NCBI GenBank assembly: GCA_011525685.1
Contig: WYBW01000094.1
Location: forward strand, 1 to 64,000
DNA: 64,000 nucleotides
Origin: Verrucomicrobiia bacterium
GTDB lineage: Bacteria; Verrucomicrobiota; Verrucomicrobiia; Limisphaerales; JADLHS01
Reading direction: 5' to 3'
Part shown: one piece after another, positions 1 through 64,000 of the stretch
Position numbering within the stretch: position 1 is the stretch's first letter
Layout: every line of letters starts with the position of its first letter
Made by a program: the position numbers and the translations under genes
The notes under the pieces: generated by a model
What the model was told of the DNA's origin: nothing
Seen by the model: only the letters and a program-made list of their open reading frames with translations
Database searches by the model: none

Positions 1-377
1 CTGCATGCGCGTAATCAGCAGAAACACGGCTCGTGGGTCATCCAAATCCTCACGTCACCGCAGGCCAAACCGGTGTGAACAACTTTTATGAAAAAGCCAT
101 TTACAACCCAGAGAACATCTCAGGCCGCTTCAACGCGGAGTTTGCAGGCCGACGCGGAAGCGGCGTGAACGCCGCGCGCCAAAGTCGCCAAGGACCAGGC
201 TTTCAAGCTGCGCTCTCAGGCTGCGCTTGACCCGGGCGGTCAAATCCGCATCCTATGCGCCCCGGCAATCATCCGTCGCGTCGCACCCGCGGGTTTTTCG
301 GCCAGTGTTTCCCGGTCGCAACAGAAACGTGGGCTTGTTATCTTTGCGCCGTGGACGAGCCGGGGTTCATTTACGAT
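1..377. other. Non-coding start of window, upstream of typA
   Basis: No convincing gene is visible. The only recognisable content is the palindromic repeat at 121-193. Short open frames here are low-complexity and have no plausible start context. Confidence 0.5.
121..193. repeat. Dispersed palindromic repeat A, copy 1
   Basis: This 73-base stretch matches the reverse complement of 52839-52911 with only a few mismatches. Its core is a perfect hairpin, GCGGCG-TGAA-CGCCGC, at 160-175. It lies upstream of typA, whereas the other copy lies in the gap between an antiporter and yggU. It carries no ORF and looks like a REP-type element. Confidence 0.75.
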
Positions 378-2213
378 ATGCAACACATTCGAAACATCGC
401 GATCATCGCGCACGTGGACCACGGCAAGACCACCTTGGTGGATTGCCTGCTCAAACAGTCCGGCACCTTCCGCGCCAACGAGGCCAAGGCCAGCGAGGAA
501 CGCATCATGGACTCGATGGACCTCGAACGCGAGAAGGGCATCACCATCCGCGCCAAGAACGCGGCCTTCAAATACAAGAACTTTCACGTGAACATCGTGG
601 ACACGCCCGGCCACGCGGATTTTGGCGGCGAAGTCGAGCGCATCATGAACATGATTGACGGCGTGCTGCTGGTGGTGGACGCCGCGGAAGGGCCGCAGGC
701 GCAGACGCGCTTCGTGCTCCGCAAGGCGCTCGAGGCCGGCGCGAAACCGATTGTCGTCATCAACAAAATTGACCGCGACAACGCAAATCCCAAGAAGGTG
801 CTCGATCAGGTGTTCGAGCTGTTCATCTCGCTCAACGCCACGGACGAGCAACTGGATTTTCCGTTCGTCTATTGCTCGGCGAAGGCCGGTTTCGCCAAGA
901 CCGAACTCGAACACATCAGCGGCACGATGGAGCCGCTCTTCGATGCCATCGTCAAACACATCCCGCCGCCGCGCGCGAAAGCGGGCGAGGGTTTTCAAAT
1001 CCTGGTGGCCAACCTGGACTACTCGGATTACCTCGGGCGCATCGCGTTTGGAAAGATCGTCGAGGGCAAGGTCAAGGTGGGCGATGCCGCCGTCTGCCTG
1101 CATGGTCATGGCAAGGTCACGCCCGGCAAGATCACGATGATTTACCATTTCGAGGGTTTGAAGCGGATCGAAATCGAGGAAGCCCACGCGGGTGACATTG
1201 TGGGCATCACCGGTTTTGAGGACGTGTTCATCGGCGAAACCATCGCGGACAAACCGGAGCGCGGCGCGCTGCCTTACATCCCGATTGATCCGCCGACGAT
1301 TCAGATGGAGTTCGCCGTGAACGACGGCCCGCTGGCCGGTCAGGACGGCAAACTGGTCACCGCGCGCCACATCTGGGAGCGGCTCGAAAAAGAGATCCGC
1401 ACCAACGTGGCGCTCCGCATCGCGCAGACCAGCGACCCGAAGGTATTCACGGTGTCCGGCCGCGGCGAAATGCAGATTGCCATCCTGGTCGAGCAGATGC
1501 GCCGTGAAGGTTACGAGGTTTTGGTGTCCCGCCCCGAGGTTCTTTGGAAGAAAGGGCCAAATGGGGAGGCGCTTGAACCCATCGAAAAACTGTTTGTTGA
1601 AATCCCCCAGGAAAACATGGGCGCGATCATGGAGAACCTCGCCTTTCGCAAGGCGGAGATCACGAACATGAACCATCACGGCAACCAAGTCACGGTGGAG
1701 GCGTTGATCCCCATGCGCGGGCTGATCGGTTTTGAAACCGATCTGGTGAACCAGACGCGCGGCCTCGGGGTGATGAGTCATCTCTTCCACGAGTACGGTC
1801 CCGATCGTGGGGAGATTGCCGCACGCAAGAACGGTTCACTCGTCTCGATGGATTCCGGCGAAGCCACCTCGTACGCGTTGAACATGATCCAGGAGCGCGG
1901 CCGACTCATGGTCGTGCCCGGCGACGCCGTCTATGTCGGCATGATTGTCGGAGAGAACGCCCGCGAGAACGACATTCCGGTCAACCCGGTGAAGGAGAAG
2001 AAGCTCACCAACATGCGTTCCCAGGGTGAGGGCAAGGGGATTCAACTCAACGCGCCGCTCAAACTGAGCCTGGAACGCGCGCTCGAATACATTGACGTGG
2101 ACGAATACGTCGAGGCCACGCCGAAGAACCTGCGCCTGCGCAAGAAGCTTCTGGACGAGAACCAGCGCAAACGCGCCGAGAAAAGTCGCTCGATCAGATT
2201 CCTCGACAATTAG
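378..2213 (+). CDS. typA: Ribosome-associated GTPase TypA/BipA
   Basis: Translational GTPase of 611 residues, the usual length for TypA. It binds ribosomes and acts in 50S maturation and stress adaptation. The P-loop AHVDHGKTT lies at residues 10-18, DTPGHADF (G3) near 75 and NKID (G4) near 129. EF-G-like domains III and V and the TypA C-terminal domain follow. The ATG at 378 is chosen because the family begins directly with the sequence before the P-loop; the frame stays open upstream to 255, but the extra 41 residues look non-coding. The next gene starts about 48 bases downstream and may be co-transcribed. Confidence 0.96.
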
Positions 2214-2260
2214 CGCGAGCTGCCCTGAAACCACGCGCCACAGTCGCCCTGCTCCTGCTG

Positions 2261-2911
2261 GTGCCCGTGCCCAGTTTCGGCACGGCGGCGGCGATGTTTT
2301 GGTGGCCCGAGTTGACCCTTGGCAAGGCCATCTTTTTCGCGGCCAAAGTCTGGCTCGTGTTGCTGCCGTTGGTTTGGCGGCTGCTCGTGGATCGCGAACC
2401 CTTGAGCTGGTCGCCCGCGCGGCACGGCGGATTCGGCCTCGCCATCGCCTCCGGTGTGTTGATTGCATTGGTGATCTTCGGCGCTTATGCCCTGATGATG
2501 CACTGGGGAGCCATTGATGCTTCACAGGTCGCGGAGCGCGCCGCAAAGACCGGGCTGAACACAGTGAGCGTCTTTCTCGGTGGCGCGCTTTACTGGATCA
2601 CGGTCAATTCGCTGATGGAAGAATACGTGTGGCGCTGGTTCGTCCTGCGGAAATGCGAAGTGCTGTGGGGCGGCAAAACGGGTCTCGTTGTGGCGGCGCT
2701 GGCGTTTACGGCGCATCATGTGATTGCGCTGGCGGCGCAATTCAACTGGGGCATCACGTTACTGGGTTCGCTCGGTGTGTTCATCGGCGGCGCGACGTGG
2801 AACTGGCTTTATCTCCGGTATCGCTCGATCTGGCCGGGCTACGTCAGCCACGCGATTGTGGACCTTGCGATTTTCCTCATCGGTTACCGGCTGATCTTTG
2901 GTCCGGGCTGA
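2261..2911 (+). CDS. CPBP-family intramembrane glutamic protease
   Basis: Membrane protein of 216 residues with several hydrophobic segments. It carries the three CPBP (Abi/CAAX protease) motifs: EExxxR as EEYVWR near 120-125, FxxxH as FTAHH near 149-153, and HAIVD near 197-201. These residues form the membrane-embedded glutamate active site; the substrate is unknown. The start is a GTG and the frame is open further upstream through a leucine-rich stretch, so the true N-terminus could be slightly longer. Exosortase-related CPBP proteins are an alternative relationship, but no exosortase system is visible nearby. Confidence 0.85.
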   Translation: MPVPSFGTAAAMFWWPELTLGKAIFFAAKVWLVLLPLVWRLLVDREPLSWSPARHGGFGLAIASGVLIALVIFGAYALMMHWGAIDASQVAERAAKTGLNTVSVFLGGALYWITVNSLMEEYVWRWFVLRKCEVLWGGKTGLVVAALAFTAHHVIALAAQFNWGITLLGSLGVFIGGATWNWLYLRYRSIWPGYVSHAIVDLAIFLIGYRLIFGPG

Positions 2912-3019
2912 ACTCGGGCGCTCGCAGCGCGTTGACAAGCCGGTCTGCGGCGGATGACCAGGCCACACGGATGTGCGCGTCATTGAATTACCGGCTGATT
3001 TCGGCACAATCCGGCCCGC

Positions 3020-4150
3020 ATGGGCGACGTCCATATCCAGTCCTTGACGCGGCAGGGCACCGACCTGCGCCGTTTTATCGGCGTGAGCCACGCCATCTAC
3101 CGGGACGATCCGTATTGGGTCGCCCCGTTGCGGTTTGATTTCGAGAAGATGTTTTCCGACGCGAATCCGCTGTTCGAGCACGCGGAGATGGAGTTGTGGG
3201 TGGCGCAAAAGGACGGTCGCGACGTGGGGCGCATCGCCGGGATCGTGGACCGGCATTTCAACGAGTTTCACCAGGACCGGGCGGCGTTCTTCGGATTCTT
3301 CGAGTGCGTCAACGACCACGCCGTGAGCCGGCAACTTTTCACCACCGTTTGCGACTGGGCGCGCGGCAAAGGGCTGAGACACATCCTGGGGCCATTGAAC
3401 CCCACGACCAACGAGGAGTGCGGCCTGCTGGTCGAGGGCTTTGATTCTTCCCCGGTTTTCATGATGACCTACAACCCGCCCTATTACGCGGACCTGGTTG
3501 CCGATGCGGGATTCGTCAAGGGAAAAAACCTGCTGGCTTTCACGATTGACCTGGCGGACACGCCGATGGAGCGGTTCGAGCGCATCGCCGCCAAGCTCAA
3601 CCGCCGCGCGCCTGACGTCCGCGTCGTCCGCGTGACGCGGCGCAACTTGGCGTCGGCGCTCGCGGAGGTGAAGGAGATTTACAACGAAGCGTGGAAGAAC
3701 AACTGGGGTTTCGTGCCGATGACCGGCGACGAGATCAGTTTCCTGGCCAGCCGCCTCAAACCGTTGTTGACCGAGGGGCTGGCCTACCTGGCCCGCAACG
3801 CCCATGAACCGGCCGGCTTTCTCCTGGCGATGCCGGATTTCAACCTGGCCATCAAGCCGCTCAAGGGACGGCTGTTGACTCCCAAGCTGTTTGGCGCGCT
3901 CCCCTACCTGCTGGGGTGGAAAGTGCCGAACTCGTGTCGCATCCTGACGCTCGGGGTCAAGGAAAAGTACCAGGGCCGCGGAATCGAAACGGCGATGCTG
4001 GCCGAAGGACTGCGGGCGGGGTTCAAGCTGGGCATCCGCACGGTGGAGGCGTCCTGGATTCTGGAGGACAACGTCGGGGTGCAACGGTTGATCGCGTTGT
4101 TCGGTGGCAAGCCCTACAAGACCTACCGCATCTACGACCGGCCACTTTGA
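3020..4150 (+). CDS. GNAT-fold N-acetyltransferase-like protein
   Basis: Cytosolic protein of 376 residues with no signal peptide. The C-terminal half has a GNAT-like acyl-CoA-binding signature: ILTLGVKEKYQGRGIETAML near residues 310-329 contains the Q/RxxGxG/A-type loop. The N-terminal half contains GPLNPTTNEECGLLVEGF, as in the YghO-like family of large GNAT proteins. The acceptor substrate is unknown. The ATG at 3020 is well placed after a 108-base gap. The gene stands alone between the CPBP gene and a repeat-containing spacer. Confidence 0.75.
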   Translation: MGDVHIQSLTRQGTDLRRFIGVSHAIYRDDPYWVAPLRFDFEKMFSDANPLFEHAEMELWVAQKDGRDVGRIAGIVDRHFNEFHQDRAAFFGFFECVNDHAVSRQLFTTVCDWARGKGLRHILGPLNPTTNEECGLLVEGFDSSPVFMMTYNPPYYADLVADAGFVKGKNLLAFTIDLADTPMERFERIAAKLNRRAPDVRVVRVTRRNLASALAEVKEIYNEAWKNNWGFVPMTGDEISFLASRLKPLLTEGLAYLARNAHEPAGFLLAMPDFNLAIKPLKGRLLTPKLFGALPYLLGWKVPNSCRILTLGVKEKYQGRGIETAMLAEGLRAGFKLGIRTVEASWILEDNVGVQRLIALFGGKPYKTYRIYDRPL

Positions 4151-4232
4151 CGAGTGCATGGGAAACCCCGCTGCGGCGAAAAGAAGACATTTGAGACTTC
4201 CGCAAGTCGGCCTTTCCTACCGGGCGAAACGC

Positions 4233-4386
4233 GTAGGACAGTCGCGGCGTCTGTCTCAAGATTCAAATCTACCGCAACAGCGGTTTGGGCTCGCAAGTCA
4301 GCCTTGCACGAGCATCAAGACCGGTTGACACCGCAGTCGTACGAGGGTTCCTCGGAGATGGAGACAGGCGCGACGCCTGTCCCACA
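4233..4386. repeat. Inverted pair of short palindromes (family C)
   Basis: Two related palindromes face each other in the 289-base spacer before the lipid A genes. One is at 4233-4258 (core GACAGTCGCGGCGTCTGTC) and the other at 4361-4386 (core GACAGGCGCGACGCCTGTC). The reverse complement of the first resembles the second, including the flanking GAGACAG and GTCC bases. They may fold into one long structure or be two insertions of the same element. Confidence 0.6.
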
Positions 4387-4439
4387 CCGCGTTGCATTTC
4401 CCCTTTCAGCCGTGCCACGGCGTTGGCAGACTGCGTGCG

Positions 4440-5510
4440 ATGGGAATTGACGATGGACGATCGAATGTTGACCGCATCAGAGTAGCCGTGCTCGGCACAG
4501 GCTCGCTCGGCAAGGAACACGTGCGCATTTATGCCGAGTTGGCGGCCGCCGGGCAGGTGGAACTAACGGGGGTTTTCGATGCCTCGGCCGAGGCGGCGCG
4601 AAAGGTGGCGGCAAAACACAACACGCGCGCCTTCGATTCCATCGAGGAGTTAGCCGGGGCGGCCGACGCCGTCAGTGTGGTGACCCCCACCGTGACCCAT
4701 TTTGAACTTGCCCGGATGCTGTTGGCGCGCGGCAAACACGTGTTGGTCGAGAAGCCGATGACCAACAACACCGCGCAGGCCGCCGAACTGGTCGAGTTGG
4801 CGCAAAGCCGGAATCTCCTGCTCCAAGTCGGCCACGTGGAGCGGTTCAATCCCGTCTTCAAGTATCTCGAAGCCGCCGCCGCGCAACCACGGTTCATTGA
4901 GACGCACCGCTTGTCGCCTTACCCCGCCCGCAGCACGGACATTGGCGTGGTGCTGGATTTGATGATTCACGATCTGGACGTGGTGCTCGCCTTTGTGAAA
5001 TCGCCGGTGACGAGTGTGGATGCCGTGGGGGTGCCGGTGTTGAGCCAGTCGGAGGACATCGCCAACGCGCGGCTGCGCTTCGCCAACGGTTGTGTGGCGA
5101 ATCTGACGGTCAGCCGCGTCAGCCCGGAGCGGATGCGAAAGATCCGCGTGTTCAGCAGCGGCGACACCCCGAGTTACATCTCGCTGGATTACCGGGCGCA
5201 GGAGGGGTTTATCTACCGCATTGCGCGCGACGGCGAGGAGGAAAGCTCGATTCTCAAGAAGGTGCTGGCGGCCAAACTGGGTGTGGGCCGCGATTCGACG
5301 ATTGTGAGCGAGTTTGCCGGCAAACGCATTGTGCGCGAGCCGGTGCCCATCGCCAAAGAAGAGCCGCTCAAGCTGGAACTGCGGCATTTTGTGGACTGCG
5401 TGCGCCAGAAACTGACCCCGCTGGTCAGCGGCGAGTCGGCGAAACGCGCACTGGACCTGGCGTTTGAAATCACCCGGCAGGTGCGGCAAAGCGGATGGGA
5501 AACAGCGTAA
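4440..5510 (+). CDS. Gfo/Idh/MocA oxidoreductase beside lpxB, GnnA-like
   Basis: NAD(P)-dependent dehydrogenase of 356 residues. A Rossmann motif (AVLGTGSLGKEH) lies near the N-terminus, and the Gfo/Idh signature EKPM is near residues 104-107. The substrate-domain pattern DLMIHDLDVV follows. It sits immediately before lpxB, with a gap of 16 bases. In some bacteria a Gfo/Idh enzyme in this position (GnnA) oxidises UDP-GlcNAc at C3 so that 2,3-diamino lipid A can be made. That role is inferred from context; the partner aminotransferase GnnB is not in the window. The start is uncertain because the frame is open upstream into a palindrome. Confidence 0.8.
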   Translation: MGIDDGRSNVDRIRVAVLGTGSLGKEHVRIYAELAAAGQVELTGVFDASAEAARKVAAKHNTRAFDSIEELAGAADAVSVVTPTVTHFELARMLLARGKHVLVEKPMTNNTAQAAELVELAQSRNLLLQVGHVERFNPVFKYLEAAAAQPRFIETHRLSPYPARSTDIGVVLDLMIHDLDVVLAFVKSPVTSVDAVGVPVLSQSEDIANARLRFANGCVANLTVSRVSPERMRKIRVFSSGDTPSYISLDYRAQEGFIYRIARDGEEESSILKKVLAAKLGVGRDSTIVSEFAGKRIVREPVPIAKEEPLKLELRHFVDCVRQKLTPLVSGESAKRALDLAFEITRQVRQSGWETA

Positions 5511-5526
5511 CGGGCCGCTGACCGCG

Positions 5527-6729
5527 ATGAAGCCGCGTTCGTTCATGTTGATTGCCGGTGAGGCCAGCGGAGATCGGCTGGCGGCGGAACTGGTGGGCGC
5601 CCTGCGGGAACGGGTGTTGCGCGACGCGCGCGACCTGTCCACGGACCTGCAACCCTTGCGCACGGAACTGGCGCCGCACTTCTGCGGCGCCGGCGGACCG
5701 CAGATGCAGGCGGCCGGTGTGGACCTGGTGTTCGACATGACGCAGCACGCGGTGATCGGCCTGGCCGAAGTGCTCAGGAGCATCCTCGAGTTCCGACGCT
5801 TGTTCTGGCGGCTGTTTCGTTTCGCGATTGACCGGCAGCCGGAGGTGATCATCGGTGTGGATTATGGCGGTTTTAACCTGCGCTTTGGCCAGGCGATCAA
5901 ACGATACGTCCGCCGCCATCGGAAGGAATTCACACCGTGGAATCCCAAGTTGGTGCAATTCGTTTCGCCTCAAGTCTGGGCGTCGCGACCAGGCCGCGCC
6001 TGGACGCTGGCGGAGAATTACGATTTGCTGTTGAGCATCTTCCCGTTCGAGAAGGATTGGTATGCCCGACGGGTGCCGGGTTTGCGCGTGGAGTTCGTGG
6101 GTCATCCGCTGGTCGGAAGAACTGTCGCGCTCCCAGGGGCTGGCGCGAAGCCAGGGAACGGAACGTCAGTGGTCTTGTTGCCCGGCAGCCGCGATGGCGA
6201 GGTGCGGCGGCACCTGCCTCTGGTCACGGGTGCGTTCACATTGATGCGCAAGGAGATTCCATCGCTCCGGGGCAGATTGGTGTTGCCGTCGCCCGCGTTG
6301 GTGGAGATGGCCCGGTCACACGGGTTGCCCCAAGGCCTGCAACTCCAGAGCGGCGATCTGACGGAGGCGCTGGCGCGGGCTGACTTAGGCATCACCAAGT
6401 CCGGAACCATCACGATGGAATGTGCCTTGGCAGGTCTGCCGGCGGTGGTGTTTTACCGGACGTCATGGCCCACGTACTGGGTTGGCAGACAACTTGTCAG
6501 CGTGCCTTATCTGGCGATGCCCAACCTGCTCGCCGGCGAGGCGGTGTATCCGGAGTTTGTCCAGCACGCCGCCACACCGGAACGGCTCGCGGGCGCGGCG
6601 CTGGTCTTGATGCGGGATGCCAAACGCCGGGAATTGATCCGGGCGAAGTTGAAGCAAGTGACCGCGGCGTTGGGGTCGCCCGGCGCGATTGCCCGCGCGG
6701 CGGACGCCATTGTCAGTCTCCTCAACTAA
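5527..6729 (+). CDS. lpxB: Lipid-A-disaccharide synthase
   Basis: GT19 glycosyltransferase of 400 residues. It condenses UDP-2,3-diacylglucosamine with lipid X in lipid A synthesis at the inner-membrane face. The family hallmark GEASGD is at residues 10-15. Other matching stretches are CGAGGPQMQAAG, QFVSPQVWASRPGR, GHPLV, LLPGSRDGEV and the nucleotide-binding KSGTITMECAL. A short extra loop, ALPGAGAKPGNG, after GHPLV is encoded by bases that form a small hairpin. The ATG at 5527 is chosen because upstream residues overlap the previous gene and are not family-like. This shows that the organism makes lipopolysaccharide. Confidence 0.93.
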   Translation: MKPRSFMLIAGEASGDRLAAELVGALRERVLRDARDLSTDLQPLRTELAPHFCGAGGPQMQAAGVDLVFDMTQHAVIGLAEVLRSILEFRRLFWRLFRFAIDRQPEVIIGVDYGGFNLRFGQAIKRYVRRHRKEFTPWNPKLVQFVSPQVWASRPGRAWTLAENYDLLLSIFPFEKDWYARRVPGLRVEFVGHPLVGRTVALPGAGAKPGNGTSVVLLPGSRDGEVRRHLPLVTGAFTLMRKEIPSLRGRLVLPSPALVEMARSHGLPQGLQLQSGDLTEALARADLGITKSGTITMECALAGLPAVVFYRTSWPTYWVGRQLVSVPYLAMPNLLAGEAVYPEFVQHAATPERLAGAALVLMRDAKRRELIRAKLKQVTAALGSPGAIARAADAIVSLLN

Positions 6730-6803
6730 AGGAGCTCACACATCCGGCGCGGATCAAGGCCAAGGGAATCTCCTTTCTTCTGGCTGGTGTCACGGCTTGA
6801 GCC

Positions 6804-7160
6804 TTGATCTGGCTCGAACATCCGACATGGAAATTGGCCGCGCTGCTGGCTGTCGCGATCTGGTGCTTTTGCCGCTTCTGCTACTTCGCATTCCAAGTCA
6901 TCGAGAAATATGTGAATCCCAGCTACGAGTCTTCAGGGCTTTGGTCGGTGGGACGATGTCTGATTGGCAAGCGGGCAAGGCGCGATCAGACGGCGGGCCG
7001 ATGGTTGCGATCCAAGCTCCGCGACGTTCTCAGGATGATTTCTTGCGAAAGACGACGACGTGCTGCCACGGCAGTGTACCGATGGTTTCCACCCATTCGA
7101 GCGGATGCACGCTCATCTCTTTTCGGACTTGGGCTTCGGTCATTTTGTGGACGCGCTTGA
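6804..7160 (+). CDS. Possible small membrane protein after lpxB
   Basis: A TTG-initiated frame of 118 codons. The first 50 residues look protein-like: a tryptophan- and cysteine-rich transmembrane helix (LAALLAVAIWCFCRFCYFAF), then VIEKYVNPSYESSGLWS. After about residue 60 it becomes arginine-rich and runs on the strand opposite the 3' end of the methyltransferase gene, so the natural protein is probably about 60 residues and the tail an accident or frameshift. I do not recognise a family. Confidence 0.35.
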   Translation: MIWLEHPTWKLAALLAVAIWCFCRFCYFAFQVIEKYVNPSYESSGLWSVGRCLIGKRARRDQTAGRWLRSKLRDVLRMISCERRRRAATAVYRWFPPIRADARSSLFGLGLRSFCGRA

Positions 7161-7785
7161 TGGGCACATTCGGGTCTTCAGCGCGGAATTCGACGAACAC
7201 CATGCGCCCACCTGATTTCAAGGCCTGGCACATGGCTTCCACCATTTCAAAGGGATGCTCGAATTCGTGATAGACGTCCACCATCAGGATCAGGTCGAGG
7301 CTGGCGCGCGACAGGCGCGGGTCGGTGACCGTGCCGAGCACGGGGCGGACGTTGAAAATGCCGTCGTCGGCCAGTCTGTTGGTGAGCATGTCGAGCATCT
7401 CCCGCTGAATCTCCACGGCATACACAATTCCGTCGGTGCCGACGGCCTTAGCCAGGCGCCGGGTGTAATAGCCCGTGCCTGCGCCAATGTCCGCAACGGC
7501 ATCGCCCGCTCTCAGTTTGAGCGCTGGTACGAGCAAGTCAGGGCGTTCCTCCTGCTCGCGTTCGGGACGTTCCAGCCAGTCGGCGCCTTGATGCCCCATG
7601 ACGTGCGCGATTTCGCGTCCCATGTAGAACTTGCCAATGCCGTTGGGGTCGTGCTCAGCTCGTCGCTCATAGCGCGAAACCGGCGGTGCCAAAAGTATGT
7701 CCGCGCACCATCCAACCGGCGGCAAACAGCAAACGGCACACAGAAACGGCAACAAGAGACTTCTCGAAGGAATCAGTCGTGACAT
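7030..7785 (-). CDS. Exported class I SAM-dependent methyltransferase
   Basis: Protein of 251 residues with an N-terminal signal peptide (hydrophobic core LLLPFLCAVCCL, likely cleavage after residues 27-28). A Rossmann methyltransferase domain follows: motif I VADIGAGTG at 97-105, an acidic post-I strand (VYAVEI), and ILMVDVYHEFEHP as motif IV. Methyltransferases need cytosolic SAM, so export is notable; related proteins of this architecture occur in several Gram-negatives with unknown substrates. It is transcribed alone, convergent to the lpxB side. Confidence 0.75.
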   Translation of the reverse strand: MSRLIPSRSLLLPFLCAVCCLPPVGWCADILLAPPVSRYERRAEHDPNGIGKFYMGREIAHVMGHQGADWLERPEREQEERPDLLVPALKLRAGDAVADIGAGTGYYTRRLAKAVGTDGIVYAVEIQREMLDMLTNRLADDGIFNVRPVLGTVTDPRLSRASLDLILMVDVYHEFEHPFEMVEAMCQALKSGGRMVFVEFRAEDPNVPIKRVHKMTEAQVRKEMSVHPLEWVETIGTLPWQHVVVFRKKSS

Positions 7786-7872
7786 GCGTGAATCTTAGCG
7801 GGTATCTGGCGAGCCGGCGAATCCTATTCTCCGCGGTCGAGGGCGCAGTGGACCAACACCGCGCCCGAGTTG

Positions 7873-8328
7873 TCAGGAGCTTGAAGGCTTCAGCAGTTCG
7901 GTCAGTTTCTTTGCCCGGAACGCGAAGATTCGCTCGACATCGGGACGGACCAGCCACCGATGCACCAGTGCGCCGCCCGGCGCCGCGTAACGAACGTGAT
8001 CCGAGCACAGCGTTCCACCGCCCTTCGGCTCGAACCGATGTTCGTGAACCCACAAGCGATACGGCCCGCGCTGTTGCTCATCCACGAACCGATGCGGCGG
8101 TTGCCAGGCGGTGATTTCTGTGCGCCATCGGATTGGCCAACCGTGTATGCGAAGTTGATAGTCAATCAGGGTGCCGGTTCTCATCTCAATCGGCAAAGGC
8201 GTCAGTATCCTGAACCTCAGCCAGGCCGGGGTGATGGTCTCGAGATTTTGCGCATCCGAGAAGAAGGCAAACACCTTTTCAATTGCGGTCGGCAGCCAGA
8301 GTTCAGAATCAAAGTTGAACACTTTCAC
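7873..8328 (-). CDS. SRPBCC-family ligand-binding protein
   Basis: Protein of 151 residues starting at a GTG (8328); longer starts would overlap the divergent gene at 8383. It has the START/SRPBCC helix-grip pattern. The beginning SELWLPTAIEKVFAFFSDAQNLETITP leads into hydrophobic beta strands (GTLIDYQLRIHGWPIRWRTEI) and a C-terminal amphipathic helix ending RIFAFRAKKLTELL. The family binds hydrophobic ligands, and many members (CDP-paratose epimerase-like) have no known function. It is divergent from the YgaP-like membrane protein, with a 54-base shared promoter space. Confidence 0.75.
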   Translation of the reverse strand: MKVFNFDSELWLPTAIEKVFAFFSDAQNLETITPAWLRFRILTPLPIEMRTGTLIDYQLRIHGWPIRWRTEITAWQPPHRFVDEQQRGPYRLWVHEHRFEPKGGGTLCSDHVRYAAPGGALVHRWLVRPDVERIFAFRAKKLTELLKPSSS

Positions 8329-8382
8329 GCGGCAAACTGGCGCCTGATTTGCCGGCGCGCAAAGGCGTGCTAAACGTTTTCC

Positions 8383-8592
8383 ATGAAAAACTTTTTCCGC
8401 CGCAATCTGGACGGCCGCGGTCGTGCGGTGCGGGCCTTGGCTGGTTTGGCGTTGTTGATCGGCGGGTTGTTTGCCTGCCCGCACAACCTTTGGCTGGCAA
8501 CCGCTTTGATCATCTCCGGCGGATTCGCTTTGTTCGAGGCGGCACGCGGATGGTGCGTGATGCGGGCCTGCGGCATCAAAACGAAGCTTTAA
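8383..8592 (+). CDS. YgaP-like inner membrane protein (DUF2892)
   Basis: Small protein of 69 residues with a basic N-terminus (MKNFFRRNLDGRGR) and two closely spaced transmembrane helices (ALAGLALLIGGLF and WLATALIISGGFALFEA). It ends in a cysteine-containing tail, WCVMRACGI. This matches the YgaP-type transmembrane domain, which also occurs fused to rhodanese domains; no rhodanese is present here. Its end faces that of the CarH-like gene, 17 bases apart. Confidence 0.75.
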   Translation: MKNFFRRNLDGRGRAVRALAGLALLIGGLFACPHNLWLATALIISGGFALFEAARGWCVMRACGIKTKL

Positions 8593-8609
8593 TTTTCCTG
8601 CCGCGAGTT

Positions 8610-9536
8610 TCAGTTTTGCGGCATTCTCAGTTGCTCGAGAATCGGGTAAAGTTCCCGCAAATCTTTCGCCCGCAGTGCCCCGATTTTTTGCAGCGCTGAC
8701 CGGTAGGAATCCGCCGCGCGGCCGCCGGCGATCACCTTGATTTCGTCGGGGAGATACTTGCGCAAGTTTTCCAGTTCGACCGGAAGATTTGGGTCATCGC
8801 CCGGAAACACCAGGCTGAGGGCCACGGCGCGCGCCTTGTTTTGCAGGGCGGCACCGGCGATTTCCACCGCCGGCAAACTCGTGCCCAGGTAGATCACCCG
8901 CCAACCCATGTCATTTGCCGCCGCCGCCGCCATGACCGCTCCCAGCTCGTGAAGCTGCCCGGCGGGTGTCGCGACCACCATCGTCGGCGTGTTGCCGTTC
9001 AGCGCGTAAGGCTTCGAGTTGCGGATGAGAAAATTGCGAATCACGGCGCTGGCAAAATGCTCATGCGCGGCGGTAATTGTCCCGTCACGCCACAAATCTC
9101 CAATCTTGACCGCCAGTGGACCAATCACGTTTTCCAACATGCCGTGCGGTCCATGCGCTACCGCCGCTCGGCTGAGGATATCTTCCAACTCGGCAGCGTT
9201 CAGGTTTCTCGCCGCCTTCAGCGCCGCCTCGACGATGTCTTCCGCCGACCGCGCACTGGGTCTCACTGCGGGCTGCGGCGCGGGTAACGATTCCTCGACC
9301 AGTTTCCGAAGCTGTTCGGTAGGGAGTCGGGCCACGTTTCCAATGCTGTGACCCGCTTCCGTGGCCAGGCGCAATAAATTCAGGCGCTGAATCTCCTCTT
9401 CGGAGTACAGGCGCCGGTTTGTATCCGTTCGGTCAGGTGAAACCGCGTCATAACGCTTTTCCCATATCCGGATTACGTGGGTGGTCAAACCGCAGCGTCG
9501 GGCTGCAACTTTGATTGAGTGTTGGACTTCTGCCAT
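8610..9536 (-). CDS. carH: CarH-like MerR regulator with B12-binding domain
   Basis: Regulator of 308 residues. The N-terminal MerR helix-turn-helix is at about 6-75 (IKVAARRCGLTTHVIRIWEKRY). A four-helix B12-cap domain and a Rossmann cobalamin-binding domain follow. Hallmarks of CarH photoreceptors are visible: W149-x9-E159-H160 in the cap and the lower-ligand histidine H196 in QLHELG. In CarH, adenosylcobalamin makes a DNA-binding tetramer in the dark and light breaks it, releasing the promoter. The gene is divergent from a sigma factor plus carotenoid operon, which fits that role. The ATG at 9536 is preferred over an upstream ATG at 9578 because family members start just before the HTH. 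B12 sensing without light is the main alternative. Confidence 0.85.
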   Translation of the reverse strand: MAEVQHSIKVAARRCGLTTHVIRIWEKRYDAVSPDRTDTNRRLYSEEEIQRLNLLRLATEAGHSIGNVARLPTEQLRKLVEESLPAPQPAVRPSARSAEDIVEAALKAARNLNAAELEDILSRAAVAHGPHGMLENVIGPLAVKIGDLWRDGTITAAHEHFASAVIRNFLIRNSKPYALNGNTPTMVVATPAGQLHELGAVMAAAAANDMGWRVIYLGTSLPAVEIAGAALQNKARAVALSLVFPGDDPNLPVELENLRKYLPDEIKVIAGGRAADSYRSALQKIGALRAKDLRELYPILEQLRMPQN

Positions 9537-9700
9537 CTGGGAAAAGAATAGACAAAATATGAACAGAGCGCAAATCAAATTTCAAATCACGTTAATATTG
9601 AACTGTTTCCAAAGAAAAAGACTTCGCTTTACAAAGCTAAAAAATAATTGAACAAAAGTTTGACATCTCGGTCATAGTTAGACAAACTATGAACATGTTC
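9537..9700. promoter_or_regulatory. Divergent carH/sigma-factor control region with repeated operator-like sites
   Basis: AT-rich spacer unlike its GC-rich surroundings. The 17-mer TAGACAAAATATGAACA (9549-9565) recurs as TAGACAAACTATGAACA (9679-9695). Each holds two TnnACA half-sites exactly 11 bases apart (9549/9560 and 9679/9690). A third pair is at 9649 and 9660, and its second half, TTGACA (9660-9665), is also a -35 candidate. A palindrome TCATAGTT-AGACA-AACTATGA spans 9672-9692. For the minus strand, TTGAAA with TCATAT 17 bases on is a candidate carH promoter. As I recall, Thermus CarH binds 11-base direct repeats with a TnnACA core, so these are predicted CarH operators. Confidence 0.65.
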
Positions 9701-10783
9701 AATGGCAATTACCTCCAAACGGAGCTGGCAGACTGCGAAATCCGGCCACAGTCATCACCCCGGTCGCGCGCGGTCCGGCGGCGTTTCATTTCACCCCCAG
9801 CCTTGGCGTTGCGCACACCGCGCCGGGTGACAGTCCCGAAAGCCCCGACCAAGAGCAGGTCACAAGACGCGGGTAGCAGATTGTTTCAAGACGCGACCCT
9901 CGGTCCAGCCAACAGGGCGACCGAGGATACGGCCAGTTTCGTGCGGCCTCCCTCGGAATCCGATTCCATCCTGTCCATCTATTTGCGTGAAGCCAGCGAA
10001 GTAAAGCTGCTGTCGCCGGCGGAGGAGGTCGAACTGGCCGCGCGCATCCAGGCCGGTGATGAGGCCGCGCGGGAGCACATGATCCGGGCCAATCTTCGTT
10101 TCGTGATCAAGGTCGCGAGAGAATATGAGCACTTGGGCATGCCGCTGCTGGATTTGATCAACGAAGGCAACATCGGGTTGATGAAGGCGGTGGAGAAATT
10201 TGATCCCTCCAAGGGAGCCAAGTTTTCCAGCTATGCTTCGCTGTGGATCAAGCAACAGATTCGCCGCGCTCTTGCCAGCCAGGGAAAAACCATCCGTCTG
10301 CCGATTCATGTGGCCGACAAGATTTACCAGTTGGGCCAGGCAGAGGCCCGGCTGCGCAGCTTGCTGGGCCGCGAGGCCACGGATGAGGAACTGGGACATG
10401 AACTTGGCGTAAAGACCGCGAAGATCGCCAAGCTTCGCCGCGCCGCCATGCGTCCGGCTTCCTTGGACGCCCCGGTGAGCGGCGACAACGAAAGCCCGGT
10501 CGCCGAAGTGATTGCCGATGAAAATGCCGTTTCGCCCTTTGAGAAACTGCGTGACCAGACCGAGACGAAACTCATTCGGAAGCTGGTGGACAAGCTTCCC
10601 GAACGCGAGGCGAAGATCATCCGGTTTCGCTTCGGGCTGGATGGCAGCAGTGAGCGCACATTGGAAGAGGTGGGCAGCAAATTGAACCTGACCCGCGAGC
10701 GTATCCGGCAGTTGCAGAATCTCGCATTCGCGCGACTCCGGCGGATGCTCGAAGAACCCAGCGCCATGCCGATCGCGGCGTGA
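9689..10783 (+). CDS. RpoD-like group 2 sigma-70 factor
   Basis: Sigma factor of 364 residues with a poorly conserved basic N-terminal extension of about 85 residues. Region 1.2 follows (SILSIYLREASEVKLLSPAEE), then region 2 (ANLRFVIKVAREYEHLGMPLLDLINEGNIGL, with FSSYASLWIKQQIRRA for the -10 element), region 3, and region 4 (LPEREAKIIRFRFGL to LTRERIRQLQNLAFARLR). It lacks the long region 1.1 of the housekeeping factor. It is the first gene of the carotenoid operon and divergent from carH, so it may transcribe pigment or light-response genes. The ATG overlaps the operator palindrome, so the mRNA could be nearly leaderless. Confidence 0.88.
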   Translation: MNMFNGNYLQTELADCEIRPQSSPRSRAVRRRFISPPALALRTPRRVTVPKAPTKSRSQDAGSRLFQDATLGPANRATEDTASFVRPPSESDSILSIYLREASEVKLLSPAEEVELAARIQAGDEAAREHMIRANLRFVIKVAREYEHLGMPLLDLINEGNIGLMKAVEKFDPSKGAKFSSYASLWIKQQIRRALASQGKTIRLPIHVADKIYQLGQAEARLRSLLGREATDEELGHELGVKTAKIAKLRRAAMRPASLDAPVSGDNESPVAEVIADENAVSPFEKLRDQTETKLIRKLVDKLPEREAKIIRFRFGLDGSSERTLEEVGSKLNLTRERIRQLQNLAFARLRRMLEEPSAMPIAA

Positions 10784-10818
10784 GTCCCATCAGAAGCCAA
10801 CCATTAACAACCAACACC

Positions 10819-12375
10819 ATGACCAAAGAGGTAATCATCATTGGCGCCGGTCCGGGCGGGCTGGCTTCCGCCATCTTGCTCGCCGCAGCCGGATTGCGAG
10901 TGAAGATCATCGAGCGGCTTCCGATCATCGGCGGTCGGACTTCCACCATCGAAGCCGATGGCTACAAGTTCGATCTCGGCCCCACGTTTTTTCTCTACCC
11001 CCGTGTATTGGATGAAATCCTGCGCGCCGCGGGCACAAGTCTCCAGCGGGAAGTGGAGATGGTGCGGCTCGATCCGCAGTATCGCATCGCCTTCGCGAGT
11101 GGGGGACATCTGGATTGCTCGCCCAACATCACCGACATGGAGCGTCAAATCGAGGCTTTGTCGCCGTCGGATGCCCCGAATTTCAAGAAGTTCCTCGATG
11201 AGAACCGGACCAAGCTGGCGCTCATGGAGCCATGCCTGGAAACCCCGTTCCATGGTTGGAAGGACGTGTTCAACCGCCGTTTGCTCCAGTTGTTGCCGTG
11301 GCTGCGCCCCCATCAATCCGTGGACGACTACCTCAAGCGCTTCTTCACCGACGATCGCGTGCGGTTGGCCTTTTGTTTCCAATCCAAGTATCTGGGCATG
11401 TCACCGTTCCGTTGCCCGAGCCTTTTTTCCATCCTCTCCTTCCTCGAGTATGAGTACGGCGTGTGGCATCCCATCGGCGGTTGCGGCGCGGTAACTCAAG
11501 CGATGGCCCGGGTCGCCGAGCGCCTCGGGGTCGAAATCCGCCTCAACGAACCGGTCGAGGAAATTCTCTTTGCCGGTCGTCGGGCAGTCGGGGTCCGCAC
11601 CGCCACCGGCACACATCGAGCCGACTCGATCGTGGTGAACGCCGACTTCGCGCGGGCCATGACGCGGCTCGTGCCCAACCATCTGCGCCGCCGCTGGACC
11701 AATGAAAAGCTCGCGCGCAAGAAGTTCTCCTGCTCCACGTTCATGATGTATCTCGGGGTCGAAGGGGAATTTGATCTCCCGCATCATACGATTCACATTG
11801 CCGGCAACTACTCGAAGAATCTGGACGACATCGAGCGCCGGCATGTGCTCAGCGAAGATCCCAGTTGCTATGTCCAGAACGCCTGCGTCACCGACCCGAC
11901 CCTCGCGCCCAAGGGACACAGTGCGCTTTACGTCCTTGCACCCGTTACGCACCAGCACGCAAACGTGGACTGGGACAAAGAGAGGGAGGGCTTCCGCGCC
12001 CGATTGCTCCGCCAGATCGCCAAAATCGGCTATACGGACCTTGAGCGTCGAATCCGATATGAGCGCGTCATCACGCCAGCCGACTGGGACACGCGCTATG
12101 AAATCCACCGCGGCGCGACCTTCAATCTCGCCCACAGCCTTGATCAGATGCTGCACCTGCGCCCGCACAACCGATTCGAGGACCTGGACGGGGTTTATCT
12201 GGTCGGCGGCGGCACGCATCCTGGCAGCGGATTGCCGGTCATTTTCGAGTCCGCCCGCATCTCCTCGAAACTGCTGATCGAAGACTTGGGAGTGTCCGCC
12301 GCTGATGCGCTCCCGACTCACCTTCAACCAGCCGCCAGCGCGGCGGCCAACCCCCATGAAGCCCTTCATCGCTGA
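10819..12375 (+). CDS. Carotenoid desaturase/oxidase, CrtI/CrtN/CrtP family (first copy)
   Basis: FAD enzyme of 518 residues. The dinucleotide-binding motif is at the N-terminus (IIIGAGPGGLASAILLAAAG, then IIGGRTST). The substrate-domain opening YKFDLGPTFF is typical of phytoene/dehydrosqualene desaturases. The C-terminal signature reads VYLVGGGTHPGSGLPVIFES. With a second paralogue, an aldehyde dehydrogenase and a glycosyltransferase in the same operon, this copy could be the terminal oxidase (CrtP-like) or the desaturase; sequence reading alone cannot decide. It starts 36 bases after the sigma factor and its end overlaps the aldehyde dehydrogenase start by 20 bases. Confidence 0.88.
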   Translation: MTKEVIIIGAGPGGLASAILLAAAGLRVKIIERLPIIGGRTSTIEADGYKFDLGPTFFLYPRVLDEILRAAGTSLQREVEMVRLDPQYRIAFASGGHLDCSPNITDMERQIEALSPSDAPNFKKFLDENRTKLALMEPCLETPFHGWKDVFNRRLLQLLPWLRPHQSVDDYLKRFFTDDRVRLAFCFQSKYLGMSPFRCPSLFSILSFLEYEYGVWHPIGGCGAVTQAMARVAERLGVEIRLNEPVEEILFAGRRAVGVRTATGTHRADSIVVNADFARAMTRLVPNHLRRRWTNEKLARKKFSCSTFMMYLGVEGEFDLPHHTIHIAGNYSKNLDDIERRHVLSEDPSCYVQNACVTDPTLAPKGHSALYVLAPVTHQHANVDWDKEREGFRARLLRQIAKIGYTDLERRIRYERVITPADWDTRYEIHRGATFNLAHSLDQMLHLRPHNRFEDLDGVYLVGGGTHPGSGLPVIFESARISSKLLIEDLGVSAADALPTHLQPAASAAANPHEALHR

Positions 12376-13867
12376 GCCACCCCAGCATTTGAAAGTGTCA
12401 GCGTTGGCCGAAGGCGACCAATTCCTCTTCGATCCCGCTTCGGCGTGCGCGGAGTCGCGCCGCGCGCAACTCGCCTGGGGGTGGACTTCGGTCTCTGCGC
12501 GGCTGCAAGTCATCCGTCGCTTTCGGCTGATGCTGGCCGAGCAGGCCGGCTCGGTGGCCAGCTTTGCCGTTGGCGAAAGCCGCCGCTCCATTGGGGAAAT
12601 TTTGAGTGCCGAGATCATTCCTTTGGCGGATGCGTGCAGGTTTTTGGAGCGCCGGGCGGAAAAGCTCCTTTCGGTCCGGAGGGTGGGGCGGGTCGGACGC
12701 CCTCTGTGGTTGGGCGGAGTCAAGGCCCTCGTGCGGCGTGAACCTTTTGGTCTGGTGCTTGTGGTTGCGCCCTCCAACTACCCGTTGTTTCTGCCCGGCG
12801 TGCAGGTCCTGCAGGCGCTGACCGCTGGCAACGCCGTCCTGTTGAAACCGGGTCCAGGAGGGGCGCCGGCGTGTAACGAGCTCGCCCGATTGTTTAACGT
12901 CGCGGGCCTCCCGGCGTCGCTGTTGCGCGTTCTTCCCGAATTGCCCGAATCCGTTCACGCGGCAATCCAGGCTGGCGTGGACAAAGTTTTCTTCACCGGC
13001 TCGGCGCACACCGGCGTCAAGATTCTTGCCGAACTCGCGCCCCGCGCCGTGCCTTCGGCCATGGAACTGTCAGGCTGTGACGCCGCGATCGTGCGCGCGG
13101 ACGCCGACTTGGACTTGGCGGTGCGCGCCCTGACGTTCGGCCTGCGTCTCAACTCCGGCCGGACTTGCATTGCGCCGCGGCGGGTCTATGTGACGCGCTC
13201 CGTGGCCACGGAATTTGAAGGGCGGCTGGCGCAGGCACTGTCGGCCTGTTCCCCGGTGACGATCGAGCCTTCCCTCCAGCAAAGGCTCATGCCCTTGCTG
13301 CTGCAGGCGCTTTCACCTGGCGCCCACCTGCTCGCGGGCGAGATCCAGCGCGACGGGCGGATCATGGGTCCGGTGGTCGTGGCGGGGGCCAAACCCGGTT
13401 TGCCGCTTTTGCGCGAGGACATTTTTGCGCCGCTGCTCACGGTCTTGACCGTGGCAGATGACGAGGAGGCCGTGGCTCTCGCGAACGATTGTCCCTATGC
13501 CTTGGGTTCAACCATTTTCTCCAGGGATGAACATCAGGCCCGCGCTTTGGCGACGCGGCTCAATGCGGGCGTGGTCATCATCAATGATCTTATTGCTCCC
13601 ACGGCCGATGCCCGGTTGCCTTTTGGGGGACGCAAACTCAGCGGCTTCGGTTTGACGCGCGGCCCGGAGGGCTTGCTCGAAATGACGACCACCAAAGTGG
13701 TCATCGAGCGTCGCGGCAAGGCCCGGCCTCACTACGCTCCACTGCATCCGGCCGACGCCGACCTCTTTCAGCAATACTTGACGCTGGCACACGGGCGGAA
13801 CTGGCGGCAGCGGCTGGCCTCGCTGCGAAAAATTTTGGTCAACGTTGCACGACGCAAAAAATCATGA
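12356..13867 (+). CDS. Aldehyde dehydrogenase of the carotenoid operon (AldH-like)
   Basis: NAD(P)-dependent aldehyde dehydrogenase of 503 residues. The general base E237 lies in MELSG and the catalytic C271 in SGRTCIAPRR, at the standard 34-residue spacing. The cofactor loop FTGSAHTG and the C-terminal GGRKLSGFGLTRG motif are present. In the staphyloxanthin pathway AldH oxidises the terminal aldehyde of the C30 carotenoid to a carboxylate; the same step is inferred here from the neighbours. The start overlaps the preceding gene, and the stop overlaps the next start as ATGA, indicating translational coupling. Confidence 0.88.
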   Translation: MKPFIAEPPQHLKVSALAEGDQFLFDPASACAESRRAQLAWGWTSVSARLQVIRRFRLMLAEQAGSVASFAVGESRRSIGEILSAEIIPLADACRFLERRAEKLLSVRRVGRVGRPLWLGGVKALVRREPFGLVLVVAPSNYPLFLPGVQVLQALTAGNAVLLKPGPGGAPACNELARLFNVAGLPASLLRVLPELPESVHAAIQAGVDKVFFTGSAHTGVKILAELAPRAVPSAMELSGCDAAIVRADADLDLAVRALTFGLRLNSGRTCIAPRRVYVTRSVATEFEGRLAQALSACSPVTIEPSLQQRLMPLLLQALSPGAHLLAGEIQRDGRIMGPVVVAGAKPGLPLLREDIFAPLLTVLTVADDEEAVALANDCPYALGSTIFSRDEHQARALATRLNAGVVIINDLIAPTADARLPFGGRKLSGFGLTRGPEGLLEMTTTKVVIERRGKARPHYAPLHPADADLFQQYLTLAHGRNWRQRLASLRKILVNVARRKKS

Positions 13868-15171
13868 AAGCAAGCCGCTTAAATTCTCAATTTCTCCGTC
13901 TCGTGACCTTCGGTGGTCTGGTTGCGGGTCAACTCGCGTCCGCACAGTTGACTGCCACCGACTGGCCTCAATGGCGCGGGCCGGCCCGCGACGGCACGGT
14001 TTCCGGCCCGGCGTGGCCGGTGGATTTTGCCAGCCATCCTCCAGTACAACTGTGGCGCGTCAAACTCGGCCCGAGCTACTCCGGCCCAATCACCTGGTCA
14101 AACCTCGTGTTTACGACCGAAACCGTCGGCAAGTCCACCGAGGTGGTGTCGGCTTTGGATCGTCAAACCGGCCGGCAGGTGTGGCGCGCGGAGTGGCCCG
14201 GCGCGATGAGCGTCCCCTTCTTTGCCAAATCCAACGGGGATTGGATTCGCGCCACGCCGGCCTGCGACGGCGAAAGTCTCTTTGTGGCCGGCATGAGAGA
14301 CGTGCTGGTGTGCCTGGAGGCACGCACCGGCCACGAACGCTGGCGACATGACTTCGTGCAGGAACTCGGCACCCCGCTGCCCGCGTTCGGTTTCGTTTCA
14401 TCACCGCTGATTGATGGCGACGCGGTGTATGTTCAGGCCGGCGCCGGTGTTGTGAAACTCAACAAACGCACCGGCCAGCTTCTCTGGCGTTCGCTCACTG
14501 ACGAAGGGGGAATGTTTGGCAGCGCTTTCTCCTCTCCGGTGATGGCCACCCTGGCCGGCCAACGTCAGTTGATTGTTCAGACCCGGGAAAAGCTCGCCGG
14601 CGTAAACCCGGTGGATGGTGCTGAACTGTGGTCGCAGAAGGTGGAAGCTTTTCGCGGCATGAACATCCTGACCCCGGTCATACATGACGATCTGGTGTTC
14701 ACCAGCACCTATGGCGGAAAATCCATCGGGTTCAGGGTCGGCGTGGCTGACGGCCGGTTTGTGGTCACCCCGGCTTGGACGCAGAAATCCCAGGGCTACA
14801 TGTCCACTCCGGTGGTCCATGACGGCGTGGCTTATCACCACTTGCGCAGCCAGCGCGTGATGGCCATTGAACTGGCGACTGGTCGCGAGTTGTGGACCAG
14901 CGAGGAACGATTCGGGAAGTACTGGAGTCTCGTGGCGCAGGGTGACCGCGTGCTCGCACTGGATGAGCGCGGCTGGTTGTTTCTGCTCCAGGCGAACCGT
15001 GACCGAATGGTCATCGCCGATCGCATCCGCATCAGCGAAGCCGAGGCCTGGGCGCATCTGGCGGTCAGTGGCGACGAACTGTTCGTTCGCGAACTGAACG
15101 GCCTGACGGCCTACCGCTGGAGTGGCGGCAGTCCTCCCACCGCGGCCCTTCCGACAAACCAAAACCCTTGA
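13864..15171 (+). CDS. Exported PQQ-like beta-propeller protein
   Basis: Protein of 435 residues with a signal peptide (LVTFGGLVAGQLASAQ, cleavage near residue 28), then repeated PQQ-type blades. The blades show recurring patterns such as WPQWRGPARDG, LDRQTGRQVWRAEW, LEARTGHERW, LNKRTGQLLWRS, VDGAELWSQKV and ELATGRELWTSEE. The fold resembles BamB and PQQ dehydrogenase propellers. It lacks any obvious catalytic quinoprotein features, so it is more likely a scaffold or binding protein. It sits in the middle of the carotenoid operon with coupled starts on the upstream side. No known carotenoid pathway uses such a protein. Confidence 0.82.
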   Translation: MKASRLNSQFLRLVTFGGLVAGQLASAQLTATDWPQWRGPARDGTVSGPAWPVDFASHPPVQLWRVKLGPSYSGPITWSNLVFTTETVGKSTEVVSALDRQTGRQVWRAEWPGAMSVPFFAKSNGDWIRATPACDGESLFVAGMRDVLVCLEARTGHERWRHDFVQELGTPLPAFGFVSSPLIDGDAVYVQAGAGVVKLNKRTGQLLWRSLTDEGGMFGSAFSSPVMATLAGQRQLIVQTREKLAGVNPVDGAELWSQKVEAFRGMNILTPVIHDDLVFTSTYGGKSIGFRVGVADGRFVVTPAWTQKSQGYMSTPVVHDGVAYHHLRSQRVMAIELATGRELWTSEERFGKYWSLVAQGDRVLALDERGWLFLLQANRDRMVIADRIRISEAEAWAHLAVSGDELFVRELNGLTAYRWSGGSPPTAALPTNQNP

Positions 15172-15194
15172 AACCAACACGACAAACCAACTCC

Positions 15195-16769
15195 ATGAAA
15201 AGCAACCAATCCCATCCCATCGGCGTCATTGGCGGCGGTCTCGCCGGACTCGCATCCGCTTGCACCCTCGCCGCGCGCGGCCACTCGGTCATTCTGTTCG
15301 AAGCCAATCCCTGGTTGGGCGGCAAGGCCGCCGAACTCCAGGAGGCTGGATTCCGTTTCGACATGGGCCCGACCATTCTCACGCTGCCCTCGGTCCTGCG
15401 CCGCATTTTTGCCGAGGCCGACCGGCGCGTGAGTGATTATCTCGAGCTGGTCAAACTCGAGCCCCAATGGCGGTCCTTCTTCGAGGACGGCAGCACCCTG
15501 GACCTCGTCTCCGACGACACGGCGATGAGCCACAACCTCGACCGCTTCGCGCCCGGAGGCCGCGTCAGCGCCGGTTACCGCAAGTTCATGGCGCTCGCCA
15601 AACGGCTCAACGACATCTCGCAGCGGTTTTATTTCTACAAACCCATCGGTGGTCTGCGCGACATGTTCAACGCGCGGAACACGTTCAACCCCGGCACCCT
15701 TGGCGACGTGCTGGCCATGCGCATGGGCCGCAGCGTGGCCGGGACGATTCGTTCCCATGTGCCCGATGAGCGGGTGGCCCAGATGCTGGATCATTACACG
15801 CAGTATGTCGGCTCGTCGCCCTTGAACTCACCCGCGGTGCTGTGCGGCATCGCCCACATGCAGACCGACGAAGGGGTCTGGTATCCCATTGGCGGCACGC
15901 GCGCTGTGCCGGTGGCGCTGGCCAAGCTGGCCCGGGAATTGGGCGTGCAATTCCGCACCGGCATTCAGATCGCGAAAATCCTCGTCGAGGAGGGACGCGT
16001 GACCGGGGTGATGACCGATCGCGGCGAGCGCATCGCTCTCAGCGCGGTGGTTTCGAACATGGACGCCGTCCGCACGCATCGCGAGTTGATCGGCGGAGAG
16101 ATTGGCCGGCGCTTCGAGGCGCGGCGGGAATATGAACCCGCCTGCTCCGGCGTAGTGCTGTATCTCGGGCTGAAGCAGCGTTACGAACACATCGCCCATC
16201 ACAACTTCGTCTTCTCCCGCGACCATGAGGAGGAATTTGAGGCGATTTACGACCGGGGCGAACCCGCCCCCGACCCCACGGCGTATCTCTGCGCGCCTTC
16301 GCAGACCGAGCCGGCGGTCGCTCCCGAGGGTGGCGAGGCGCTTTACGTGCTGGTTCACACGCCTTATCTGCGGGCGCACCACGATTGGAAACAGATGCTG
16401 CCCGCCTACCGCCGCACCATCCTGGAAAAGCTCAAGCGCACCGCGGGCATGGAAGACATCGAGCAGCGCATCGTGTTCGAGCGCGTGCTCACGCCGCGGG
16501 ACATTCACGACCGTTACCGCGTGTTGAACGGCGCCATTTACGGGCTGTCCAGTCACGGCAAGTTTCTCGGCGCGTTCAAACCCGGCAACCGCAGCCCGGA
16601 CGTGAGCGGATTGTATCTGGCCGGCGGCGCGGCGCATCCCGGTCCGGGAATGCCCATGGTCATGATGAGCGGCTGGATCGCGGGCGACACGCTCGACCGG
16701 GATGGCATTTCAACCGCCTCCCGTAACCGAGCTACAATGAGCTACCAACCGGAACTTGCCGCTGCCTGA
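15195..16769 (+). CDS. Carotenoid desaturase/oxidase, CrtI/CrtN/CrtP family (second copy)
   Basis: FAD enzyme of 524 residues paralogous to the one at 10819. It has the nucleotide-binding motif IGVIGGGLAGLASACTLAARG followed by WLGGKAAE and FRFDMGPTILTLPSVLRRIF. The mid-domain has GVWYPIGGTRAVPVALAKLA, and the C-terminal flavin motif is GLYLAGGAAHPGPGMPMVMM. It is a good candidate for the dehydrosqualene/diapophytoene desaturase (CrtN-like), but oxidase and desaturase roles cannot be separated here. An in-frame TTG at 15168 overlaps the previous stop; the ATG at 15195 is the conservative start. Confidence 0.87.
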   Translation: MKSNQSHPIGVIGGGLAGLASACTLAARGHSVILFEANPWLGGKAAELQEAGFRFDMGPTILTLPSVLRRIFAEADRRVSDYLELVKLEPQWRSFFEDGSTLDLVSDDTAMSHNLDRFAPGGRVSAGYRKFMALAKRLNDISQRFYFYKPIGGLRDMFNARNTFNPGTLGDVLAMRMGRSVAGTIRSHVPDERVAQMLDHYTQYVGSSPLNSPAVLCGIAHMQTDEGVWYPIGGTRAVPVALAKLARELGVQFRTGIQIAKILVEEGRVTGVMTDRGERIALSAVVSNMDAVRTHRELIGGEIGRRFEARREYEPACSGVVLYLGLKQRYEHIAHHNFVFSRDHEEEFEAIYDRGEPAPDPTAYLCAPSQTEPAVAPEGGEALYVLVHTPYLRAHHDWKQMLPAYRRTILEKLKRTAGMEDIEQRIVFERVLTPRDIHDRYRVLNGAIYGLSSHGKFLGAFKPGNRSPDVSGLYLAGGAAHPGPGMPMVMMSGWIAGDTLDRDGISTASRNRATMSYQPELAAA

Positions 16770-16807
16770 TTGAAGGCGCCGCGCGCGGGACAGCGACGGC
16801 AGCACTC

Positions 16808-17797
16808 GTGATAAAACCGATGACCACGGATAACCTCATGAAACTCGAGCCAGCCACTGCGTGCTCCGGCTCGATGGCTGCCCGCAACGCTGACTCTGCC
16901 TCACCGAACTCATCGCCGCAGTTGCCACTTGCCAGGTCCGCGTCGCACATCGGCGGTTTGGAGCACAAAGATTCCGCTGGCTCGTGTTGTTCGACCAAGG
17001 CGGCGCCGATCAAACAGGCGGGGGAAGTCCCGCGCGTCGCCTCCTGGTTGGTGAGGCTGTTTGCCGGTTATTCGCGAGGTTACGTCCGAAGGCATTTTCA
17101 CTCGCTCCGGGTTTCGCGGGCGAGCGCGCTGCCGGACGAGCGGGGTCTGCCGCTGGTCATCTACTCCAACCATGCGTCCTGGTGGGATCCGCTGGTGGGT
17201 TTGCTGGTGGGGCGGGAATTTCTGCCAGGGCGGACCGTATTCGCCCCCATGGATGCCGCTGCGCTGGAGCGGTACGGATTCTTCAAGCGACTGGGCGCTT
17301 TTGGAGTGGAGCAGGGGACACGACGGGGCGCCGTTCAATTCCTCCGCACCGCTCGCGCGATTCTGCGGCACCCGGAGAACGTTCTCTGGCTCACGCCGCA
17401 AAGCCGGTTCGCCGATGTCCGCGAAAGACCCGCCGGGTTCAAGTCCGGCATCGGGCATCTGCCGAATCAGATTCATCGAGCCATTTTTCAACCGGTGGCC
17501 ATCGAGTATGTGTTCTGGGAGGAGCGTTTGCCGGAAATCCTCCTCCGCTTCGGCGAACCTTACGAGACGTGCGCCGGGGAGATGCAACTCGATCCGCGAG
17601 TCTGGACTGAATTCTTCGCGGGCAAGCTGACCGAGACGCAGGACGCGCTCGCCGCCGAGGCGCGGCAACGAAACGCCGCGAAATTCGATTGCCTGCTGCG
17701 CGGCGGGGCAGGGGTGGGACTCTTCTACGATGTTTGGCGGTCGCTGAAAGCAAAATGCCGCGGCCAGACGTTTCAACCGGAGCACGGAAAATTATGA
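16808..17797 (+). CDS. PlsC-like acyltransferase of the carotenoid operon
   Basis: Protein of 329 residues if read from the GTG at 16808; an ATG at 16820 is equally possible. The first 65 residues are low-complexity. The catalytic lysophosphatidate-acyltransferase motif HxxxxD is present as NHASWWDP, followed by a substrate motif region with FGVEQGTRRGAVQFLRTA. A hydrophobic PlsC end is weak. In staphyloxanthin synthesis a different acyltransferase (CrtO) esterifies the sugar; this protein could do the analogous last step. It overlaps the glycosyltransferase start as ATGA. Confidence 0.82.
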   Translation: MIKPMTTDNLMKLEPATACSGSMAARNADSASPNSSPQLPLARSASHIGGLEHKDSAGSCCSTKAAPIKQAGEVPRVASWLVRLFAGYSRGYVRRHFHSLRVSRASALPDERGLPLVIYSNHASWWDPLVGLLVGREFLPGRTVFAPMDAAALERYGFFKRLGAFGVEQGTRRGAVQFLRTARAILRHPENVLWLTPQSRFADVRERPAGFKSGIGHLPNQIHRAIFQPVAIEYVFWEERLPEILLRFGEPYETCAGEMQLDPRVWTEFFAGKLTETQDALAAEARQRNAAKFDCLLRGGAGVGLFYDVWRSLKAKCRGQTFQPEHGKL

Positions 17798-18975
17798 ACC
17801 TCGACTCACTTGCCCTTGTCGCGCTGATCCTCGCCGCCATTCCATGCGGGCTTTTCCTGCTGAACCTGGCTTTCTACCGCCGACTGCGACTGAGTGATTC
17901 CGAGTCCAAGCCAGTCGTTGCGGGGACTCCCAGTTCGAGCGCGGTCTCGGTGTTGATTCCGGCGCGGAACGAGGAGTCCAACCTCCGGGGCACATTGGAA
18001 TCCGTGCTGGCCAACCGCGGCTTGGACTTCGAGGTGGTGGTGTTGGATGACCACTCCACGGATCGCACGGTGGAGATCGTGGAGGAGTTCGCGGCCCGCG
18101 ACGAGCGTGTCCGGTTGGAACGCGCTCCCGCCTTGCCGGCGGGTTGGTGCGGCAAACAACACGCTTGTCATGTGCTGGCCCGGCGGGCGCGGCATCCACT
18201 GCTGGTATTCATGGACGCCGACGTCCGGTTGTCGCCGGACGCGCTGGCGCGGATGGCCGGCTTCATGTTGCGCCGGGATGTGGCGCTGGCCAGCGGCGTT
18301 CCGCGTCAGGAACTTGGCACGTTCTCGGAACGGTTGCTCATCCCGCTGATTCATTTCGTGCTGCTCGGCTACCTGCCGATGTTCATGATGCGGTGGACGC
18401 GCCGTCCGGCTTTCTCGGCGGGGTGTGGCCAGCTCTTCATTGCTCGCGCGGACGCCTACCACGACTGCGGTGGCCATGCCCAGATCCGGACGACGTTGCA
18501 CGATGGCGTGAAGCTGCCCCGACTGTTTCGTCGGAATGGGTTCAAGACCGACCTGTTCGACGCCACGGACCTTGCGTCCTGCCGGATGTATCGCACCAAT
18601 GCGGAAACCTGGCAGGGGCTGGGCAAGAACGCGACCGAAGGGCTCGCTGCGCCGGGCGCCATCATCCCCATGTCGGTGTTCCTGTTTGGCGCACAGGTTC
18701 TGCCCTTTGTGCTGCTGGCGTTATCACCGTGGCTGAGTTCCAGCGGTATCGCTTGGGCGACAGCAGCAGGTCTGCTGGCCTACCTGCCGCGCCTGGTCGC
18801 GGTTGGAAAGTTTCGCCAGACAATCGGCACGGCCTTGCTGCATCCCTTGGGCGTGACCGCGCTGCTGGCGCTGCAATGGCTGGCGCTCGTCCGTTCGTTG
18901 CGCGGTCGGCCCTCGCAGTGGAAGGGTCGCAGTTATGGAACGGCGGGGGTGTCCCAACCGGCGAGGGCGGCATGA
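17794..18975 (+). CDS. Membrane glycosyltransferase family 2, CrtQ-like
   Basis: Protein of 393 residues: an N-terminal transmembrane anchor (LVALILAAIPCGLFLLNLAF), a GT-A catalytic domain with SVLIPARNEESNLRGTLES, VLDDHSTDRT and the metal-binding MDADV, then about three C-terminal transmembrane helices. This matches CrtQ of staphyloxanthin synthesis, which glucosylates diaponeurosporenoic acid. Here it would glycosylate a C30 carotenoic acid made by the upstream enzymes. The donor sugar is unknown; Rubritalea, another verrucomicrobium, is known for xylosyl esters of such acids. Both ends overlap neighbouring genes by ATGA. Confidence 0.85.
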   Translation: MNLDSLALVALILAAIPCGLFLLNLAFYRRLRLSDSESKPVVAGTPSSSAVSVLIPARNEESNLRGTLESVLANRGLDFEVVVLDDHSTDRTVEIVEEFAARDERVRLERAPALPAGWCGKQHACHVLARRARHPLLVFMDADVRLSPDALARMAGFMLRRDVALASGVPRQELGTFSERLLIPLIHFVLLGYLPMFMMRWTRRPAFSAGCGQLFIARADAYHDCGGHAQIRTTLHDGVKLPRLFRRNGFKTDLFDATDLASCRMYRTNAETWQGLGKNATEGLAAPGAIIPMSVFLFGAQVLPFVLLALSPWLSSSGIAWATAAGLLAYLPRLVAVGKFRQTIGTALLHPLGVTALLALQWLALVRSLRGRPSQWKGRSYGTAGVSQPARAA

Positions 18976-19544
18976 GATTTTGCCTGGCCTGGCTTTGGGC
19001 ATTGGGTTGCGCGGGACTTTTGCGGGCTGATGAAAGCAATCCATGTCCGGGCACAAACCACCTGAAAGTCATGACGCTGTCCCTGCCGGATCAATTTGGG
19101 CGCGAGCGCACACTTTCATTTCCGCAACCGACATTGAGTGTCTTGACGGTCGCGGATCAAAAAGGCGCGGAGGAAATCACCGCCTGGGTCCAGTCGCTCA
19201 AGGGACAACTTGGCGTGGAGCTGCCCATCGAGGGCGTGGCTGACGTCGCGCGCGTGCCTCGGTTGCTGCGACCGCTGGTGCGCAAGCGTTTCAGCGAAAA
19301 GGTCAAACACCCGGTCCTGCTCGATTGGGAGGGAGGCGTCGTGAGCCAGCTTCGGTGTCAACCGAACACCGCCAACGTCTTTTTGCTCTCCACCAACGGT
19401 GAAGTGCTGCTCACACTCCATGGCGCGGTGGACGTCATGAAGTTGGAGCAACTGCAAAACGCGGTGCGCGAGGCTCAACGGCCTGAGCCAAAGGCCCTGG
19501 ACGTGTCGGTGCGCTCCACGGCGCTGTCCGAACCGGGGCGTTGA
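18972..19544 (+). CDS. Exported thioredoxin-fold-like protein closing the carotenoid operon
   Basis: Protein of 190 residues with a signal peptide (FCLAWLWALGCAGLLRA). The core reads like a peroxiredoxin/thioredoxin-like fold: LSLPDQFGRERTLSFPQPTLSVLTVADQ, a long helix, then VLLDWEGGVVSQL and NVFLLSTNGEVLLTLHG. No CxxC active site is seen, so a redox role is doubtful. The start overlaps the glycosyltransferase stop, so it is translated with the pigment genes. Function unknown; it may be a periplasmic helper. Confidence 0.65.
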   Translation: MRFCLAWLWALGCAGLLRADESNPCPGTNHLKVMTLSLPDQFGRERTLSFPQPTLSVLTVADQKGAEEITAWVQSLKGQLGVELPIEGVADVARVPRLLRPLVRKRFSEKVKHPVLLDWEGGVVSQLRCQPNTANVFLLSTNGEVLLTLHGAVDVMKLEQLQNAVREAQRPEPKALDVSVRSTALSEPGR

Positions 19545-19556
19545 GCCACCGAACTT

Positions 19557-21248
19557 TCAGCCCCGGTTCAGCGCGCTCAACACCGCCCGCACCGAGGCCA
19601 GTTCGATGTTGGTGTCCACGCCCGCACCCCAGCGGGTTCGACCGTCCTTGTGTTTGATTTGGATGTAGGCGATGGCGCTGGCTTCTTCGCCGGCGCTCAG
19701 GGCGTGTTCACTGTAACTGCTGATTTCGAAGCGCGGCACGCCAGCCTGGCTGAAGCCATGCACCAGCGCGGCCAGCGGGCCGTTGCCTTCCCCGGCAAGC
19801 TCCACCGGCTTGCCGTCCCGCAGCAGGCGGGCGCGGCAGCGGACGACCCCGTTGCGGCTTTCCGTTTCAAATCCCAGCAACTGCCACGGCGCGGTGCGTT
19901 CGATGTATTCGCGCCAGAACATCGCCTTCAATTCCGCGCCACTCACCTCGCGGCCCAGGCGGTCCACTTCGTTGTTGGCGATCGGGCCGAACTCGCGCTG
20001 GAGTTCCTTGGGCAGTTCGATGCCGAATTCACTTTCCAGCAGGTAGGCGACGCCGCCCTTGCCGGACTGGGCGTTCACGCGAATGACCTCGCGGTATTGA
20101 CGGCCAATGTCCGCGGGATCGAGCGTCAGATAGGGCACGTCCCAATACGCGACTTCATTCGAGGTTCGAGGTTCGAGGTTCGAGGTGTGATGTTTTTCCT
20201 TCCATTCATTCAAGCCCTTGCGGATGGCGTCCTGATGCGAGCCGCTGAAGGCGGTGAACACCAGTTCACCCGCGTAAGGCTGGCGCGGCGGCACGCTCAT
20301 GCCGGTGCAACGCTCGTAAACCTGGCGAATGGCATTGAGGTTCGAGAAATCCAGCTTGGGATCAATGCCATGCATGTAGAGATTGAGCGCCACGGTGACG
20401 AGGTCGAGGTTGCCGGTGCGTTCGCCGTTGCCGAAGAGCGTGCCTTCCACCCGGTCGGCGCCGGCCAGCAATCCCAGTTCCGTGGCCGCCGTGCCGGTGT
20501 CGCGGTCGTTGTGAGTGTGCAGGCTGATGATGAGCGACTCGCGATTCCTGATGTGGCGGCAGATCCACTCGATCTGGTCCGCGTAAACGTTGGGCATGGC
20601 GACTTCGACCGTGTCGGGCAGGTTCAGGATCATCTTCCGTTCCGGCGTGGGCTGCCAGACGTCCATGACCGCCTCGGAGATTTCTTTGGCGAACTCCACC
20701 TCCGTGGCGCTGAAACTCTCCGGCGAATACTGCAGCATGACCTCCGTGCCTTGGAGCTGGGGCAGGCGGTCCTTGATCATCCGCGCGCCGCGCACGGCCA
20801 CCTGAACGATCTGCGCCTTGGACATGCCAAACACGACGCGGCGCTGCGCGGGCGAGGTCGAGTTGTAGAGATGGATGATGGCTTTCCTCGCCCCGACCAA
20901 TGACTCGAACGTGCGCTCGATCAGGTCCTCGCGCGCCTGCACCAGCACCTGCAGCCACACGTCCTCGGGCGCGCGGCGCTCCTCGATGAGCCGGCGGTTG
21001 AACGTGAACTCGGTGTTGTTCGCCGAAGGGAAGCCGACTTCGATTTCCTTGAAGCCGCACTTCACCAGGGCGTGAAACAGTTCGAGCTTCTGGCTGATGT
21101 TCATCGGGATGGCCAGCGCCTGGTTGCCATCGCGCAGGTCCACACTGCACCAGCGGGGGGCGCGGGTGAGGGTGCGGTTGGGCCATTGGCGGTCCGGTAA
21201 ATGGACCGGCGGGAACGGGCGGTATTTTTTCGACGGTTCTTTGAGCAT
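19557..21248 (-). CDS. leuA: 2-isopropylmalate synthase
   Basis: Enzyme of 563 residues of the longer, yeast-type LeuA class. It makes 2-isopropylmalate from 2-oxoisovalerate and acetyl-CoA, the committed step to leucine. Catalytic and metal-binding stretches are seen: VDLRDGNQAL, VGFPSANNTEF, SLHTHNDRDTGTAATEL, EGTLFGNGERTGN, then the C-terminal leucine-sensing domain. A heptanucleotide repeat (20156-20190) encodes the segment HHTSNLEPRTSNE at a family-variable loop before WDVPYL. The ATG at 21248 gives the family N-terminus LKEPSKKYRPF. Expression is probably governed by the attenuator just upstream. Confidence 0.94.
   Translation of the reverse strand: MLKEPSKKYRPFPPVHLPDRQWPNRTLTRAPRWCSVDLRDGNQALAIPMNISQKLELFHALVKCGFKEIEVGFPSANNTEFTFNRRLIEERRAPEDVWLQVLVQAREDLIERTFESLVGARKAIIHLYNSTSPAQRRVVFGMSKAQIVQVAVRGARMIKDRLPQLQGTEVMLQYSPESFSATEVEFAKEISEAVMDVWQPTPERKMILNLPDTVEVAMPNVYADQIEWICRHIRNRESLIISLHTHNDRDTGTAATELGLLAGADRVEGTLFGNGERTGNLDLVTVALNLYMHGIDPKLDFSNLNAIRQVYERCTGMSVPPRQPYAGELVFTAFSGSHQDAIRKGLNEWKEKHHTSNLEPRTSNEVAYWDVPYLTLDPADIGRQYREVIRVNAQSGKGGVAYLLESEFGIELPKELQREFGPIANNEVDRLGREVSGAELKAMFWREYIERTAPWQLLGFETESRNGVVRCRARLLRDGKPVELAGEGNGPLAALVHGFSQAGVPRFEISSYSEHALSAGEEASAIAYIQIKHKDGRTRWGAGVDTNIELASVRAVLSALNRG
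20156..20190. repeat. Heptanucleotide tandem repeat inside leuA
   Basis: On the coding (minus) strand CCTCGAA is repeated about four times and encodes TSNLEPRTSNE in frame. Because seven is not a multiple of three, the repeat reads differently in each unit. The insert lies in a loop between conserved LeuA blocks. Similar degenerate repeats occur at 57159-57180 and 47321-47355 outside genes. Confidence 0.8.
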
Positions 21249-21297
21249 GACGGTTTCAGTTTGTGGGTTTGCGCCGGTGGCGGCGAGGCAAAACAAA

Positions 21298-21325
21298 AAC
21301 CCCACCGCCGTTCGGCAGTGGGGTT
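21298..21325 (-). terminator. Intrinsic terminator (attenuator) in the leuA leader
   Basis: On the minus strand AACCCCACTGCC pairs with GGCGGTGGGGTT: 12 pairs including one G-U, around a GAAC loop. TTTTTGTTTT follows directly. It ends about 40 bases before the leuA ATG and follows a leucine-rich leader peptide, so it should end transcription unless antitermination occurs. Confidence 0.85.
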
Positions 21326-21347
21326 TCGGAAAACTCTCGTGAGCCTA

Positions 21348-21416
21348 TCAGAACCCGACTGCCGCGCCGCCCAGCAGCAGCGCGTTCGTAAGCAGCAGGT
21401 TCAAGTTGCCAATCAC
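21348..21416 (-). CDS. leuL: Predicted leucine-rich leader peptide of leuA
   Basis: A 22-codon frame with GTG start (21416) and TGA stop reads MIGNLNLLLTNALLLGG-AAVGF. It has seven leucines, including runs of three (ctg-ctg-ctt and ctg-ctg-ctg). The stop lies about 22 bases before the terminator stem. This is the arrangement of leu-operon attenuation: ribosome stalling at leucine codons when leucyl-tRNA is scarce would favour an antiterminator. The start is inferred: the frame is open upstream, but the predicted promoter places the RNA 5' end at or near this GTG, so translation may be leaderless. Confidence 0.72.
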   Translation of the reverse strand: MIGNLNLLLTNALLLGGAAVGF

Positions 21417-21422
21417 GCGCGC

Positions 21423-21451
21423 ACCATAACCACCGTCCACCCGATGGTCAA
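21423..21451 (-). promoter_or_regulatory. Predicted leuA promoter
   Basis: Minus strand: TTGACC (21451-21446), a 17-base spacer, then TATGGT (21428-21423). Transcription would start around 21416, exactly at the leader-peptide GTG. It lies in the gap divergent to the pseudopilin gene. Confidence 0.6.
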
Positions 21452-21504
21452 CGTGATTTTTCTCAAAGCTTGAAGGTGATTCACCCTGGCGGTAAACTTG
21501 GGCC

Positions 21505-22365
21505 ATGCACGAACTTCCCAATTCTGCCCCGCCTGACGGTCAAACCTGCAGGGCTCGTCCCTCGCTGGGACAGGTGGCAGACAGCAGCCCTGGCCGCGGC
21601 CGTCGTGGCTTCACGCTCATCGAACTGCTGGTGGTCATTTCGATCATCGCCATTCTGGCGAGCATGTTGTTGCCCGCGTTGAGCAAGTCCAAGGAGCGCG
21701 CCAAGGGCATCAATTGCATCAACAACCTGCGCCAGATGTCGTTGAGTTACACGCTTTACGCCGATGACAACAAGGACGATGTGGTGACGCTTTACCTGTT
21801 TCAAACCGCGCCGCCGGGTGCGTTTTACCCCGGCTCGGTCACTTGGTGGGTGGACTTGTTGCGGCCCTACCTGCAGGGGACGAACATCATCACCTGCCCA
21901 AGCGTGTGGGGCAACCAACCGTTCGGCGTGGGCGGTCCGGGCGGACTGGGTGTCGCCTTGAGCCATCCGGAACTCTCCGCGTGGTCCACGCAGTGGACGC
22001 CCAGACTGGCCACTCTCAAGAACCCCTCGCGCCGGGTGCCGTTCCTGGATTCCGGCTTGATCGGCAATCCCCGCGAGCGCGATCCCGATGCGTGGGTGGA
22101 GGTGCGCAATCAGCAGGCGCTTTATTGGCGCGTGCCCACCAACACGGGTTATTACGACGATGATCCGCAACGCCCCGTGGGCCGTCACCTGCGGCGATGC
22201 AATGGCGGCTTCGCCGACGGCCACGCCGAGGCGCTCAAGGTCAGCATGATCGGGCTGCAATTTTATCCCGGCCGAAGTTCCACCGGCCAGTCGGCCACCG
22301 GCATCCGGTGGTTGGGCGGTAATGGACTCTTCGATGATCGCTGGATGTGGTCGTGGGGACCCTGA
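21505..22365 (+). CDS. Prepilin-type pseudopilin with H-x9-DG motif
   Basis: Protein of 286 residues. A basic leader precedes the prepilin peptidase site [19 protein letters not shown] near residues 35-52, followed by the hydrophobic pilin helix. The body is like the DUF1559-type pseudopilins common in Planctomycetes and Verrucomicrobia. The C-terminal H-x9-DG motif appears as [15 protein letters not shown]. Such proteins are numerous in these phyla and are thought to use a type II secretion-like apparatus; no secretion genes are adjacent. It is divergent from leuA. Confidence 0.88.
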
Positions 22366-22389
22366 TGCGGCAGGGCGGCTCGACCGACC

Positions 22390-22446
22390 GGGCCGGTTGG
22401 AAAACCGGCGATACATCCCGTAACGCCGACTTTCCTATCGGTTGAC
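22390..22446. repeat. Family B palindromes, copy after the pseudopilin gene
   Basis: GCCGGTTGGAAAACCGGC (22392-22409) is followed by CGATAC, then GTAACGCCGACTTTCCTATCGG. Both stems belong to the family also found at 24820, 31011, 31513, 41087 and 42241. It lies between two plus-strand genes. Confidence 0.75.
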
Positions 22447-22470
22447 CCGGCCTAATTGTTTTCAGACGAC

Positions 22471-23115
22471 ATGAACCAGCGGACCAAACAGATCACGGTG
22501 GCCATCGTGGCGGTCAGTGCGGCGGCGATTGCGCTTTATCTGGCACTGGCGAATCGCGAGGAGCCGATCAACCTCGGCACGTACGAAGTGCTCGGCGCGG
22601 TCGCCGCGGAGGAAGCCGCGCGGCTGGTTGGCGGTCAGGGCCGGATGGTGGTCGTCGTGCGGGACACCGGCCCGGACAAGAATCCGTCCGTGGAAGCCGA
22701 ACTGAAGGCCTTTGAACAAACTCTGCGCAAAAGCTCTGGGCTGAGTGCCATCGTCGAGCGAGTCACCGTGAATCCCATGATGATGATGGCCACCGGGGGC
22801 GGACTGCCGGCGGAGGAACTTTTTCGCTTGATCGAGAAGAATGCCAAGGTGGACGCGGTCGTGTTGTTCTTCGGCTTTCCGCCGCTGACGGATGGGGAAT
22901 TGGCCAAGCTGATGGAAACCGGCGTTAAAGTGATCGTCGTCTCCTCCTTGCGGCCGGGGTATCAGCGTTTGTTGGAGCGGCAGGCCATTCATCTGGCCAT
23001 TGTGCCCCGCCCGGACCCGCCGCCCGCCGATGCCCGCCCGGCGCAAACCGTGCGGGAGCGGTTCGATCAGGAATACCTCATCCTGAAGGCGGAAGATGGC
23101 AGCGCCTCGCCCTGA
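22471..23115 (+). CDS. Membrane-anchored protein of unknown function
   Basis: Protein of 214 residues with one N-terminal transmembrane segment (ITVAIVAVSAAAIALYLALA) and an otherwise soluble periplasmic-type domain. The domain alternates strands and helices (MVVVVRDTG, AVVLFFGFPPLTDGELAKLM, VKVIVVSSL), reminiscent of periplasmic-binding folds. I do not recognise a family. The ATG at 22471 is preferred to one at 22456. It starts just after the family B repeat and ends convergently with the DNRLRE gene. Confidence 0.65.
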   Translation: MNQRTKQITVAIVAVSAAAIALYLALANREEPINLGTYEVLGAVAAEEAARLVGGQGRMVVVVRDTGPDKNPSVEAELKAFEQTLRKSSGLSAIVERVTVNPMMMMATGGGLPAEELFRLIEKNAKVDAVVLFFGFPPLTDGELAKLMETGVKVIVVSSLRPGYQRLLERQAIHLAIVPRPDPPPADARPAQTVRERFDQEYLILKAEDGSASP

Positions 23116-23145
23116 ACGCCCACCGCGTCAGTCTGCCCGGAGCAC

Positions 23146-24054
23146 TCAAGGCGTGCGTACGCGGAAGTAACCTTGCGGCGAGGCAACGTCATTGGTGACG
23201 TGGAGTGTGGTGTCGGCGGGTTGAGCCGGGATGATCTGAAGCGCTGTCCAGTTGCTCGTGGTGAGTGAATCGCGAAATTCGATGGCGTAGGTGCGGTTGG
23301 ACTGAGCGTTGAAGGAAAAACGAATCTTTTCCGTCTCCAGCACCGGGTTGGAAATCAAGGGTGGCGTCGAGGGTGCAGGTGGTTCGGACGCGGTGTATTC
23401 AACAGTGAGCACGGGCTTGAGCGTCGCATCCTCGCGAGAGGCAAGTTGTCGGCCCGACCCTGCCAGTCCGCCTGCCATGTAAAGGATCCAGCCGAAGTTC
23501 GCGCCGGGTTCGTTCAGCCACGATTGCACATCGGCGACCATGGCTGGGGAACTGAAGATGTTGGTGACGGGTTGGCCTCCAATCGAAACCGGCACCGACA
23601 CAGGTTCGAACACGGCAGAGGCACTTGGGGACGCTGCAAAGTCAGTTCCCGCCTCGCCTCCGGCTGCGCTCCATGGCGTGCCCGTCAGGCGGACACTCCA
23701 GGTTGTCTCATCTTCTTTCCAGTTCACCAGCACGCGATTCAGGTCAAAGCTGTAGGGTTCCCGAGGGCCTGCCACGGCGATCAACCGCAAGGTCGCCCCG
23801 GTGACAACCGCGCCGGCTGGAACTCCATCGAGCGCAAATCGAAACAGGCAGCGCTGACGCGGCGAACCCGTGGCGGCTATCCCGACCAGAAGCGGGTTCG
23901 ATGTGCCAAAATTGGAAGTCGGCGTCGTGTCGCGGATGTAAGTGTCGGCCACTGGAGAAAGGTTGAGGGTCGCTGCCGGCGCGTTGCGCGGAGTACTGAA
24001 AGCCACCAGGACGGCGGCGAGCACCAAGGTTCGGATGCTGCTGAAGAATTTCAT
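23146..24054 (-). CDS. Exported DNRLRE-domain protein
   Basis: Protein of 302 residues with a signal peptide (LVLAAVLVAFSTPRNAPA). A DNRLRE-type domain follows, beginning LSPVADTYIRDTTPTSNFGTSN, with the typical CLFRFALDGVPAGAVVTGATLRL. The C-terminal beta-rich segment (KIRFSFNAQSNRTYAIEFRD to GYFRVRTP) is a tail seen on many verrucomicrobial secreted proteins. These domains are thought to be extracellular or adhesive. Start at MKFF because upstream residues are not signal-like. Confidence 0.78.
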   Translation of the reverse strand: MKFFSSIRTLVLAAVLVAFSTPRNAPAATLNLSPVADTYIRDTTPTSNFGTSNPLLVGIAATGSPRQRCLFRFALDGVPAGAVVTGATLRLIAVAGPREPYSFDLNRVLVNWKEDETTWSVRLTGTPWSAAGGEAGTDFAASPSASAVFEPVSVPVSIGGQPVTNIFSSPAMVADVQSWLNEPGANFGWILYMAGGLAGSGRQLASREDATLKPVLTVEYTASEPPAPSTPPLISNPVLETEKIRFSFNAQSNRTYAIEFRDSLTTSNWTALQIIPAQPADTTLHVTNDVASPQGYFRVRTP

Positions 24055-24265
24055 GATGTGAATTTGTTCCGGGTCGAGTCTTCGCACCGGTGGTCGAAGC
24101 TACGACGGATGGACCAGCGGTTTGTTCCCGTTCCCCAACTGGAAGGCTGGCATGGAGGCGGTCTGGAGCCTTGGTCCAAACGGGCAGATGCGCGAAATCG
24201 AATTGCCAGCGCACCGGACCGCGCTAATGTCACCCCGGCTCGTTCGATGCAACGACCAACCTATT

Positions 24266-24823
24266 GTGAGCATTGTAACCAGAACCGGTGATCAAGGGAC
24301 GACGGCCTTCATGTACGGTCGGCGCGTGTCGAAATGCCATCCGCGGGTGGAAGCCTACGGATGCGTGGATGAACTCAACGCCGCCCTGGGCCTGGCGCGG
24401 GCAGCGGCGGCGCACGATTTCCTGCGCGAGCATCTGCTGACGATCCAGAAGGACCTCATCCTGCTCATGGGCGAACTGGCCACCGCCACGGAGGACCTGC
24501 CGCGGTACGTCAAGGACGGTTACTCCCTGGTCACCTCTCATTTGACCGCGAAGCTTGACAGTGTCATCCGGGAAATCGAGAGCCAGAAGGTTTCCTTCAA
24601 GGGCTGGGCCACGCCCGGGGCCAACCATTCCGCGGCCACGCTGGACGTCGCCCGCACCGTCTGCCGCCGGGCCGAACGCCGCGTGTGCGCGCTTCAGGAA
24701 TCCGGCCAGCTTCAAAACACCCAGATCATCATCTACCTGAATCGCTTGGCGGACTTGCTGTGGCTGTTTGCCCGCTGGGTCGAAACCCAGTTCGGCGACC
24801 CTGCTGCTCCCGCCTCCCGGTAA
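24266..24823 (+). CDS. PduO-type ATP:corrinoid adenosyltransferase
   Basis: Enzyme of 185 residues from the GTG at 24266. It forms adenosylcobalamin from cob(I)alamin and ATP. Family motifs: the N-terminal ATP site TRTGDQGTT, then RVEAYGCVDELNAALGLAR, PGANHSAATLDVARTVCRRAER and YLNRLADLLWLFAR. Length and layout fit PduO/MMAB rather than BtuR/CobA. AdoCbl is also the chromophore of CarH (14 kb away), so this enzyme may feed the light sensor. The TAA stop lies in the GTAACG border of a family B palindrome. Confidence 0.92.
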   Translation: MSIVTRTGDQGTTAFMYGRRVSKCHPRVEAYGCVDELNAALGLARAAAAHDFLREHLLTIQKDLILLMGELATATEDLPRYVKDGYSLVTSHLTAKLDSVIREIESQKVSFKGWATPGANHSAATLDVARTVCRRAERRVCALQESGQLQNTQIIIYLNRLADLLWLFARWVETQFGDPAAPASR

Positions 24824-24870
24824 CGCCGACTTTCCAGTCGGCGCGTGCGCCGGTTGGAAAACCGGCCTCG
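24819..24870. repeat. Family B palindromes overlapping the adenosyltransferase stop
   Basis: GTAACG border, stem GCCGACT-TTCC-AGTCGGC, then GCCGGTTGGAAAACCGGC (24849-24866). The TAA of the border is the stop codon of the upstream gene. Confidence 0.8.
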
Positions 24871-24937
24871 CGCCCTTGCGGTTAATGGGCTGTGATCAGG
24901 TCCAGAATGGACACAGGGCTTTCCACGCGGGTTCGTT

Positions 24938-25561
24938 TCAAGTGACACCCAATGAGGGCAGCAACCCGCGCACGTCGGGTTGCTTGCCGAGGAACTTGAG
25001 GATGGGCTTCAGATTTGCGGTTGCCCGGACGAAGACCAATCGCTGCCCATCAAACACCACGATGCAACATTTGACGCGCTTGGCGGTCAGCGGCGCGGCT
25101 GGCAGGTAAACTCCCACGCAATGATCGTCATGCAACACGCCGACCACCCGCTCCCATCCCCTGGCGACCCACGCCCGGTCGGCCAGCTCGAGCAGTGTTG
25201 CGCCGCCCTGGGGGACTTCGTCGGTCGGTGGTTGGTAGATTCCAACCTCGACCTCACGCAGGCTCGCGACCGCCGCCCGCGCCTCCGGGTCCAACGTAGC
25301 AAACACCAACGCGGCGCGCACGGCGGCAAAGGTTGCGCGGCCAAGGTTCAGGTTGATGTGCTGTTGCCATTCCTCGCCGCAGGCGTCTTCCCAGGCTTGC
25401 CGCAGTGTTCTCGTATCCGCACTCAACCGAAAACAACTCGCCACTCCGAAGGCAACGGCGCACACCGCCGCGGTGGGCAGGAGCAACGTTACTCCGACCA
25501 GCAAGAGGGCGCGGCGGGCCGAGCCGGGCCGGCGTGGGGGAAAGTCGGCAACTGGATTCAT
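24938..25561 (-). CDS. Membrane-anchored DUF4252-like protein
   Basis: Protein of 207 residues. A proline/arginine-rich N-terminus precedes one hydrophobic segment (ALLLVGVTLLLPTAAVCAVAFGV). The C-terminal domain has the same pattern as the next gene's DUF4252: a helix-strand unit with GWERVVGVLHDDHCVGVYL and VVFDGQRLVFVRATANLKPIL. Function unknown. The downstream neighbour in the same direction suggests a two-gene operon, with this gene second. Confidence 0.6.
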   Translation of the reverse strand: MNPVADFPPRRPGSARRALLLVGVTLLLPTAAVCAVAFGVASCFRLSADTRTLRQAWEDACGEEWQQHINLNLGRATFAAVRAALVFATLDPEARAAVASLREVEVGIYQPPTDEVPQGGATLLELADRAWVARGWERVVGVLHDDHCVGVYLPAAPLTAKRVKCCIVVFDGQRLVFVRATANLKPILKFLGKQPDVRGLLPSLGVT

Positions 25562-25632
25562 GGTGTCGTGTGGTTGAAGGATTGTGAGCCGGGCACAAGC
25601 AACCTTCAACGCAGCCCGGCCCGGTGCATCTG

Positions 25633-26184
25633 TCACTGTTTGACGGCGTCGCCGATTTCCTTGAGCGGCTTGATGTTCAAGCTTTCGCCCAGGGCCGAGA
25701 TTTGCTCGGGCCGGATGTCGCCCACCACGTTGACGAGCACCACGCTTTTGGGCTCGATCACGGTCACCGCCACCCCCGCGAGGCTCTGGCCGTCGCGCGT
25801 CTGTGTGTAAATCCCGACGTCTTCGCCGTCCTTGCCCTGCACGTTGACGTTGCGCTCCCAACCGTGGCCTTCGAGCTCCTGCCGGATTTTCCGCACGCGC
25901 TGCTGCATGGCCTCGCGATTTTCATCGTTCAGGCCAACGACGTTGACCCGGACGAGTTGCACGTTCCGCAAAAGTTTGGCGGCTTCGGGCTGGTCCTTTT
26001 CCACCAGTTGAGCGGCGAAGTTGAGCAGATTGCTGCGGACCTGCACCTCGACAAATTCGCAGCCCTTGGCCGGCGGAGCGAGTTGGCCGAAGTCCACAAA
26101 GCCCGGCGACTCGGCGCGGGCGGCGAGGCACAGGCTGGCGGTGACGAGCGAGCAGAGGAGCGGACGGCAAAACAGATTTTTCAT
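25633..26184 (-). CDS. Exported DUF4252 protein
   Basis: Protein of 183 residues with a signal peptide (LFCRPLLCSLVTASLCLAARA). The DUF4252 domain is recognised by FVEVQVRSNLLNFAAQLVE, LVRVNVVGL, GWERNVNVQGKDGEDVGIY and VVLVNVVGDIRPEQISALG. In other bacteria these genes often follow an ECF sigma and anti-sigma pair; none is present here. The ATG at 26184 gives the signal peptide; the longer frame overlaps the RibD-like gene. Confidence 0.75.
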   Translation of the reverse strand: MKNLFCRPLLCSLVTASLCLAARAESPGFVDFGQLAPPAKGCEFVEVQVRSNLLNFAAQLVEKDQPEAAKLLRNVQLVRVNVVGLNDENREAMQQRVRKIRQELEGHGWERNVNVQGKDGEDVGIYTQTRDGQSLAGVAVTVIEPKSVVLVNVVGDIRPEQISALGESLNIKPLKEIGDAVKQ

Positions 26185-26327
26185 GGTGACTTCAAGTTGT
26201 TGTATTGACGGAACGCAAGGTTCCAGTTGTACGCAATACCCGGAAGCGCGTAGATTTGTTTCAGGAATCTTTGCGCGACGACTTTCGCTGCTTTGCCTCC
26301 GAGGTCGGTGAGAAACCTGATCTTGCT

Positions 26328-27110
26328 TCAACGCATCGCGCGTCTGCGCTCAAAAACCAGAAACATCTCGTCCCCAACGCGGCGGGAAGATTTCAACTGA
26401 AACTGCGCAGCGTCCTTGAGCCGCCGGAATCCCACTCCGTCGGCAATGGTCGGAGCGTCGCGTCCGCCGAAGATGTTTGGGCATACGGTCAGGTGCAATT
26501 CGTCCACCAAGCCGGCGCGAAACAAGGCATCGTTCAGTTCACCACCGCCTTCGCACAGCAGCCGATGCACCTTCCATTTCCGGTTCAGCCAACGGAGCGC
26601 GAACGGAAAATTGATTTCGCGTTGACCGCAGATTTTCACTTCGTCGGCCAGAGCGCGGAGCAATTGCAGTTTCGCTTTCGAGGCGCGCGCTGTCGTGAGC
26701 ACGATGATCGGCGAGAAGCGCTGTTTGAACACCTCCGCGTCGGGGTTGATCGAGCCCGAGCCGCTTACAATCACGCGCAGGTTGTACTCAGCGAGCCCGC
26801 GCTTCAGTCTTCGTCGCCGAAATCTCGCCGCTCCCGGACCAAGGTTGATCGGATTCAGGTCCACGGTACGCGCGCCGGCCATCACCGCGTCCGCGGTGGC
26901 GCGCAATGCGAGGAGATGCTCATGGTCGCGCGCGCTGCCGAAGGACGAAACCGCCCGGTTGGCCGTGGCGATCTTGCCATCCGCGGTCATCGCCATGTTG
27001 ATCAAAACGAACGGCAAAGCATCGGCGCGGCAACCAACGCCCGGACGCCTGGGGTTACTGCTTTTCCGGCTTGCTGACTCCGGACTCAGGACTCTGGACT
27101 TTGGACTCAT
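26328..27110 (-). CDS. RibD C-terminal-like (dihydrofolate reductase fold) reductase
   Basis: Protein of 260 residues. A RibD_C/DHFR-like domain starts near residue 33 (LPFVLINMAMTADGKIATAN) and continues with GSARDHEHLLALRATADAVMAGARTV and a C-terminal CEGGGELNDALFRAGLVDELHLTVCP. The natural role in riboflavin synthesis is reduction of the ribosylamino-pyrimidine; standalone domains may have other substrates. The first 25 residues are encoded by an AGTCC-type repeat run and may not be native. Its ATG overlaps the queA stop (ATGA), so it is translated with queA. Confidence 0.82.
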   Translation of the reverse strand: MSPKSRVLSPESASRKSSNPRRPGVGCRADALPFVLINMAMTADGKIATANRAVSSFGSARDHEHLLALRATADAVMAGARTVDLNPINLGPGAARFRRRRLKRGLAEYNLRVIVSGSGSINPDAEVFKQRFSPIIVLTTARASKAKLQLLRALADEVKICGQREINFPFALRWLNRKWKVHRLLCEGGGELNDALFRAGLVDELHLTVCPNIFGGRDAPTIADGVGFRRLKDAAQFQLKSSRRVGDEMFLVFERRRAMR

Positions 27111-28183
27111 AGTATCAGCATCGCATCGCCGTAACTGAAAAAGCGGTAGCCTTGGCGGATCGCTTCCGCGTAGGTGGACAGAATGGTTTCGCGTCCGGAA
27201 ACCCGGCCCGGCGCCGCAAACGCGCTCACCAGCATCAGCAGCGTGGAGCAGGGGAGATGAAAATTGGTGAGCAGCGCGTCCACGAGGCGAAACTCAAAAG
27301 GCGGATGAATGAACATCCGCGTGCGTCCGCCGCCGGCGACGATTCTGCCGTTGTGCTGGGCGGCGATGCTTTCGAGAACGCGGACACTTGTGGTGCCGAC
27401 CGCAATCACGCGGCGACGTTGATCTTTCGCATCATTCACCGCCCGGGCGGTGACGTCGCTGACTTCATATCGTTCCTCATGCATGGTGTGTGCAGCGAGC
27501 ATTTCGGTTTTCACCGGCGCGAACGTACCCAGTCCAACGTGGAGGGTGATGAACTGCACGCTCACCCCGCGCGCCCGGATCTTTTCCAGCAGTGACTTCG
27601 TGAAGTGAAGTCCGGCCGTGGGCGCCGCCACCGAGCCCGCGTGCTCCGCGAAGACAGTTTGATAGCGCTCCTGATCCTCGACAAGTTCGCGCGGGTTGGA
27701 TCGGACGATGTAAGGTGGCAGGGGAACTTCCCCCCACTCAAGCAGGGCGGCAGAAATGTTTTGCGTTCCATCGAACAACAATCGCCGATGACCCTCCGCG
27801 TTCGTCGCGCTGACGATCGCTTGTGTGTGAGTGGGAGTCCCTTCGCGATTCAACAAAGTGATATGAGTTCCAACCCGCGCGCGTTTGCCGGGGCGCAACA
27901 TCACCCACCAATCGTTGACGGCGTTCTCTTCGAGGAGCAGAATCTCAAAGTGACCGCGGGTTCGTGCGTTGATGCCGCGCAAGCGTGCCGGAATGACTTT
28001 TGAGTTGTTCAACACGACGACGTCCCCGGCGCGAAGGTAATCGAGCAACTCGCTGAATTGACGATGCTCAAGATGTCCCGCGTCGCGTCGCAGAACAAGC
28101 AGGCGCGAGGCATCTCTCTGCGCCGCCGGTCGCTGGGCGATCAACTCCGGCGGCAGTTGGTAGTCAAAATCGGCGGTGCGCAT
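27107..28183 (-). CDS. queA: tRNA queuosine synthesis enzyme QueA
   Basis: S-adenosylmethionine:tRNA ribosyltransferase-isomerase of 358 residues. It transfers and rearranges ribose from SAM to preQ1 in tRNA, giving epoxyqueuosine. Matching blocks: the N-terminal FDYQLPPELIAQRPA, then LNNSKVIPARL, APTAGLHFT, FITLHVGLGTFAPV, MHEERYEV and TNFHLPCSTLLMLVSAF. The ATG at 28183 is chosen from the family start MRTADFDYQLP. The stop overlaps the reductase gene by ATGA. The upstream end is divergent from the dcw cluster. Confidence 0.96.
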   Translation of the reverse strand: MRTADFDYQLPPELIAQRPAAQRDASRLLVLRRDAGHLEHRQFSELLDYLRAGDVVVLNNSKVIPARLRGINARTRGHFEILLLEENAVNDWWVMLRPGKRARVGTHITLLNREGTPTHTQAIVSATNAEGHRRLLFDGTQNISAALLEWGEVPLPPYIVRSNPRELVEDQERYQTVFAEHAGSVAAPTAGLHFTKSLLEKIRARGVSVQFITLHVGLGTFAPVKTEMLAAHTMHEERYEVSDVTARAVNDAKDQRRRVIAVGTTSVRVLESIAAQHNGRIVAGGGRTRMFIHPPFEFRLVDALLTNFHLPCSTLLMLVSAFAAPGRVSGRETILSTYAEAIRQGYRFFSYGDAMLIL

Positions 28184-28339
28184 CGCGCGGCACGTTAGCA
28201 AGCCGCGCTAGGCGGGACAATCCGAGTCGCCACAGTCTGGGTTGCCGCGGATGGCGAACCCACTACCGGATGGGGGAGTGCGGACGACCGCCCCCAAGTT
28301 TTGGGTGTCGCTCACTGAGCGATCAAAGTTGTCCGCAGG

Positions 28340-28440
28340 TTGATGGGAGGTTGTGAATAACTTTTGAATAAGTGGGGCAGAATCTTGTTGACCTGGTGGG
28401 GCATGGTGGGTAGAAGTAACAGCGTTGTGGGGGAAAAGGC
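28340..28440 (+). promoter_or_regulatory. mraZ promoter with MraZ-box-like repeats
   Basis: TTGACC (28388-28393), a 17-base spacer and TAGAAG (28411-28416) form a plausible sigma-70 promoter. The spacer contains TGGGG-CATGG-TGGGT (28397-28411). MraZ of E. coli binds TGGGN repeats separated by five bases, so binding here would block the promoter (autorepression). Extra TGGGN motifs lie at 28344 and 28373. TGTGAATAA (28352-28360) and TTTGAATAA (28363-28371), 11 bases apart, resemble DnaA boxes or simply an AT-rich upstream element. Confidence 0.65.
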
Positions 28441-28466
28441 TGTTCGCATCCCCTAGTGTGAACAAA

Positions 28467-28931
28467 ATGCCGGACAACCAAACAGTTCCGCAGATCTACT
28501 ACAACTCGATCTACCGCCACGGCGTGGACCAGAAGCGGCGAGTTCAGATCCCAGCCAAGTGGCTGCCCGGCGATGAGAGCGTCGAGTTCACTTTAATCCT
28601 TTGGCCCAAGTCCAAAGAAGGTCCGTGCCTGCGTGTTCTGCCTCCTTTGGAGATGGCTCAACTGATGGAGTCCATTGACGCCATGCCCAACAGCGATCCG
28701 AACAAGACCGTCCTCAAGCGTTTCATCGGCAGCGAGTCGGTGCAGATTGCGACGGACAAGACCGGCCGAATATGTCTGCCTGAAGAGATGGCCAAAGCCG
28801 CCGGCATCACGGACGAAGTCACGCTGGTCGGTTTGTTGGACCGGTTCGAGATTTGGAATCCGGAACGTTATCAGAAGGTCAAGGCCTCCGACGCCGTCAT
28901 GGCGCAGGAAGCCTTCAAACTCATGGAATAA
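28467..28931 (+). CDS. mraZ: Transcriptional regulator MraZ
   Basis: Protein of 154 residues with two AbrB/SpoVT-like swapped-hairpin DNA-binding repeats: SIYRHGVDQKRRVQIPAKW near 12-30 and VQIATDKTGRICLPEEMAKAA near 92-112, ending FEIWNPERY. It normally binds TGGG repeats in its own promoter and represses the dcw operon. It is the first gene of the division and cell-wall cluster, as in most bacteria. The ATG at 28467 fits the family; the longer frame begins inside the promoter. Confidence 0.92.
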   Translation: MPDNQTVPQIYYNSIYRHGVDQKRRVQIPAKWLPGDESVEFTLILWPKSKEGPCLRVLPPLEMAQLMESIDAMPNSDPNKTVLKRFIGSESVQIATDKTGRICLPEEMAKAAGITDEVTLVGLLDRFEIWNPERYQKVKASDAVMAQEAFKLME

Positions 28932-28936
28932 CCCTT

Positions 28937-29593
28937 ATGAGCATCGTGCGATTACTCGCCGCCGGAAAAAGTCTGGTCGGCGTTCAAACCACCACCAGCC
29001 GCTATCGCGAGGACAAACGCGCCCGCCTCCCCAAATTCGGCTCCACCAAAAACCCCTTCGCCGCGCCGGCCAGCGCCACGCCCGCCGCCCCGGCGAAGCC
29101 CAAACCATCCCCCGCGCCAGCCACGCCACTTGTGCCAGCCACGACCCCCGCGCCCGTCGCACCCGCGCCCGTCGCACCCGCGCCCGTCGCAGCCGCGCCC
29201 GTCGCACCCGCGCCCGTCGCACCCGCGCCCGTCGCACCCGCGCGCGCCACCGACCCCGCGGCCAACCCCCTCCCGCCCGCGGCGCCCGCCGACACCCGCC
29301 TCCGCCGCGCCGTGCGCCGACTCCGCGAATGGTGCGTGGACGCCAACCCCCTGCCGCGCCTGGCCGGCCCGGCCCGCTCCGCCGCCACGCCCGCGCCCAG
29401 ACACACCGGCGCCCCCATCCAAAGCGAACTCACCCTCGACCACGTCCAAGTCCTCCGCAACGACCTCAGCGAAGCCGACCTCGAAATCGTCGTCGCCCGA
29501 CCCGCGCGCCGCGCCGACCAAGACACACCAGAAGAACCCAACACCTGGAGCCGCCTGGCCACCCGCATCTTCGTCCGCCCCGAAACCGATTAA
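28937..29593 (+). CDS. Proline/alanine-rich protein between mraZ and rsmH
   Basis: Protein of 218 residues. The conserved-looking N-terminus MSIVRLLAAGKSLVGV is followed by RYREDKRARLPKFGSTKNPF. A Pro-Ala linker of about 75 residues contains six perfect or near-perfect PAPVA units. The C-terminal third (RLRRAVRRLREWCVDANPLPRL to LDHVQVLRNDLSEADLEIVVARP) looks globular. I do not know the family; position only five bases after mraZ suggests a dcw-linked role in verrucomicrobia. No signal peptide or transmembrane helix. Codons here switch to extreme C-ending usage. Confidence 0.65.
   Translation: MSIVRLLAAGKSLVGVQTTTSRYREDKRARLPKFGSTKNPFAAPASATPAAPAKPKPSPAPATPLVPATTPAPVAPAPVAPAPVAAAPVAPAPVAPAPVAPARATDPAANPLPPAAPADTRLRRAVRRLREWCVDANPLPRLAGPARSAATPAPRHTGAPIQSELTLDHVQVLRNDLSEADLEIVVARPARRADQDTPEEPNTWSRLATRIFVRPETD
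29147..29236 (+). repeat. 15-base tandem repeat encoding PAPVA
   Basis: Six head-to-tail units of CCCGCGCCCGTCGCA; the fourth unit has one change. The unit is five codons, so length changes keep frame. It forms the middle of the linker in the mraZ-rsmH interval protein. Confidence 0.92.
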
Positions 29594-29626
29594 CCGGCGC
29601 ACACCGCGAACCCATGCACACCCCAC

Positions 29627-30667
29627 ATGAACCCCCCGCCTGGCACCCAGCAACCTCCCCCGTCACCGCCAGACCCGGGCCACTACCACCACCAACCCGT
29701 CCTCCTGGCCGAAGTCCTCGAAGCCCTGCGCCCGCGGCCCGGCGGACACTATGCCGACGGCACCCTGGGCGGCGCCGGCCATGCCGCCGCCATCCTCGAA
29801 GCCAGCTCCCCCACCGGCTGGCTCTGGGGCTGCGACCGCGACCCCGACGCCCTCACCGCCGCCCGCGCCCGACTTGCCCCCTACGCCGGCCGCTATGAAA
29901 TCCGCCAACTCAACTACGCCGACCTCGACACCTGGCTCGCCCCCGCCACCTGTGACGGCATCCTCCTGGACCTGGGCGTCAGCTCGCCCCAACTCGACCG
30001 CCCCGACCGCGGCTTCAGCTTCCGGCACGACGGCCCCCTCGACATGCGCATGGACCCACGACAAACCCTGACCGCCGCCGACCTGGTCAACCACACCAGC
30101 CCCGACGAACTCGCCCGACTCCTCTGGGAACTCGGCGGCGAACGCCACTCCCGACGCCTCGCCCGCGCCATCGTCCACCACCGCCAACGCGCCCCCTTCA
30201 CCACCACCCGACAACTCGCCCGCCTCATTGAAAAAATCCTGCCGCGCAAAGGCCGCACCCATCCGGCCACCCAAACCTTTCAAGCCCTTCGCCTCGCCGT
30301 GAACGACGAACTCCCCTCCCTCCAACGCGGACTCGACGCCGCCCTCAAACTCCTCAAACCCGGCGGCCGCCTCGCCCTCATCACCTTTCACTCCCTCGAA
30401 CACCGCCTCGTCAAAAACTTCGGGCGCGCCCGGACGCAGGACTACACGTCCCCTGGAGGAATGGACGTTCCGCAGTGGCGATCCCCGCGCCCGCCCTGTG
30501 GAGTACTCGAGACCCACCTGCCCCGCGCAGGCGAAACCGCTACTCCACAGGGCAAACCCCAACTCCGCTGGCTCCAACGCAAAGCCATCAAACCCGGCCC
30601 CGCCGAACTCGCCGCCAACCCCCGCGCCCGCAGCGCCCAACTCCGCGTCCTGGAAAAAAACCCATGA
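29627..30667 (+). CDS. rsmH: 16S rRNA m4C1402 methyltransferase RsmH (MraW)
   Basis: Enzyme of 346 residues that N4-methylates 16S C1402 with SAM. Motifs: HHQPVLLAEVLEAL, YADGTLGGAGHAAAIL, DGILLDLGVSSPQLD, GFSFRHDGPLDMRMD, TFQALRLAVNDEL and GGRLALITFHSLEHRLVK. Near the C-terminus residues 290-309 (PCGVLETHLPRAGETATPQG) interrupt an otherwise family-like end. They are encoded by a palindromic element at 30494-30552. The proline-rich first 18 residues may be dispensable. The stop overlaps ftsL by ATGA. Confidence 0.93.
   Translation: MNPPPGTQQPPPSPPDPGHYHHQPVLLAEVLEALRPRPGGHYADGTLGGAGHAAAILEASSPTGWLWGCDRDPDALTAARARLAPYAGRYEIRQLNYADLDTWLAPATCDGILLDLGVSSPQLDRPDRGFSFRHDGPLDMRMDPRQTLTAADLVNHTSPDELARLLWELGGERHSRRLARAIVHHRQRAPFTTTRQLARLIEKILPRKGRTHPATQTFQALRLAVNDELPSLQRGLDAALKLLKPGGRLALITFHSLEHRLVKNFGRARTQDYTSPGGMDVPQWRSPRPPCGVLETHLPRAGETATPQGKPQLRWLQRKAIKPGPAELAANPRARSAQLRVLEKNP
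30494..30552. repeat. Palindromic element inserted in frame in rsmH
   Basis: A 59-base element with perfect 12-base inverted ends, CCCTGTGGAGTA and TACTCCACAGGG. A nested hairpin CCTGC-CCCGC-GCAGG lies inside. It keeps the reading frame and adds about 20 residues. The same ends flank an insert in murB at 40353-40450. Confidence 0.82.
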
Positions 30668-31203
30668 CCAAAAACCGCAAACACCACACCGCCGCCCTCC
30701 GCTTTGGTCCGGCCCTCAAAGCCTTCCTCCTCTGCGCCCTCATCGGCAGCGCCGGCGTCGGCTACGTCTGGCAAAAAAGCCAGATCGAACAACTCGCCCG
30801 CCACATCAAAAACCGCGAACTCCGCCTCGCCGAACTCCAATTTCAAAACGACAAAGCCCGCGTCCAACTCGGCCGCCTCCGCTCCCCACTCGCCCTCGAA
30901 CAACGCATCCGCGACCTCCACCTCGGCCTCGCCAAACCCCTCGAAACCCAAATCTGGCGACTCCCGGAACCCCCGGACCAACCCCAACCCGACCCCGCCC
31001 ACGCCACACCCACCTTCCAGTCCACCCTCCGCAGCACTGCTCCGGAGGACAAGCCGGCCCGAACCGCGGAGCATTCCACCGAACCCGCGCCCCGCACTGA
31101 AATCAACTTAGCCCACGGAGCGGGCGCCCCCTTTGAAAAAACCCGCATCACCGCCTGGCTCAAACCCAACTCCGCACCCGCCCCACACCCTGGCCGCCCA
31201 TGA
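30664..31203 (+). CDS. ftsL: FtsL-like division protein
   Basis: Protein of 179 residues in the ftsL position. A basic cytosolic N-terminus is followed by one transmembrane helix (ALKAFLLCALIGSAGVGYVW, about 16-35). A predicted coiled coil (KSQIEQLARHIKNRELRLAELQFQ onward) has the leucine spacing of FtsL. A proline-rich C-terminal tail is encoded partly by a family B repeat (31011-31064) and ends inside another direct repeat. FtsL works with FtsQ/FtsB to activate FtsW-FtsI. The start overlaps the rsmH stop. Assignment rests on position and topology, since FtsL has little sequence conservation. Confidence 0.78.
   Translation: MTKNRKHHTAALRFGPALKAFLLCALIGSAGVGYVWQKSQIEQLARHIKNRELRLAELQFQNDKARVQLGRLRSPLALEQRIRDLHLGLAKPLETQIWRLPEPPDQPQPDPAHATPTFQSTLRSTAPEDKPARTAEHSTEPAPRTEINLAHGAGAPFEKTRITAWLKPNSAPAPHPGRP
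31011..31064. repeat. Family B element inside the ftsL coding region
   Basis: Its reverse complement closely matches 41118-41170, including TCCTCCG, GCAG, TGCGGAGGGTGGACTGGAA and the GGTTCGGGCC edge. Here it encodes part of the FtsL tail in frame. Confidence 0.75.
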
Positions 31204-31503
31204 CCCCCCGCGCCCACAACTTACGCCGCCGCCCGTGTCGCCATTGGTTGAGGAACCGATGGCCGCGGGCGGACGGCGACCCTTTGCCACCCGCGCCCGC
31301 CGCAAAACCCCGTATCGCGGCGTGGCCGCCCCGCAGCTTTACACCGGCGACACACACCGCCACCCCGACCTGCGAGCCGGCCCGAACCCCGCACCGCTCC
31401 ACACCCTGGCCGCCCATGACCCCCCGCACCCGGCACAACCTTTCGCCGCCGCCCGTGTCGCCATTGGTTGAGGAACCGATGGCCACGGGCGGACGGCGCT
31501 CCT
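31185..31503. repeat. Pair of ~100-base direct repeats (period 216) across the ftsL stop
   Basis: 31185-31285 and 31401-31503 are nearly identical. Each contains the hairpin CCATTGGTT-GAGG-AACCGATGG. The ftsL stop codon lies in the first copy. No protein is convincing in the intervening bases. Confidence 0.85.
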
Positions 31504-31663
31504 CCGCCGCCCGAGCCGGTTGGAAAACCGGCGCTACAAACCGCCACGCCGACTTTCCAGTCCACCCTCCGCAAAACTGCTACGCCCGTCCTCCGCACCA
31601 CCCCTGCTATGGAGCATGGAGACGACGGGGACACTCACCCACGGACCCGACCCCTTGACCCGC
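31204..31663. other. Repeat-filled spacer between ftsL and ftsI
   Basis: 460 bases without a credible gene although all frames are fairly open because of extreme C-richness. It holds the second direct-repeat copy, and at 31513-31597 a family B element with GCCGGTTGGAAAACCGGC (31515-31532). No clear promoter or ribosome site for ftsI is visible. Confidence 0.6.
31513..31597. repeat. Family B element in the ftsL-ftsI spacer
   Basis: GCCGGTTGGAAAACCGGC then CGCTAC, followed by CGCCGACTTTCCAGTC and a CCCTCCGC...TAC...CCTCCGC part. It contains the same modules as 41087-41178, in another order. Confidence 0.75.
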
Positions 31664-33583
31664 ATGGCCAAACGACTCCAACTCCGACGCCTCCTCCTCC
31701 TGGCCCTGCTCCTGGGCGCCGCCTTCCTCGGCCTGGGCTACCGCCTCGTGGACCTCCAAATCCTCCGCCACGACGAACTCCACGCCAAAGCCCTCCGCAA
31801 CACCCTCTACCAAACCACCCTCGAACCCCGCCGCGGCGACATCCTCGACGCCAACGGCCACATCCTGGCCACCAGCTCCTTCGTCAAAACCATCTGCGCC
31901 GACCCCTCCCTCATCGGCCCGCACCATGCCCAGGTGGCCCGCCTCCTCGCCCCGCTCCTCCAGCTCCCCGAAGCCGACCTGGCCGAACGCCTTCAACCCC
32001 GCCTCCGCCAGAACGAGCACGGCCACATCCTCACCAACCGCTACGTCGTCCTCAAACGCAAGGTCAAACCCGATACCTGGCTGGAAATCCGACACGCCCT
32101 CAGCAACCTTCACCTCGGCCTCGACGAAAAATCCCTCTCCAAAGCCCAACGCGCCGCCCTCCACGACCTCCGCTCCAAGGCCATCTTTGCCGACCCCCTG
32201 GACGATCAGCTCCGCGAATACCCCAACAAATCCCTCGCCGCCCATGTCCTCGGCCACGTCGGCTTGTCCGAGCGTCTCCTCCAAGGCTCGCCCATCCTCG
32301 AAACCTCCGGCAAGGACGGCCTCGAACTCTCCCTCAACTCCAAACTCGCCGGCGTCCACGGCTGGCGCTCCTCCGAAACCGACCGCCGCAGACGTGAACA
32401 ACTCACCTGGCGCGCCCAGCACGTTGAACCCCGCGACGGTTACAACGTGGTCCTGACCATTGATTCGGTCATCCAACACTTCCTGGAATCCGCTTTGGCC
32501 GAGGGGATGGAAAAGCATGACCCGGTGAGCATCTCGGGCTTGGTTGTCCGCCCGCGCACCGGCGAAATCCTGGCCATGGCCAACCTCCCCACGTTCGACC
32601 CCAACCAGCCCGGCTCGAACCCGGACGCCCGCCGCAACCGCATCATCACCGACGTGATGGAACCGGGGTCCACCTTCAAGATTGTCGTCGTCTCCGGCGC
32701 CTTGAACGACCAATTGGTTCGCCTTTCCGATCAGTTCGACTGTGAACACGGCCATTTCGCTTTTGGCGGCCGGGTCCTCCACGACCACGGTTCGTACGGT
32801 TCGCTCTCCGTGGAACGAATCATTACCAAGTCCTCCAACATCGGTGCGGCCAAGATCGGCATCAAACTGGGCAACCAGCGTTTGTACGACTACGTATGCA
32901 ACTTCGGATTCGGCGCGCGCACTGGCATCCCTTTGCCGGGCGAAGTCAAGGGCATCGTCCATGAAGTCAAGGACTGGAGCAAAGTCAGCATCGCGCAAAT
33001 CCCCATGGGCCACGGCATCGCCGTCACGCGCCTGCAGATGGCCATGGCCATGTGCGCCATCGCCAACGACGGCTGGCTGATGCGGCCGATGCTGGTGCAG
33101 CGGCTGGAGGATCGCGAAGGCCGCGTGGTTGCGCGCTACACCCCGCAGCGCGTGCGGCAGGTTATCAGCGCTCAAGCGGCCCGCCAGACCGTGGCCGCAC
33201 TCAAGACCGTGGTTTCCTCCGAGGGCACCGCGCCGAAGGCCGCCCTCGAACACTACAGCGTGGCGGGCAAGACCGGCACAGCCCAGAAGGCCGGTGTGGG
33301 TGGTTACATGCCCGGGAAGTACATCTCGTCCTTCATCGGCTTTTTCCCAGCCGACAATCCCGAACTTTGCATCACAATCGTCATGGATGAACCGCGTCAG
33401 GGTTACTACGGTGGGCAAACCGCCGCGCCCCTCTTCCGCCAGGTTGCCGAACGTGCCGCCAATTATCTGAACATCCGTCCCGATCAAATCGAAATCAAAC
33501 AGGCGGACAACCAACCCGCCACCGCCGGCCCGAGCACCCGCAATCCTGGCACTGTCGCCGCGAGGTCACCGGCCAACCCATGA
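31664..33583 (+). CDS. ftsI: Division transpeptidase FtsI (PBP3)
   Basis: Class B penicillin-binding protein of 639 residues that crosslinks septal peptidoglycan. An N-terminal transmembrane helix (LLLLALLLGAAFLGLGYRLVD) precedes a dimerisation domain beginning RGDILDANG. Transpeptidase motifs: S336-TFK with the acylated serine, S390-SN, and K536-TG. No PASTA domains. The ATG at 31664 directly precedes the basic RLQLRR before the helix; ATGs at 31616 and 31520 fall in repeat DNA. Codon usage shifts from C-ending to mixed near 32.4 kb within this gene. Confidence 0.94.
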   Translation: MAKRLQLRRLLLLALLLGAAFLGLGYRLVDLQILRHDELHAKALRNTLYQTTLEPRRGDILDANGHILATSSFVKTICADPSLIGPHHAQVARLLAPLLQLPEADLAERLQPRLRQNEHGHILTNRYVVLKRKVKPDTWLEIRHALSNLHLGLDEKSLSKAQRAALHDLRSKAIFADPLDDQLREYPNKSLAAHVLGHVGLSERLLQGSPILETSGKDGLELSLNSKLAGVHGWRSSETDRRRREQLTWRAQHVEPRDGYNVVLTIDSVIQHFLESALAEGMEKHDPVSISGLVVRPRTGEILAMANLPTFDPNQPGSNPDARRNRIITDVMEPGSTFKIVVVSGALNDQLVRLSDQFDCEHGHFAFGGRVLHDHGSYGSLSVERIITKSSNIGAAKIGIKLGNQRLYDYVCNFGFGARTGIPLPGEVKGIVHEVKDWSKVSIAQIPMGHGIAVTRLQMAMAMCAIANDGWLMRPMLVQRLEDREGRVVARYTPQRVRQVISAQAARQTVAALKTVVSSEGTAPKAALEHYSVAGKTGTAQKAGVGGYMPGKYISSFIGFFPADNPELCITIVMDEPRQGYYGGQTAAPLFRQVAERAANYLNIRPDQIEIKQADNQPATAGPSTRNPGTVAARSPANP

Positions 33584-33587
33584 AACC

Positions 33588-33809
33588 ATGAACGCCCAGA
33601 ACGTCATCTCGCACCGAATGTTCGTTGCCGCGTTGACTCACGAAGCGAGCCAGACGCGCCCGTCGCTCGAGCAAAACACCGCCGCGCCGGCCAGCCCCGT
33701 TCGCTCTCCGGCGACGCGCGCCAACCACGCCCCGCCGCTGACCGGCGTGGTCGCCCAGCAATTGCTGCTCCTGGCCGATGGAAGCGAATGGCTGCCCGTA
33801 CGAACTTGA
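33588..33809 (+). CDS. Small protein of unknown function after ftsI
   Basis: A 73-residue frame starting four bases after the ftsI stop. Composition is Ala/Pro/Thr-rich without a transmembrane helix; the end (LTGVVAQQLLLLADGSEWLPVRT) is the most protein-like part. It occupies the place where murE usually lies but shows no ligase motifs. It may be real because of the tight spacing, or chance. Confidence 0.4.
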   Translation: MNAQNVISHRMFVAALTHEASQTRPSLEQNTAAPASPVRSPATRANHAPPLTGVVAQQLLLLADGSEWLPVRT

Positions 33810-33837
33810 GCGCGCCGCCGCGGCGCCGTAATCAGAA

Positions 33838-35259
33838 GTGTCAGCAGTGGAAGCCCGAAACTTAAATTTTATCCTGACCGCCTGCGATGGCGAACTCTGG
33901 CAAGGTTCGCCCGCCACCAACGTCACCGGCGTCAGCACCGATTCACGCCAGGCGCGCCCCGGCGAACTCTTCGTCGCCATCCCGGGCGAACGATTTGACG
34001 GGCACCATTTCCTCGAGGCCGCAGCCAGCCGCGGTGTGGCCGCAGTGCTCCTCGAGCGCGCTCGCCGGCCCGAGCGCCTGCCTCAATGCGCCGTCATCAG
34101 CGTCGTCAACACCCGTCGCGCCCTCGGCTGCCTCGCCGCTGCCTACCGCCAGCAACTTACTCCCGAAACCATCGCCGTCGCCGGCTCCAACGGCAAGACC
34201 ACAACCAAAGAACTCATCGCTGCCGTCCTTCGACAAAAGCTCGCCACGCTCTCGAGTGAGGCAAGCTTCAACAACGACATTGGCGTTCCGCTCACCCTTT
34301 TGCGACTCGATCCCAGCCATCAAGCCGCCGTCCTCGAAGCTGGCACCAACCATCCCGGCGAGCTCGCACCCCTGGTGAAAATGATCCAGCCCCGCCACGG
34401 CGTCATCACCAACATCGGCCGCGAGCACCTCGAGTTCTTCGGCGACCTTGCCGGTGTTGCTGACGAAGAAGGCTGGCTGGCGGAATTGCTGCCCTCTGAC
34501 GGACGACTCTTTCTCAATGGCGACGACTCTTGGTCCGATCAATTGGCGCGAAGAGCGCGCGCCACAGTCGTGAGAGTTGGTTTTCAACCTGGCAACGACT
34601 GGCGTGTCCGCCGCGTGCGCCTCGACAAACAAGGCGCTACTTTCTCGGTGAACGCACCCCGCGTGGCTTACGATGGCGATTACCGTATCAACCTCCTCGG
34701 CCGACACCAGGTCGCCAACGCCCTTTTCGCCCTCGCGCTCGGTGCGGAACTCGGTTTGGACCGCGCCCAAATTCAACGCGGCCTGGCCGAGTGTCAGCCC
34801 GCCAAAATGCGACTCCAACTCTGGGAGATCGGCGGCGTCCGCATCCTCGACGACACCTACAACGCCAACGCCGACTCCATGATCGCCGCCTTGCGCGTCC
34901 TCAAAGCTCTCCCCTGCAAAGGCCGCCGCGTTGCGGTCCTTGGCGACATGGCCGAACTGGGCGACCACAGCGAAGCCGCCCACGCCGAAGTGGGCCGGCA
35001 CGCCGCCGAATTGGGCATTGGCCAGCTCTTCGCCGTGGGCCAGCACGCCGCCACCCTCGCCCGCGGCGCGCGCGAGGCGGGTCTGGCGCGCGTCATCGAA
35101 ATGGCGGACGTGGAAACCGCCGCCGCTGCCGTCAAGACCTTCGCCAAACCGGGCGATTTGATCCTGTTGAAAGCTTCGCGCGCCACGCGTCTCGAGCGCA
35201 TCGGCACCGTGTTGCGCGGCAATGGAAATGGAAAACAACTTGAATGTTCTACTACCTGA
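33838..35259 (+). CDS. murF: UDP-MurNAc-tripeptide D-Ala-D-Ala ligase MurF
   Basis: Mur ligase of 473 residues starting at GTG. It adds D-Ala-D-Ala to UDP-MurNAc-tripeptide in the cytosol. N-terminal domain with VSTDSRQARPGELFVAI; ATP-binding loop AGSNGKTTTKELI; EASFNNDIGVPLTLL; the central-domain EAGTNHPGEL and NIGREHLEFFG; and C-terminal ILDDTYNANADSMIAAL. The D-Ala-D-Ala signature NNxxGxP (NNDIGVP) marks MurF rather than MurE. The end overlaps mraY by 16 bases. Confidence 0.95.
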   Translation: MSAVEARNLNFILTACDGELWQGSPATNVTGVSTDSRQARPGELFVAIPGERFDGHHFLEAAASRGVAAVLLERARRPERLPQCAVISVVNTRRALGCLAAAYRQQLTPETIAVAGSNGKTTTKELIAAVLRQKLATLSSEASFNNDIGVPLTLLRLDPSHQAAVLEAGTNHPGELAPLVKMIQPRHGVITNIGREHLEFFGDLAGVADEEGWLAELLPSDGRLFLNGDDSWSDQLARRARATVVRVGFQPGNDWRVRRVRLDKQGATFSVNAPRVAYDGDYRINLLGRHQVANALFALALGAELGLDRAQIQRGLAECQPAKMRLQLWEIGGVRILDDTYNANADSMIAALRVLKALPCKGRRVAVLGDMAELGDHSEAAHAEVGRHAAELGIGQLFAVGQHAATLARGAREAGLARVIEMADVETAAAAVKTFAKPGDLILLKASRATRLERIGTVLRGNGNGKQLECSTT

Positions 35260-36443
35260 GTCATGCACTGCTCGAGTGGTCGGAAGGCACTGGTTGGGCC
35301 GAGTACCTCTCGCCCCTGCGCCTGTTCCGCTACATCACCGTGCGCAGCGCCGGCGCCGCCCTTACCGCCCTGGCCCTCTCCTGGTGGCTCGGTCCAAAAG
35401 TCATTGGCTGGCTCAAGCTGCTCAAGTTTGGCCAGGTTTACGCCGACAAAGCCGAGCTGGCCGGCGGTCTGGCCGCGCGTGTCTTGAGCAAAAAGGGCAC
35501 TCCCACCATGGGCGGCCTGCTCATCATCGCCGCCCTCAACCTTTCCACCCTGCTCTGGGCGCAGTGGAACACTCTCATTCAGCTTACGTTGCTGGCCGTT
35601 CTGGTCCTCACCGCGCTCGGGTTTTACGACGATTACGCCAAGGTGGTCCAGCAGTCCGGCGGCGGGACCAAGCCGCACGTCAAACTCTGGGTCCAGTTCG
35701 CCCTGGCCGCGTTCGTCGCGGTTTATCTCTGGCGCTTGCCGGTCTTGAGTTTCCTCCGGGGCGGGCCGCCCTTGCCCGCCCCCGGCGAGCCGCCCCTGGT
35801 TTCCAATCTCATCTCCGTGCTCATGTTACCTTTCTACAAACAGCCCGTCCTGGCCGGCGCGCTGGTCGGCCTGGTGCTCACGGTCCTGGCCATCGTGGGC
35901 ATGTCCAATGCCGTCAACCTGGCCGATGGCTTGGACGGCCTGGCCATCGGGTTGACGGTGATTGTGGCGTTCGTGTTTCTGGTGTTTTCGTATCTGGCCG
36001 GCAATGTCAAGGCGGCGGAGTATCTCCAGATCCCGTTCGTGCCCGGCGCGGGCGAGTTGACGGTGTTTTGCGCCGCGCTCATCGGCGCGGGCCTGGGTTT
36101 TCTCTGGTTCAATTGTCATCCGGCCCAGGTGTTCATGGGCGATACGGGGTCGCTGGCCTTGGGCGGCGCGCTGGCCCTGGTGGCGGTGTTGATTCATCAG
36201 CCGTTGGTCCTGGTGTTGGCCGGCGGGGTGTTCGTGCTGGAGGCGGCTTCGGTGCTGCTGCAGCGCGGTTGGTTTCGTTTCACCAAGCGCCGCTCGGGCA
36301 CGGGTCGGCGGCTTTTGCTCATGGCGCCGTTGCATCATCATTTCGAGAAGTTGGGTTGGTACGAGTCGCAGGTGGTGATGCGGTTTTATATTCTCGGGGT
36401 GTTGTTCGCCGTGCTGGCGCTGGCGACGTTGAAGATTCGATGA
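35244..36443 (+). CDS. mraY: Phospho-MurNAc-pentapeptide translocase MraY
   Basis: Integral membrane enzyme of 399 residues with about ten helices. It transfers phospho-MurNAc-pentapeptide to undecaprenyl phosphate, making lipid I. Motifs: KKGTPTMGGLLI, ALGFYDDYAKV (catalytic aspartates), SNAVNLADGLDGLAIG, NCHPAQVFMGDTGSLALGG and PLHHHFEKLG. The start overlaps murF. Composition becomes markedly G-rich in its last third. Confidence 0.97.
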   Translation: MFYYLSHALLEWSEGTGWAEYLSPLRLFRYITVRSAGAALTALALSWWLGPKVIGWLKLLKFGQVYADKAELAGGLAARVLSKKGTPTMGGLLIIAALNLSTLLWAQWNTLIQLTLLAVLVLTALGFYDDYAKVVQQSGGGTKPHVKLWVQFALAAFVAVYLWRLPVLSFLRGGPPLPAPGEPPLVSNLISVLMLPFYKQPVLAGALVGLVLTVLAIVGMSNAVNLADGLDGLAIGLTVIVAFVFLVFSYLAGNVKAAEYLQIPFVPGAGELTVFCAALIGAGLGFLWFNCHPAQVFMGDTGSLALGGALALVAVLIHQPLVLVLAGGVFVLEAASVLLQRGWFRFTKRRSGTGRRLLLMAPLHHHFEKLGWYESQVVMRFYILGVLFAVLALATLKIR

Positions 36444-36926
36444 GTTTTCCTCTTTGCATGGTGGGCGCGGGGTGGTGGCCCGCTGCGGCTCGTGGTGAAT
36501 GGGGGCGCTGCGGGTCACAGACCCGCGGTCCAAGGGTGGGTGGGGTGCTTGCTGGTGCGGGCTCGGCTGCCGTTGGTGCGGGCAGCGCGGGCTCGGCTGC
36601 CGTTGGTGCGGGCGATCGTGGTTCGTTGTTTTTTACTGCTTGCGTGGTGGGCGCGGGGTGGTTAACTGGTGGCGGCCGTTGGGTTTTGGTCCGCTGTTTT
36701 TTCGTTTCGATCCAGCTCGTCTTTGTCTTGGCGGGTCGGCGCTTGGTGGCGGGTGGAAATCAACGGGTTGGGGTGCGAGGGGCGGCGACCCCTACCGGGA
36801 CGGTGGGTGTGTGGGTGTGTGGGTTTGTGGGTGTGTGGGTGACGGCGTTGTGTGAGGCGGGCGCTGGGTCACTGGTTTTAACTTTGCCTCTTGGTAATGG
36901 GCGCGGGTTCGCGCCAACTGAAACTT
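36444..36926. other. G-rich, repeat-bearing spacer at the murD position
   Basis: 483 bases with no recognisable gene; murD would normally lie here. It contains TGCrTGGTGGGCGCGGGGTG twice (near 36456 and 36648), a tandem 30-base repeat at 36557-36616, a GCGGGTCACAGACCCGC hairpin near 36509 and GTGTGGGT repeats at 36802-36840. Open frames are low-complexity Gly/Trp/Val. Confidence 0.6.
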
Positions 36927-37607
36927 ATGAATAGTCCAAGTCCTCTCGTTCCTCAGGGCTCGTTTCTCGAGCAGAAGTCTTCGGGTCGGTCGCGCGTGAA
37001 GGTGGCGTTTTTCGTCGTGGTGGGCGTGCATGTGGTGGCGATCTTGGCGGCGTTGTTGGCGCAGGGTTGTCGCCGCGAGGAGGCGCCGCCGCCGGAGCTG
37101 GGTCAACCCACGCCGCCGGTGTTGTCGGAGCAGTTGTTGCCGGTGGAGTCGAATCCGCCGCCGGTGGTGGTGGAGTCGCCGCCGGTGTTGCCGCCGCCGG
37201 AGCCCACGTCGCCGCCGCCGCCGCCGGTGGCGTCGGATTATACGATTGCGCGCGGGGATACGTTTTCGACGATTGCGCGGAAGTTCGGGGTCTCGGTGAA
37301 GGCGATTCAGGAGGCGAATCCGGGGGTGGATCCGTTGCGGTTGCAGATCGGGGATAAGATCAAGATTCCGCCGCCGGCGGTGGCGCCGACGGGTTCGCCG
37401 CCGGGGGGGTCGGGGGTGGCGCCGAGTGGTGAGCAGGTTTACACGGTGAAGTCGGGGGATAATTTGACGAGGATCGCGGAGCAGTTCGGGACGACGGTGC
37501 CGGCGTTGCGGTCGGCGAATAGTCTGACGAGTGACCGCATCAAGGTGGGGCAGAAGTTGAAGATTCCGGTGAAGGCGGCGGCGCCGGCGGGCGGGTCGCC
37601 GCCTTGA
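36927..37607 (+). CDS. Membrane-anchored protein with two LysM domains
   Basis: Protein of 226 residues: a cytosolic basic start, one transmembrane helix (about 25-47, ending LLAQGC), a proline-rich linker (51-104), then LysM domains at about 105-148 and 172-214 with YTIARGDTFSTIARKFGVS and YTVKSGDNLTRIAEQFGTT. LysM binds GlcNAc in peptidoglycan. Its place between mraY and ftsW suggests a septal wall-binding role. LAQGC could alternatively be read as a lipobox. It ends 83 bases before ftsW. Confidence 0.85.
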   Translation: MNSPSPLVPQGSFLEQKSSGRSRVKVAFFVVVGVHVVAILAALLAQGCRREEAPPPELGQPTPPVLSEQLLPVESNPPPVVVESPPVLPPPEPTSPPPPPVASDYTIARGDTFSTIARKFGVSVKAIQEANPGVDPLRLQIGDKIKIPPPAVAPTGSPPGGSGVAPSGEQVYTVKSGDNLTRIAEQFGTTVPALRSANSLTSDRIKVGQKLKIPVKAAAPAGGSPP

Positions 37608-37690
37608 GGGGCGGGCGGGGGGTTGTCCGCGGGCGGGCGGTGATGCTGCGTGTGTGTGTTTGGCGGCGGGTGGATTGGTTGGTTGGCGAA

Positions 37691-38815
37691 ATGAAATTCA
37701 CGGTCACGACTCTGGCGTTTTGCGTGGCGGCTTTGTTGTCGCTGGGCATGGTGATGCTTTATAGCGCGAGCATGACGCAGGTGGGGGCGAAGTATCTGGT
37801 GTCGCAGTTGGTGTGGTGCGGGCTGGGGCTGGCGGGGTGCGTGGCGGCGGCGCGGAGTGATTACCGGTGGCTGGGGCGGGTGGCGGTGCCGGTGTACGGG
37901 GCGGCGGTGGTGTTGCTGGTGCTGGTGCTGGTGATGGGGGTGAAGGTGAACGGAGCGCGGCGGTGGCTGGAGTTGGGGGTGCGGTTTCAGCCGTCGGAGT
38001 TTGCGAAGCTGGCGGTGATTGTGTTGCTGGCCTGGTACGGGGCGCGGCACGCGCGGGTGATGCACACGTTCTGGCGCGGCGTGATCGTGCCGGGACTGGC
38101 GGCGGCCGTGGTGATGGGGTTGATCTTCCTGGAGCCGGACGTGGGCACGACCATCCTGCTTGGGGCGGTGACGTGCATCATGCTGTTGATCGCGGGCATC
38201 CGCTGGCGATACTTGTTGCCCCCGGCGCTCATCGCCGCGGCCGCCATCGGATTGTTCATTTATCACAACCCGACCCGGTCGGATCGCATCTACTCGTGGT
38301 TGCATCTCGAAGAAACCCGCAAAGGCACTGGCCTTCAGGTTTATGAAGCGATCCTGGCTTTCGGGTCGGGCGGCGTGGACGGTCTGGGCTTGGGCAACAG
38401 CCGGCAGAAACGCGGTTTCATTCCCTATCACCACACGGACTTCATCATGCCGGTGGTCGGCGAAGAACTGGGCGTGGTTGCCAGTCTCGGCGTGGTGGCG
38501 GGATTTGTGCTCATCGTGTTCTGCGGAGTGCGAATCGCCATGCGCGCCCGGGATGATTTCGGGACCTTGTTGGCGGCGGGGATTTCCTTCCTGATCGGCT
38601 TGCAGGCCTTTGTCAACATGGCGGTGGTGACCAATGTGCTGCCCAACAAAGGTCTTCCCTTGCCGTTCATCAGTCGCGGCGGCTCGAACCTGCTGGTCAT
38701 GCTCGTGTGCGTGGGATTGCTGTTCAGCATCGCCCGGCAGGCGCGCGCACCGGAAGCCCGGTCGGCCAATCCGTTTGCCCGTTCGGATGAATTGCCTTCA
38801 CCGCAGCCGACATGA
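37691..38815 (+). CDS. ftsW: Septal peptidoglycan polymerase FtsW
   Basis: SEDS-family glycosyltransferase of 374 residues with about ten transmembrane helices; it polymerises lipid II with FtsI. Diagnostic stretches: NGARRWLELGVRFQPSEFAK, FLEPDVGTTILL, AFGSGGVDGLGLGNSRQK, HHTDFIMPVVGEELG and VLPNKGLPLPFISRGGSNL. The ATG at 37691 gives the usual N-terminal helix; an upstream frame is an Arg/Val-rich artefact of G-rich DNA. The end overlaps murG by ATGA. Confidence 0.95.
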   Translation: MKFTVTTLAFCVAALLSLGMVMLYSASMTQVGAKYLVSQLVWCGLGLAGCVAAARSDYRWLGRVAVPVYGAAVVLLVLVLVMGVKVNGARRWLELGVRFQPSEFAKLAVIVLLAWYGARHARVMHTFWRGVIVPGLAAAVVMGLIFLEPDVGTTILLGAVTCIMLLIAGIRWRYLLPPALIAAAAIGLFIYHNPTRSDRIYSWLHLEETRKGTGLQVYEAILAFGSGGVDGLGLGNSRQKRGFIPYHHTDFIMPVVGEELGVVASLGVVAGFVLIVFCGVRIAMRARDDFGTLLAAGISFLIGLQAFVNMAVVTNVLPNKGLPLPFISRGGSNLLVMLVCVGLLFSIARQARAPEARSANPFARSDELPSPQPT

Positions 38816-40026
38816 CACAATCACCCCGTTCATCTCCCTACATCGCGATTGCCTGCGGCGGAACGGGCGGACATCTCTTCCCGGGCCTTGCGGTGGCGGA
38901 CCAACTGAACCAGCGACAATGCAAGGTGGCTCTGCTTGTGTCGCCGAAGGGAGTGGATCAACGCGCTGTGCAGTCCGCGCGTGGCATGGAGATCGTCACC
39001 CTGCCGGCCGTCGCGTTGCAACAGGGCAGCCGGCTGGCTTTCGTGCGCGGGTGCTGGCAATCCTGGCGCGCCGCGCGCCAGGGATTTCGCGCGCATCCGC
39101 CCCAAGCGGTGGTGGCGATGGGCGGCTTCACCAGCGCGCCGCCGGTCCTGGCCGGCCGCTGCGCGGGTGCGCGGACTTTTCTGCACGAGTCCAACAGCCT
39201 CCCCGGTCGGGCCAATCGCTGGCTCGCCCGGTTTGTGGACCAGGCATTCGTCGGGTTCGCCGCGGCGGCCCCGCGATTGCGCGCGCGGCAGACCACCGTT
39301 ACGGGCACGCCGGTGCGGCCGGAGTTCCAACCGGGCGACGCCGCTGTGTGTCGCGCCAAACTCGGCCTTGATCCGGCGAGACCCGTCCTGCTGGTCACGG
39401 GTGGTAGCCAGGGGGCCGCCGGGTTGAACGATTTGATCCTGAGGGCTCTGCCGTTGCTGGCCCAACGCGCGGCCCACTGGCAATGGTTGCATCTGTCCGG
39501 CCCGGGAGATTTTGCGAAGGTGAAGCAGGCCTATGCAGAAGCTGGTGTCCCGGCTCATGTCCATCCCTTTCTGGCTGAAATGCACCTGGCGCTTGGCGCG
39601 GCCACAGCGGTGGTCAGCCGGGCCGGCGCGTCCTCCTTGGCGGAAATCGCCGCCATGCGCGCTGCGTCGTTGCTGGTGCCCTTTCCGCACGCGGCGGACA
39701 ATCACCAGTTTCACAACGCGCGTGCCTTCGTGGAATCGGGCGCGGCAATGTTGCTTGAACAGGCGGATGGCACTCCGGAAAAGGTGGCCGACCTGCTGGT
39801 GCAACTGGTCGAGGACCAGACCACGCGGGAAGCAATGCGAAGCGCCCTCGGTCAGTGGCACTCGCCCAAGGCGGCGGAGCAAATCGCCGAAGCAATTTTG
39901 CGAGCCGTGGCCCGTGCTGCCGCTCACCCTCAGACTACGGCCGGTGTTTCACGGAAAGCCGCCGGGCCGGAAGCGACACGCCCCGTTGATCCTCGTGCCC
40001 GGGTGGCAGAACCCGAAGCCGTATGA
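38812..40026 (+). CDS. murG: Lipid II-forming GlcNAc transferase MurG
   Basis: GT28 enzyme of 404 residues adding GlcNAc to lipid I on the inner membrane face. Motifs: ACGGTGGHLFPGLAVADQL, MGGFTSAPPVLAG, HESNSLPGRANR, VTGGSQGAAGLND and SRAGASSLAEIAAM with PHAADNHQFHNA. The last about 35 residues (after AILRAVARAA) are a Pro/Ala/Arg-rich tail not typical of MurG. The stop overlaps the murB ATG. The murC gene that usually lies next is absent. Confidence 0.95.
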   Translation: MTQSPRSSPYIAIACGGTGGHLFPGLAVADQLNQRQCKVALLVSPKGVDQRAVQSARGMEIVTLPAVALQQGSRLAFVRGCWQSWRAARQGFRAHPPQAVVAMGGFTSAPPVLAGRCAGARTFLHESNSLPGRANRWLARFVDQAFVGFAAAAPRLRARQTTVTGTPVRPEFQPGDAAVCRAKLGLDPARPVLLVTGGSQGAAGLNDLILRALPLLAQRAAHWQWLHLSGPGDFAKVKQAYAEAGVPAHVHPFLAEMHLALGAATAVVSRAGASSLAEIAAMRAASLLVPFPHAADNHQFHNARAFVESGAAMLLEQADGTPEKVADLLVQLVEDQTTREAMRSALGQWHSPKAAEQIAEAILRAVARAAAHPQTTAGVSRKAAGPEATRPVDPRARVAEPEAV

Positions 40027-41090
40027 TGTCCGAGCTGTCCATTCTGAATGAGCCGGGACGCGTCGAGGAACACTTCGCCGACGATCTGGCGCGGCAACTC
40101 TCGCCGGAGGCGGTGGTGCGCCGGCACGAACCGCTGGACCGCCGGACGACCTTGCGGGTGGGCGGACCGGCGGACCTGTTCGTCGTCCCGGCAAACGAGT
40201 CAGACCTCGCCTCCACACTCGCGTTCTGTCGCGAACGAGCCTTGCAGTTTTTTGTGTTGGGGCGCGGTTCGAACCTGCTGGTGCGCGACGGCGGATTTCG
40301 CGGCGTCGTCATTTCTCTGGCCCACCCGCATTTCAGCCGCATCACCGTCGAGCCCCGTGGAGTAACACCTGGGACTTGCGCTGCGGACCTGCCCTCTGGA
40401 GCAACGTCGCCCTTGGGCGTTCCGGACGATCCCGTCTCTACTCCACAGGGGCGATTGCGTTGCGGGGCCGGAGCCAAACTCAAACAGGTGGCCATCGAGG
40501 CCCGCCGCCACGGCCTCAGCGGTGTCGAGTTTCTTGAAGGCATCCCCGGCAGCGTCGGCGGCGCCCTCCGCATGAACGCCGGCGCCATGGGCTCCTGGAC
40601 TTTCAACGTCGTCGAATCCGTGCGCGTCATGGATCGCGATGGGCGCGTCTCGGTGTTGCCGGCCGGCGACATTTCAGTCGAGTACCGGCATTGTCCGTTG
40701 TTCAAGTCGCACCTGGCTTTGGAAGCTGTGTTTCGTTGCCGGCCCGCGCCGCGCGACGAAATCGAGCAGCGCATGAACACTTTCAGTCAGAAGCGGTGGG
40801 CGTCGCAGCCCGCTGCGCCCAGCGCCGGTTGTCTGTTCAAGAATCCGCCCTCCATTCCTGCCGGCAAACTCATTGATGAGCTGGGCCTCAAGGGCATGCG
40901 CATCGGCGGCGCGGTCGTCTCCGCCGAGCACGGCAATTTCATCGTCAACACCGGCTCGGCCACCGCGCGGGATGTGCTGGAGTTGATTGCCATCATTCAG
41001 GCCCGCGCCCGCGATGAACGCGGTGTGGTGCTGGAGACTGAAGTGGAAATCATCGGTGAATCGGAAACACTCCAACTGGGCGGGATGTAG
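40023..41090 (+). CDS. murB: UDP-N-acetylenolpyruvoylglucosamine reductase MurB
   Basis: FAD enzyme of 355 residues reducing UDP-GlcNAc-enolpyruvate to UDP-MurNAc. Motifs: TTLRVGGPADLFV, VLGRGSNLLV, EFLEGIPGSVGGALRMNAGA and SAGCLFKNP. The last has cysteine where E. coli has the catalytic serine, a replacement that I recall from other MurB enzymes. About 32 residues (111-143) between RITVE and RLRCGAG are extra and encoded by a palindromic element. The TAG stop is in the border of the family B repeat at 41087. Confidence 0.94.
   Translation: MMSELSILNEPGRVEEHFADDLARQLSPEAVVRRHEPLDRRTTLRVGGPADLFVVPANESDLASTLAFCRERALQFFVLGRGSNLLVRDGGFRGVVISLAHPHFSRITVEPRGVTPGTCAADLPSGATSPLGVPDDPVSTPQGRLRCGAGAKLKQVAIEARRHGLSGVEFLEGIPGSVGGALRMNAGAMGSWTFNVVESVRVMDRDGRVSVLPAGDISVEYRHCPLFKSHLALEAVFRCRPAPRDEIEQRMNTFSQKRWASQPAAPSAGCLFKNPPSIPAGKLIDELGLKGMRIGGAVVSAEHGNFIVNTGSATARDVLELIAIIQARARDERGVVLETEVEIIGESETLQLGGM
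40353..40450. repeat. Palindromic element inserted in frame in murB
   Basis: About 98 bases bounded by CCCCGTGGAGTA and TACTCCACAGGGG, which are inverted copies apart from one base. The ends match those of the rsmH element. The insert keeps the frame and adds about 32 residues at a site between conserved MurB blocks. Confidence 0.8.
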
Positions 41091-41178
41091 CGCCGGTTTT
41101 CCAACCGGCTTGGTGGTTCGGGCCGACCCGTCCTCCGTAGCAGGACTGCGGAGGGTGGACTGGAAAGTCAGCGTTACG
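41087..41178. repeat. Family B element between murB and ddl
   Basis: Starts GTAGCGCCGGTTTTCCAACC, then TCCTCCGTAGCAGGACTGCGGAGG, then TGGACTGGAAAGTCAGCG and GTTACG. It fills most of the 126-base murB-ddl gap and supplies the murB stop codon. It is the most complete copy of the family. Confidence 0.82.
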
Positions 41179-41216
41179 TGGGCCGGGTGGAAAGCGGGCG
41201 TTAGCAGTGTGTTGGT

Positions 41217-42170
41217 ATGGATGACAAATTGAAGATCACGGTCATGCTGGGTGGACCTGGCGCCGAACGCGAGGTGTCCTTGCGTTCGGGCGCGGCCGTC
41301 GCTGCGGCCTTGCGTTCATGCGGTCACTCGGTTTTCGAGTTGGACCCCAGGCCGCGCGCCTGGCGATTACCGCCCGGAACAGATGTCGTTTTTCTCGCGC
41401 TGCACGGTGCTTACGGGGAGGACGGCGCGGTTCAGGCGGAGTTGGAGGACATGGGCGTGCCTTACACGGGTTGCGACGCTCAGGCCAGCCGCATCGGGTT
41501 CGACAAAGTCTTGACCAAGCAGCGTTGTCTGGCGGCGGGCGTCCCCACGGCGCGCTTTACGGTGGTCACTGCCGCAGGCTCGCCCTGGCCGCGTGGTTGG
41601 AATCCGCCGGTGGTGCTCAAGCCGGTGCGCCAGGGCTCGAGTGTGGGCCTCCAGTTCGTCGAGCGCGTGGCGGATTGGCCCGGCGCGCTGGCCGAGTCGT
41701 TGCGGCACGGTGCAGAGGTCTTGGTCGAGGAGAGAATCCAAGGCCGCGAGTGTACGGTGGGGATTCTGGACGGGGTGGCGTTGCCGCTGGTGGAGGTGCG
41801 CCCCAAGTCCGGCATCTATGATTACCGGACCAAATACACCGAGGGGGCATCGGAGTATCTGTGCCCCGCGCCGTTCGACGCGGCGACGGCGCAGCGGATT
41901 GCGCAGGCGGGTCTGGCGGCGTTCCAGGCAATCGGCGGCCGGGATTATGGCCGTGTGGACGTGATGGTGAAAGCGACTGGTGACCCGGTGGTGCTGGAGG
42001 TCAATACGTTGCCGGGGATGACGGAGACGAGTTTGTTGCCCATGGCCGCCGCCGCCGCCGGCCTCGGTTTTGCCGAGTTGTGCGAGCGGATGGTGGCGCT
42101 GGCGCTGCGGCGCAGGGTCGGGCCGTTGTCGTTGGGGCGCGCGAGTGCTTCGAGCGCGGAAGCGGCCTGA
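41217..42170 (+). CDS. ddl: D-alanine-D-alanine ligase
   Basis: ATP-grasp enzyme of 317 residues making D-Ala-D-Ala for MurF. Motifs: MLGGPGAEREVSLRSG, ALHGAYGEDGAVQAELE, PYTGCDAQASRIGFDK, KPVRQGSSVGLQFV, EERIQGRECTVGIL, and the metal-binding VLEVNTLPGMTETSLLP. ATG at 41217 just after the family B element. The C-terminal 25 residues are Ala/Arg/Ser-rich. Confidence 0.95.
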   Translation: MDDKLKITVMLGGPGAEREVSLRSGAAVAAALRSCGHSVFELDPRPRAWRLPPGTDVVFLALHGAYGEDGAVQAELEDMGVPYTGCDAQASRIGFDKVLTKQRCLAAGVPTARFTVVTAAGSPWPRGWNPPVVLKPVRQGSSVGLQFVERVADWPGALAESLRHGAEVLVEERIQGRECTVGILDGVALPLVEVRPKSGIYDYRTKYTEGASEYLCPAPFDAATAQRIAQAGLAAFQAIGGRDYGRVDVMVKATGDPVVLEVNTLPGMTETSLLPMAAAAAGLGFAELCERMVALALRRRVGPLSLGRASASSAEAA

Positions 42171-42240
42171 AGGCCTCGCGGCACGGTGTGATGGGCGGTG
42201 GGTCGCCGCCGGAGTTTGATTTACGGCGGGGCGGCGGGGA

Positions 42241-42287
42241 GCGGATTGAAAATCCGCGATACGGCAGACTGGAAGTCTGCGCTACGG
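42241..42287. repeat. Family B palindromes between ddl and ftsQ
   Basis: GCGGATTGAAAATCCGC then CGATACG, and GCAGACTGGAAGTCTGC then GCTACG. Stem sequences differ from the other copies, but pairing and the CG(A/C)TACG borders are kept. The rest of the 245-base ddl-ftsQ gap shows short GAATC-type direct repeats near 42330-42360 and no gene. Confidence 0.75.
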
Positions 42288-42415
42288 GCGAGGGGATCGT
42301 AACGCGAGAACTGAAAGCCTGAAATTGTAATCGAGAATCAGGAATCAAGAGTCGGAAAACGCGCGTCAAAGACCTGAGAGAAGCGCGATTTAGAGCCAGG
42401 TAGTCAGAACGGATC

Positions 42416-43375
42416 ATGTGGTTCCAGCGAAAACAGCGTAACCGGCGGTTGAGCCGCGGACATGTGTTGGATGTGAAGTTGCGTTCCGGCAAGGTCCGGG
42501 CCGCGCGAGTGCGGTTGGTGTCGGCCGCGTTTGCGGTGACCTTCGGGACATTCTTCGGGTTGTATCTGCTCTGGCGGGCCGGTGAGTGGGCGCTCAATGC
42601 GGCCGTGTATGAGAATCATTCGTTCGATATTCAGCGGATCGAGATTCAGACCGACGGGGTCATTGCGACGGATCAGTTGCGGCGTTGGGCCGGGGTGCGG
42701 CTCGGACAAAATTTGTTCGCGCTGGATCTGGCGCGCGTGAAGCGCGACCTGGAGTTGGTGCCGCTGGTCAGTGCGGTGTCGGTGGAGCGGGTGTTGCCGC
42801 GCACGTTGCGCATCCGGGTGTCCGAGCGCGAAGCGGTGGCGCAGGTGAATGTGCCGCGCGCCACCCGCGAGGGCGGCCTGGAGGTGGCGGTGTTCCATCT
42901 CGATCTCGAGGGTTATGTGATGGTGCCGCTGGACCCGCGCCAGCGGACTTCGCCGTTGTCGCATACGAACGAGACGCTGCCGTTGATCACCGGCATGAAG
43001 CTTACGGAAATTCAACCGGGTCAGCGGGTGGAGTCGCCGCAGACGCGCGCCGCGCTGCGGTTGGTCGCGGAGTTTGCTTGTTCACCCATGGCCGGCGTGG
43101 TGGATTTGCGCTCGGTGGATGTGGGCGCGGCCGAGGTTTTGGTCGCCACGACCGGGCAGGGCAGCGAGGTGACGTTTGGTGTGAATGACCTGGAGCGGCA
43201 GTTGCGGCGCTGGCGTGAAATCCACGACGAGGGCCGGCGTCAGGGCCGGCATCTGGCGTGGCTGGACCTCGCGGTGACCAACAACATTCCCGCGCGTTGG
43301 CTCGAGGCCAGCGCTCTTCCGTTGCCGCCGGCCAGAACTCCGAAAACCCTTCGCAATCGCAAACCCAATGTTTGA
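42416..43375 (+). CDS. ftsQ: Cell division protein FtsQ
   Basis: Protein of 319 residues: a basic cytosolic region (about 1-40), one transmembrane helix (LVSAAFAVTFGTFFGLYLLW), a POTRA domain (SFDIQRIEIQTDGVIATDQLRRWAG), and the FtsQ beta domain with LDLARVKRDLELVPLVSAVSVERVLPRTLRIRVSER. It links early and late division proteins. It sits between ddl and ftsA as usual, and its end overlaps ftsA by eight bases. Confidence 0.88.
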   Translation: MWFQRKQRNRRLSRGHVLDVKLRSGKVRAARVRLVSAAFAVTFGTFFGLYLLWRAGEWALNAAVYENHSFDIQRIEIQTDGVIATDQLRRWAGVRLGQNLFALDLARVKRDLELVPLVSAVSVERVLPRTLRIRVSEREAVAQVNVPRATREGGLEVAVFHLDLEGYVMVPLDPRQRTSPLSHTNETLPLITGMKLTEIQPGQRVESPQTRAALRLVAEFACSPMAGVVDLRSVDVGAAEVLVATTGQGSEVTFGVNDLERQLRRWREIHDEGRRQGRHLAWLDLAVTNNIPARWLEASALPLPPARTPKTLRNRKPNV

Positions 43376-44594
43376 GGCTCCTTCAATTATCATCGGATTG
43401 GAAATCGGCACGTCGAAAGTGTGCGCTGTGGTCGGTGAATTGAATCCCGACGGCTCGGGGTTGAACATCGTCGGTCTCGGGCAGGCTCGCTCGCGCGGCG
43501 TGCGCAAGGGCGAGATCGTGGACGCGCCGGCGGTCGAGGAGGACGTGCGGCACGCCATCGTCGAAGCCGAGCAGATGGCGGATGTGGAGATTCGCAGTGT
43601 GTATCTCGGGGTGAGCGGCGGACATATCCGCGGCTTCAACAATCGCGGAGTGCATCCGGTGGTGTCGGCGGATCGCGAGATCACCGAGGAGGATGTGCAG
43701 GATGTGATCAAGAACGCGAAGGCGATCAATTTGCCGGCGGAGAACAGTGTGTTGCACGCCATCCGGCAGCATTTTCTGGTGGACGGCCAGGACAGCATCA
43801 CGAATCCGGTGGGAATGTTGGGCGCGCGGTTGGAGGTGGACGTGCATGTGGTTCACGGTCATTTCAACCGACTGCAAAATGCGATACGGGTGGTCAAGGG
43901 GATGCAATTGGAAGTGGATGAGGTGGTGTTCAATGGCCTGGCCTCGTCGCTGGCGGTGTTGAGCAACGAGCACAAGGAACTGGGCGCGCTGGTCATTGAC
44001 ATCGGGGGCGGCACGACCGATTACGCGGTGTATGCCGACGGCGTGATCAAACACACCGGCGTGCTCGCGGTGGGCGGCGATCATATTTCCAACGATCTCG
44101 CGTACGGCTTGAAGGTGCCGCTCGGGCGGGCGGAGCAACTGAAGCTGGAGTATGGCGCGGCGTTCGCCGACGAGGGCTCCCCGGGCCAGGTCATCACCCA
44201 CACCAATGAACACGGACTGCCGCTCAAGTCCTTCAACCTCGAGCATCTGCGCCGCATCATGTCGCTGCGGATCGAGGAGATCTTCCAGTTGGTTGGTCAG
44301 GACGTCGAGCAGGCGGGACTGCTGGATTATTTGCGGGCCGGGGTTTTTCTCTGCGGCGGCGCGGCGCGAGTGCCGCAGATCGCGAGCCTGGCGGAAAGGG
44401 TTTTCCAGTTGCCGGTCTGCCTGGGCAAGACCAACTCCATCAGCGGTCTGAAATCGGCGCTGGACCAGCCGGAGTTCGCCACCGCCATCGGCCTGGTCAA
44501 GTTCGGCTCGTTCAAAGCCCGCAAGCGGGAGGCCAAACCCTCGTGGGCGCTGGGTCTCAAAGGCGCGCTGTCCCGCTGGCTGCCCAAAACCTGA
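43368..44594 (+). CDS. ftsA: Cell division protein FtsA
   Basis: Actin-like ATPase of 408 residues that tethers FtsZ to the membrane. Motifs: IIGLEIGTSKVCAVVGE (phosphate 1), the SHS2/1C domain with GVSGGHIRGFN, GALVIDIGGGTTDYAVY (phosphate 2) and LCGGAARVPQI (adenosine). The C-terminal amphipathic helix is WALGLKGALSRWLPK. The start overlaps ftsQ; ftsZ follows after 11 bases. Confidence 0.95.
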   Translation: MFEAPSIIIGLEIGTSKVCAVVGELNPDGSGLNIVGLGQARSRGVRKGEIVDAPAVEEDVRHAIVEAEQMADVEIRSVYLGVSGGHIRGFNNRGVHPVVSADREITEEDVQDVIKNAKAINLPAENSVLHAIRQHFLVDGQDSITNPVGMLGARLEVDVHVVHGHFNRLQNAIRVVKGMQLEVDEVVFNGLASSLAVLSNEHKELGALVIDIGGGTTDYAVYADGVIKHTGVLAVGGDHISNDLAYGLKVPLGRAEQLKLEYGAAFADEGSPGQVITHTNEHGLPLKSFNLEHLRRIMSLRIEEIFQLVGQDVEQAGLLDYLRAGVFLCGGAARVPQIASLAERVFQLPVCLGKTNSISGLKSALDQPEFATAIGLVKFGSFKARKREAKPSWALGLKGALSRWLPKT

Positions 44595-44605
44595 ATTCAT
44601 CCCTC

Positions 44606-45919
44606 ATGCAAACCGACCCTCCGACTCCGATGCCTCCGCCGGCCAACGCCCGGGCGCTGTGCGTGAAAATCTTTGGCGTGGGCGACGCGGGCAGCGCGAT
44701 GCTGCATCGCATGAGCGAAACCGATTTTGCCGGAGCGACCCTCGTCGCGGTGAACACCGAGGCCGCCGCCTTCGGCACGCCGGCCGGGGCGGCCCAGATT
44801 CTTCTGGAAACCAAACTCCTGCGCGGCCTGGGCACGGGCGGGGATCCCGAGCGTGGCGCCAAGGCGGCCGAGGAAAATTTTCAGACCCTCAAGGAGACCT
44901 GCGCCGGCGCGGCGGTGGTTCTCATCGTGGCGGGTCTGGGTGGTGGCGCGGGCACGGGCATCTGCCCGGTGCTGGCCCGGGCCGCCCGGGAGAGCGGCGC
45001 CTTGACCCTCGCGTTCGTGACCCTGCCGTTCGACCTCGAAGGCAACCGCCGGCAACAACAGGCGCGGCAGGGATTGGAGCACCTTGGAGCCGCGGCCGAC
45101 GGCGTCATCTGCCTGCCCAACCAGAAGGTTTGCAAGCTCCTGGATGATGACACCACCCTCCTCGATGCCTTTCGCACCACCACCCAGTTGCTGGTGGAGG
45201 GCGCACGCGGCGTCTGGCGGCTGTTGACGCACCGGGGCTTGATCGAGATTCATTTGGACGAATTGAGCGCGCTGTTGCGCGATCGGCGCGGCGAGAGCTG
45301 CTTTGCGGCGGTTGAAGCTGCCGGCACCACCCGCGCGCGTGATTCGCTCGAGAAACTCCTGGCGCATCCGTTGCTCGACGGCGGACAGACGTTGAAGGAG
45401 GCGGACGCCGTGCTTGTGAGCCTGTTGGGCGGACCGGAACTGACCATGGCGGACGTGAACCGAGTGATGGAGGCGGTGAACCAGCAATGCCAGAAGGCGC
45501 AAGTCCTCATGGGCGCCGCGGTGGATGAAAACTTCCGCGACCGCCTGGCCGTGACGGTGATCGCCACGCGCCACGGCCGCACGCCCGTCGTGGCGCCGGT
45601 GACGGAGACGGAACCGGCGACCGTGACCGCCAGCTCGGAAGCTCCGGATTTGGAGGAGCAGTTGCTCGAGAAAGAACCGCCGCCGCGGCCAACCTCGCGT
45701 TTCGTCCCGCCGGCGCCGACGCTGACCCCTGAGCAACGCGAGCAGCTCCTGTTGAAACAAGGTGGCCGCGCCCGCAAACAAGCGCCCCGGCTGCGGCAAG
45801 GCAGTCTGCCCTTGGAGATCGTCAACAAGGGTCGCTTCGACAAGACCGAGCCAACCGTTCACAAGGGCGAAGACCTTGATGTGCCGACATACATCCGGCG
45901 CGGGGTGGCGCTCAATTGA
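44606..45919 (+). CDS. ftsZ: Cell division GTPase FtsZ, divergent
   Basis: Tubulin homologue of 437 residues forming the division ring. The GTP-binding start is VKIFGVGDAGSAMLHR, the tubulin signature reads GLGGGAGTG (111-118; usually GGGTGTG), and the T7 region is altered. The core ends near residue 320, a Pro/Glu/Ala linker follows, and the extreme C-terminus DLDVPTYIRRGVALN is a candidate FtsA-binding peptide. Divergent FtsZ is typical of Verrucomicrobia. The ATG at 44606 is taken because upstream residues overlap ftsA. It ends the dcw cluster; the next 150 bases show no clear terminator. Confidence 0.93.
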   Translation: MQTDPPTPMPPPANARALCVKIFGVGDAGSAMLHRMSETDFAGATLVAVNTEAAAFGTPAGAAQILLETKLLRGLGTGGDPERGAKAAEENFQTLKETCAGAAVVLIVAGLGGGAGTGICPVLARAARESGALTLAFVTLPFDLEGNRRQQQARQGLEHLGAAADGVICLPNQKVCKLLDDDTTLLDAFRTTTQLLVEGARGVWRLLTHRGLIEIHLDELSALLRDRRGESCFAAVEAAGTTRARDSLEKLLAHPLLDGGQTLKEADAVLVSLLGGPELTMADVNRVMEAVNQQCQKAQVLMGAAVDENFRDRLAVTVIATRHGRTPVVAPVTETEPATVTASSEAPDLEEQLLEKEPPPRPTSRFVPPAPTLTPEQREQLLLKQGGRARKQAPRLRQGSLPLEIVNKGRFDKTEPTVHKGEDLDVPTYIRRGVALN

Positions 45920-46070
45920 TCAGTCCTCACCAAGCAATATCATTGGCCAGTGCTTGATTGCGATTGAGGCGCAGAGCTGCTGCTTTTCGGGATCCTGATT
46001 CCTGGGCGCTGACTATTCTGGCTCAAGCTTTGTCCTTTTTTCTCGCTGAATTCGTCGCCATACTGCGCGC

Positions 46071-47303
46071 ATGGACGCAGCGCCATTGCTGGCTTTGGCC
46101 GTGATTGTGATTTCCGCCGGGGCGAGCTTTTTCTTCGCGCTGGCGGAGACGGCGCTTTTTTCCCTGAGCAAATGGCAGGTGCGTCAGTTGGCGGAGCGCG
46201 GCACCCGGCCGGGGCTGGCCCTTTCGCGCCTGCTGGCCCAACCGCAGGATGTGCTGGCGACGCTCGTGCTGGGCAACACGTTTGCCGGCGCGGGACTGGT
46301 GGCGATGGGATTGTGGATGGCGCTCAACGAACACTGGCCGCTGGCGCTGACGGTGGCCGGGTTGCTGTTGCTGGCTTTGCTTGGCGGGGAGGTCCTGCCC
46401 AAGACACTCGCGGTGCGGAGGTCGGACCTGTGGGCGCTGCGCGTGGCGACGCCGCTGGCGTTGTTGCACCGGTTGGCCCGGCCGTTGCACCAAGTGGCGC
46501 AACGTTTGAACCGCACCCTGCTGCGCCTGCTGGTGCCGCAGTCCGTCAAACCTCAACCGGCGTTCACCGATGCCGAGTACGAGGAACTCGTCGAACTGGC
46601 CGTGCAGCAGGGCACGCTGCCCCGTTCGGCGCGCGACATCATCCTGCAAATCATCCATCTCGACCGGCGCACCGTCAAAGAGGTCATGCGGCCACGCTCG
46701 CAAATGGCGGCCATCTCGGACGAGCTTTCCATCGAAGAGATGATCGAGGCGGCCCGGAAGCACCGGCATCGCCGGCTGCCCATGTATGACGAAACGCCCG
46801 ACACCATCGTGGGCATCCTCAACACCCGCAAACTGCTGCTGGATCCACAAATTGACCTGGAGGAGGCCATTGAATTCCCGTCGTTCGTGCCGGAGACGAT
46901 GAACCTGCTGCAACTGTTCAAGAGCCTCCAACGCCAGCAACGCGGCATGGCCATCGTTTTGGATGAATTTGGCGGCGTAGCCGGCCTGGTGACGATGGAG
47001 GACATCCTCGGCGAACTGGTGGGCAAGTTGCGGAGCGAGGCGGGGAGCGAAGGGTTCGTGATGGAGAAGCTTGGGCCGGGTCGCTGGCGCGTGAGCGGGG
47101 CGATGCGGTTGGACGATTTCCGGCGCGAATATCCGCCACTGGGCGACGTGCCCGAAGTCGAGACGATGGGCGGATTGATGATGCATCTGCTGGGCGTGGC
47201 GCCCGGCGCGGGTGAGACCGCCACGTTTCGGGGACTGAAACTGACCGCGCGGGTGGCCGACGGCCGGCGCGTGCGGGAGTTGCTGGTGGAACAGGTGAAA
47301 TGA
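46071..47303 (+). CDS. CNNM/CBS hemolysin-family protein 1
   Basis: Protein of 410 residues. The CNNM transmembrane domain (about 5-180; four hydrophobic segments including LALAVIVISAGASFFFALAETALFSL and EVLPKTLAV) is followed by a CBS pair (VKEVMRPRSQMAAI to GLVTMEDILGELVG) and a CorC_HlyC domain (WRVSGAMRLDDFRREYPPL). Relatives act in Mg2+ or Co2+ homeostasis; the annotation hemolysin is historical. First of three consecutive genes of this family. Confidence 0.9.
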   Translation: MDAAPLLALAVIVISAGASFFFALAETALFSLSKWQVRQLAERGTRPGLALSRLLAQPQDVLATLVLGNTFAGAGLVAMGLWMALNEHWPLALTVAGLLLLALLGGEVLPKTLAVRRSDLWALRVATPLALLHRLARPLHQVAQRLNRTLLRLLVPQSVKPQPAFTDAEYEELVELAVQQGTLPRSARDIILQIIHLDRRTVKEVMRPRSQMAAISDELSIEEMIEAARKHRHRRLPMYDETPDTIVGILNTRKLLLDPQIDLEEAIEFPSFVPETMNLLQLFKSLQRQQRGMAIVLDEFGGVAGLVTMEDILGELVGKLRSEAGSEGFVMEKLGPGRWRVSGAMRLDDFRREYPPLGDVPEVETMGGLMMHLLGVAPGAGETATFRGLKLTARVADGRRVRELLVEQVK

Positions 47304-47320
47304 AAATCGCACTCGGAAGA

Positions 47321-47412
47321 CATCGAACATCCAACGTCGAACATCCAACACCGAACATGACGAAGTGCGATGACTCGTTGGCGGTTCAGTGTTGGAGGTT
47401 GGGTGTTGGATG
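47321..47412. repeat. Inverted repeat of ACATCCAAC-type motifs
   Basis: Left part 47321-47355 contains GAACATCCAAC repeated; right part 47383-47412 reads GTTCAGTGTTGGAGG then TTGGGTGTTGGATG, the inverted counterpart. It spans the gap between CNNM genes 1 and 2 and may fold as a long hairpin. An apparent start of the next gene lies inside it. Confidence 0.75.
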
Positions 47413-47421
47413 TGCCGCTTG

Positions 47422-48417
47422 ATGCTTATGGTCACCAGCCTGCCCATCCTGCTGTTGATCGCCGTCTGCCTGGGAGTTTCGTTTTTTCTTTCCGGCATGG
47501 AGGCAGGCGTGGCGGCCTTGAGCCGCCTGCGGGTTCGCCAGCAGGTGCGCGCAGGACGGACCTCGGCCCAATTGCTGCATCGCTTTCTCGAGAACCCGGA
47601 GAACTTTCTGTGGACCATCGTCGTTGGCAACACTCTGGCGAACTTTGCAGTGCTGGGCTGGCTGTTTTCCCTCCTGCACGCGCAACCGATGTTGCGCCGG
47701 GGCGGGTTCATCGTCGTGTTCGTGGCCGCGGTGTTTTTGTTTTACACCTTCTTCGACCTGCTGCCGAAGATGCTGTTCCGGTCTTATCCGAACCGGCTCT
47801 GCCTCGCGCTGGCACAACCGTTCCGTTTGATTCATCTCTCGTTGCGACCGCTGGTGGCCGTGGTCGAGGCCTGTTCCCGGTGGGTGTTGCGTTGGACGGG
47901 CGGCAAGGCGTTCCAGGGGTTCTTGTTCGGTAATCGCGAGGAACTTCGGCTGGCCATGCAGGAATCCGCGCAGGTCTTCAGTTCGGAGGAGCGGGCGATG
48001 ATTGGGCGCGTGCTTGAGCTGCCAAACCTGACGGTGCGCCAGATCACCCGCGCCATGTCCGAGGCGCTGACGGTGACCGCGGAGATGACCGTGGGCGAAG
48101 TGCTGGTGTTGTGTCGCGAACGCGGGTTGACGCGGTTGCCCGTCTGGCAGACCCGCGATGGCCAGCGCCGCATCATCGGCATGGTCAACGTTGGCCGCCT
48201 GCTGTTTGAAGCGAACGTGGACTCCGCGCGGCCCGTGGCGGAGTTTGTCAGCCCGGCGCTGTTCCTCGAGGAAGACTCGCGGCTGGAGGCGGCGCTGCAG
48301 CGGATGCAACGCGGCGGTCAGCGGCTGGCGGTGGTCCTGTCGCGCGATGGACGCGAGGTTGGCATCGTCAGCCTTGAAGACATCCTCAAAGTCGTTTTCG
48401 GCGAGGTGAAACTGTAA
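47422..48417 (+). CDS. CNNM/CBS hemolysin-family protein 2 (shorter)
   Basis: Protein of 331 residues: CNNM domain (LPILLLIAVCLGVSFFLSGMEAGVAALSRLRVRQQ, with DLLPKMLFR), then CBS domains (VRQITRAMSEALTV to VGIVSLEDILKVVFGEV). Unlike its neighbours it lacks the C-terminal CorC_HlyC domain. Start candidates are the ATGs at 47422 and 47428; one at 47410 is in the inverted repeat. It ends three bases before the next gene. Confidence 0.87.
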   Translation: MLMVTSLPILLLIAVCLGVSFFLSGMEAGVAALSRLRVRQQVRAGRTSAQLLHRFLENPENFLWTIVVGNTLANFAVLGWLFSLLHAQPMLRRGGFIVVFVAAVFLFYTFFDLLPKMLFRSYPNRLCLALAQPFRLIHLSLRPLVAVVEACSRWVLRWTGGKAFQGFLFGNREELRLAMQESAQVFSSEERAMIGRVLELPNLTVRQITRAMSEALTVTAEMTVGEVLVLCRERGLTRLPVWQTRDGQRRIIGMVNVGRLLFEANVDSARPVAEFVSPALFLEEDSRLEAALQRMQRGGQRLAVVLSRDGREVGIVSLEDILKVVFGEVKL

Positions 48418-48420
48418 GCC

Positions 48421-49752
48421 ATGGACTGGAACGCGATCAGCCTGGTTGGCCTCAAACTCTTGGCCGTGGTTTTTCTGGTCCTGCTCAACGGGTTTTTCGT
48501 CGCGGCGGAATTCGCGCTGGTCAAGGTTCGCGACACCCAGTTGGTCACGCTCGCCCAAAATGGCAACCGGAAAGCCCGGGTGGCGCGGCGCATTCTGGCG
48601 AATCTCGACGCGGCGCTCAGCGCGACGCAGTTGGGCATCACGCTGGCCAGTCTCGGGCTGGGGTGGATCGGCGAGCCGGTGTTTGCCAGCCTGCTGGAGC
48701 CCGTGATGCGCGCCCTGCAAATCGAGTCGCCCAGACTCCAGCACTCGATCGCGTTCGCGGTCGGCTTTTCGGTCATCACCTTCCTGCACATCGTGGCGGG
48801 CGAACTGGCCCCCAAATCGCTGGCCATCCGCAAGCCGCTGCCCACCTCGTTGTGGGTTGCCGCGCCGTTGGACTGGTTTTACAAGCTGTCGTTTCCCGCC
48901 ATCTGGTTGTTGAACCACGCCGCCAACTGGTTGCTCCGCCGCTTCGGCATCGAGCCGATCAGCGAATTGGAATTGGTCCACTCGGAGGAGGAATTGCGCC
49001 TGATCATCGGGGCGGCGCAGAAACAGACGGCGCCCGTCCCGGTCGGCCGCAATCTGGTGCTCAATGCCCTGGACCTGCGCCACCGCATCGTGCGTGAAGT
49101 CATGCGGCCCCGGCAGGAGATGACGGTGCTGGATACCGAGGCAAGCATCGCCGCCTGTCTCGACATCGCCGACAAGACCCGCTACTCGCGTTTTCCGTTG
49201 TGCGAAGGCGGCGACCTGGACAAGACCCTCGGGGTGGTGCATATCAAAGACCTCTACGCCATGCGCCTCAAAGCGCGGCAGGGCGCGGACTTGTTGCCCG
49301 CGGCGCGGGGCTTGATTTACGTGCCGGAGACGGCGCACCTGGAGAAGCTCCTCCAATTGTTTCTCGAGCGAAAACTGCACCTCGCCATCGTGGTGGATGA
49401 ATACGGCGGCACGCTCGGCATGGCAACCCTCGAGAACATTCTCGAAGAACTCGTCGGCCAGATTCAGGATGAATTCGACCAGGAGAAGCCGTTGCTCGTC
49501 CGGCTCAATGAAACGACGTGGGACGTGGCCGGGGCGCTGCCGCTGCATGAGTTGGAGGAGGTCGTCGCGGCGCCGTTGCGCGAGGAAAACATCACCACCA
49601 CCAGCGGCTGGGTGACTCACCGGCTCGGAGGATTTGCCAAACCCGGCGACACCGTGACCGTGGGTGAGTATGAACTGCGCGTCGAGGAAATGGAAGGCAC
49701 GCGCGTGGGCCGGCTTAAGTTGACACGGCGCGTTGCCGCGAATCCCGGCTGA
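48421..49752 (+). CDS. CNNM/CBS hemolysin-family protein 3
   Basis: Protein of 443 residues with all three parts: CNNM (LLAVVFLVLLNGFFVAAEFALVKVRDTQL, GELAPKSLAIRKP), CBS pair (IVREVMRPRQEMTVL, LAIVVDEYGGTLGMATLENILEELVG) and a CorC_HlyC end (WDVAGALPLHELEEV to EMEGTRVGRLKL). Probably a divalent cation transporter or regulator. Tightly linked to gene 2 and likely co-transcribed. Confidence 0.9.
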   Translation: MDWNAISLVGLKLLAVVFLVLLNGFFVAAEFALVKVRDTQLVTLAQNGNRKARVARRILANLDAALSATQLGITLASLGLGWIGEPVFASLLEPVMRALQIESPRLQHSIAFAVGFSVITFLHIVAGELAPKSLAIRKPLPTSLWVAAPLDWFYKLSFPAIWLLNHAANWLLRRFGIEPISELELVHSEEELRLIIGAAQKQTAPVPVGRNLVLNALDLRHRIVREVMRPRQEMTVLDTEASIAACLDIADKTRYSRFPLCEGGDLDKTLGVVHIKDLYAMRLKARQGADLLPAARGLIYVPETAHLEKLLQLFLERKLHLAIVVDEYGGTLGMATLENILEELVGQIQDEFDQEKPLLVRLNETTWDVAGALPLHELEEVVAAPLREENITTTSGWVTHRLGGFAKPGDTVTVGEYELRVEEMEGTRVGRLKLTRRVAANPG

Positions 49753-49781
49753 AACGAATCGGAGGACGAACCGGCCGCCCT

Positions 49782-49991
49782 CTACGGAGAGAAACTGGCG
49801 GCCGTTTGAGTCGCACTCGGGACCCTGGAATGAACCGGTGACGCCTCCTGCGGCCACAACTGCCAGCCCGTGGCTTGGAACACCTTGATCTGCGCAATCA
49901 CGCAACCAACGATGGTGGCGATGACCAGGCAGATTGCCAGCACGCCCAGCGCATCAATTTGCCGGCCACGAGGTTGTTCCTTGTCTCGCAT
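49782..49991 (-). CDS. Small single-pass membrane protein
   Basis: 69 residues from the ATG at 49991: charged start MRDKEQPRGRQIDA, transmembrane helix LGVLAICLVIATIVGCVIAQIKVF, then a polar tail. No family recognised. It is convergent with the third CNNM gene. The next 280 bases upstream hold repeats only. Confidence 0.5.
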   Translation of the reverse strand: MRDKEQPRGRQIDALGVLAICLVIATIVGCVIAQIKVFQATGWQLWPQEASPVHSRVPSATQTAASFSP

Positions 49992-50131
49992 GGAAGCCCA
50001 GTATAGCGCGCGACGACGGACGTTTGAAGCTGGCGGTAATACTGACAACGTGTCGGGTCTTTTGCGGGCTGACGGCGAATCGCCGGCGAAGCGCAGTTCG
50101 GTCTTTTTTGCAGGTCCACGGTCTGCCGGAG

Positions 50132-50151
50132 GGGCGGCTTACCAACCGCCC
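50132..50151. repeat. Short palindrome GGGCGG/CCGCCC
   Basis: GGGCGG-CTTACCAA-CCGCCC, 36 bases before the composite element at 50187. It lies in the 280-base spacer between the small membrane protein and the DUF422 gene. Confidence 0.5.
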
Positions 50152-50186
50152 GGCCCAACAGGCGGTTCGCAATCCGTCCTTACAGC

Positions 50187-50303
50187 GTGTGTCTTGCGAC
50201 GTTCTGCCGCAAAGCTTGTCCCATGTTTCCTATGCATCAACTGGCAGGCACAAAATGTTGTTACGATGCCGTCAGCGCGACGCTGGCGGCGGCACGGGAG
50301 CCG
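50187..50303. repeat. Composite palindromic element, copy 1
   Basis: It matches 56900-57026 in reverse complement: a TTGCG...CCGCAAAG part, about 50 unlike bases, then ACGATGCCGTC and the hairpin CCGTCAGCG-CGA-CGCTGGCGG (50269-50289, one G-U pair). The other copy has CCGTCCGCG/CGCGGACGG, so pairing is kept despite base changes. It supplies the stop and last codons of the DUF422 gene. Confidence 0.72.
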
Positions 50304-51162
50304 CGCTCGCTTCCCATTTCCACGGGATGAATCCGGCCAGGACGGCCACGACCGCACCCGTAAACAAGCAGAAACCCGCTGCGATCCTTAGCTTGTGAAC
50401 CACGGCCGCGGCGGCGAACAGCGTCAGGCAGAGCAACCAGATGGCAAGCGGATGATAGTCCGGCGGCAGCGGTCGGGCGCGCGGCCGTTTGTCAATGAGG
50501 GCCGGTGTCGCGAACGCCAGGATCATCAAGGTCGCCACCAGCCAGCCCAGGAAGTTCACGACCGGCGCGCCGTGCCAGTCCAATGGCAGTCTCGTCGGTT
50601 GCCACAGCCAGTAATGACGGACCTGCGAGGCAAACGGATCGAGCGCCAGGGCAAACAGCACCGTCAAAGCTGCGGTCATTCCCATCAACCAAAAACCGTA
50701 TGCGCGCACTTTGCGCCAGGGTCGCAATATCAACCGCGCCACTCCGCGCGAGTTGAGGAGGGCGACGATCCAGATTGCCGGCATCGGCCAAGGCAGCAAA
50801 CCGAGCAATCTTGGACCGGCTTCATCGGTGAAATGGATTGGTCCAAATGGAATCGCCGTCGCCGCCGCCAGGCCATGCGCGCTGCCGCCCATCAGCCCGA
50901 TGATCGTGGCGGCCAGGAGAACATTCTGACCGGGCAACTGCCGGGCCAGCGACATCAACGTGGCGATGACCAATGCCAGAACCAACACCGCCGCCGGCCA
51001 ACCGGCTTCGCCCAGAAACCTGCCCGCCGACAGCAACTGTCCGCCCACCAACAGCCACGCCACCAGGGCGATCGCTGACATCAGCCAAGTGAAGGCGATC
51101 GTCAATTGTTCAGTTGCATTGGTGCTCCGCCCAGGCGGGCGGAACTGATCGGGACGGTGCAT
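50272..51162 (-). CDS. Carotenoid biosynthesis protein of the CruF family (DUF422)
   Basis: Integral membrane protein of 296 residues with seven or eight helices. The family pattern is visible: IPFGPIHFTDEAGPRLLG, PWPMPAIWIV, then the aspartate motif ALDPFASQVRHYWLW and VVNFLGWLVATLMI. CruF homologues hydrate psi ends of carotenoids (1',2'-hydratase in myxoxanthophyll or bacterioruberin routes). The carotenoid operon is 31 kb away, so it may act on the same C30 pigment. The C-terminus PVPPPASR is encoded by repeat DNA. Confidence 0.75.
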   Translation of the reverse strand: MHRPDQFRPPGRSTNATEQLTIAFTWLMSAIALVAWLLVGGQLLSAGRFLGEAGWPAAVLVLALVIATLMSLARQLPGQNVLLAATIIGLMGGSAHGLAAATAIPFGPIHFTDEAGPRLLGLLPWPMPAIWIVALLNSRGVARLILRPWRKVRAYGFWLMGMTAALTVLFALALDPFASQVRHYWLWQPTRLPLDWHGAPVVNFLGWLVATLMILAFATPALIDKRPRARPLPPDYHPLAIWLLCLTLFAAAAVVHKLRIAAGFCLFTGAVVAVLAGFIPWKWEASAAPVPPPASR

Positions 51163-51276
51163 CGGACGGCGCGCAGACTATCGGCAAATCTGACGCGGCG
51201 CAGTTGAAAAGTGGACACTCACTTTCCTGTCGGTTTGCCTCGTTGCGATGATTTGCGCCAATGGCGGCGGGGGCGA

Positions 51277-51756
51277 ATGCGCTTGTCTGCTGGCACCAAA
51301 CCTGTTCTGCTCGACCGCGTCAAACGACGCGAACTTATGACTTTGGATGACCTCATGCGGCTGATTCGGGATTGCGCCAGCCAGATGAATGACCGTTACG
51401 GCAGGGTGGTGTTCGACGAATGGGCCGTGGTTTCCCTGCGGCATCACCAGGCGCGGGTCATTGCCTACCTCGGGCCGCGCAACGACGTGTTTCTCAAGAA
51501 CTTCGCGAATGACCTGGCCCCGCTTCGCGCCGAACTGCTTGATGCCAAGTACGGACCGGGTGACTTCGAGTTCGCGCGGCACAGCGTGGGGACGGGCTTC
51601 GAGTCGTTCCTGGTGCTGGCGGAGGGCGTGTTTCTGATTTGCAACAACACCAACGCCTCGATGACGGAAATTGCCAAAGACCCGCGCTGGTTGAACGCAC
51701 AGGTGCCGTTTGCCGAGTTGAGCGAAAAGGTGCGCGCCCATCCGCTCGCGTATTAG
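51277..51756 (+). CDS. Protein of unknown function
   Basis: 159 residues from the ATG at 51277; an ATG at 51337 would give 139. Mixed alpha/beta soluble protein: LRHHQARVIAYLGPRNDVFLKNF, then GTGFESFLVLAEGVFLICNNTNASMTEIA, and a conserved-looking end WLNAQVPFAELSEKVRAHPL. It vaguely resembles roadblock-type folds but I cannot assign a family. Convergent with the antiporter gene. Confidence 0.6.
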   Translation: MRLSAGTKPVLLDRVKRRELMTLDDLMRLIRDCASQMNDRYGRVVFDEWAVVSLRHHQARVIAYLGPRNDVFLKNFANDLAPLRAELLDAKYGPGDFEFARHSVGTGFESFLVLAEGVFLICNNTNASMTEIAKDPRWLNAQVPFAELSEKVRAHPLAY

Positions 51757-51769
51757 GCCCGGGCGGCAC

Positions 51770-52768
51770 TCACTTCAGCAGTCCCTGGTAGAGGAAATAC
51801 CCGTAGCCGGCCACCAACACCGCGCCCATCCAGCGGGGCAGTCCGCCCAGCAGCGTCACGCAGACGAGATGCAGGACCGTCGCGAAGGCCAGCACCAGCA
51901 CCCCTGTCTGGAAGACCGCCGGCACGGCAAAGGATTGATGCAGGGCCACGACCCCCACGCAAAGCGGGATGCAGATGTGGCCGTCGCCAACCTGCGAGGT
52001 GTAAACGACCTCCGGGTTGCCGCGCCAACCGTAGTAGAGTGCCAGCGCGGCGTTCGGCACCACCATCAGCCAGCCGCTCAACCAGCCGAGATTCTGTTGG
52101 CTGATGAACCCCGTCTCGATGCGCCCGATCCACTCCACCAACCAGACAATGCTGAAGTAAGTTCCGAGGGCGCCGGCGGCCAGCAGCGCCAGATCGAAGG
52201 GCAGCGTCCAGCTCAACGACCGGTTCTGGCGGACGTTGGACTTGAGCACGTCGAAGACGTGAAAGGACTGCCAGAACAGGAACATGCCCACCAGCACCAG
52301 GCCATCGCCGAAATCCAGCCGGCCATCACGCGCCAGCGCCCAGACCGCGCCGGTAAAGAACAAGACTGCCGTCAGCGTGAGCAGCAGCGAGAGGCGATTG
52401 AGTTTGTGTTCCTTGTTCGGGCCGCGCCGCCTGCCTTTGCCCGCGGTGGCCGGCAGCACGCGCAAACCCCAGAGGATGGCCGGCAAACCGATGAGCAGGG
52501 TCATGTTGGTCACGTTGTTGACCAGCGCGTTGGTCATCACCTCGCCGGCCGCCCCGTCCTTGCGCCCGACCACGAAGGCAAAGATCAGGTTTCCGACACC
52601 CGAGCAATAAGGCATGATCAGCGTTCCGAGCACCGTACCCTCGAAGCCCCCGTCGTTCATCGCCTCCAACCGCCAGATCATCAGCAGTGAAGCGGCGAGG
52701 AACAAACCCAGGAAGAGCCACGGCGCCCACGCGCCCGTGCTCTCGATGGAGTCAGTCAACGAATTCAA
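51770..52768 (-). CDS. Sodium/calcium exchanger-like membrane protein
   Basis: 332 residues with about ten transmembrane helices. Two internally similar alpha-repeat regions are suggested: GTVLGTLIMPYCSGVGNLIFAF with NALVNNVTNMTLLIG, and WLSGWLMVVPNAALALYYGW with SQVGDGHICIPLCVGV. This is the layout of the CaCA superfamily, with acidic or Asn residues coordinating cations. Ion specificity cannot be read. Confidence 0.72.
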   Translation of the reverse strand: MNSLTDSIESTGAWAPWLFLGLFLAASLLMIWRLEAMNDGGFEGTVLGTLIMPYCSGVGNLIFAFVVGRKDGAAGEVMTNALVNNVTNMTLLIGLPAILWGLRVLPATAGKGRRRGPNKEHKLNRLSLLLTLTAVLFFTGAVWALARDGRLDFGDGLVLVGMFLFWQSFHVFDVLKSNVRQNRSLSWTLPFDLALLAAGALGTYFSIVWLVEWIGRIETGFISQQNLGWLSGWLMVVPNAALALYYGWRGNPEVVYTSQVGDGHICIPLCVGVVALHQSFAVPAVFQTGVLVLAFATVLHLVCVTLLGGLPRWMGAVLVAGYGYFLYQGLLK

Positions 52769-53071
52769 GGCGCGCAGTAAAACAAGTCATTCCGCCGTTG
52801 GCAAACGCATCCCTGCCGGTGAAGGCGTGATGCTGAATCCTTGGCGACTTTGGCGCGCGGCGTTCACGCCGCTTCCGCGCCGGCCTGCAAAACCTGCGTT
52901 GAAGCGGCCTGGCGGCCGCGCGCCCATGAGTTCTTCGTCTCAACCAACGAGGGAACGCTTTGAGCAGGTGGTAAGGATTCAGGGGGTGATCGGCTCATCT
53001 CAAGCGCTTGGAGGGTCAATGGGTACGACGGGGTGTGACTCGTCGCGCTGCGAGAACTCCGCCCCTTTCGC
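52769..53071. other. Spacer containing palindromic repeat A
   Basis: 303 bases upstream of the antiporter start and beyond the yggU stop. Apart from the repeat at 52839-52911 I see no gene, terminator or clear promoter. Confidence 0.5.
52839..52911. repeat. Dispersed palindromic repeat A, copy 2
   Basis: Reverse-complement match of 121-193 over 73 bases. The hairpin core GCGGCG-TTCA-CGCCGC is at 52857-52872. Confidence 0.75.
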
Positions 53072-53380
53072 CTACCGGCCTGCGAGCTTGGGCAAGACCT
53101 CGTCCGCCGTCAGGCCCTGCACCTTGACCAGTTTGTGACGCGAGGTGTGACCGCGCGCCAATTGAACCGAGCCGCGCGGACAGTCCAGCTTTTCGGCCAG
53201 CAGTCGAAGCAATGCCTCATTCGCTGCCGCGTCCACCGGCGGGGCGGTGACTTTGATCCGCAACTCCGCGCCAAGCGGTTCGCCGATTTCGTTCTTGGAG
53301 GCCCGCGGCTGGAGTTTGATGGCCAACGTCACGCCGTCGGCTTGGACGCTGAGAAACGGAGGTAATTGCGGTGCGCTCAT
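53072..53380 (-). CDS. YggU-family protein (DUF167)
   Basis: 102 residues. The DUF167 pattern is clear: DGVTLAIKLQPRASKNEIGEPLG, ELRIKVTAPPVDAAANEALLRLLAEKL and GSVQLARGHTSRHKLVKVQGL. Small alpha/beta protein found in most phyla; function unknown. ATG at 53380 gives the normal length. Confidence 0.88.
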   Translation of the reverse strand: MSAPQLPPFLSVQADGVTLAIKLQPRASKNEIGEPLGAELRIKVTAPPVDAAANEALLRLLAEKLDCPRGSVQLARGHTSRHKLVKVQGLTADEVLPKLAGR

Positions 53381-53548
53381 GATTCGCTCCAGAGCGGAGT
53401 GTGAGCCGCCACTCCGGCGTCCAGCCCGGTCACGCGGCCAGGTGTCGGCAGACTGGGTTGCCGGCATGCCGGATGCGCCTCGTCGTGGTGCTTCTGCCAT
53501 TTTCAAATCGTGCATTTCTCTCTGGATTGAATAAAACTGCCGCCCAAG

Positions 53549-54322
53549 ATGAACAAGAACCTTTTCGCTTTCAGCCTCGGCGGTTGCCTGATGTTGGCGC
53601 TCACCGGCTGCGAATCCGCCCGCACCGCGCCCTCTGCGACCGCGCCGCCGTGGGAGATTCGCGCTCTCGAGCCCGCGCCCGCCGTTTCCACCGAACAGCA
53701 GCTTCTCACCGCCGCTGCCGCGCAACCGCCCGCTGCCGTCACCGGCGATGGATGGCGCCCGCTCTTCGATGGCCGGTCGCTTCAAGGCTGGCGCGTCACG
53801 GAGTTCGACAGCGGCGGCCGCGTGGAAGTGCAACAAGGGTTGCTGGTCTTCTGGGCCGGCGACCCATTTGTGGGCGTGAACTACACCAATCCCGTTCCCA
53901 CCGTAAACTACGAGGTGACGTTCGAGGCCATGCGCGTGGCCGGCTCGGACTTCTTTTGCGGTTTCACCTTCCCGGTGCGCGACTCGCATTGCAGCCTCAT
54001 CCTGGGCGGCTGGGGCGGGGGCGTGGTGGGCATTTCGAGCATTGATGGCGCGGACGCCTCGGAAAACGAAACCAGCCAGTATGTCACCTTCGAAACCGGC
54101 CGCTGGTATCGCATCCGGGTGCGGGTTTCGGAACCGAAAATCGAGGCCTGGATAGAGCAGAAAAAGATCGTGGACCTGCTGACGGCCGGCCGAAAAATCA
54201 ACACACGCTTCGGCGACATCGAACTATCCAAGCCGTTTGGGCTGGCTTCGTGGTCAACCAGTTCCGCTTTCCGCGGTATCCGGATTCGCAACGTTGAAGG
54301 CCCGGAGTCGAGCGAGAAGTGA
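53549..54322 (+). CDS. DUF1080 (3-keto-disaccharide hydrolase-like) lipoprotein
   Basis: 257 residues. A lipoprotein signal (FAFSLGGCLMLALTGC, lipobox LTGC) is followed by a Pro/Ala-rich linker, then a concanavalin-like jelly-roll domain beginning WRPLFDGRSLQGWRV. Further parts are VNYEVTFEAMRVAGSDFFCGFTFP, GRWYRIRVRVSEPKIEAWI and FGLASWSTSSAFRGIRIR. DUF1080 proteins are abundant in Planctomycetes and Verrucomicrobia; some relatives cleave 3-keto-glucosides made by Gfo/Idh enzymes, and one such enzyme lies 1 kb away. Confidence 0.87.
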   Translation: MNKNLFAFSLGGCLMLALTGCESARTAPSATAPPWEIRALEPAPAVSTEQQLLTAAAAQPPAAVTGDGWRPLFDGRSLQGWRVTEFDSGGRVEVQQGLLVFWAGDPFVGVNYTNPVPTVNYEVTFEAMRVAGSDFFCGFTFPVRDSHCSLILGGWGGGVVGISSIDGADASENETSQYVTFETGRWYRIRVRVSEPKIEAWIEQKKIVDLLTAGRKINTRFGDIELSKPFGLASWSTSSAFRGIRIRNVEGPESSEK

Positions 54323-54350
54323 GCGGGCGCAAGCCAGCCGGGCGAATGGC

Positions 54351-54465
54351 CCGAACACCCAAGGACTCAAGGCCGCAGATATCCAGATACCCGAACACCC
54401 AAATACCCAAGTTGTGGACCAGCATTCATCTGGGTGTTTGGGTATTTTGGCCCTTGGGTGTTTTT
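54351..54465. repeat. Imperfect inverted repeat between convergent genes
   Basis: Left part has GAACACCCAAGG and CCGAACACCCAAATACCCAA; right part (54430-54465) has GGGTGTTTGGGTATTTTGG and CCCTTGGGTGTTTTT. The T-run after the right arm could make it a terminator for the plus strand. It fills the 203-base gap between DUF1080 and DUF2959 genes. Confidence 0.65.
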
Positions 54466-54525
54466 GGTGCTTGCGCATCTGGCTTGCCCCAGCCTCCTGC
54501 CCGCTCCTGTTCCCTTCCGCCGCGG

Positions 54526-55179
54526 CTACTGCAACGTCTTGATGAACTCGTCGGCCCGGGCGATGGAGGCGTTCATCTGCTCGATGAGCCGGGCGATCTC
54601 CTGTTGAATGCTGGACGTCTCGCCTTGGAGCGAAGCAATGGCCTGGGCGTTCAGGTTGTGCTTGAGATAAAGGACATAATCGCTGAACTGACTGAGCACC
54701 GGCGACATGCTTTGCTCGGCGCTTTTGAGCGCGCGATGCAATTCATTGTAGCGCTGGCGGGTGGCGGCAAGCTGCTCGCGGCTCGAGTCCCGCAAAGTCG
54801 GCGTGTTGATCTGGCCGATCTCCTTCTCCCATTCCTCGAACAAGTCCGCGGCCACCGTCTCGACGTCGCGAATGCGTTTGCGCACGTCCTCGGACTTGGC
54901 GACGCAGGCGTCGTATTCGCTCTTGAGTGAGTTGTAGGCGCGCTCAAGCCGGCCGCCATCGAACTTCGTGATTTCCTTCAGGCGGGTCAGCGCGTCTTTG
55001 AACTGCTGCTGGGCCTCCTTTTGATCGTCGCGCGCGGCGGTGACCCTTTTCTTGAGCAAATCACGCTTGTGAACGCCGAACTTCTCGTAAGTGGCGTAAT
55101 AGACGTTGCGGCAACCGCACGTTCCCAGCGTCAACGCCACACCCAGAATCGCCAGCAGGCTGAAGGCTTTCGTATGCAC
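54526..55179 (-). CDS. DUF2959 lipoprotein-like coiled-coil protein
   Basis: 217 residues from a GTG at 55179. A signal sequence (LLAILGVALTLGTCGC) contains a possible lipobox TCGC. NVYYATYEKFGVHKRDLL and a long helical, charged body follow (DDQKEAQQQFKDALTRLKEITKF, LHRALKSAEQSMSPVLSQFSDYVLYLKHNLN). This matches DUF2959. Function unknown. It is divergent from the Gfo/Idh gene; the longer open frame is antisense to it. Confidence 0.83.
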   Translation of the reverse strand: MHTKAFSLLAILGVALTLGTCGCRNVYYATYEKFGVHKRDLLKKRVTAARDDQKEAQQQFKDALTRLKEITKFDGGRLERAYNSLKSEYDACVAKSEDVRKRIRDVETVAADLFEEWEKEIGQINTPTLRDSSREQLAATRQRYNELHRALKSAEQSMSPVLSQFSDYVLYLKHNLNAQAIASLQGETSSIQQEIARLIEQMNASIARADEFIKTLQ

Positions 55180-55266
55180 CGCGCCAGCCTGCACCAATCC
55201 AATCCTCGGCGCAATTCCGCTTCTCTGGTATTGACACGCATGGCCCGACCGGCTGAGGATTTCACC

Positions 55267-56658
55267 ATGAACGAGAACAATACTTCCCTTACTTCCCGAC
55301 GCGATTTCATCAAGCAGACCGGCACCCTCGCCGCCGTTTCGGCCCTGGCGGGGGTGGCGATTCCGCATGTCCACGCGGCCAGCACCGACACCATCCAGAT
55401 CGCCCTGATCGGCTGCGGCGGACGCGGCAGCGGCGCCGCGGCCAATGCCCTCTCGGTGAACAACGGCCCGACCAAGCTGGTCGCCATGGCCGACGTCTTC
55501 GAGAACCGCCTCCGCGGCAGTGTGAGCAACCTCAAGCGCCAGCATGCTGACAAAATGGACGTGCCGCCGGATCGCCAGTTCGTTGGACTCGATGGCTACA
55601 AGAAGGCCATGGATTGCCTGAAGCCCGGCGACGTCGCCATTTTCGCCACCCCGCCTGCATTCCGCTGGGTGCATTTTGCTTACGCCATTGAAAAGGGCTT
55701 GCACGTCTTCATGGAAAAACCGGTCACCGTGGATGGCCCGACCAGCAAACGCATGTTTGAACTGGGCGAGAAGGCCAGCGCCAAAAACCTCAAGGTCGGC
55801 GTCGGCTTGATGTCCCGTCACAGTCGCGCCTTGCAGGAGATGGTCAACCGCATCCACGACGGCCAGATTGGCGACATCATCCTCCAACGCGGCTATCGGA
55901 TGCATGGGCCGGTCGGTTTCTTCAGTTCGCCGCCCAAGCCCGCGGGCATCAGCGACCTGATGTACCAAATTCAACGCTTTCACAGTTTCCTCTGGGCCAG
56001 CGGCGGCAACTTCAGCGACTTCTACATCCATATCATTGACCATTGTGGCTGGATGAAGAATGCCTGGCCCATCCGCGCCCAGGCCCTCGGTGGCCGTCAC
56101 TATCGCCAAAGCCCCGAAGGCGTCACGTACGTGGACCAGAACTTCGACACTTACGCCGTCGAATACACCTACCCGGATGGCACCAAGTTCGTCTTCAACG
56201 GCCGCTGCATGACCGGTTGCTACGACAACTTTTCCAGTTACATCCACGGCACCAAGGGCAGCGGGATCGGCTCGAAGAGCGGCGACTGCGGCTTCCCATC
56301 CAGTCTCTTCAAGGGACAGTTGCCGCGCAGCGCCGACCGCATCTGGGAATCGCCCGTGATCCCGGGCGAACAAGACCCCTACCAGAATGAGTGGAACGAC
56401 TTGATGGCCGCCATCCGCAACGACAAACCCTACAACGAGGTCAAGCGCGGCGTGGAAGCCAGTCTCGTCACTTCGATGGGTCGCATGGCGGCGCACACCG
56501 GACGGGAAGTCACCTTCGAGGAAATGCTCGAGTGCCCGCATGAAATGGCCCCGGGCCTGGACAAGATCACCGCGGATTCCCCGGCCCCGCTCGTGGCCGA
56601 TGCCAACGGCCGATACCCGGTTCCGCAACCGGGCTTCGTGACCGAGCGCGAATACTGA
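55267..56658 (+). CDS. Tat-exported Gfo/Idh/MocA oxidoreductase
   Basis: 463 residues. Twin-arginine signal SRRDFIKQTGTLAAVSALAG (near 9-28, RRDFIK), then the NAD-binding fold QIALIGCGGRGSGAA. The signature EKPV is near residue 156, and the family C-terminal domain has HIIDHCGWMKNAWPI and NEWNDLMAAIRNDKPYNEV. Exported Gfo/Idh enzymes are numerous in this group and probably oxidise sugars; a DUF1080 partner is nearby. Tat export would allow folding with cofactor before transport. Confidence 0.9.
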   Translation: MNENNTSLTSRRDFIKQTGTLAAVSALAGVAIPHVHAASTDTIQIALIGCGGRGSGAAANALSVNNGPTKLVAMADVFENRLRGSVSNLKRQHADKMDVPPDRQFVGLDGYKKAMDCLKPGDVAIFATPPAFRWVHFAYAIEKGLHVFMEKPVTVDGPTSKRMFELGEKASAKNLKVGVGLMSRHSRALQEMVNRIHDGQIGDIILQRGYRMHGPVGFFSSPPKPAGISDLMYQIQRFHSFLWASGGNFSDFYIHIIDHCGWMKNAWPIRAQALGGRHYRQSPEGVTYVDQNFDTYAVEYTYPDGTKFVFNGRCMTGCYDNFSSYIHGTKGSGIGSKSGDCGFPSSLFKGQLPRSADRIWESPVIPGEQDPYQNEWNDLMAAIRNDKPYNEVKRGVEASLVTSMGRMAAHTGREVTFEEMLECPHEMAPGLDKITADSPAPLVADANGRYPVPQPGFVTEREY

Positions 56659-56671
56659 AGTGGGAATTGAG

Positions 56672-56697
56672 CGCGGCTGGGTCCGCAGACCCAGCCG
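56672..56697. repeat. Perfect GC-rich hairpin after the Gfo/Idh gene
   Basis: Ten-base arms with a six-base loop. No U-run follows, so it is more likely a repeat than a classic terminator. A related GGGTC/GACCC palindrome lies near 36509. Confidence 0.7.
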
Positions 56698-56899
56698 CAC
56701 CGACTTCACAAGCTTTACGGCACTTCCGACAAGCCGCGGCGGACGCCGCTCATGTCGCTGCGCTTTTGGTTCGAGGAAAGTACAAGCCTGGTGCCCAAGG
56801 GTCTTGGAAACGGCGAGGATCTGGGGGATGTCGGTTCGGGAGTTTGGGCATGCCCGGTGGGCCTGACGAATGACCAAGCCGTAACAGCGCGGTTGAACC

Positions 56900-57026
56900 G
56901 GGAGCCCACGCGTCGCACGTGCCACCGTCCGCGTCGCGCGGACGGCATCGTGATACCAACTTGAGCACAGTCACCTGGGCTGGGTTTGTGTGGCGAACTT
57001 TGCGGCGCGACGCCGCAAAGCACACG
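56900..57026. repeat. Composite palindromic element, copy 2
   Basis: Contains CCGTCCGCG-TCG-CGCGGACGG (56925-56945) and CTTTGCGGCG-CGA-CGCCGCAAAG (56998-57020). Its reverse complement resembles 50187-50303 over both palindromes. Confidence 0.75.
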
Positions 57027-57232
57027 CCGGAGGTGTATGCTCCCCATTTCGACTGAGAGGAGGGCTGGTCGAACGGCTGGTAGCCGGGGCGGGGCGGGCA
57101 GGGTTCGCGCAGCGCGAGGGCTGCTACCGGAAGTGGGCCTGGTCTTATCGGGCCCTGAACATCGAACATCGAGCATCGAGTGCGGACGGTTTTTGGATGT
57201 TGTCTCCCCCGGCTTCGCACTACTCTTTCCAC

Positions 57233-57937
57233 ATGGATTTGCCCGCACTTCAACCATCCACGCTTTACCTGGTGGCTACGCCCATCGGCAATCTGGAAGA
57301 CATGACGTTGCGGGGGGTGCGAGTGTTGCGCGAATGCGACGTGGTAGCGGCAGAGGACACGCGACGTACGGGGCAGTTGCTCAAGCATTTCGGCACCAGC
57401 AAACCGTTGTTGAGCTATTTCCAGTTCAACGAAGCCAGACGCAGCGAAGAAATCATCGAACGGTTGCGGCGCGGGGAGAAGGTGGCGCTGGTGACGGACG
57501 CGGGCAGCCCGGGCATCAGTGACCCAGGCGAGCGAGTGGTGAAGGCGGCGCTCGCCGCGGGGCTGAGGGTCGAGCCGGTGCCGGGGGCTTGCGCGTTGGT
57601 GGCCGGATTGACGGCCAGCGGCTTGCCGACGGATGAATTTCATTTCATCGGGTTTCTGCCGCACAAATCCGGTCAGCGAAGGAACAAGCTGGAGTCGCTC
57701 AAGGGAGTGAGCGGCACACTGGTCTTCTACGAGTCGCCGTACCGGATCGAGAAACTTCTGGGTGAACTGAAGGAAGTCTTTCCCGACCGGCCAGTGGTGC
57801 TGGCGCGGGAGTTGACGAAGAAGTTCGAGGAATTCCTGCGTGGCACGCCCGCGGAATTGCTGGAGGTGGCGCGCAAGCGGAGTCTCAAAGGCGAATTCGT
57901 GGTGCTGGTTGGGCCGGCGCCTCGAATTTCTGCGTGA
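57233..57937 (+). CDS. rsmI: 16S rRNA 2'-O-ribose C1402 methyltransferase RsmI
   Basis: 234 residues, slightly shorter than the usual about 280. It 2'-O-methylates C1402 of 16S rRNA, the same base that RsmH methylates on N4. Motifs: STLYLVATPIGNLEDMTLR, VVAAEDTRRTGQLLKHF, ALVTDAGSPGISDPGERVV, VPGACALVAGLTASGLPTDEF and LVFYESPYRIEKLL. The ATG at 57233 is supported by family length before the motif. It ends convergently with the next gene. Confidence 0.95.
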   Translation: MDLPALQPSTLYLVATPIGNLEDMTLRGVRVLRECDVVAAEDTRRTGQLLKHFGTSKPLLSYFQFNEARRSEEIIERLRRGEKVALVTDAGSPGISDPGERVVKAALAAGLRVEPVPGACALVAGLTASGLPTDEFHFIGFLPHKSGQRRNKLESLKGVSGTLVFYESPYRIEKLLGELKEVFPDRPVVLARELTKKFEEFLRGTPAELLEVARKRSLKGEFVVLVGPAPRISA

Positions 57938-57945
57938 GGCCGGGC

Positions 57946-58182
57946 TTATCGGGCTTTGGCGGCGCGCTCTCTGGCCCAACGGGCTTTGGCTGCGGCGGAA
58001 ATTCGTTTCCGGGCCGCGGCACTCAACGGCCGGCGTTTGTGGCGGGTCTCTCGACGCGGCCCGCCCGCTGCGCCACCCACCAAGGCAGCCAACTGCGCTT
58101 CGAGACGTTCAATTTTCCCCTTGAGTGTCAGAATGCGTTTCAGTTTGGCGCTGGGCAGTTTGATCAGTTCGTTCACGTTCAT
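57946..58182 (-). CDS. Small basic protein with Lys/Arg/Ala tail
   Basis: 78 residues from the ATG at 58182: a short helical part (NELIKLPSAKLKRILTLKGKIERLEAQLAAL), then a strongly basic tail RRPLSAAARKRISAAAKARW. Such tails occur in small proteins of Acidobacteria and Verrucomicrobia and suggest nucleic-acid binding. The frame stays open to 58473 through palindromic repeat DNA, which is not counted as coding. Confidence 0.65.
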   Translation of the reverse strand: MNVNELIKLPSAKLKRILTLKGKIERLEAQLAALVGGAAGGPRRETRHKRRPLSAAARKRISAAAKARWARERAAKAR

Positions 58183-58492
58183 GTCGCGGGTGACGATGCG
58201 GGTTCGGTGGCGTGAAGTCAAAACCGGAATTCCCTTACGCGGCCCCATCCAAGCCAATCTCAAGTCGAACGCAAGCCGCGGAATCTCGTCGGGCTGCGAA
58301 ATCCGGAAAACCGAACTCCGAAAGAAGCCCGAAGTCCGAAATCCGAATGACGAGGGCACGATTGGAGAGCCTGGATATTCGGCCCTCGGATTTCGGAATT
58401 CCTTCGGCTCTCGGGCTTCGGATTTTGGATTCTCACTCAACCGCTTCGCAACTGAATCGAGCGGTGTTGGCATGCCATCGCTTTCGGCTCAC
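58183..58492. other. Repeat-dominated spacer before the URO-D gene
   Basis: 310 bases. Mostly the inverted repeat at 58299-58432; no other feature is clear. An apparent longer N-terminus for the small basic protein arises from this repeat. Confidence 0.55.
58299..58432. repeat. Long inverted repeat of TCCGAA-type motifs
   Basis: Left arm (58299-58348) contains AATCCGGAAAACCGAACTCC and CCGAAGTCCGAAATCCGAAT; right arm (58383-58432) has CCTCGGATTTCGGAATTCC and CTCGGGCTTCGGATTTTGGA. The arms are imperfect inverted copies built from a 6-8 base motif. Confidence 0.8.
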
Positions 58493-59542
58493 TCATTTCT
58501 TCGCGTTGAAATCGCGGGCCGCGCGGACGAGGGCGCGCACGTTGTCCGCCGAGATGCCCGTGGTGGTCGCGCCCGCCCAGGAGAGGATGAGCGGGTGCTC
58601 GCCCGCGTCCTGCATGGCTTTCATGGCGGCGGCGTAGTTTTGATCCGGTGTGCCGCGGGCGCCCAGATCGAGCGGTGGCACGTTGCCCATGAGCGCCATC
58701 CTTCCGCCGACCTTCTCGCAGGCTTTCGTCATGCTCAGGTCCAGTCCCCAGTTGAGCACGTCAAAGCCGGCGTCGGGAATCAGGTCAATGCACGCCGTCA
58801 CGTTCGCGTCGTTGTGAAACACCTTCACCCAATCGGACGGGAACGAGTCGCACATCCGCTTGAGGAACGGATGCGCGAACTGCTGGTAGTGTTTTCGGCC
58901 GATGAAGCCGCTGATATCGTCGAGGATCAAAATGCCCTCGACGCTTCCACCAATGACTTCCGCCTGCGCCTTCAGCCAGCCGATGCTGACATCGGTGGCA
59001 AGACTCAGGATTTTCAAGGCGCGCTCGGGCGCGTCCACGATGTCGGTCATCAGGTCCGTCACGCCGCGGAAGAACGAGGCAATGGTGAGCGGTCCTCGCG
59101 CGGCAACCACCGGAATGGTGAAACCTTCATCAGCGATGCGTGTTCTCAGTCTTTCGTAGCGATACAGACACAGCGCCATGAAGCCGTCCGTTCTGGGATC
59201 CGGCAGGGTCAGTTCATCCAATTGCTCGAGGGGAAAGGGCAGATGTTCCACGTCCGGCACGCGGTGGCGATTGAAGCGGAGGCGCGGTCCGAGGGCGGAC
59301 GGTTCCGCGCCCATGCCGACTTCCGACCACCACGAGGGAAACCAGATCACGTCCGGGAAGTCGCGCTGCACTTGGACATTGGCGCGAAACCAGGTGTCCA
59401 CGTCGAAGAAATAATCCCAGAGACTCACGCCGCAGTAGGGCGGAATCCACGGACAATCCACGATGAGCGCGAGGGGAATGGGTCCGCCGCGGGTTTGTCG
59501 TTTGGCCGCGGCTTTGAAGAGCTGCCATTGATCTGGTCGCAT
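58493..59542 (-). CDS. Uroporphyrinogen decarboxylase-family protein
   Basis: 349 residues with a TIM-barrel URO-D pattern: PIPLALIVDCPWIPPYCGVSLWDYFFD, DFPDVIWFPSWWSEVGMGAEPS, IPVVAARGPLTIASFF, ILILDDISGFIGRKHYQQF, KVFHNDANVT and GFDVLNWGLDL. It lacks the N-terminal PLxRPPVWxMRQAGR motif of true HemE, so it is more likely a cobalamin-linked methyltransferase-like or unknown member. It stands alone on the minus strand. Confidence 0.8.
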   Translation of the reverse strand: MRPDQWQLFKAAAKRQTRGGPIPLALIVDCPWIPPYCGVSLWDYFFDVDTWFRANVQVQRDFPDVIWFPSWWSEVGMGAEPSALGPRLRFNRHRVPDVEHLPFPLEQLDELTLPDPRTDGFMALCLYRYERLRTRIADEGFTIPVVAARGPLTIASFFRGVTDLMTDIVDAPERALKILSLATDVSIGWLKAQAEVIGGSVEGILILDDISGFIGRKHYQQFAHPFLKRMCDSFPSDWVKVFHNDANVTACIDLIPDAGFDVLNWGLDLSMTKACEKVGGRMALMGNVPPLDLGARGTPDQNYAAAMKAMQDAGEHPLILSWAGATTTGISADNVRALVRAARDFNAKK

Positions 59543-59619
59543 AACCCTGTCTGCCAGTTGCTACCGGTGACCGCGATTCAGCGGCAAGTTGGGGGCGAAG
59601 TCAATCGTCCGTTCAGCGG

Positions 59620-59850
59620 TTAAGCGGCCTGCAAACTTTTCACGCGCACGATGCGAAGCGGCGAGACTCGAATAATTTGATCGTAGAGACCGCCGTTGGG
59701 CTGGCTGGCCACGCCGATATGAATGACGGTGCGCGAGATCATCACAAATTCCCGGTGCGGCACGTCGTAGCTCTTGCCATCCGTCAGGCAAATGCGAAAG
59801 GGCACAAATGGCTGGGCATCGCGCAATTCCCAAATGTCTTCTGGCGCCAT
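59620..59850 (-). CDS. Small conserved-looking protein
   Basis: 76 residues. The pattern DIWELRDAQPFVPFRICLTDGKSYDVPHREFVMIS is like a small beta-rich family widely found in planctomycetes, verrucomicrobia and others with unknown function. A second half ends IIRVSPLRIVRVKSL. No signal peptide. Confidence 0.65.
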   Translation of the reverse strand: MAPEDIWELRDAQPFVPFRICLTDGKSYDVPHREFVMISRTVIHIGVASQPNGGLYDQIIRVSPLRIVRVKSLQAA

Positions 59851-59906
59851 GTGGAAATACTACTTTTCACCCCGGGACGTTTCCCCCCGGCGCAGTGTTC
59901 GCGAAA

Positions 59907-61289
59907 TCAACCAATGAACTTGCCCGGATTGAGAATCCCGCCTGGGTCCAGTGCCCGCTTCACCTTGCGATGCAGGTTGCGCACCTCGGTGGAGACCGCC
60001 AGCGGCCACCAGCGTTGTTTGGCGATGCCGATGCCGTGCTCGCCGGTGATCGAACCGCCCCAGGCCAGGACATGCCGGAACAACTCGTCGAGCGCGGCTC
60101 GCGAGCGCCGTTTCGCCCCGGGCTGGTTGAAGTCCACCATCACGTTCGTGTGGATGTTCCCGTCGCCGGCATGACCGAAGCAGGCGACCGCCAGCCCGTG
60201 CTTTTTTTGGAGGCGTGCGGCGAAGGCAAACAGGTCTTCCAACCGGCCGCGCGGAACGACGATGTCTTCGTTAAGCTTGGTCAGGCCCGTGTCGCGGAGG
60301 CTGTAGGAGAATTCACGGCGAATTTTCCAGATCCGCTCGCATTGACGGTCGCCGAGGCCCACTTCAACGAACAGCGGCTTCTGACGACGGATGATTCCTT
60401 GAAGGCTACGGATTTCGTCCCGCACGCTTTGCCGCTGGCCATCCAATTCCACGATCAAGTGGGCGCGGCAGCCGCGGAGTCGCTCGCTCCCGGTGCGCCG
60501 GTAGGCGGCGGCGAGGGTGAAGGCATCCGCCAGTTCGAGCGCCGTCGGGAGAAAGCCGGCGCGCAGGATCCCGTGCAGGGCGCGCACGGCGGCGCGCATG
60601 GAACTGAATCCGATGGCGAGGTTCGCCCGATACGGCGGGAGCGGCAGCAGTTTGAGCGTGGCCTCGGTGACCACGCCGAGCAGACCTTCCGAACCCACGA
60701 ACAGACGATGCAAATCGAAACCGGTCTTGTTCTTGTGCGTCCGCCCGCCCAGGCGCGCCACCGTGCCATCGGCCAACACGACCTCGAGGCCGAGGACGTA
60801 ATCGCGCGTGACCCCGTATTTCAAACAGCGCGGGCCGCCGGCGTTGGTGGCAATGTTCCCGCCGATGAAGCTTTCCGCGCGGCTGGCCGGGTCGGGCGGA
60901 TAATACAATCCCCGCATTGCCACTTCGGCTTGAAGGCGGGCGGTGACCACACCGGGCTGAACTACGGCAACGAAGTCGTCCGGGTTGATCTCCAGAATCC
61001 GATTCATCCGTTCGAGCGAAAGGACGATGCCGCCGCGCAATGGAACACAGCCTCCCACGTAACCGTGGCCGGCGCCCCGCGGCGTCACCGGAATCTGATG
61101 CCGGTTGGCGAAGCGGAGAATCGTCGAAACGGACCGGGTCGAACGGGGCCGGGCAACGGCGTCCGGCTGGTGCGCGGCGAACCACTTGTCGCCCGCGTAT
61201 TGGGAGAGCACGCGAGGGTTCAAGGAGAGTTCGCCGGCTGGCAAACGTTGCTGGAGCTGGTGAAGCAACCGGGCGCGGGCGGGACTCAT
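59907..61289 (-). CDS. FAD-binding oxidase, glycolate/D-lactate dehydrogenase (GlcD-like)
   Basis: 460 residues. A PCMH-type FAD domain (PVTPRGAGHGYVGGCVPLRGGIVLSLERMN; GGNIATNAGGPRCLKYG; RTHKNKTGFDLHRLFVGSEGLLGVVTEATL) and an FAD-oxidase C-terminal domain (VACFGHAGDGNIHTNVMVD; GGSITGEHGIG; LDPGGILNPGKF). It probably oxidises a 2-hydroxy acid such as glycolate or D-lactate. The start overlaps the DUF2007 stop (ATGA), so it belongs to the mla-PIN/TRAM run. Confidence 0.9.
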   Translation of the reverse strand: MSPARARLLHQLQQRLPAGELSLNPRVLSQYAGDKWFAAHQPDAVARPRSTRSVSTILRFANRHQIPVTPRGAGHGYVGGCVPLRGGIVLSLERMNRILEINPDDFVAVVQPGVVTARLQAEVAMRGLYYPPDPASRAESFIGGNIATNAGGPRCLKYGVTRDYVLGLEVVLADGTVARLGGRTHKNKTGFDLHRLFVGSEGLLGVVTEATLKLLPLPPYRANLAIGFSSMRAAVRALHGILRAGFLPTALELADAFTLAAAYRRTGSERLRGCRAHLIVELDGQRQSVRDEIRSLQGIIRRQKPLFVEVGLGDRQCERIWKIRREFSYSLRDTGLTKLNEDIVVPRGRLEDLFAFAARLQKKHGLAVACFGHAGDGNIHTNVMVDFNQPGAKRRSRAALDELFRHVLAWGGSITGEHGIGIAKQRWWPLAVSTEVRNLHRKVKRALDPGGILNPGKFIG

Positions 61290-61519
61290 TCGGCGGGATT
61301 CGGAGGCGCGTTGAGAAATTCCTTCGCCTCGTCGGCCTCGGTTTCCGGGACCTGTACGAGGATGCCGCCGGCGGCGAGCGAGTAGCCTTCGAGGGCGAGC
61401 GAAGACAGCTCGTGCTTGACCACGGGATGGAAGCCGGCCGCGTCGAGGCGGGAGCGGGTCAGGTGCGCCTCGGCGGAGTTGAACGCGGTGGAGACGGTGA
61501 CGAAGTTCATGACGGACAA
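61286..61519 (-). CDS. DUF2007-family small protein
   Basis: 77 residues (68 if the internal ATG at 61492 is used). VTVSTAFNSAEAHLTRSRLDAAGF, then GILVQVPETEADEAKEFL, as in DUF2007, a ferredoxin-like fold of putative signal-transducing proteins. One base from the PIN/TRAM stop and overlapping the FAD oxidase start. Confidence 0.8.
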   Translation of the reverse strand: MSVMNFVTVSTAFNSAEAHLTRSRLDAAGFHPVVKHELSSLALEGYSLAAGGILVQVPETEADEAKEFLNAPPNPAE

Positions 61520-61520
61520 C

Positions 61521-62552
61521 TCAGGTGGTGACGGTTTCAGTGGCGGCGTGCTGCCGGACTTCCGCGAAAACGATCACGCCCGCGCCGGTTTGCAGCGAAC
61601 TTTGGACATGCACGAGAACCTGCTTGCCCACGTGGGGCTGGCCGTTGTTGACCACCACCATCGTGCCGTCGGGCAGGTAGCCGATGCCCTGGCCCTTGTC
61701 CTTGCCCTCGCGCACGATGCGCAAGGAGAGCAGTTCGCCGGGCAGCAGAATGGAGCGGAGCGACTTGGCCACGTCGTGCATGTTGACGAAGTTCACATTT
61801 TGAAGCTCGGCGACCTTGCTGAGGTTGTAGTCGTTGGTGAAGAGCTTCGCGCCCAGGTTGCGCGCGAGCCGGATGAGTTTGGCGTCCACGTCCTTTTCAT
61901 CGGTGAAATCGCCGTCATGAATCTTGAACTCGTTGCGCGGGTTGCGCTGGATGTTGTTGAGGATTTCGAGCCCGCGGCGGCCGCGGGCGCGCTTGATCGG
62001 GTCGCTGGAGTCGGCGATCTGCTGGAGTTCATGGAGCACGAATCGCGGCACGACGATGATGCCTTCCACGAAATTGGCCTGGATGAGGTCGGCGATGCGG
62101 CCGTCAATGATCACGCTGGTGTCCAGGAGCAGGAGGTTGTCCGGCTTGTTGCGCGGGGCGAAACGCACGTAAGGAATGATGAGCGAGAAGTCCTCCTTGT
62201 TGCTGCGCATGGCCAGCACCATGCCGATGTAGCTGAAGGAGAGGAACAGGCTCAGGCGCACCAGGAGGCGGGTGGGTTCGTCCACCGTGTCGAACAGGCC
62301 GGATCGGTCAATCAGCGCCGCCACGGCAATGCCCAGCAACAGGCCGAAGGTGGTGGCCGAAAAAGCGCGCAGGGAGAAACCCTTGAGCATCTCATCCACG
62401 GCGATCATCAGGCCGCCAAAACCGAAACCGATGATCATGCCAATCAGGCCGCCGTGGCTGCCGCCGACGAACTCCGGGCGCACCTGGCTGATGGCGTAGC
62501 CACCCACCGTGCAGAGGCACAGGAAGAAGATGCGGATTACCCAGAGGGCCAT
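61521..62552 (-). CDS. PIN/TRAM-domain membrane protein (YacL-like)
   Basis: 343 residues: four N-terminal transmembrane helices (1-120), a PIN nuclease domain (NLLLLDTSVIIDGRIADL near 138-155, and FTNDYNLSKVAELQNVNFVNMHD with acidic residues) and a C-terminal TRAM RNA-binding domain (SLRIVREGKDKGQGIGYLPDGTMVVV). Such proteins are predicted membrane-bound ribonucleases. It starts three bases after mlaD. Confidence 0.92.
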   Translation of the reverse strand: MALWVIRIFFLCLCTVGGYAISQVRPEFVGGSHGGLIGMIIGFGFGGLMIAVDEMLKGFSLRAFSATTFGLLLGIAVAALIDRSGLFDTVDEPTRLLVRLSLFLSFSYIGMVLAMRSNKEDFSLIIPYVRFAPRNKPDNLLLLDTSVIIDGRIADLIQANFVEGIIVVPRFVLHELQQIADSSDPIKRARGRRGLEILNNIQRNPRNEFKIHDGDFTDEKDVDAKLIRLARNLGAKLFTNDYNLSKVAELQNVNFVNMHDVAKSLRSILLPGELLSLRIVREGKDKGQGIGYLPDGTMVVVNNGQPHVGKQVLVHVQSSLQTGAGVIVFAEVRQHAATETVTT

Positions 62553-62555
62553 GAT

Positions 62556-63551
62556 TTATTTTTGGATTGGCCGGCTGGGCGGCGGCACGGGTTGAAACAC
62601 AGGTTCATGATCGCGCGGCTCTTTTCGTTTCCATAGGATTCCCCAAAGGCCGAGCCGGTTCAAGTTGCTACTGGTGATGCTGAGATTGTGGGCGATGCGG
62701 GCGAGGTCAGCCGCCATTTCCTCATCGGAAAGCATCCGGCCCGCCGGCCCCTTGCCGGCGCGCAGGTCCGTCATCAGGTCCTGGAGCGACTCGGACGCGG
62801 ACTCGACGTTCTTGACGGCCGCGCCCAGGTGCGGGCTGTTGGTGGCCACGACCTGATCGAGCGACCCGGCCAGTTGATTGAGGCGGTCGGTGAAGACCGC
62901 CAGGTTGCTGACCGAGCCGCTGAGGACGGGTCGGTTGCTGGCGACCAGCCCCTGAATCTGTTCCACCGTGAGCAGCGCGCGATCAGACAAGGCACGCATC
63001 TGGCTGGCGGTGACGGCGAGGTTGGTGAGGGTCTGCTGGTTGAGCAGGCTCAGGCGCACGTCCGCAATGGTTTCGTTGAGTGTGCGCGCGGTTTCATCAA
63101 TCCGATGGATGAACCCGCTGGCGTCGCGGGCGGTTTGTTGCAGGTTGAAGGGTGGGGGACAAGAGACATGCGCGCCCGGTTCGAGGAAGGGGACATCCAG
63201 ATTCTTTCCCGGATAGACGGCCACGTACTGGTCGCCGAGGAAGCCCGACTGTTCCAGCACGAAGAACGCGTTGGTGCGGATGCGATGTTCCTGCTTGATC
63301 TCAAGGAGCAGCGTCACTGTGTCGCCGTTGGGCGAGAGCATGAGCTTGGTGACGCTGCCGATGGGATAACCAGCCATCAGCACGCTGGCGCCGCGTTTGA
63401 TGCCGCCCACGTCCGTGGTTTCCAGATAAAGGTCATACGTCCGGGAAAACCGCGTGACCCCCTTGCTGAAGAGAATCAGCAGGGTGGCCAGCAGGACCAG
63501 TCCCACCAGGACAAAGACTCCCACTTTGATTTCCAGACGCGACTGGCTCAT
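62556..63551 (-). CDS. mlaD: MlaD-family lipid transport protein
   Basis: 331 residues, longer than E. coli MlaD. An N-terminal transmembrane helix (VGVFVLVGLVLLATLLILF), the MCE domain (TYDLYLETTDVGGIKRGASVLMAGYPIGSVTKLML to FLGDQYVAVYPG), then a long helical region (about 150-290) as in tube-forming MCE proteins. A Pro-rich end follows. It carries phospholipids across the periplasm with the MlaF ATPase upstream. ATG at 63551; two bases separate it from mlaF. Confidence 0.92.
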   Translation of the reverse strand: MSQSRLEIKVGVFVLVGLVLLATLLILFSKGVTRFSRTYDLYLETTDVGGIKRGASVLMAGYPIGSVTKLMLSPNGDTVTLLLEIKQEHRIRTNAFFVLEQSGFLGDQYVAVYPGKNLDVPFLEPGAHVSCPPPFNLQQTARDASGFIHRIDETARTLNETIADVRLSLLNQQTLTNLAVTASQMRALSDRALLTVEQIQGLVASNRPVLSGSVSNLAVFTDRLNQLAGSLDQVVATNSPHLGAAVKNVESASESLQDLMTDLRAGKGPAGRMLSDEEMAADLARIAHNLSITSSNLNRLGLWGILWKRKEPRDHEPVFQPVPPPSRPIQK

Positions 63552-63552
63552 G

Positions 63553-64000
63553 TCAGAAATAATGTTCTTTCGGGTCCGAGACGCCCTCAATGAAACGCCG
63601 AACGACCGGGTCTTGCGATGAAAAAATTTCGTCCGGTGTGCCGGAGGCGTAAACGCGCCGGTCATGCAGCATCAGAATCCGGTGGCCCACCCGCCGGGCG
63701 CTGCGCATATCGTGCGTCACCACCACCGTCGTCACGTTCAGGCGGTCGCGCACCCGCATGATCAACTGGTCAATGCTGTCCGACACAATCGGGTCCAATC
63801 CCGTCGTCGGCTCGTCATACAGCACGATTTGCGGCTGGTACACAATGGCGCGCGCCAGACCCACGCGCTTCTTCATGCCGCCGGAAAGCTCGGAGGGTTT
63901 CTTGTGTTCCGTGCCCGGCAGCTCGACCATCTCCAAGGCGGCGCTCACGCGCCGGGCGACTTCGGCCGGCGTCACATCCCGGCGGCGGCGGAAGGGAAAC
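63553..64000 (-). CDS. mlaF: ABC transporter ATP-binding protein MlaF (5' part outside window)
   Basis: The visible 148 codons are the C-terminal half: signature LSGGMKKRVGLARAI, Walker B IVLYDEPTTGLDP, switch histidine VVVTHDM, ending VVRRFIEGVSD. The frame continues past the window edge, so Walker A is not seen. It energises MCE-type lipid transport with mlaD, two bases downstream. A permease mlaE would be expected upstream. Confidence 0.92.
   Translation of the reverse strand, partial: FPFRRRRDVTPAEVARRVSAALEMVELPGTEHKKPSELSGGMKKRVGLARAIVYQPQIVLYDEPTTGLDPIVSDSIDQLIMRVRDRLNVTTVVVTHDMRSARRVGHRILMLHDRRVYASGTPDEIFSSQDPVVRRFIEGVSDPKEHYF

Follow-up and report, generated by a model that had tools for sequence, protein, structure and literature searches.

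Three pairs of TnnACA half-sites, each pair with an exact 11-bp period, lie between a carH-type gene and a divergent sigma70 gene in the 64-kb window, by which we mean the whole stretch of DNA analyzed. These pairs are very probably the operator of the adjoining CarH-type B12 photoreceptor, through which carH and the sigma-carotenoid operon would be repressed in the dark and released in the light; both the binding and the light response are what we infer from sequence. The system is of a known kind, and what is new is the operator geometry together with the cobalt-ligand residues of the protein.

Repeat pairs between carH and the sigma gene

The carH-sigma region holds the following features.

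8613..9536, minus strand: carH, 308 aa, MerR DNA-binding domain plus two B12-binding subdomains (Wx9EH at residues 149-160, QLHELG at 194-199)
9545..9550, minus strand: candidate carH -10, TATTCT (TATTAT in relatives), by comparison
9549..9565, plus strand: predicted CarH direct-repeat pair 1, TAGACA-N5-TGAACA, carH side, between the candidate carH -35 and -10
9568..9573, minus strand: candidate carH -35, TTGCGC (TTGCnn conserved in a five-member family set, spacer 16-17)
9649..9665, plus strand: predicted CarH direct-repeat pair 2, TGAACA-N5-TTGACA, its second half-site being the candidate sigma-gene -35
9679..9695, plus strand: predicted CarH direct-repeat pair 3, TAGACA-N5-TGAACA, offset by 19 bp from TTGACA, over the likely sigma-gene -10 and start codon
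9683..9688, plus strand: candidate sigma-gene -10, CAAACT, 17 bp from TTGACA, taken from the logo of TTGACA sites
9695..10783, plus strand: sigma70 gene, regions 1.2, 2, 3 and 4, group-2-like, start by comparison

The initial annotation had described three TnnACA pairs at exact 11-base spacing (9549/9560, 9649/9660 and 9679/9690), and all six half-sites were found there on the plus strand: TAGACA at 9549, TGAACA at 9560, TGAACA at 9649, TTGACA at 9660, TAGACA at 9679, and TGAACA at 9690. When both strands of the window were searched for TNNACA-N5-TNNACA, the three pairs were the only matches, compared with a mean of 0.56 and a maximum of 2 in 100 shuffles of the window, none of which reached 3. 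Shuffling of the intergenic region (n = 5000) gave a mean of 0.011 pairs, and 0/5000 shuffles reached two. Across the genome (6.73 Mb), 42 matches were counted versus 30 with a reversed-pattern control, and the carH/sigma region was the sole case of a single intergenic region with three pairs. The other close group in the genome, on contig C184, consists of two overlapping matches on opposite strands, which would represent one palindromic site. Two further intergenic pairs were observed near porin-like and transporter genes (L011 and L125), and a plasmid search with the intergenic region as query returned no match.

The predicted operator combines the TnnACA core, 11-bp direct repeats and the single orientation that define CarH operators. 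The annotation had attributed such repeats to Thermus CarH, and PMC9304148 and PMC8156234 agree, giving the repeat consensus as nnnnTnnACAn (PMC9304148) and nAnnTnnACAn (PMC8156234). The window has no run of at least three contiguous repeats sharing a register, whether DR or degenerate dr; a 2+2 arrangement with a 19-bp slip was found instead.

Pairs 1 and 3 differ at 1 base in 17, in agreement with the two near-identical 17-mers noted previously. They had been placed over the -10 or start regions of both genes; pair 3 covers the likely sigma-gene -10 and the start codon, and pair 1 lies between the likely carH -35 and -10. Furthermore, the sigma start had been placed at 9689, whereas ATG 9695 is more likely, as it is conserved in the five-member set with synonymous changes after it, and ATG 9689 occurs in 2/5. 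A perfect 12-bp palindrome at this start codon (9690-9701, TGAACATGTTCA) contains two half-sites and is lost in some relatives. The predicted operator would overlap the target promoter, with TTGACA inside pair 2 and the -10 as presumptively assigned. In the five-member set, the candidate -10 is separated from the start codon by 6 nt for the sigma gene and 7-8 nt for carH, and these distances are compatible with putative leaderless mRNAs. A consensus promoter scan returned a different carH promoter (TTGAAA-18-CATATT) and no sigma-gene promoter; since the scan disagrees, the promoter elements of both genes are given as candidates only.

The carH-type protein

The carH product matched PF13411, PF02607 and PF02310, all above cut-off, showing that it has the MerR domain and the four-helix bundle/Rossmann B12 module of CarH. 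The best sequence match was Thermus CarH (3whp/5c8d), covering residues 12-300, with an E-value of 2.5e-22 for 5c8d. A single-sequence model (pLDDT 54) was dropped for an alignment-based one (pLDDT 85.7, pTM 0.64), with which Foldseek placed Thermus CarH structures on top. The rmsd was about 3 Å for the B12-binding domain and 10-20 Å over the full length, the latter as expected from the flexible linker. TransRegCarH was the best-scoring NCBIfam family, yet its equivalog cut-off of 400 was not reached (117 bits). The protein is therefore called CarH-type, a diverged relative and not an equivalog.

Sequence motifs were compared among 68 relatives. The recognition-helix motif RxWERRY reads RIWEKRY in the window protein and RxWE[KRQH]RY in 68/68. 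Wx9EH, which is WRDGTITAAHEH in the window protein, is kept in 67/68, as is the lower axial His, and the first position of the D/ExHxxG motif is Gln in 68/68 (QxHxxG). The residue after Trp, equivalent to Thermus His132, is Arg in the window protein and in 54/68, and His in 0/68. Its lack is not disqualifying, because this His is present in many but not all CarH proteins according to PMC9304148. W+9, next to Glu-His, is His in 65/68 and corresponds to His158 in the window protein.

Conservation and spacing of the repeats

A search of 96 relatives gave some match in 54, and 30 loci, window included, were examined. The closest named relative was a Verrucomicrobiia MAG, and the next matches were labelled Limisphaerales, Verrucomicrobia and Pedosphaera. 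Pairs with the 11-bp period were found at 27/30 loci, all of them in the direction of the divergent gene and 0 on the opposite strand, and amounted to 58 observed versus 0.22 expected. The set was enlarged by adding a scan of named genomes to the first loci, exact duplicates being removed by coding-sequence key and three near-duplicates by hand. Here, 53/64 verrucomicrobial carH upstream regions contained 11-bp pairs, and the 64 loci held 108 sense pairs and 1 antisense pair versus 0.49 in shuffles, although these loci are not fully independent because the MAG sequences are related. An exact 11-bp pair was absent at the other 11/64 loci and in all six non-verrucomicrobial relatives.

In the five-member family alignment, six of six half-sites were kept, and the spacer between them had diverged except for a GCAAA block and the first sigma codons. 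Pair 1 was conserved in L033-L036, L062-L064 and L088. The repeats are not chance, and the predicted operator design is conserved across Verrucomicrobiota. The annotation had named sites not conserved in relatives as grounds for rejecting the proposal, and the proposal withstood this check. The distance from pair 1 to pairs 2 and 3 varies among relatives; looping, which would depend on the helical phase between them, is thus not claimed.

The repeats depart from a tandem register. Among same-strand spacings beyond 11 in the 64-locus set, 19 occurred 37 times, 30 occurred 47 times and 41 occurred 21 times, compared with 19, 2 and 6 times for the tandem spacings 22, 33 and 44. Similarly, the offset from pair to pair was 30 in 13 cases, 22 in 1 and 33 in 0, and the 11 cases with an offset of 11 were runs of three. 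The promoter-side pairs are 8 bp out of tandem register, at an offset of 19 from the TTGACA half-site. Of the TTGACA sites, 24 have TnnACA at +19, a placement fixed by their selection, and the unselected features of these 24 were TAGACA in 24/24 and T at +28 in 88%; A was found at +24, and position +28 lies outside any half-site. We read TTGACA as the -35 and CAnnnT as a weak -10, 17 bp apart and built into the half-sites. The slip would be explained most simply by the need of the half-sites to supply also a -35 and a -10 at this distance. At L065, L078, L079, L091 and L044, half-sites 8 bp apart (TTGACAnnTAGACA) were observed, a distance that leaves no room for an 11-bp unit on each, and these may possibly be alternative registers. 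The slipped spacing (19/30/41 and not 22/33) is a difference from described CarH systems, and it was not found described in the portion of the literature available.

Carotenoid operon, further targets and proposed control

The sigma70 gene heads a cluster of carotenoid genes, and other genes of interest lie on either side.

7876..8484, minus strand: SRPBCC/polyketide-cyclase-like gene, downstream of carH and beside carH in many relatives
10780..12375, plus strand: CrtI-family desaturase 1 (TIGR02734, 539 bits, cut-off 238)
12305..13867, plus strand: aldehyde dehydrogenase (PF00171)
13864..15171, plus strand: PQQ/BamB-like beta-propeller protein, inside the cluster (PF13360)
15168..16769, plus strand: CrtI-family desaturase 2 (TIGR02734, 411 bits)
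17689..18975, plus strand: glycosyltransferase family 2 (PF00535)
24272-24781: PduO-type cobalamin adenosyltransferase, 14 kb from carH, the sole one found in the genome

The aldehyde dehydrogenase likely oxidizes a carotenoid aldehyde, judging from its context, and, taken with the CrtI pair and the glycosyltransferase, it would point to a carotenoid pathway that is acyclic and perhaps C30. As a cobalamin adenosyltransferase is encoded, AdoCbl can be made; in nine relatives searched, this gene was not on the carH contig.

A second target was indicated by another of the genome-wide matches, on contig C171, where the pair TAGACACAAATTTGACA (TAGACA-N5-TTGACA; L123:2092-2108) precedes a fasciclin-domain gene by ~200 bp. 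Such a pair was found in 7/7 fasciclin orthologues examined, and those of L138 and L139 are themselves in the carH-fasciclin intergenic region. About 20 loci have a fasciclin homologue divergent from carH at a distance of no more than 1.2 kb. In this genome, carH and the fasciclin gene have probably been separated, each retaining its operator, and the distribution of the pairs supports a putative small regulon of carH, sigma-crt and fasciclin. A short open frame, on the minus strand and between the fasciclin gene and its operator (L123, about 1890-2023), looked alike by eye in relatives (RFARP.YF.V..RV), and a leader peptide is possible. The crtI homologues of six genomes in which carH was not found had no pairs within ~1.5 kb. 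The operator-like fasciclin promoters of G004 and G007 imply that carH may be missing from their assemblies. A photolyase gene was rejected as a further target after 10 genomes showed no pairs in its neighborhood, although for L153, L155 and L156 the start of the gene upstream had not been found. In three relatives (G010:C473, G011:C63 and G008:C449), it shares a contig with carH at a distance of ~10 kb, with no CarH-like pairs near.

Thermus thermophilus CarH shares with the present system the MerR plus B12-binding architecture, the TnnACA core, the 11-bp direct repeats and a half-site in the -35 (PMC9304148). However, its operator consists of three contiguous repeats, in contrast to the 2+2 arrangement with a 19-bp slip and a further pair next to carH. 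In the same source, CarH/LitR of Bacillus megaterium has four half-sites over the -35/-10 of the main promoter, as here, although they are strictly tandem and not two pairs 30 bp apart. Myxococcales CarH/CarA resemble the present case in the variable repeat number, the degenerate copies, the TTGACA -35 inside a repeat, the carotenoid operon and, in some, the divergent promoters; 19/30/41 offsets are not reported in the available text (PMC9304148), and the target operon here is headed by a sigma70 gene. The window sigma has regions 1.2-4 and is not of the ECF type of LitS, which has regions 2 and 4 only. In Streptomyces coelicolor, LitR is linked with LitS. There, as here, a B12-type light regulator is combined with a sigma factor directing carotenoid transcription (reference in PMC9758184), but that sigma is of the ECF type and not a sigma70. 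A search of the open-access literature, subscription journals not covered, returned no paper that deals with CarH in combination with Verrucomicrobia or Planctomycetes.

Alternative explanations were considered. Protein divergence from Thermus, namely the absence of the His132 equivalent in 68/68 and Gln where the B12 motif has D/E, would fit a CarH-like protein that binds the sites and no longer responds to AdoCbl or light, as the B12-independent Myxococcus CarA, or that senses B12 status or oxygen. Thermus H132A was mostly still tetrameric after light in one study (PMC10442372), whereas earlier work reported disassembly. Nevertheless, such a loss of response is improbable, since Wx9EH, whose loss marks CarA, and the lower His are almost always kept, the W+9 His could stand in for His132, the operon is one for carotenoids and the genome encodes a cobalamin adenosyltransferase.

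It is less probable still, indeed very unlikely, that the repeats are mainly promoter elements and not repressor sites, TTGACA and TAGACA contributing to the -35/-10 of promoters recognized by the divergent sigma. TTGACA within a half-site, the invariant TAGACA at +19 in the selected sites and the T at +28 outside the half-sites would agree with this, but an exact 11-bp period in two to six repeats is no promoter signature, and repeats also occur next to carH, where they run against its transcription, and at loci without a flanking sigma. A recent local duplication without function would account for the single difference between pairs 1 and 3; it is refuted, with a negligible chance of being correct, by an arrangement conserved across genera and families, by different linkers and by the diverged surrounding spacer.

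Therefore, we prefer an operator of the adjoining CarH-type photoreceptor. In the dark, AdoCbl-loaded CarH would occupy the half-sites, all in the same orientation. Occupation of pair 1 would occlude the carH promoter, resulting in autorepression, and that of pairs 2 and 3 would occlude the -35, the -10 and the start codon of the sigma70 gene heading the carotenoid operon. Light would cleave the Co-C bond of AdoCbl and remove CarH from the DNA, after which the sigma factor and the carotenoid enzymes would be made. We consider only tentatively, and with some doubt, that verrucomicrobial CarH constitutes a distinct photoreceptor subclass, in which the W+9 His (His158) replaces His132 in a different light-driven cobalt ligand switch, and in which the split 2+2 operator is occupied by two units of the protein, each placed on its own, and has its register set by the 17-bp promoter spacer.

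With this operator, light control of carotenoids through B12 would extend to Verrucomicrobiota. The slipped arrangement would serve as a test of the flexibility of CarH-DNA binding, and these proteins, as naturally occurring CarH that lack His132, are relevant to the published dispute over the need for this residue in light-driven disassembly (PMC10442372).

Follow-up and report, generated by a model that had tools for sequence, protein, structure and literature searches.

The leuA gene of the Verrucomicrobiia bacterium studied here is very likely controlled by a ribosome-mediated transcription attenuator, the leader of which is probably leaderless. The element lies on the minus strand of the analyzed window (64,000 nucleotides of contig WYBW01000094.1), where the whole leader switch spans positions 21451–21288 and is followed by the ATG codon of leuA at 21248. 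Its anatomy, conservation, gene association, base-pairing potential, and promoter-to-start spacing were obtained in the present analysis. The promoter, 22-codon Leu-rich frame, 12-pair hairpin, U-run, and leuA named in the original prediction are all in place, and the leu attenuator order that it proposed was borne out: an antiterminator was found, in which the last leader codons pair with the 5′ arm of the terminator, and are also the pairing partner of the first Leu codons; the promoter is conserved, as are the Leu codons and the terminator in 49 aligned leaders from upstream of leuA; and leuA follows in every testable relative.

Briefly, the promoter (21423–21451) consists of a −35 box TTGACC (21451–21446), a 17-nt spacer, and a −10 box TATGGT (21428–21423), with information peaks kept in 49 relatives. 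The transcription start predicted from the spacing in relatives is the first base of a GTG codon (21416), 7 nt past the −10 box. This GTG opens the leader frame (21348–21416; MIGNLNLLLTNALLLGGAAVGF), which comprises 22 codons, seven of them for Leu, and ends with TGA (21350–21348), as judged from the sequence and from gaps in multiples of three in the alignment of 49 leaders. The first control codons, CTG CTG CTT (Leu 7–9; 21390–21398), belong to a conserved CTGCTGCT block in the alignment of the relatives, and the second Leu block, CTG CTG CTG, is formed by codons 13–15 (21372–21380), as seen in the sequence and the alignment. Region 1 (GAACCTGCTGC; 21392–21402) holds the Leu control codons and pairs with region 2 in the MFE fold of the leader. 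Region 2 (GCGGCAGTCGGGTTC; 21351–21365) is composed of the final five codons of the leader and constitutes the 5′ arm of the antiterminator, as assigned by folds, pair counts, and synonymous-codon shuffles. Region 3 (AACCCCACTGCC; 21314–21325) was assigned by folds and pair counts as both the 3′ arm of the antiterminator and the 5′ arm of the terminator, and region 4 (GGCGGTGGGGTT; 21298–21309), additionally supported by a terminator scan, as the 3′ arm of the terminator. The terminator hairpin, AACCCCACTGCC-GAAC-GGCGGTGGGGTT (21325–21298), is separated from the leader stop codon by about 22 bases and has 12 pairs (14 according to the scanner) around a GAAC loop, with a ΔG of −23.0 kcal/mol (z, −5.8 against shuffles). 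It is followed by the U-rich tail of an intrinsic terminator (TTTGTTTT; 21288–21297), identified by sequence and terminator scan, and, ~40 bases further, by the ATG of leuA (19557–21248), which was classified by family scans as a 2-isopropylmalate synthase gene of the TIGR00970/NF002991 type (TIGR00970, 718.9 bits with a cut-off of 697.4; NF002991, 805.6 bits). No obvious Shine-Dalgarno sequence is seen before this ATG (21248–21287, minus strand).

From these features we infer how ribosome stalling, termination, and the response to leucine would proceed, and where the RNA 5′ end would lie. Transcription would begin at, or ~1 base from, the leader GTG, making the leader mRNA probably leaderless. 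When leucine is plentiful, the ribosome would pass the Leu codons, proceed to the stop codon, and cover region 2, so that regions 3 and 4 would pair and transcription would stop before leuA. When charged tRNA-Leu is scarce, the ribosome would stall at the first Leu codons, namely in region 1, leaving region 2 free to pair with the emerging region 3; the terminator would then not form, and leuA would be transcribed. If the leader is not translated at all, regions 1 and 2 would pair with each other and the terminator would form.

The alternative pairings were examined by folding. The RNA folded to the end of the terminator 5′ arm (without region 4) gave a long 2:3 helix, and folding of the whole leader gave a 1:2 helix (GAACCTGCTGC with region 2) together with the 3:4 terminator, which identifies the Leu codons as region 1 and the final codons Ala-Ala-Val-Gly-Phe as the antiterminator arm. 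In these models, the locus is a complete 1:2/2:3/3:4 attenuator. Such a coding role in the antiterminator would explain the conserved AAVGF C-terminus of a throw-away peptide. Across 49 relatives, 98.6% of the terminator cells and 88.5% of the antiterminator cells are paired, versus at most 62.9% and 57.3%, respectively, after shifting the partner by 1 to 3 columns. Compensatory changes occur in both the terminator and the antiterminator; for example, antiterminator columns 75/101 carry CG in 28 sequences and UA in 8. The region 2:3 pairing has a mean energy of −21.5 kcal/mol versus −15.0 kcal/mol when the same peptide is recoded synonymously, and is better than the recodings at p<0.05 in 26 of the 49 leaders. 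The 1:2 pairing is weakly positive in the same comparison (p<0.05 in 5/49 leaders), with no clear selection beyond that which follows from the Leu codons; its support is lower since CUG-rich codons pair with GCGGCAG irrespective of the remaining sequence. By the narrow definition, the mean energies are −20.8 kcal/mol for the antiterminator and −24.4 kcal/mol for the terminator. With the terminator being more stable on average, the switch can work only if the antiterminator forms before it. In eight variant leaders (L018, L026, L029, L034, L044, L047, L049, and L057), CTT CGA CTN (Leu-Arg-Leu) replaces CTG CTG CTN, where a possible pairing of CGAC with the region 2 bases GTCG would be another way to build region 1.

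Several properties of the leader frame indicate that it is translated. Leu accounts for 30.6% of the leader residues versus 9.4% in LeuA, and LL is present in 47 of the 49 leaders. All 46 gaps within the frame in the 49-leader alignment are multiples of three, and those in the spacer behind the leader stop codon are mostly 1–2 nt. Since the start and stop codons were picked in frame, the total leader length is a multiple of three by construction; what makes the gap test informative is that the distance between promoter and start codon is fixed as well. Divergence by codon position shows a slight third-position excess (0.37 vs 0.30–0.31), as expected if the frame doubles as a structured RNA. 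These properties also bear on the reading that the leader directly binds a metabolite or tRNA, as a riboswitch or T-box, rather than being sensed by a ribosome. Such a regulator would fit a structured leader located ahead of a biosynthetic gene; however, the gaps in multiples of three and the high Leu content speak for a translated frame, only 22–27 nt and the hairpin remain outside of it, and Rfam scans of the window at gathering and permissive thresholds gave no family at the gathering score and no riboswitch, nor was a T-box found when E was relaxed to 10. We therefore consider direct ligand binding very improbable, and retain a ribosome-mediated attenuator.

The position of the promoter relative to the frame points to a leaderless start. 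When the 49 leaders were aligned on the start codon, information peaks appeared at −36 to −30 and −13 to −7, and C prevailed at −1; a conserved A-rich stretch resembling an UP element was also observed upstream of the −35 box (−45 to −41). As the boxes occupy −35, −10, and UP-like positions relative to a transcription start, the start codon is expected at +1 or within 1–2 bases of it. The spacing from the −10 box to the start codon is 6–7 nt in 41 of 48 leaders (the scoring slightly favored 6) and 8–10 nt in a few; in 22 further leaders scored without a spacing preference, it is 6–7 nt in 16 and within 6–9 nt in all. The start codons were partly chosen using the −10 position, which favors this statistic in ambiguous cases. 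Leaderless translation of the leader, surmised in the original prediction from the start site of the window alone, thus gains support from both leader sets (49 and 22), and we regard it as well supported, with the RNA 5′ end predicted from promoter spacing. It could be argued instead that the attenuator is real and its leader is translated from an ordinary 5′ untranslated region, transcribed from another promoter upstream, with the visible −10 and −35 boxes being secondary. The leaderless 5′ end is indeed a prediction from sequence, and an in-frame ATG, GTG, or TTG is found within 60 nt upstream in 28 of the 49 leaders. Against this, conservation ends near −46 (between −150 and −46, the information averages 0.05 bit), the distances of the boxes from the start codon are the textbook ones, 46 of the 49 leaders, including that of the window, lack any Shine-Dalgarno core 4-mer at −20 to −4, and the promoter described above is the only promoter-like site within 21200–21600, where 0.1 sites are expected from shuffles. 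Translation from an ordinary 5′ untranslated region thus appears unlikely, and a leaderless start is preferred.

The element is widespread in the order. The leader region was matched in 31 of 38 relatives, and a pattern scan of named genomes yielded 27 loci, nearly all labeled Limisphaerales or Verrucomicrobia. A covariance model built from the alignment of 49 distinct leaders matched 272 of 320 genomes of the order Limisphaerales, and 143 of the 154 high-quality ones. In an even draw of 195 genomes from the phylum, the model recovered only the genome of the window at E 1e-6, indicating that its range does not extend to the remainder of the phylum. In a draw from the class, full-length matches outside the order precede leuA of the TIGR00973 type in a few other families, and many weak partial matches are mere terminators. 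The next gene was readable in 46 of the 49 loci and is leuA in all of them; sorting by sequence motif, together with family scans on representatives, places 37 in the TIGR00970 type and 9 in the TIGR00973 type. In one genome (G088), both types occur and each is preceded by a separate leader (L105 and L106). The occurrence of two leuA types behind the same leader (L001–L057; G088) suggests that the enzyme was replaced and the attenuator kept. Dispersed inverted repeats of the ACCACGAATGAACACGAAT and AATCTTAATCTTAATC types are found between the terminator and the leuA ATG in L004, L007, L010, L014, L015, and L022, and in many relatives such repeats stretch this gap well beyond the ~40 bases seen in the window. 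Inspection by eye of the regions upstream of trpE (plus strand) revealed no comparable leader.

The conservation also bears on another reading of the hairpin, namely that it is an intrinsic terminator serving a gene upstream, or a constitutive terminator and nothing more, with the Leu-rich frame standing in front by chance. Lone intrinsic terminators are common in bacteria, but here the terminator is conserved jointly with the Leu-rich frame and the antiterminator before leuA in most genomes of the order. Moreover, the upstream neighbor, a pseudopilin-like gene with the prokaryotic N-terminal methylation motif PF07963 (21505–22365, plus strand), is divergent and lies 88 bases from the leader start, so that there is no co-oriented gene upstream to which the promoter or the terminator could belong. 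A plain or upstream-gene terminator is already contradicted by the jointly conserved leader parts and the divergent neighbor, and we assign it a negligible probability.

Among the closest known leaders is Rfam RF00512 (Leu_leader), which likewise combines Leu codons, competing hairpins, and a terminator before leuA. The window does not match this family at E up to 10, and the best score among the relatives scanned was 34.9 bits (L014, on the right strand) versus a gathering score of 50. The original prediction knew of no described attenuator with leaderless leader translation, but such leaders have been reported for Corynebacterium glutamicum ilvBNC, Streptomyces lividans leuA and leuS, and Sinorhizobium meliloti trpL. 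In C. glutamicum ilvBNC, a branched-chain leader peptide is made without a ribosome binding site, with +1 at one nucleotide from the start codon (Morbach et al. 2000 in PMC11857589) and with terminator, antiterminator, and anti-antiterminator hairpins (PMC11857589; ilvB-II motif, PMC10272879); it differs in phylum and in gene (ilvB, with Val/Ile/Leu codons), and no sequence relation to the present element is shown, its closer functional parallel being the verrucomicrobial ilvB leaders described below. In C. diphtheriae ilvB, the transcription start site is also at the leader start (PMC5784534). The leaders of S. lividans leuA (leuL1) and leuS (leuL2) are leaderless by RNA-seq and Leu-rich, with leuL1 preceding leuA and leuL2 having a hairpin with a U-run; the leuA leader lacks a typical Rho-independent terminator, whereas the window has a leader, an antiterminator, and an intrinsic terminator (PMC8079986). 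The actinobacterial LEU element also has a frame upstream of leuA that carries a Leu codon run, but is a candidate pseudoknot in which this run and the leuA Shine-Dalgarno box make up the base stem, and not an intrinsic-terminator attenuator (PMC1262725); the actinobacterial leuA leader is without an intrinsic terminator (PMC8079986, PMC1262725). The transcript of S. meliloti trpL begins with the ATG of the leader peptide, and this system resembles that of the window in transcription attenuation and in the leaderless leader predicted here, differing in the amino acid (Trp) and in belonging to an alphaproteobacterium (PMC7298713). Leaderless leader peptides are therefore not new, and the present element works like switches known in other bacteria. 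A literature search, with most subscription journals outside its coverage, found no earlier report of such attenuators in Verrucomicrobiota. The element in the window is a genuine, well-conserved leucine attenuator absent from Rfam, with a probably leaderless leader.

Weak matches of the leu leader model led to a second group of leaders, which are rich in Val and precede ilvB (acetolactate synthase, identified by TIGR00118) in relatives (L146, L148–L150, L152–L154, and L163–L179); all 24 of the ilvB loci examined match a profile of this leader. These leaders, exemplified by the peptide MFGQIRQVIAVVVVVVGDAVGTGRG and a terminator of the AACCCACGGCTGG...CGGCTGTGGGTTTTTT type, have TTGACC-like and TANNNT boxes, the latter mostly 7–9 bases before the start codon, and are apparently leaderless; their frames were read by eye in 5 of the 24 and by automatic choice in the rest. 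No leader family of Rfam matched those scanned. In the genome of the window, a search for ilvB itself gave none above the cut-off, possibly owing to an incomplete assembly. It may be that, across the class Verrucomicrobiia, leuA (of two distant types) and ilvB are both placed under leaderless-leader attenuators, mostly with a 5′-terminal GUG for leuA and with the antiterminator arm in the last codons of the peptide, and that leaderless initiation is efficient and old in this lineage; we see the chances of this generalization as evenly balanced.

Altogether, an RNA regulator outside Rfam is described for leucine synthesis in an order whose members are largely uncultured, to which a sister family before ilvB is added. 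The presence of one leader before two types of LeuA enzyme makes it seem that the regulation was kept while the enzyme was exchanged. Leaderless translation in Verrucomicrobiota also becomes directly testable with this element, as the frame works only if ribosomes start on a 5′-terminal GUG.

Follow-up and report, generated by a model that had tools for sequence, protein, structure and literature searches.

Palindromes that encode protein segments are known best from the Rickettsiales; most insertions there are common to several species and are therefore old. The palindromic elements of Rickettsia and Wolbachia lie in frame within unrelated conserved genes, are translated with them, and are also found between genes (PMC3767692, PMC2229807); one enzyme carrying an element of this type is active (PMC2229807). 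Intragenic GTAG REPs that encode 20–30 residues have been reported in Opitutus terrae (Di Nocera 2013, PMC3733652). Y1 transposases, in turn, recognise hairpins and cut beside short targets picked by a guide sequence (PMC8266576, PMC6006769).

The element described here came to light in a 64,000-nt stretch of DNA from a bacterium of the order Limisphaerales (contig WYBW01000094.1, positions 1 to 64,000), hereafter the window. It is very probably a non-autonomous mobile palindromic element that is translated through as a tolerated peptide. Its insertions are missing in genomes of the same genus, so filled and empty sites can be compared directly, and its carriers are conserved and mostly essential (rsmH, murB, ftsA, ilvC, hemA). 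Together with a constant insertion length and a visible tolerated frame, these properties make two questions testable: the movement of the element and the acceptance of inserted peptides by proteins.

An inverted repeat within rsmH

The rsmH gene of the window (29627..30667, + strand), encoding 16S rRNA methyltransferase H (346 residues; Pfam Methyltransf_5), contains a perfect 13-bp inverted repeat, GCCCTGTGGAGTA / TACTCCACAGGGC, with 35 nt between the arms. The 61-bp element (30493..30553) is built from a left arm (30493..30505, +), a core whose sequence is unrelated to most other copies (30506..30540, +) and a right arm (30541..30553, +). The preliminary description had correctly recognised the palindrome and the 35 enclosed bases, but it gave the arms 12 bases and placed the ends at 30494–30552, one base too far inward on each side. 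As a single strand, the element folds far more strongly than shuffled sequences (RNA z −5.7, DNA z −4.9). It adds a net 63 nt, or 21 codons, to rsmH, at residues ~290–310 of the protein, and reads P-C-G-V...T-P-Q-G.

RsmH is present in 37 of 38 related genomes, and the protein of the window was aligned with 29 relatives, the nearest in the same genus and the most distant in the same order. The 21 extra residues, located between the PR and PQLRW segments, occur in the window's RsmH only, and all 29 relatives are continuous at this point. The alignment rules out that the segment is a normal part of verrucomicrobial RsmH; the earlier proposal of an in-frame insertion of about 20 residues, which conservation of the segment in relatives would have disproved, is supported by a single clean insert. 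At the DNA level, G001, from the same genus, reads CCGCGCACG-CCCGAG; the corresponding DNA of the window reads CCGCGCCCG, then 63 additional nt, then CCCCAA. Rfam gave no match across 29500–41500, even at E 1, and a phage collection gave no match.

A different 17-residue insertion (KTDSVLSFDDFSVAPQ) is seen in the RsmH C-terminus of L049 (G002), a few residues downstream of the site, with no palindrome by eye. The ORF upstream of rsmH contains tandem 15-bp units (29133–29267) that encode an Ala-Pro-Val linker.

Copies in the same genome and an older composite repeat

A genome-wide search for arm pairs was suggested in the preliminary description; the element belongs to a dispersed family and has a second coding insertion in the window, in murB. 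The arm CCCTGTGGAGTA has 46 matches in the genome at one mismatch or fewer, against 13 for a reversed control pattern. A covariance model places copies at ~58 positions, a lower bound because only 150 of the 5137 candidates were scored. The majority of these copies share a longer composite, in which the 61-bp unit, with a conserved core, lies between the hairpins of a two-hairpin repeat, GTAACGCCGGTTTTCCAACCGGC...GCCGACTGGAAAGTCGGCGTTAC. Five stand-alone copies with unrelated cores are found in this genome (rsmH, murB and three others), and its intergenic copies vary in length from 59 to 63 bp. Since the two-hairpin repeat also occurs 33 times in the genome with a short spacer, mostly 5–6 nt, replacing the unit, an older intergenic repeat probably received the 61-bp unit and then multiplied. 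One such empty form of the composite is intergenic, at 24831..24857 (− strand).

Copies of the older repeat (GCCGGTTTTCCAACCGGC / GCCGACTGGAAAGTCGGC and variants) are located in the window at 24831–24857, 22379–22435, 31505–31584 and 41079–41190, some of them in the ftsL-ftsI region and also just past murB. Between the ftsL-like and ftsI-like genes, a 90-bp direct duplication (31220–31309 / 31440–31529; 87 percent) contains a TTGGTTGAGGAACCGATGGC hairpin. A 74-bp inverted pair with a CGCGGAAGCGGCGTGAACGCCGCGCGCCA hairpin (121–194 / 52838–52911, 95 percent complementary) probably represents another repeat family.

The murB gene (40023..41090, + strand) has an in-frame insertion of ~31 net residues that is missing from all aligned relatives (~29). 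The insertion begins with a partial copy that has lost its right part and retains CCCCGTGGAGTA followed by 26 nt of core (40353..40390, +); this is joined directly to a complete second copy (40391..40451, +) in the same reading frame, P-S-G-A...T-P-Q-G. A second copy begins 26 nt into the first core both at this junction (window 40353–40451) and in a histidine kinase gene (L193:1462–1600, G270); this position may be a preferred site.

Distribution and carrier genes

Among 320 genomes of the order, 11 matched the unit pattern with its fixed 35-nt spacing, and the control pattern had 0 matches. Some 35 stand-alone copies were collected in other Limisphaerales, and genome G036 has 15–16 copies. 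An exact-pattern scan of 84,980 species genomes, a collection that may omit the window's own and very near genomes, returned ten records, seven from Limisphaerales-type genomes and three from Desulfobacterales bins. The latter (L170:585–644, L171:4593–4653, L175:361–421) have the same arms around a 34–35-nt core, and the cores of L171 and L175 are alike at 25 of 35 positions; transfer between phyla and binning error are both possible sources of these copies.

Carrier genes were identified by Pfam scans of the open frames running through the copies. In G036, the carriers are ftsA, ilvC, hemA, dsbD, feoB, a thiopurine methyltransferase, a phosphomannose isomerase, a cytochrome c protein, a glycosyltransferase and a VWA protein. 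Elsewhere, copies lie in genes for an SNF2 protein (G005), a sulfatase (G178), a 4-alpha-glucanotransferase and a radical SAM/SPASM protein (G264), a PAS histidine kinase (G270), and in an hdrA-like gene with two copies (G183). The IlvC insertion appears as a 21-residue gap against solved KARI (ketol-acid reductoisomerase) structures, positioned between two Pfam domains. Essential proteins apparently tolerate ~21 added amino acids per insertion.

Filled and empty sites

Nine filled sites could be paired with an empty counterpart: ftsA, feoB, ilvC, the genes of the cytochrome c protein, isomerase and methyltransferase, the VWA gene, one further gene of the dcw region, and rsmH. The empty reference was G087, a zero-copy genome of the same genus as G036, for eight genes and G001 for rsmH. 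The net insertion is 63 nt at 9 of 9 pairs (for the VWA pair from the alignment and not from the anchor method), a constancy that is partly selected because all nine pairs lie in ORFs, where selection removes lengths that are not multiples of 3. From these pairs, the insertions are established as younger than the split of the same-genus genomes.

None of the nine pairs has a target duplication. The two flanking bases are mostly YY on one side and RR on the other (TT/GA, TC/AA, TC/GA, CC/GA, CC/AA), and the flank is mostly CYY (CTC, CTT, CCC), again with no duplication and with breakpoints ambiguous by a few bases. In the best parse, 61 bp and a further 2 nt lie between CYY and G, with ends uncertain by a few bases because the compared sites differ by 15–25 percent. 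In the histidine kinase gene, where one copy lies inside another, deleting 63 nt restores an outer element whose core is exactly 35 nt long. Both copies in the hdrA-like gene have 38-nt cores, three nt more, so that the frame is again kept.

Conserved arms, variable cores and the translated frame

The unit can be written as GCCCYGTGGRRTA-N35-TAYYCCACRGGGC plus 2 nt, 63 nt in total. Across 41 stand-alone copies, per-column conservation reaches 92–94 percent in the arms, a value partly ascertained by the near-consensus arms required in collecting the copies, and 41 percent in the cores. The arms covary: 24 changes are double-sided, where shuffles give 5.7, and pair 11/51 is GC in 28 copies, AU in 13 and broken in 0. 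Two processes could produce symmetric arm change of this kind: mobilisation may select for hairpins that are intact, or the palindrome may be corrected by template switching.

The cores are hypervariable in sequence and nearly fixed in length at 35 nt. They have no fold of their own (mean z −0.10 against shuffles over the 41 stand-alone copies), so the nested hairpin noted in the preliminary description survives, weakly, for the rsmH copy only and is ruled out as a family feature. The cores of L164 and L219 are alike at 29 of 35 positions, and their arms differ symmetrically (GTGGAGTA and GTGGAATA), which indicates that cores are inherited and drift while the arms change together. Because several cores are related to each other, drift by descent would be the simpler reading, compared with freshly captured host DNA.

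When the 82 strand-elements are read in each frame, f1 is open in 63 and f2 in 75, whereas the third frame is open in 13 and has stops in most copies. The f2 peptide, P-R/C-G-V...T-P-R/Q-G, is used by ~17 family-supported genes and the f1 peptide, A-P-W-S...Y-S-T-G, by 2–3 (P about 0.001–0.004). This bias suggests either that the peptide is made and f1 is less tolerated, or that the insertion phase is specific.

How the element may move, and other readings

At the level of sequence, we demonstrate a dispersed family with empty sites, a constant net 63 nt, no duplication, an open frame, covarying arms and a copy nested in a copy. A mobile element with these properties would land beside a short flank, mostly CYY, without duplicating its target. 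As 63 nt make 21 codons and almost every copy has a frame without stops, the host gene would remain open and be translated straight through, and the carrier protein would gain a P-R/C-G-V-(~12 residues)-T-P-R/Q-G segment. The carrier proteins would presumably still function, and the inserted peptide would have no function of its own. A further reading, less likely than not, is that the hairpin has become adapted to harmless residence in genes. With its length kept at 63 nt (21 codons), a frame nearly free of stops on each strand and a core that may take almost any sequence, it would spread in coding DNA, that of essential genes included, and supply housekeeping proteins with 21-residue segments of variable sequence.

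The DNA hairpin may be recognised and moved in trans by a single-stranded-DNA enzyme, for which a Y1/HUH transposase of the IS200/IS605-RAYT type is our tentative candidate. It is only the most likely of several because no element copy adjoins Y1 genes. At 30 Y1 transposase loci in eight genomes, no arm was found nearby at 12/12 or 11/12, with scattered 10/12 matches only; these loci lend no support to a Y1 association, and no partner transposase could be tied to the element. Y1 genes occur in all eight genomes searched and are equally many in genomes without the element.

One alternative is a conventional MITE, moved as double-stranded DNA by a DDE transposase that leaves a short target duplication. 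The element resembles one in its short terminal inverted repeats, its lack of coding capacity and of autonomy, and its multiple copies; AC also flanks one nested copy at either end, readable as a 2-bp duplication. The flanking bases elsewhere are no direct repeats (TT/GA, TC/GA, CC/AA and so on), the nine pairs lack a target-site duplication, and the termini are without the TA motif usual in bacterial MITEs (PMC2229807), which together make a MITE improbable. Membership in the GTAG-type REP families, which are known from Opitutus terrae, with movement by a RAYT, would account for a palindromic, intragenic repeat encoding 20–30 residues in Verrucomicrobia, and the C|T cleavage of REPs is compatible with the CTC flank (PMC8266576). 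We consider it unlikely, since the arms pair over the 35-nt core as one long hairpin that has GTGG inside the stem and no free GTAG/GTGG foot, zero copies lie beside Y1 genes, and the exact pattern is restricted, among the 84,980 species genomes, to Limisphaerales-type and Desulfobacterales records.

Two further readings concern the fate of the insert once it is in place. Conserved, covarying arms around drifting cores might mean that the hairpin or peptide is retained for a function, in mRNA regulation or as a useful protein loop; yet the carrier genes are unrelated, the sites differ between genomes, each insertion is missing in close relatives, intergenic copies exist, and conserved arms would also be seen if mobility were limited to intact hairpins. 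Retention for function is therefore very unlikely. The strong mRNA hairpin could also let the ribosome skip the insert, or let it be removed from RNA, as with mobile bypassing elements or introns. No coding site has lost its frame (net 63 nt; 38-nt cores in hdrA), and the two open frames are used unequally, neither of which would be needed if the RNA were skipped, and this reading is hardly credible. A mobile hairpin translated as part of its host gene remains the preferred account.

Comparison with known systems

A search of the open-access literature found no description of the 61-bp family. The family and its constant 63-nt insertion appear to be new, intragenic palindromes as a kind being already known from Opitutus terrae; the remark in the preliminary description that nothing similar was known in Verrucomicrobia needs correction, because intragenic GTAG repeats had been reported there (Di Nocera et al. 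2013, PMC3733652).

The coding palindromes of Nematomorpha mitochondria (PMC6649704) are likewise perfect inverted repeats within genes; their arms encode conserved protein parts, whereas the Limisphaerales element is wholly an added segment. The Opitutus terrae GTAG REPs share with it the phylum, an intragenic palindromic nature, 20–30 encoded residues and, sometimes, the presence of two copies per gene. They are 20–40-bp hairpins, often beside RAYT genes, in which the GTAG foot is free and the loop in most cases short; compared with GTAG/CGTC REPs, whose GTAG or CGTC foot is unpaired, the Limisphaerales element has one 13–16-bp stem, a 35-nt core and GTGG paired in the stem. The IS200/IS605 and TnpA-REP systems (Y1 HUH) act on hairpins and insert next to a short target, on the 3' side of a fixed one in IS200/IS605-type elements; the palindrome and its mostly CYY flank would be compatible with such a mode of insertion. 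The IS200/IS605 family also transposes without target duplication.

The closest likeness in behaviour is to the Rickettsia palindromic elements (RPE-1 to RPE-7) and those of Wolbachia, which are inserted in frame in unrelated genes and leave the frame intact. The analogy drawn in the preliminary description therefore holds, but not as membership: RPEs are described as 100–150 bp long (84 bp for some gene-borne RPE-4) and as confined to Rickettsiales, whereas the Limisphaerales element has 61 bp, with a net 63 nt, and an exact pattern found only in Limisphaerales-type and Desulfobacterales genomes among the 84,980. It further differs from RPEs in its fixed core length, its hypervariable core sequence and insertions that are missing in same-genus genomes. 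The element acts like a Rickettsia palindromic element but, by size and distribution, belongs to a different family.
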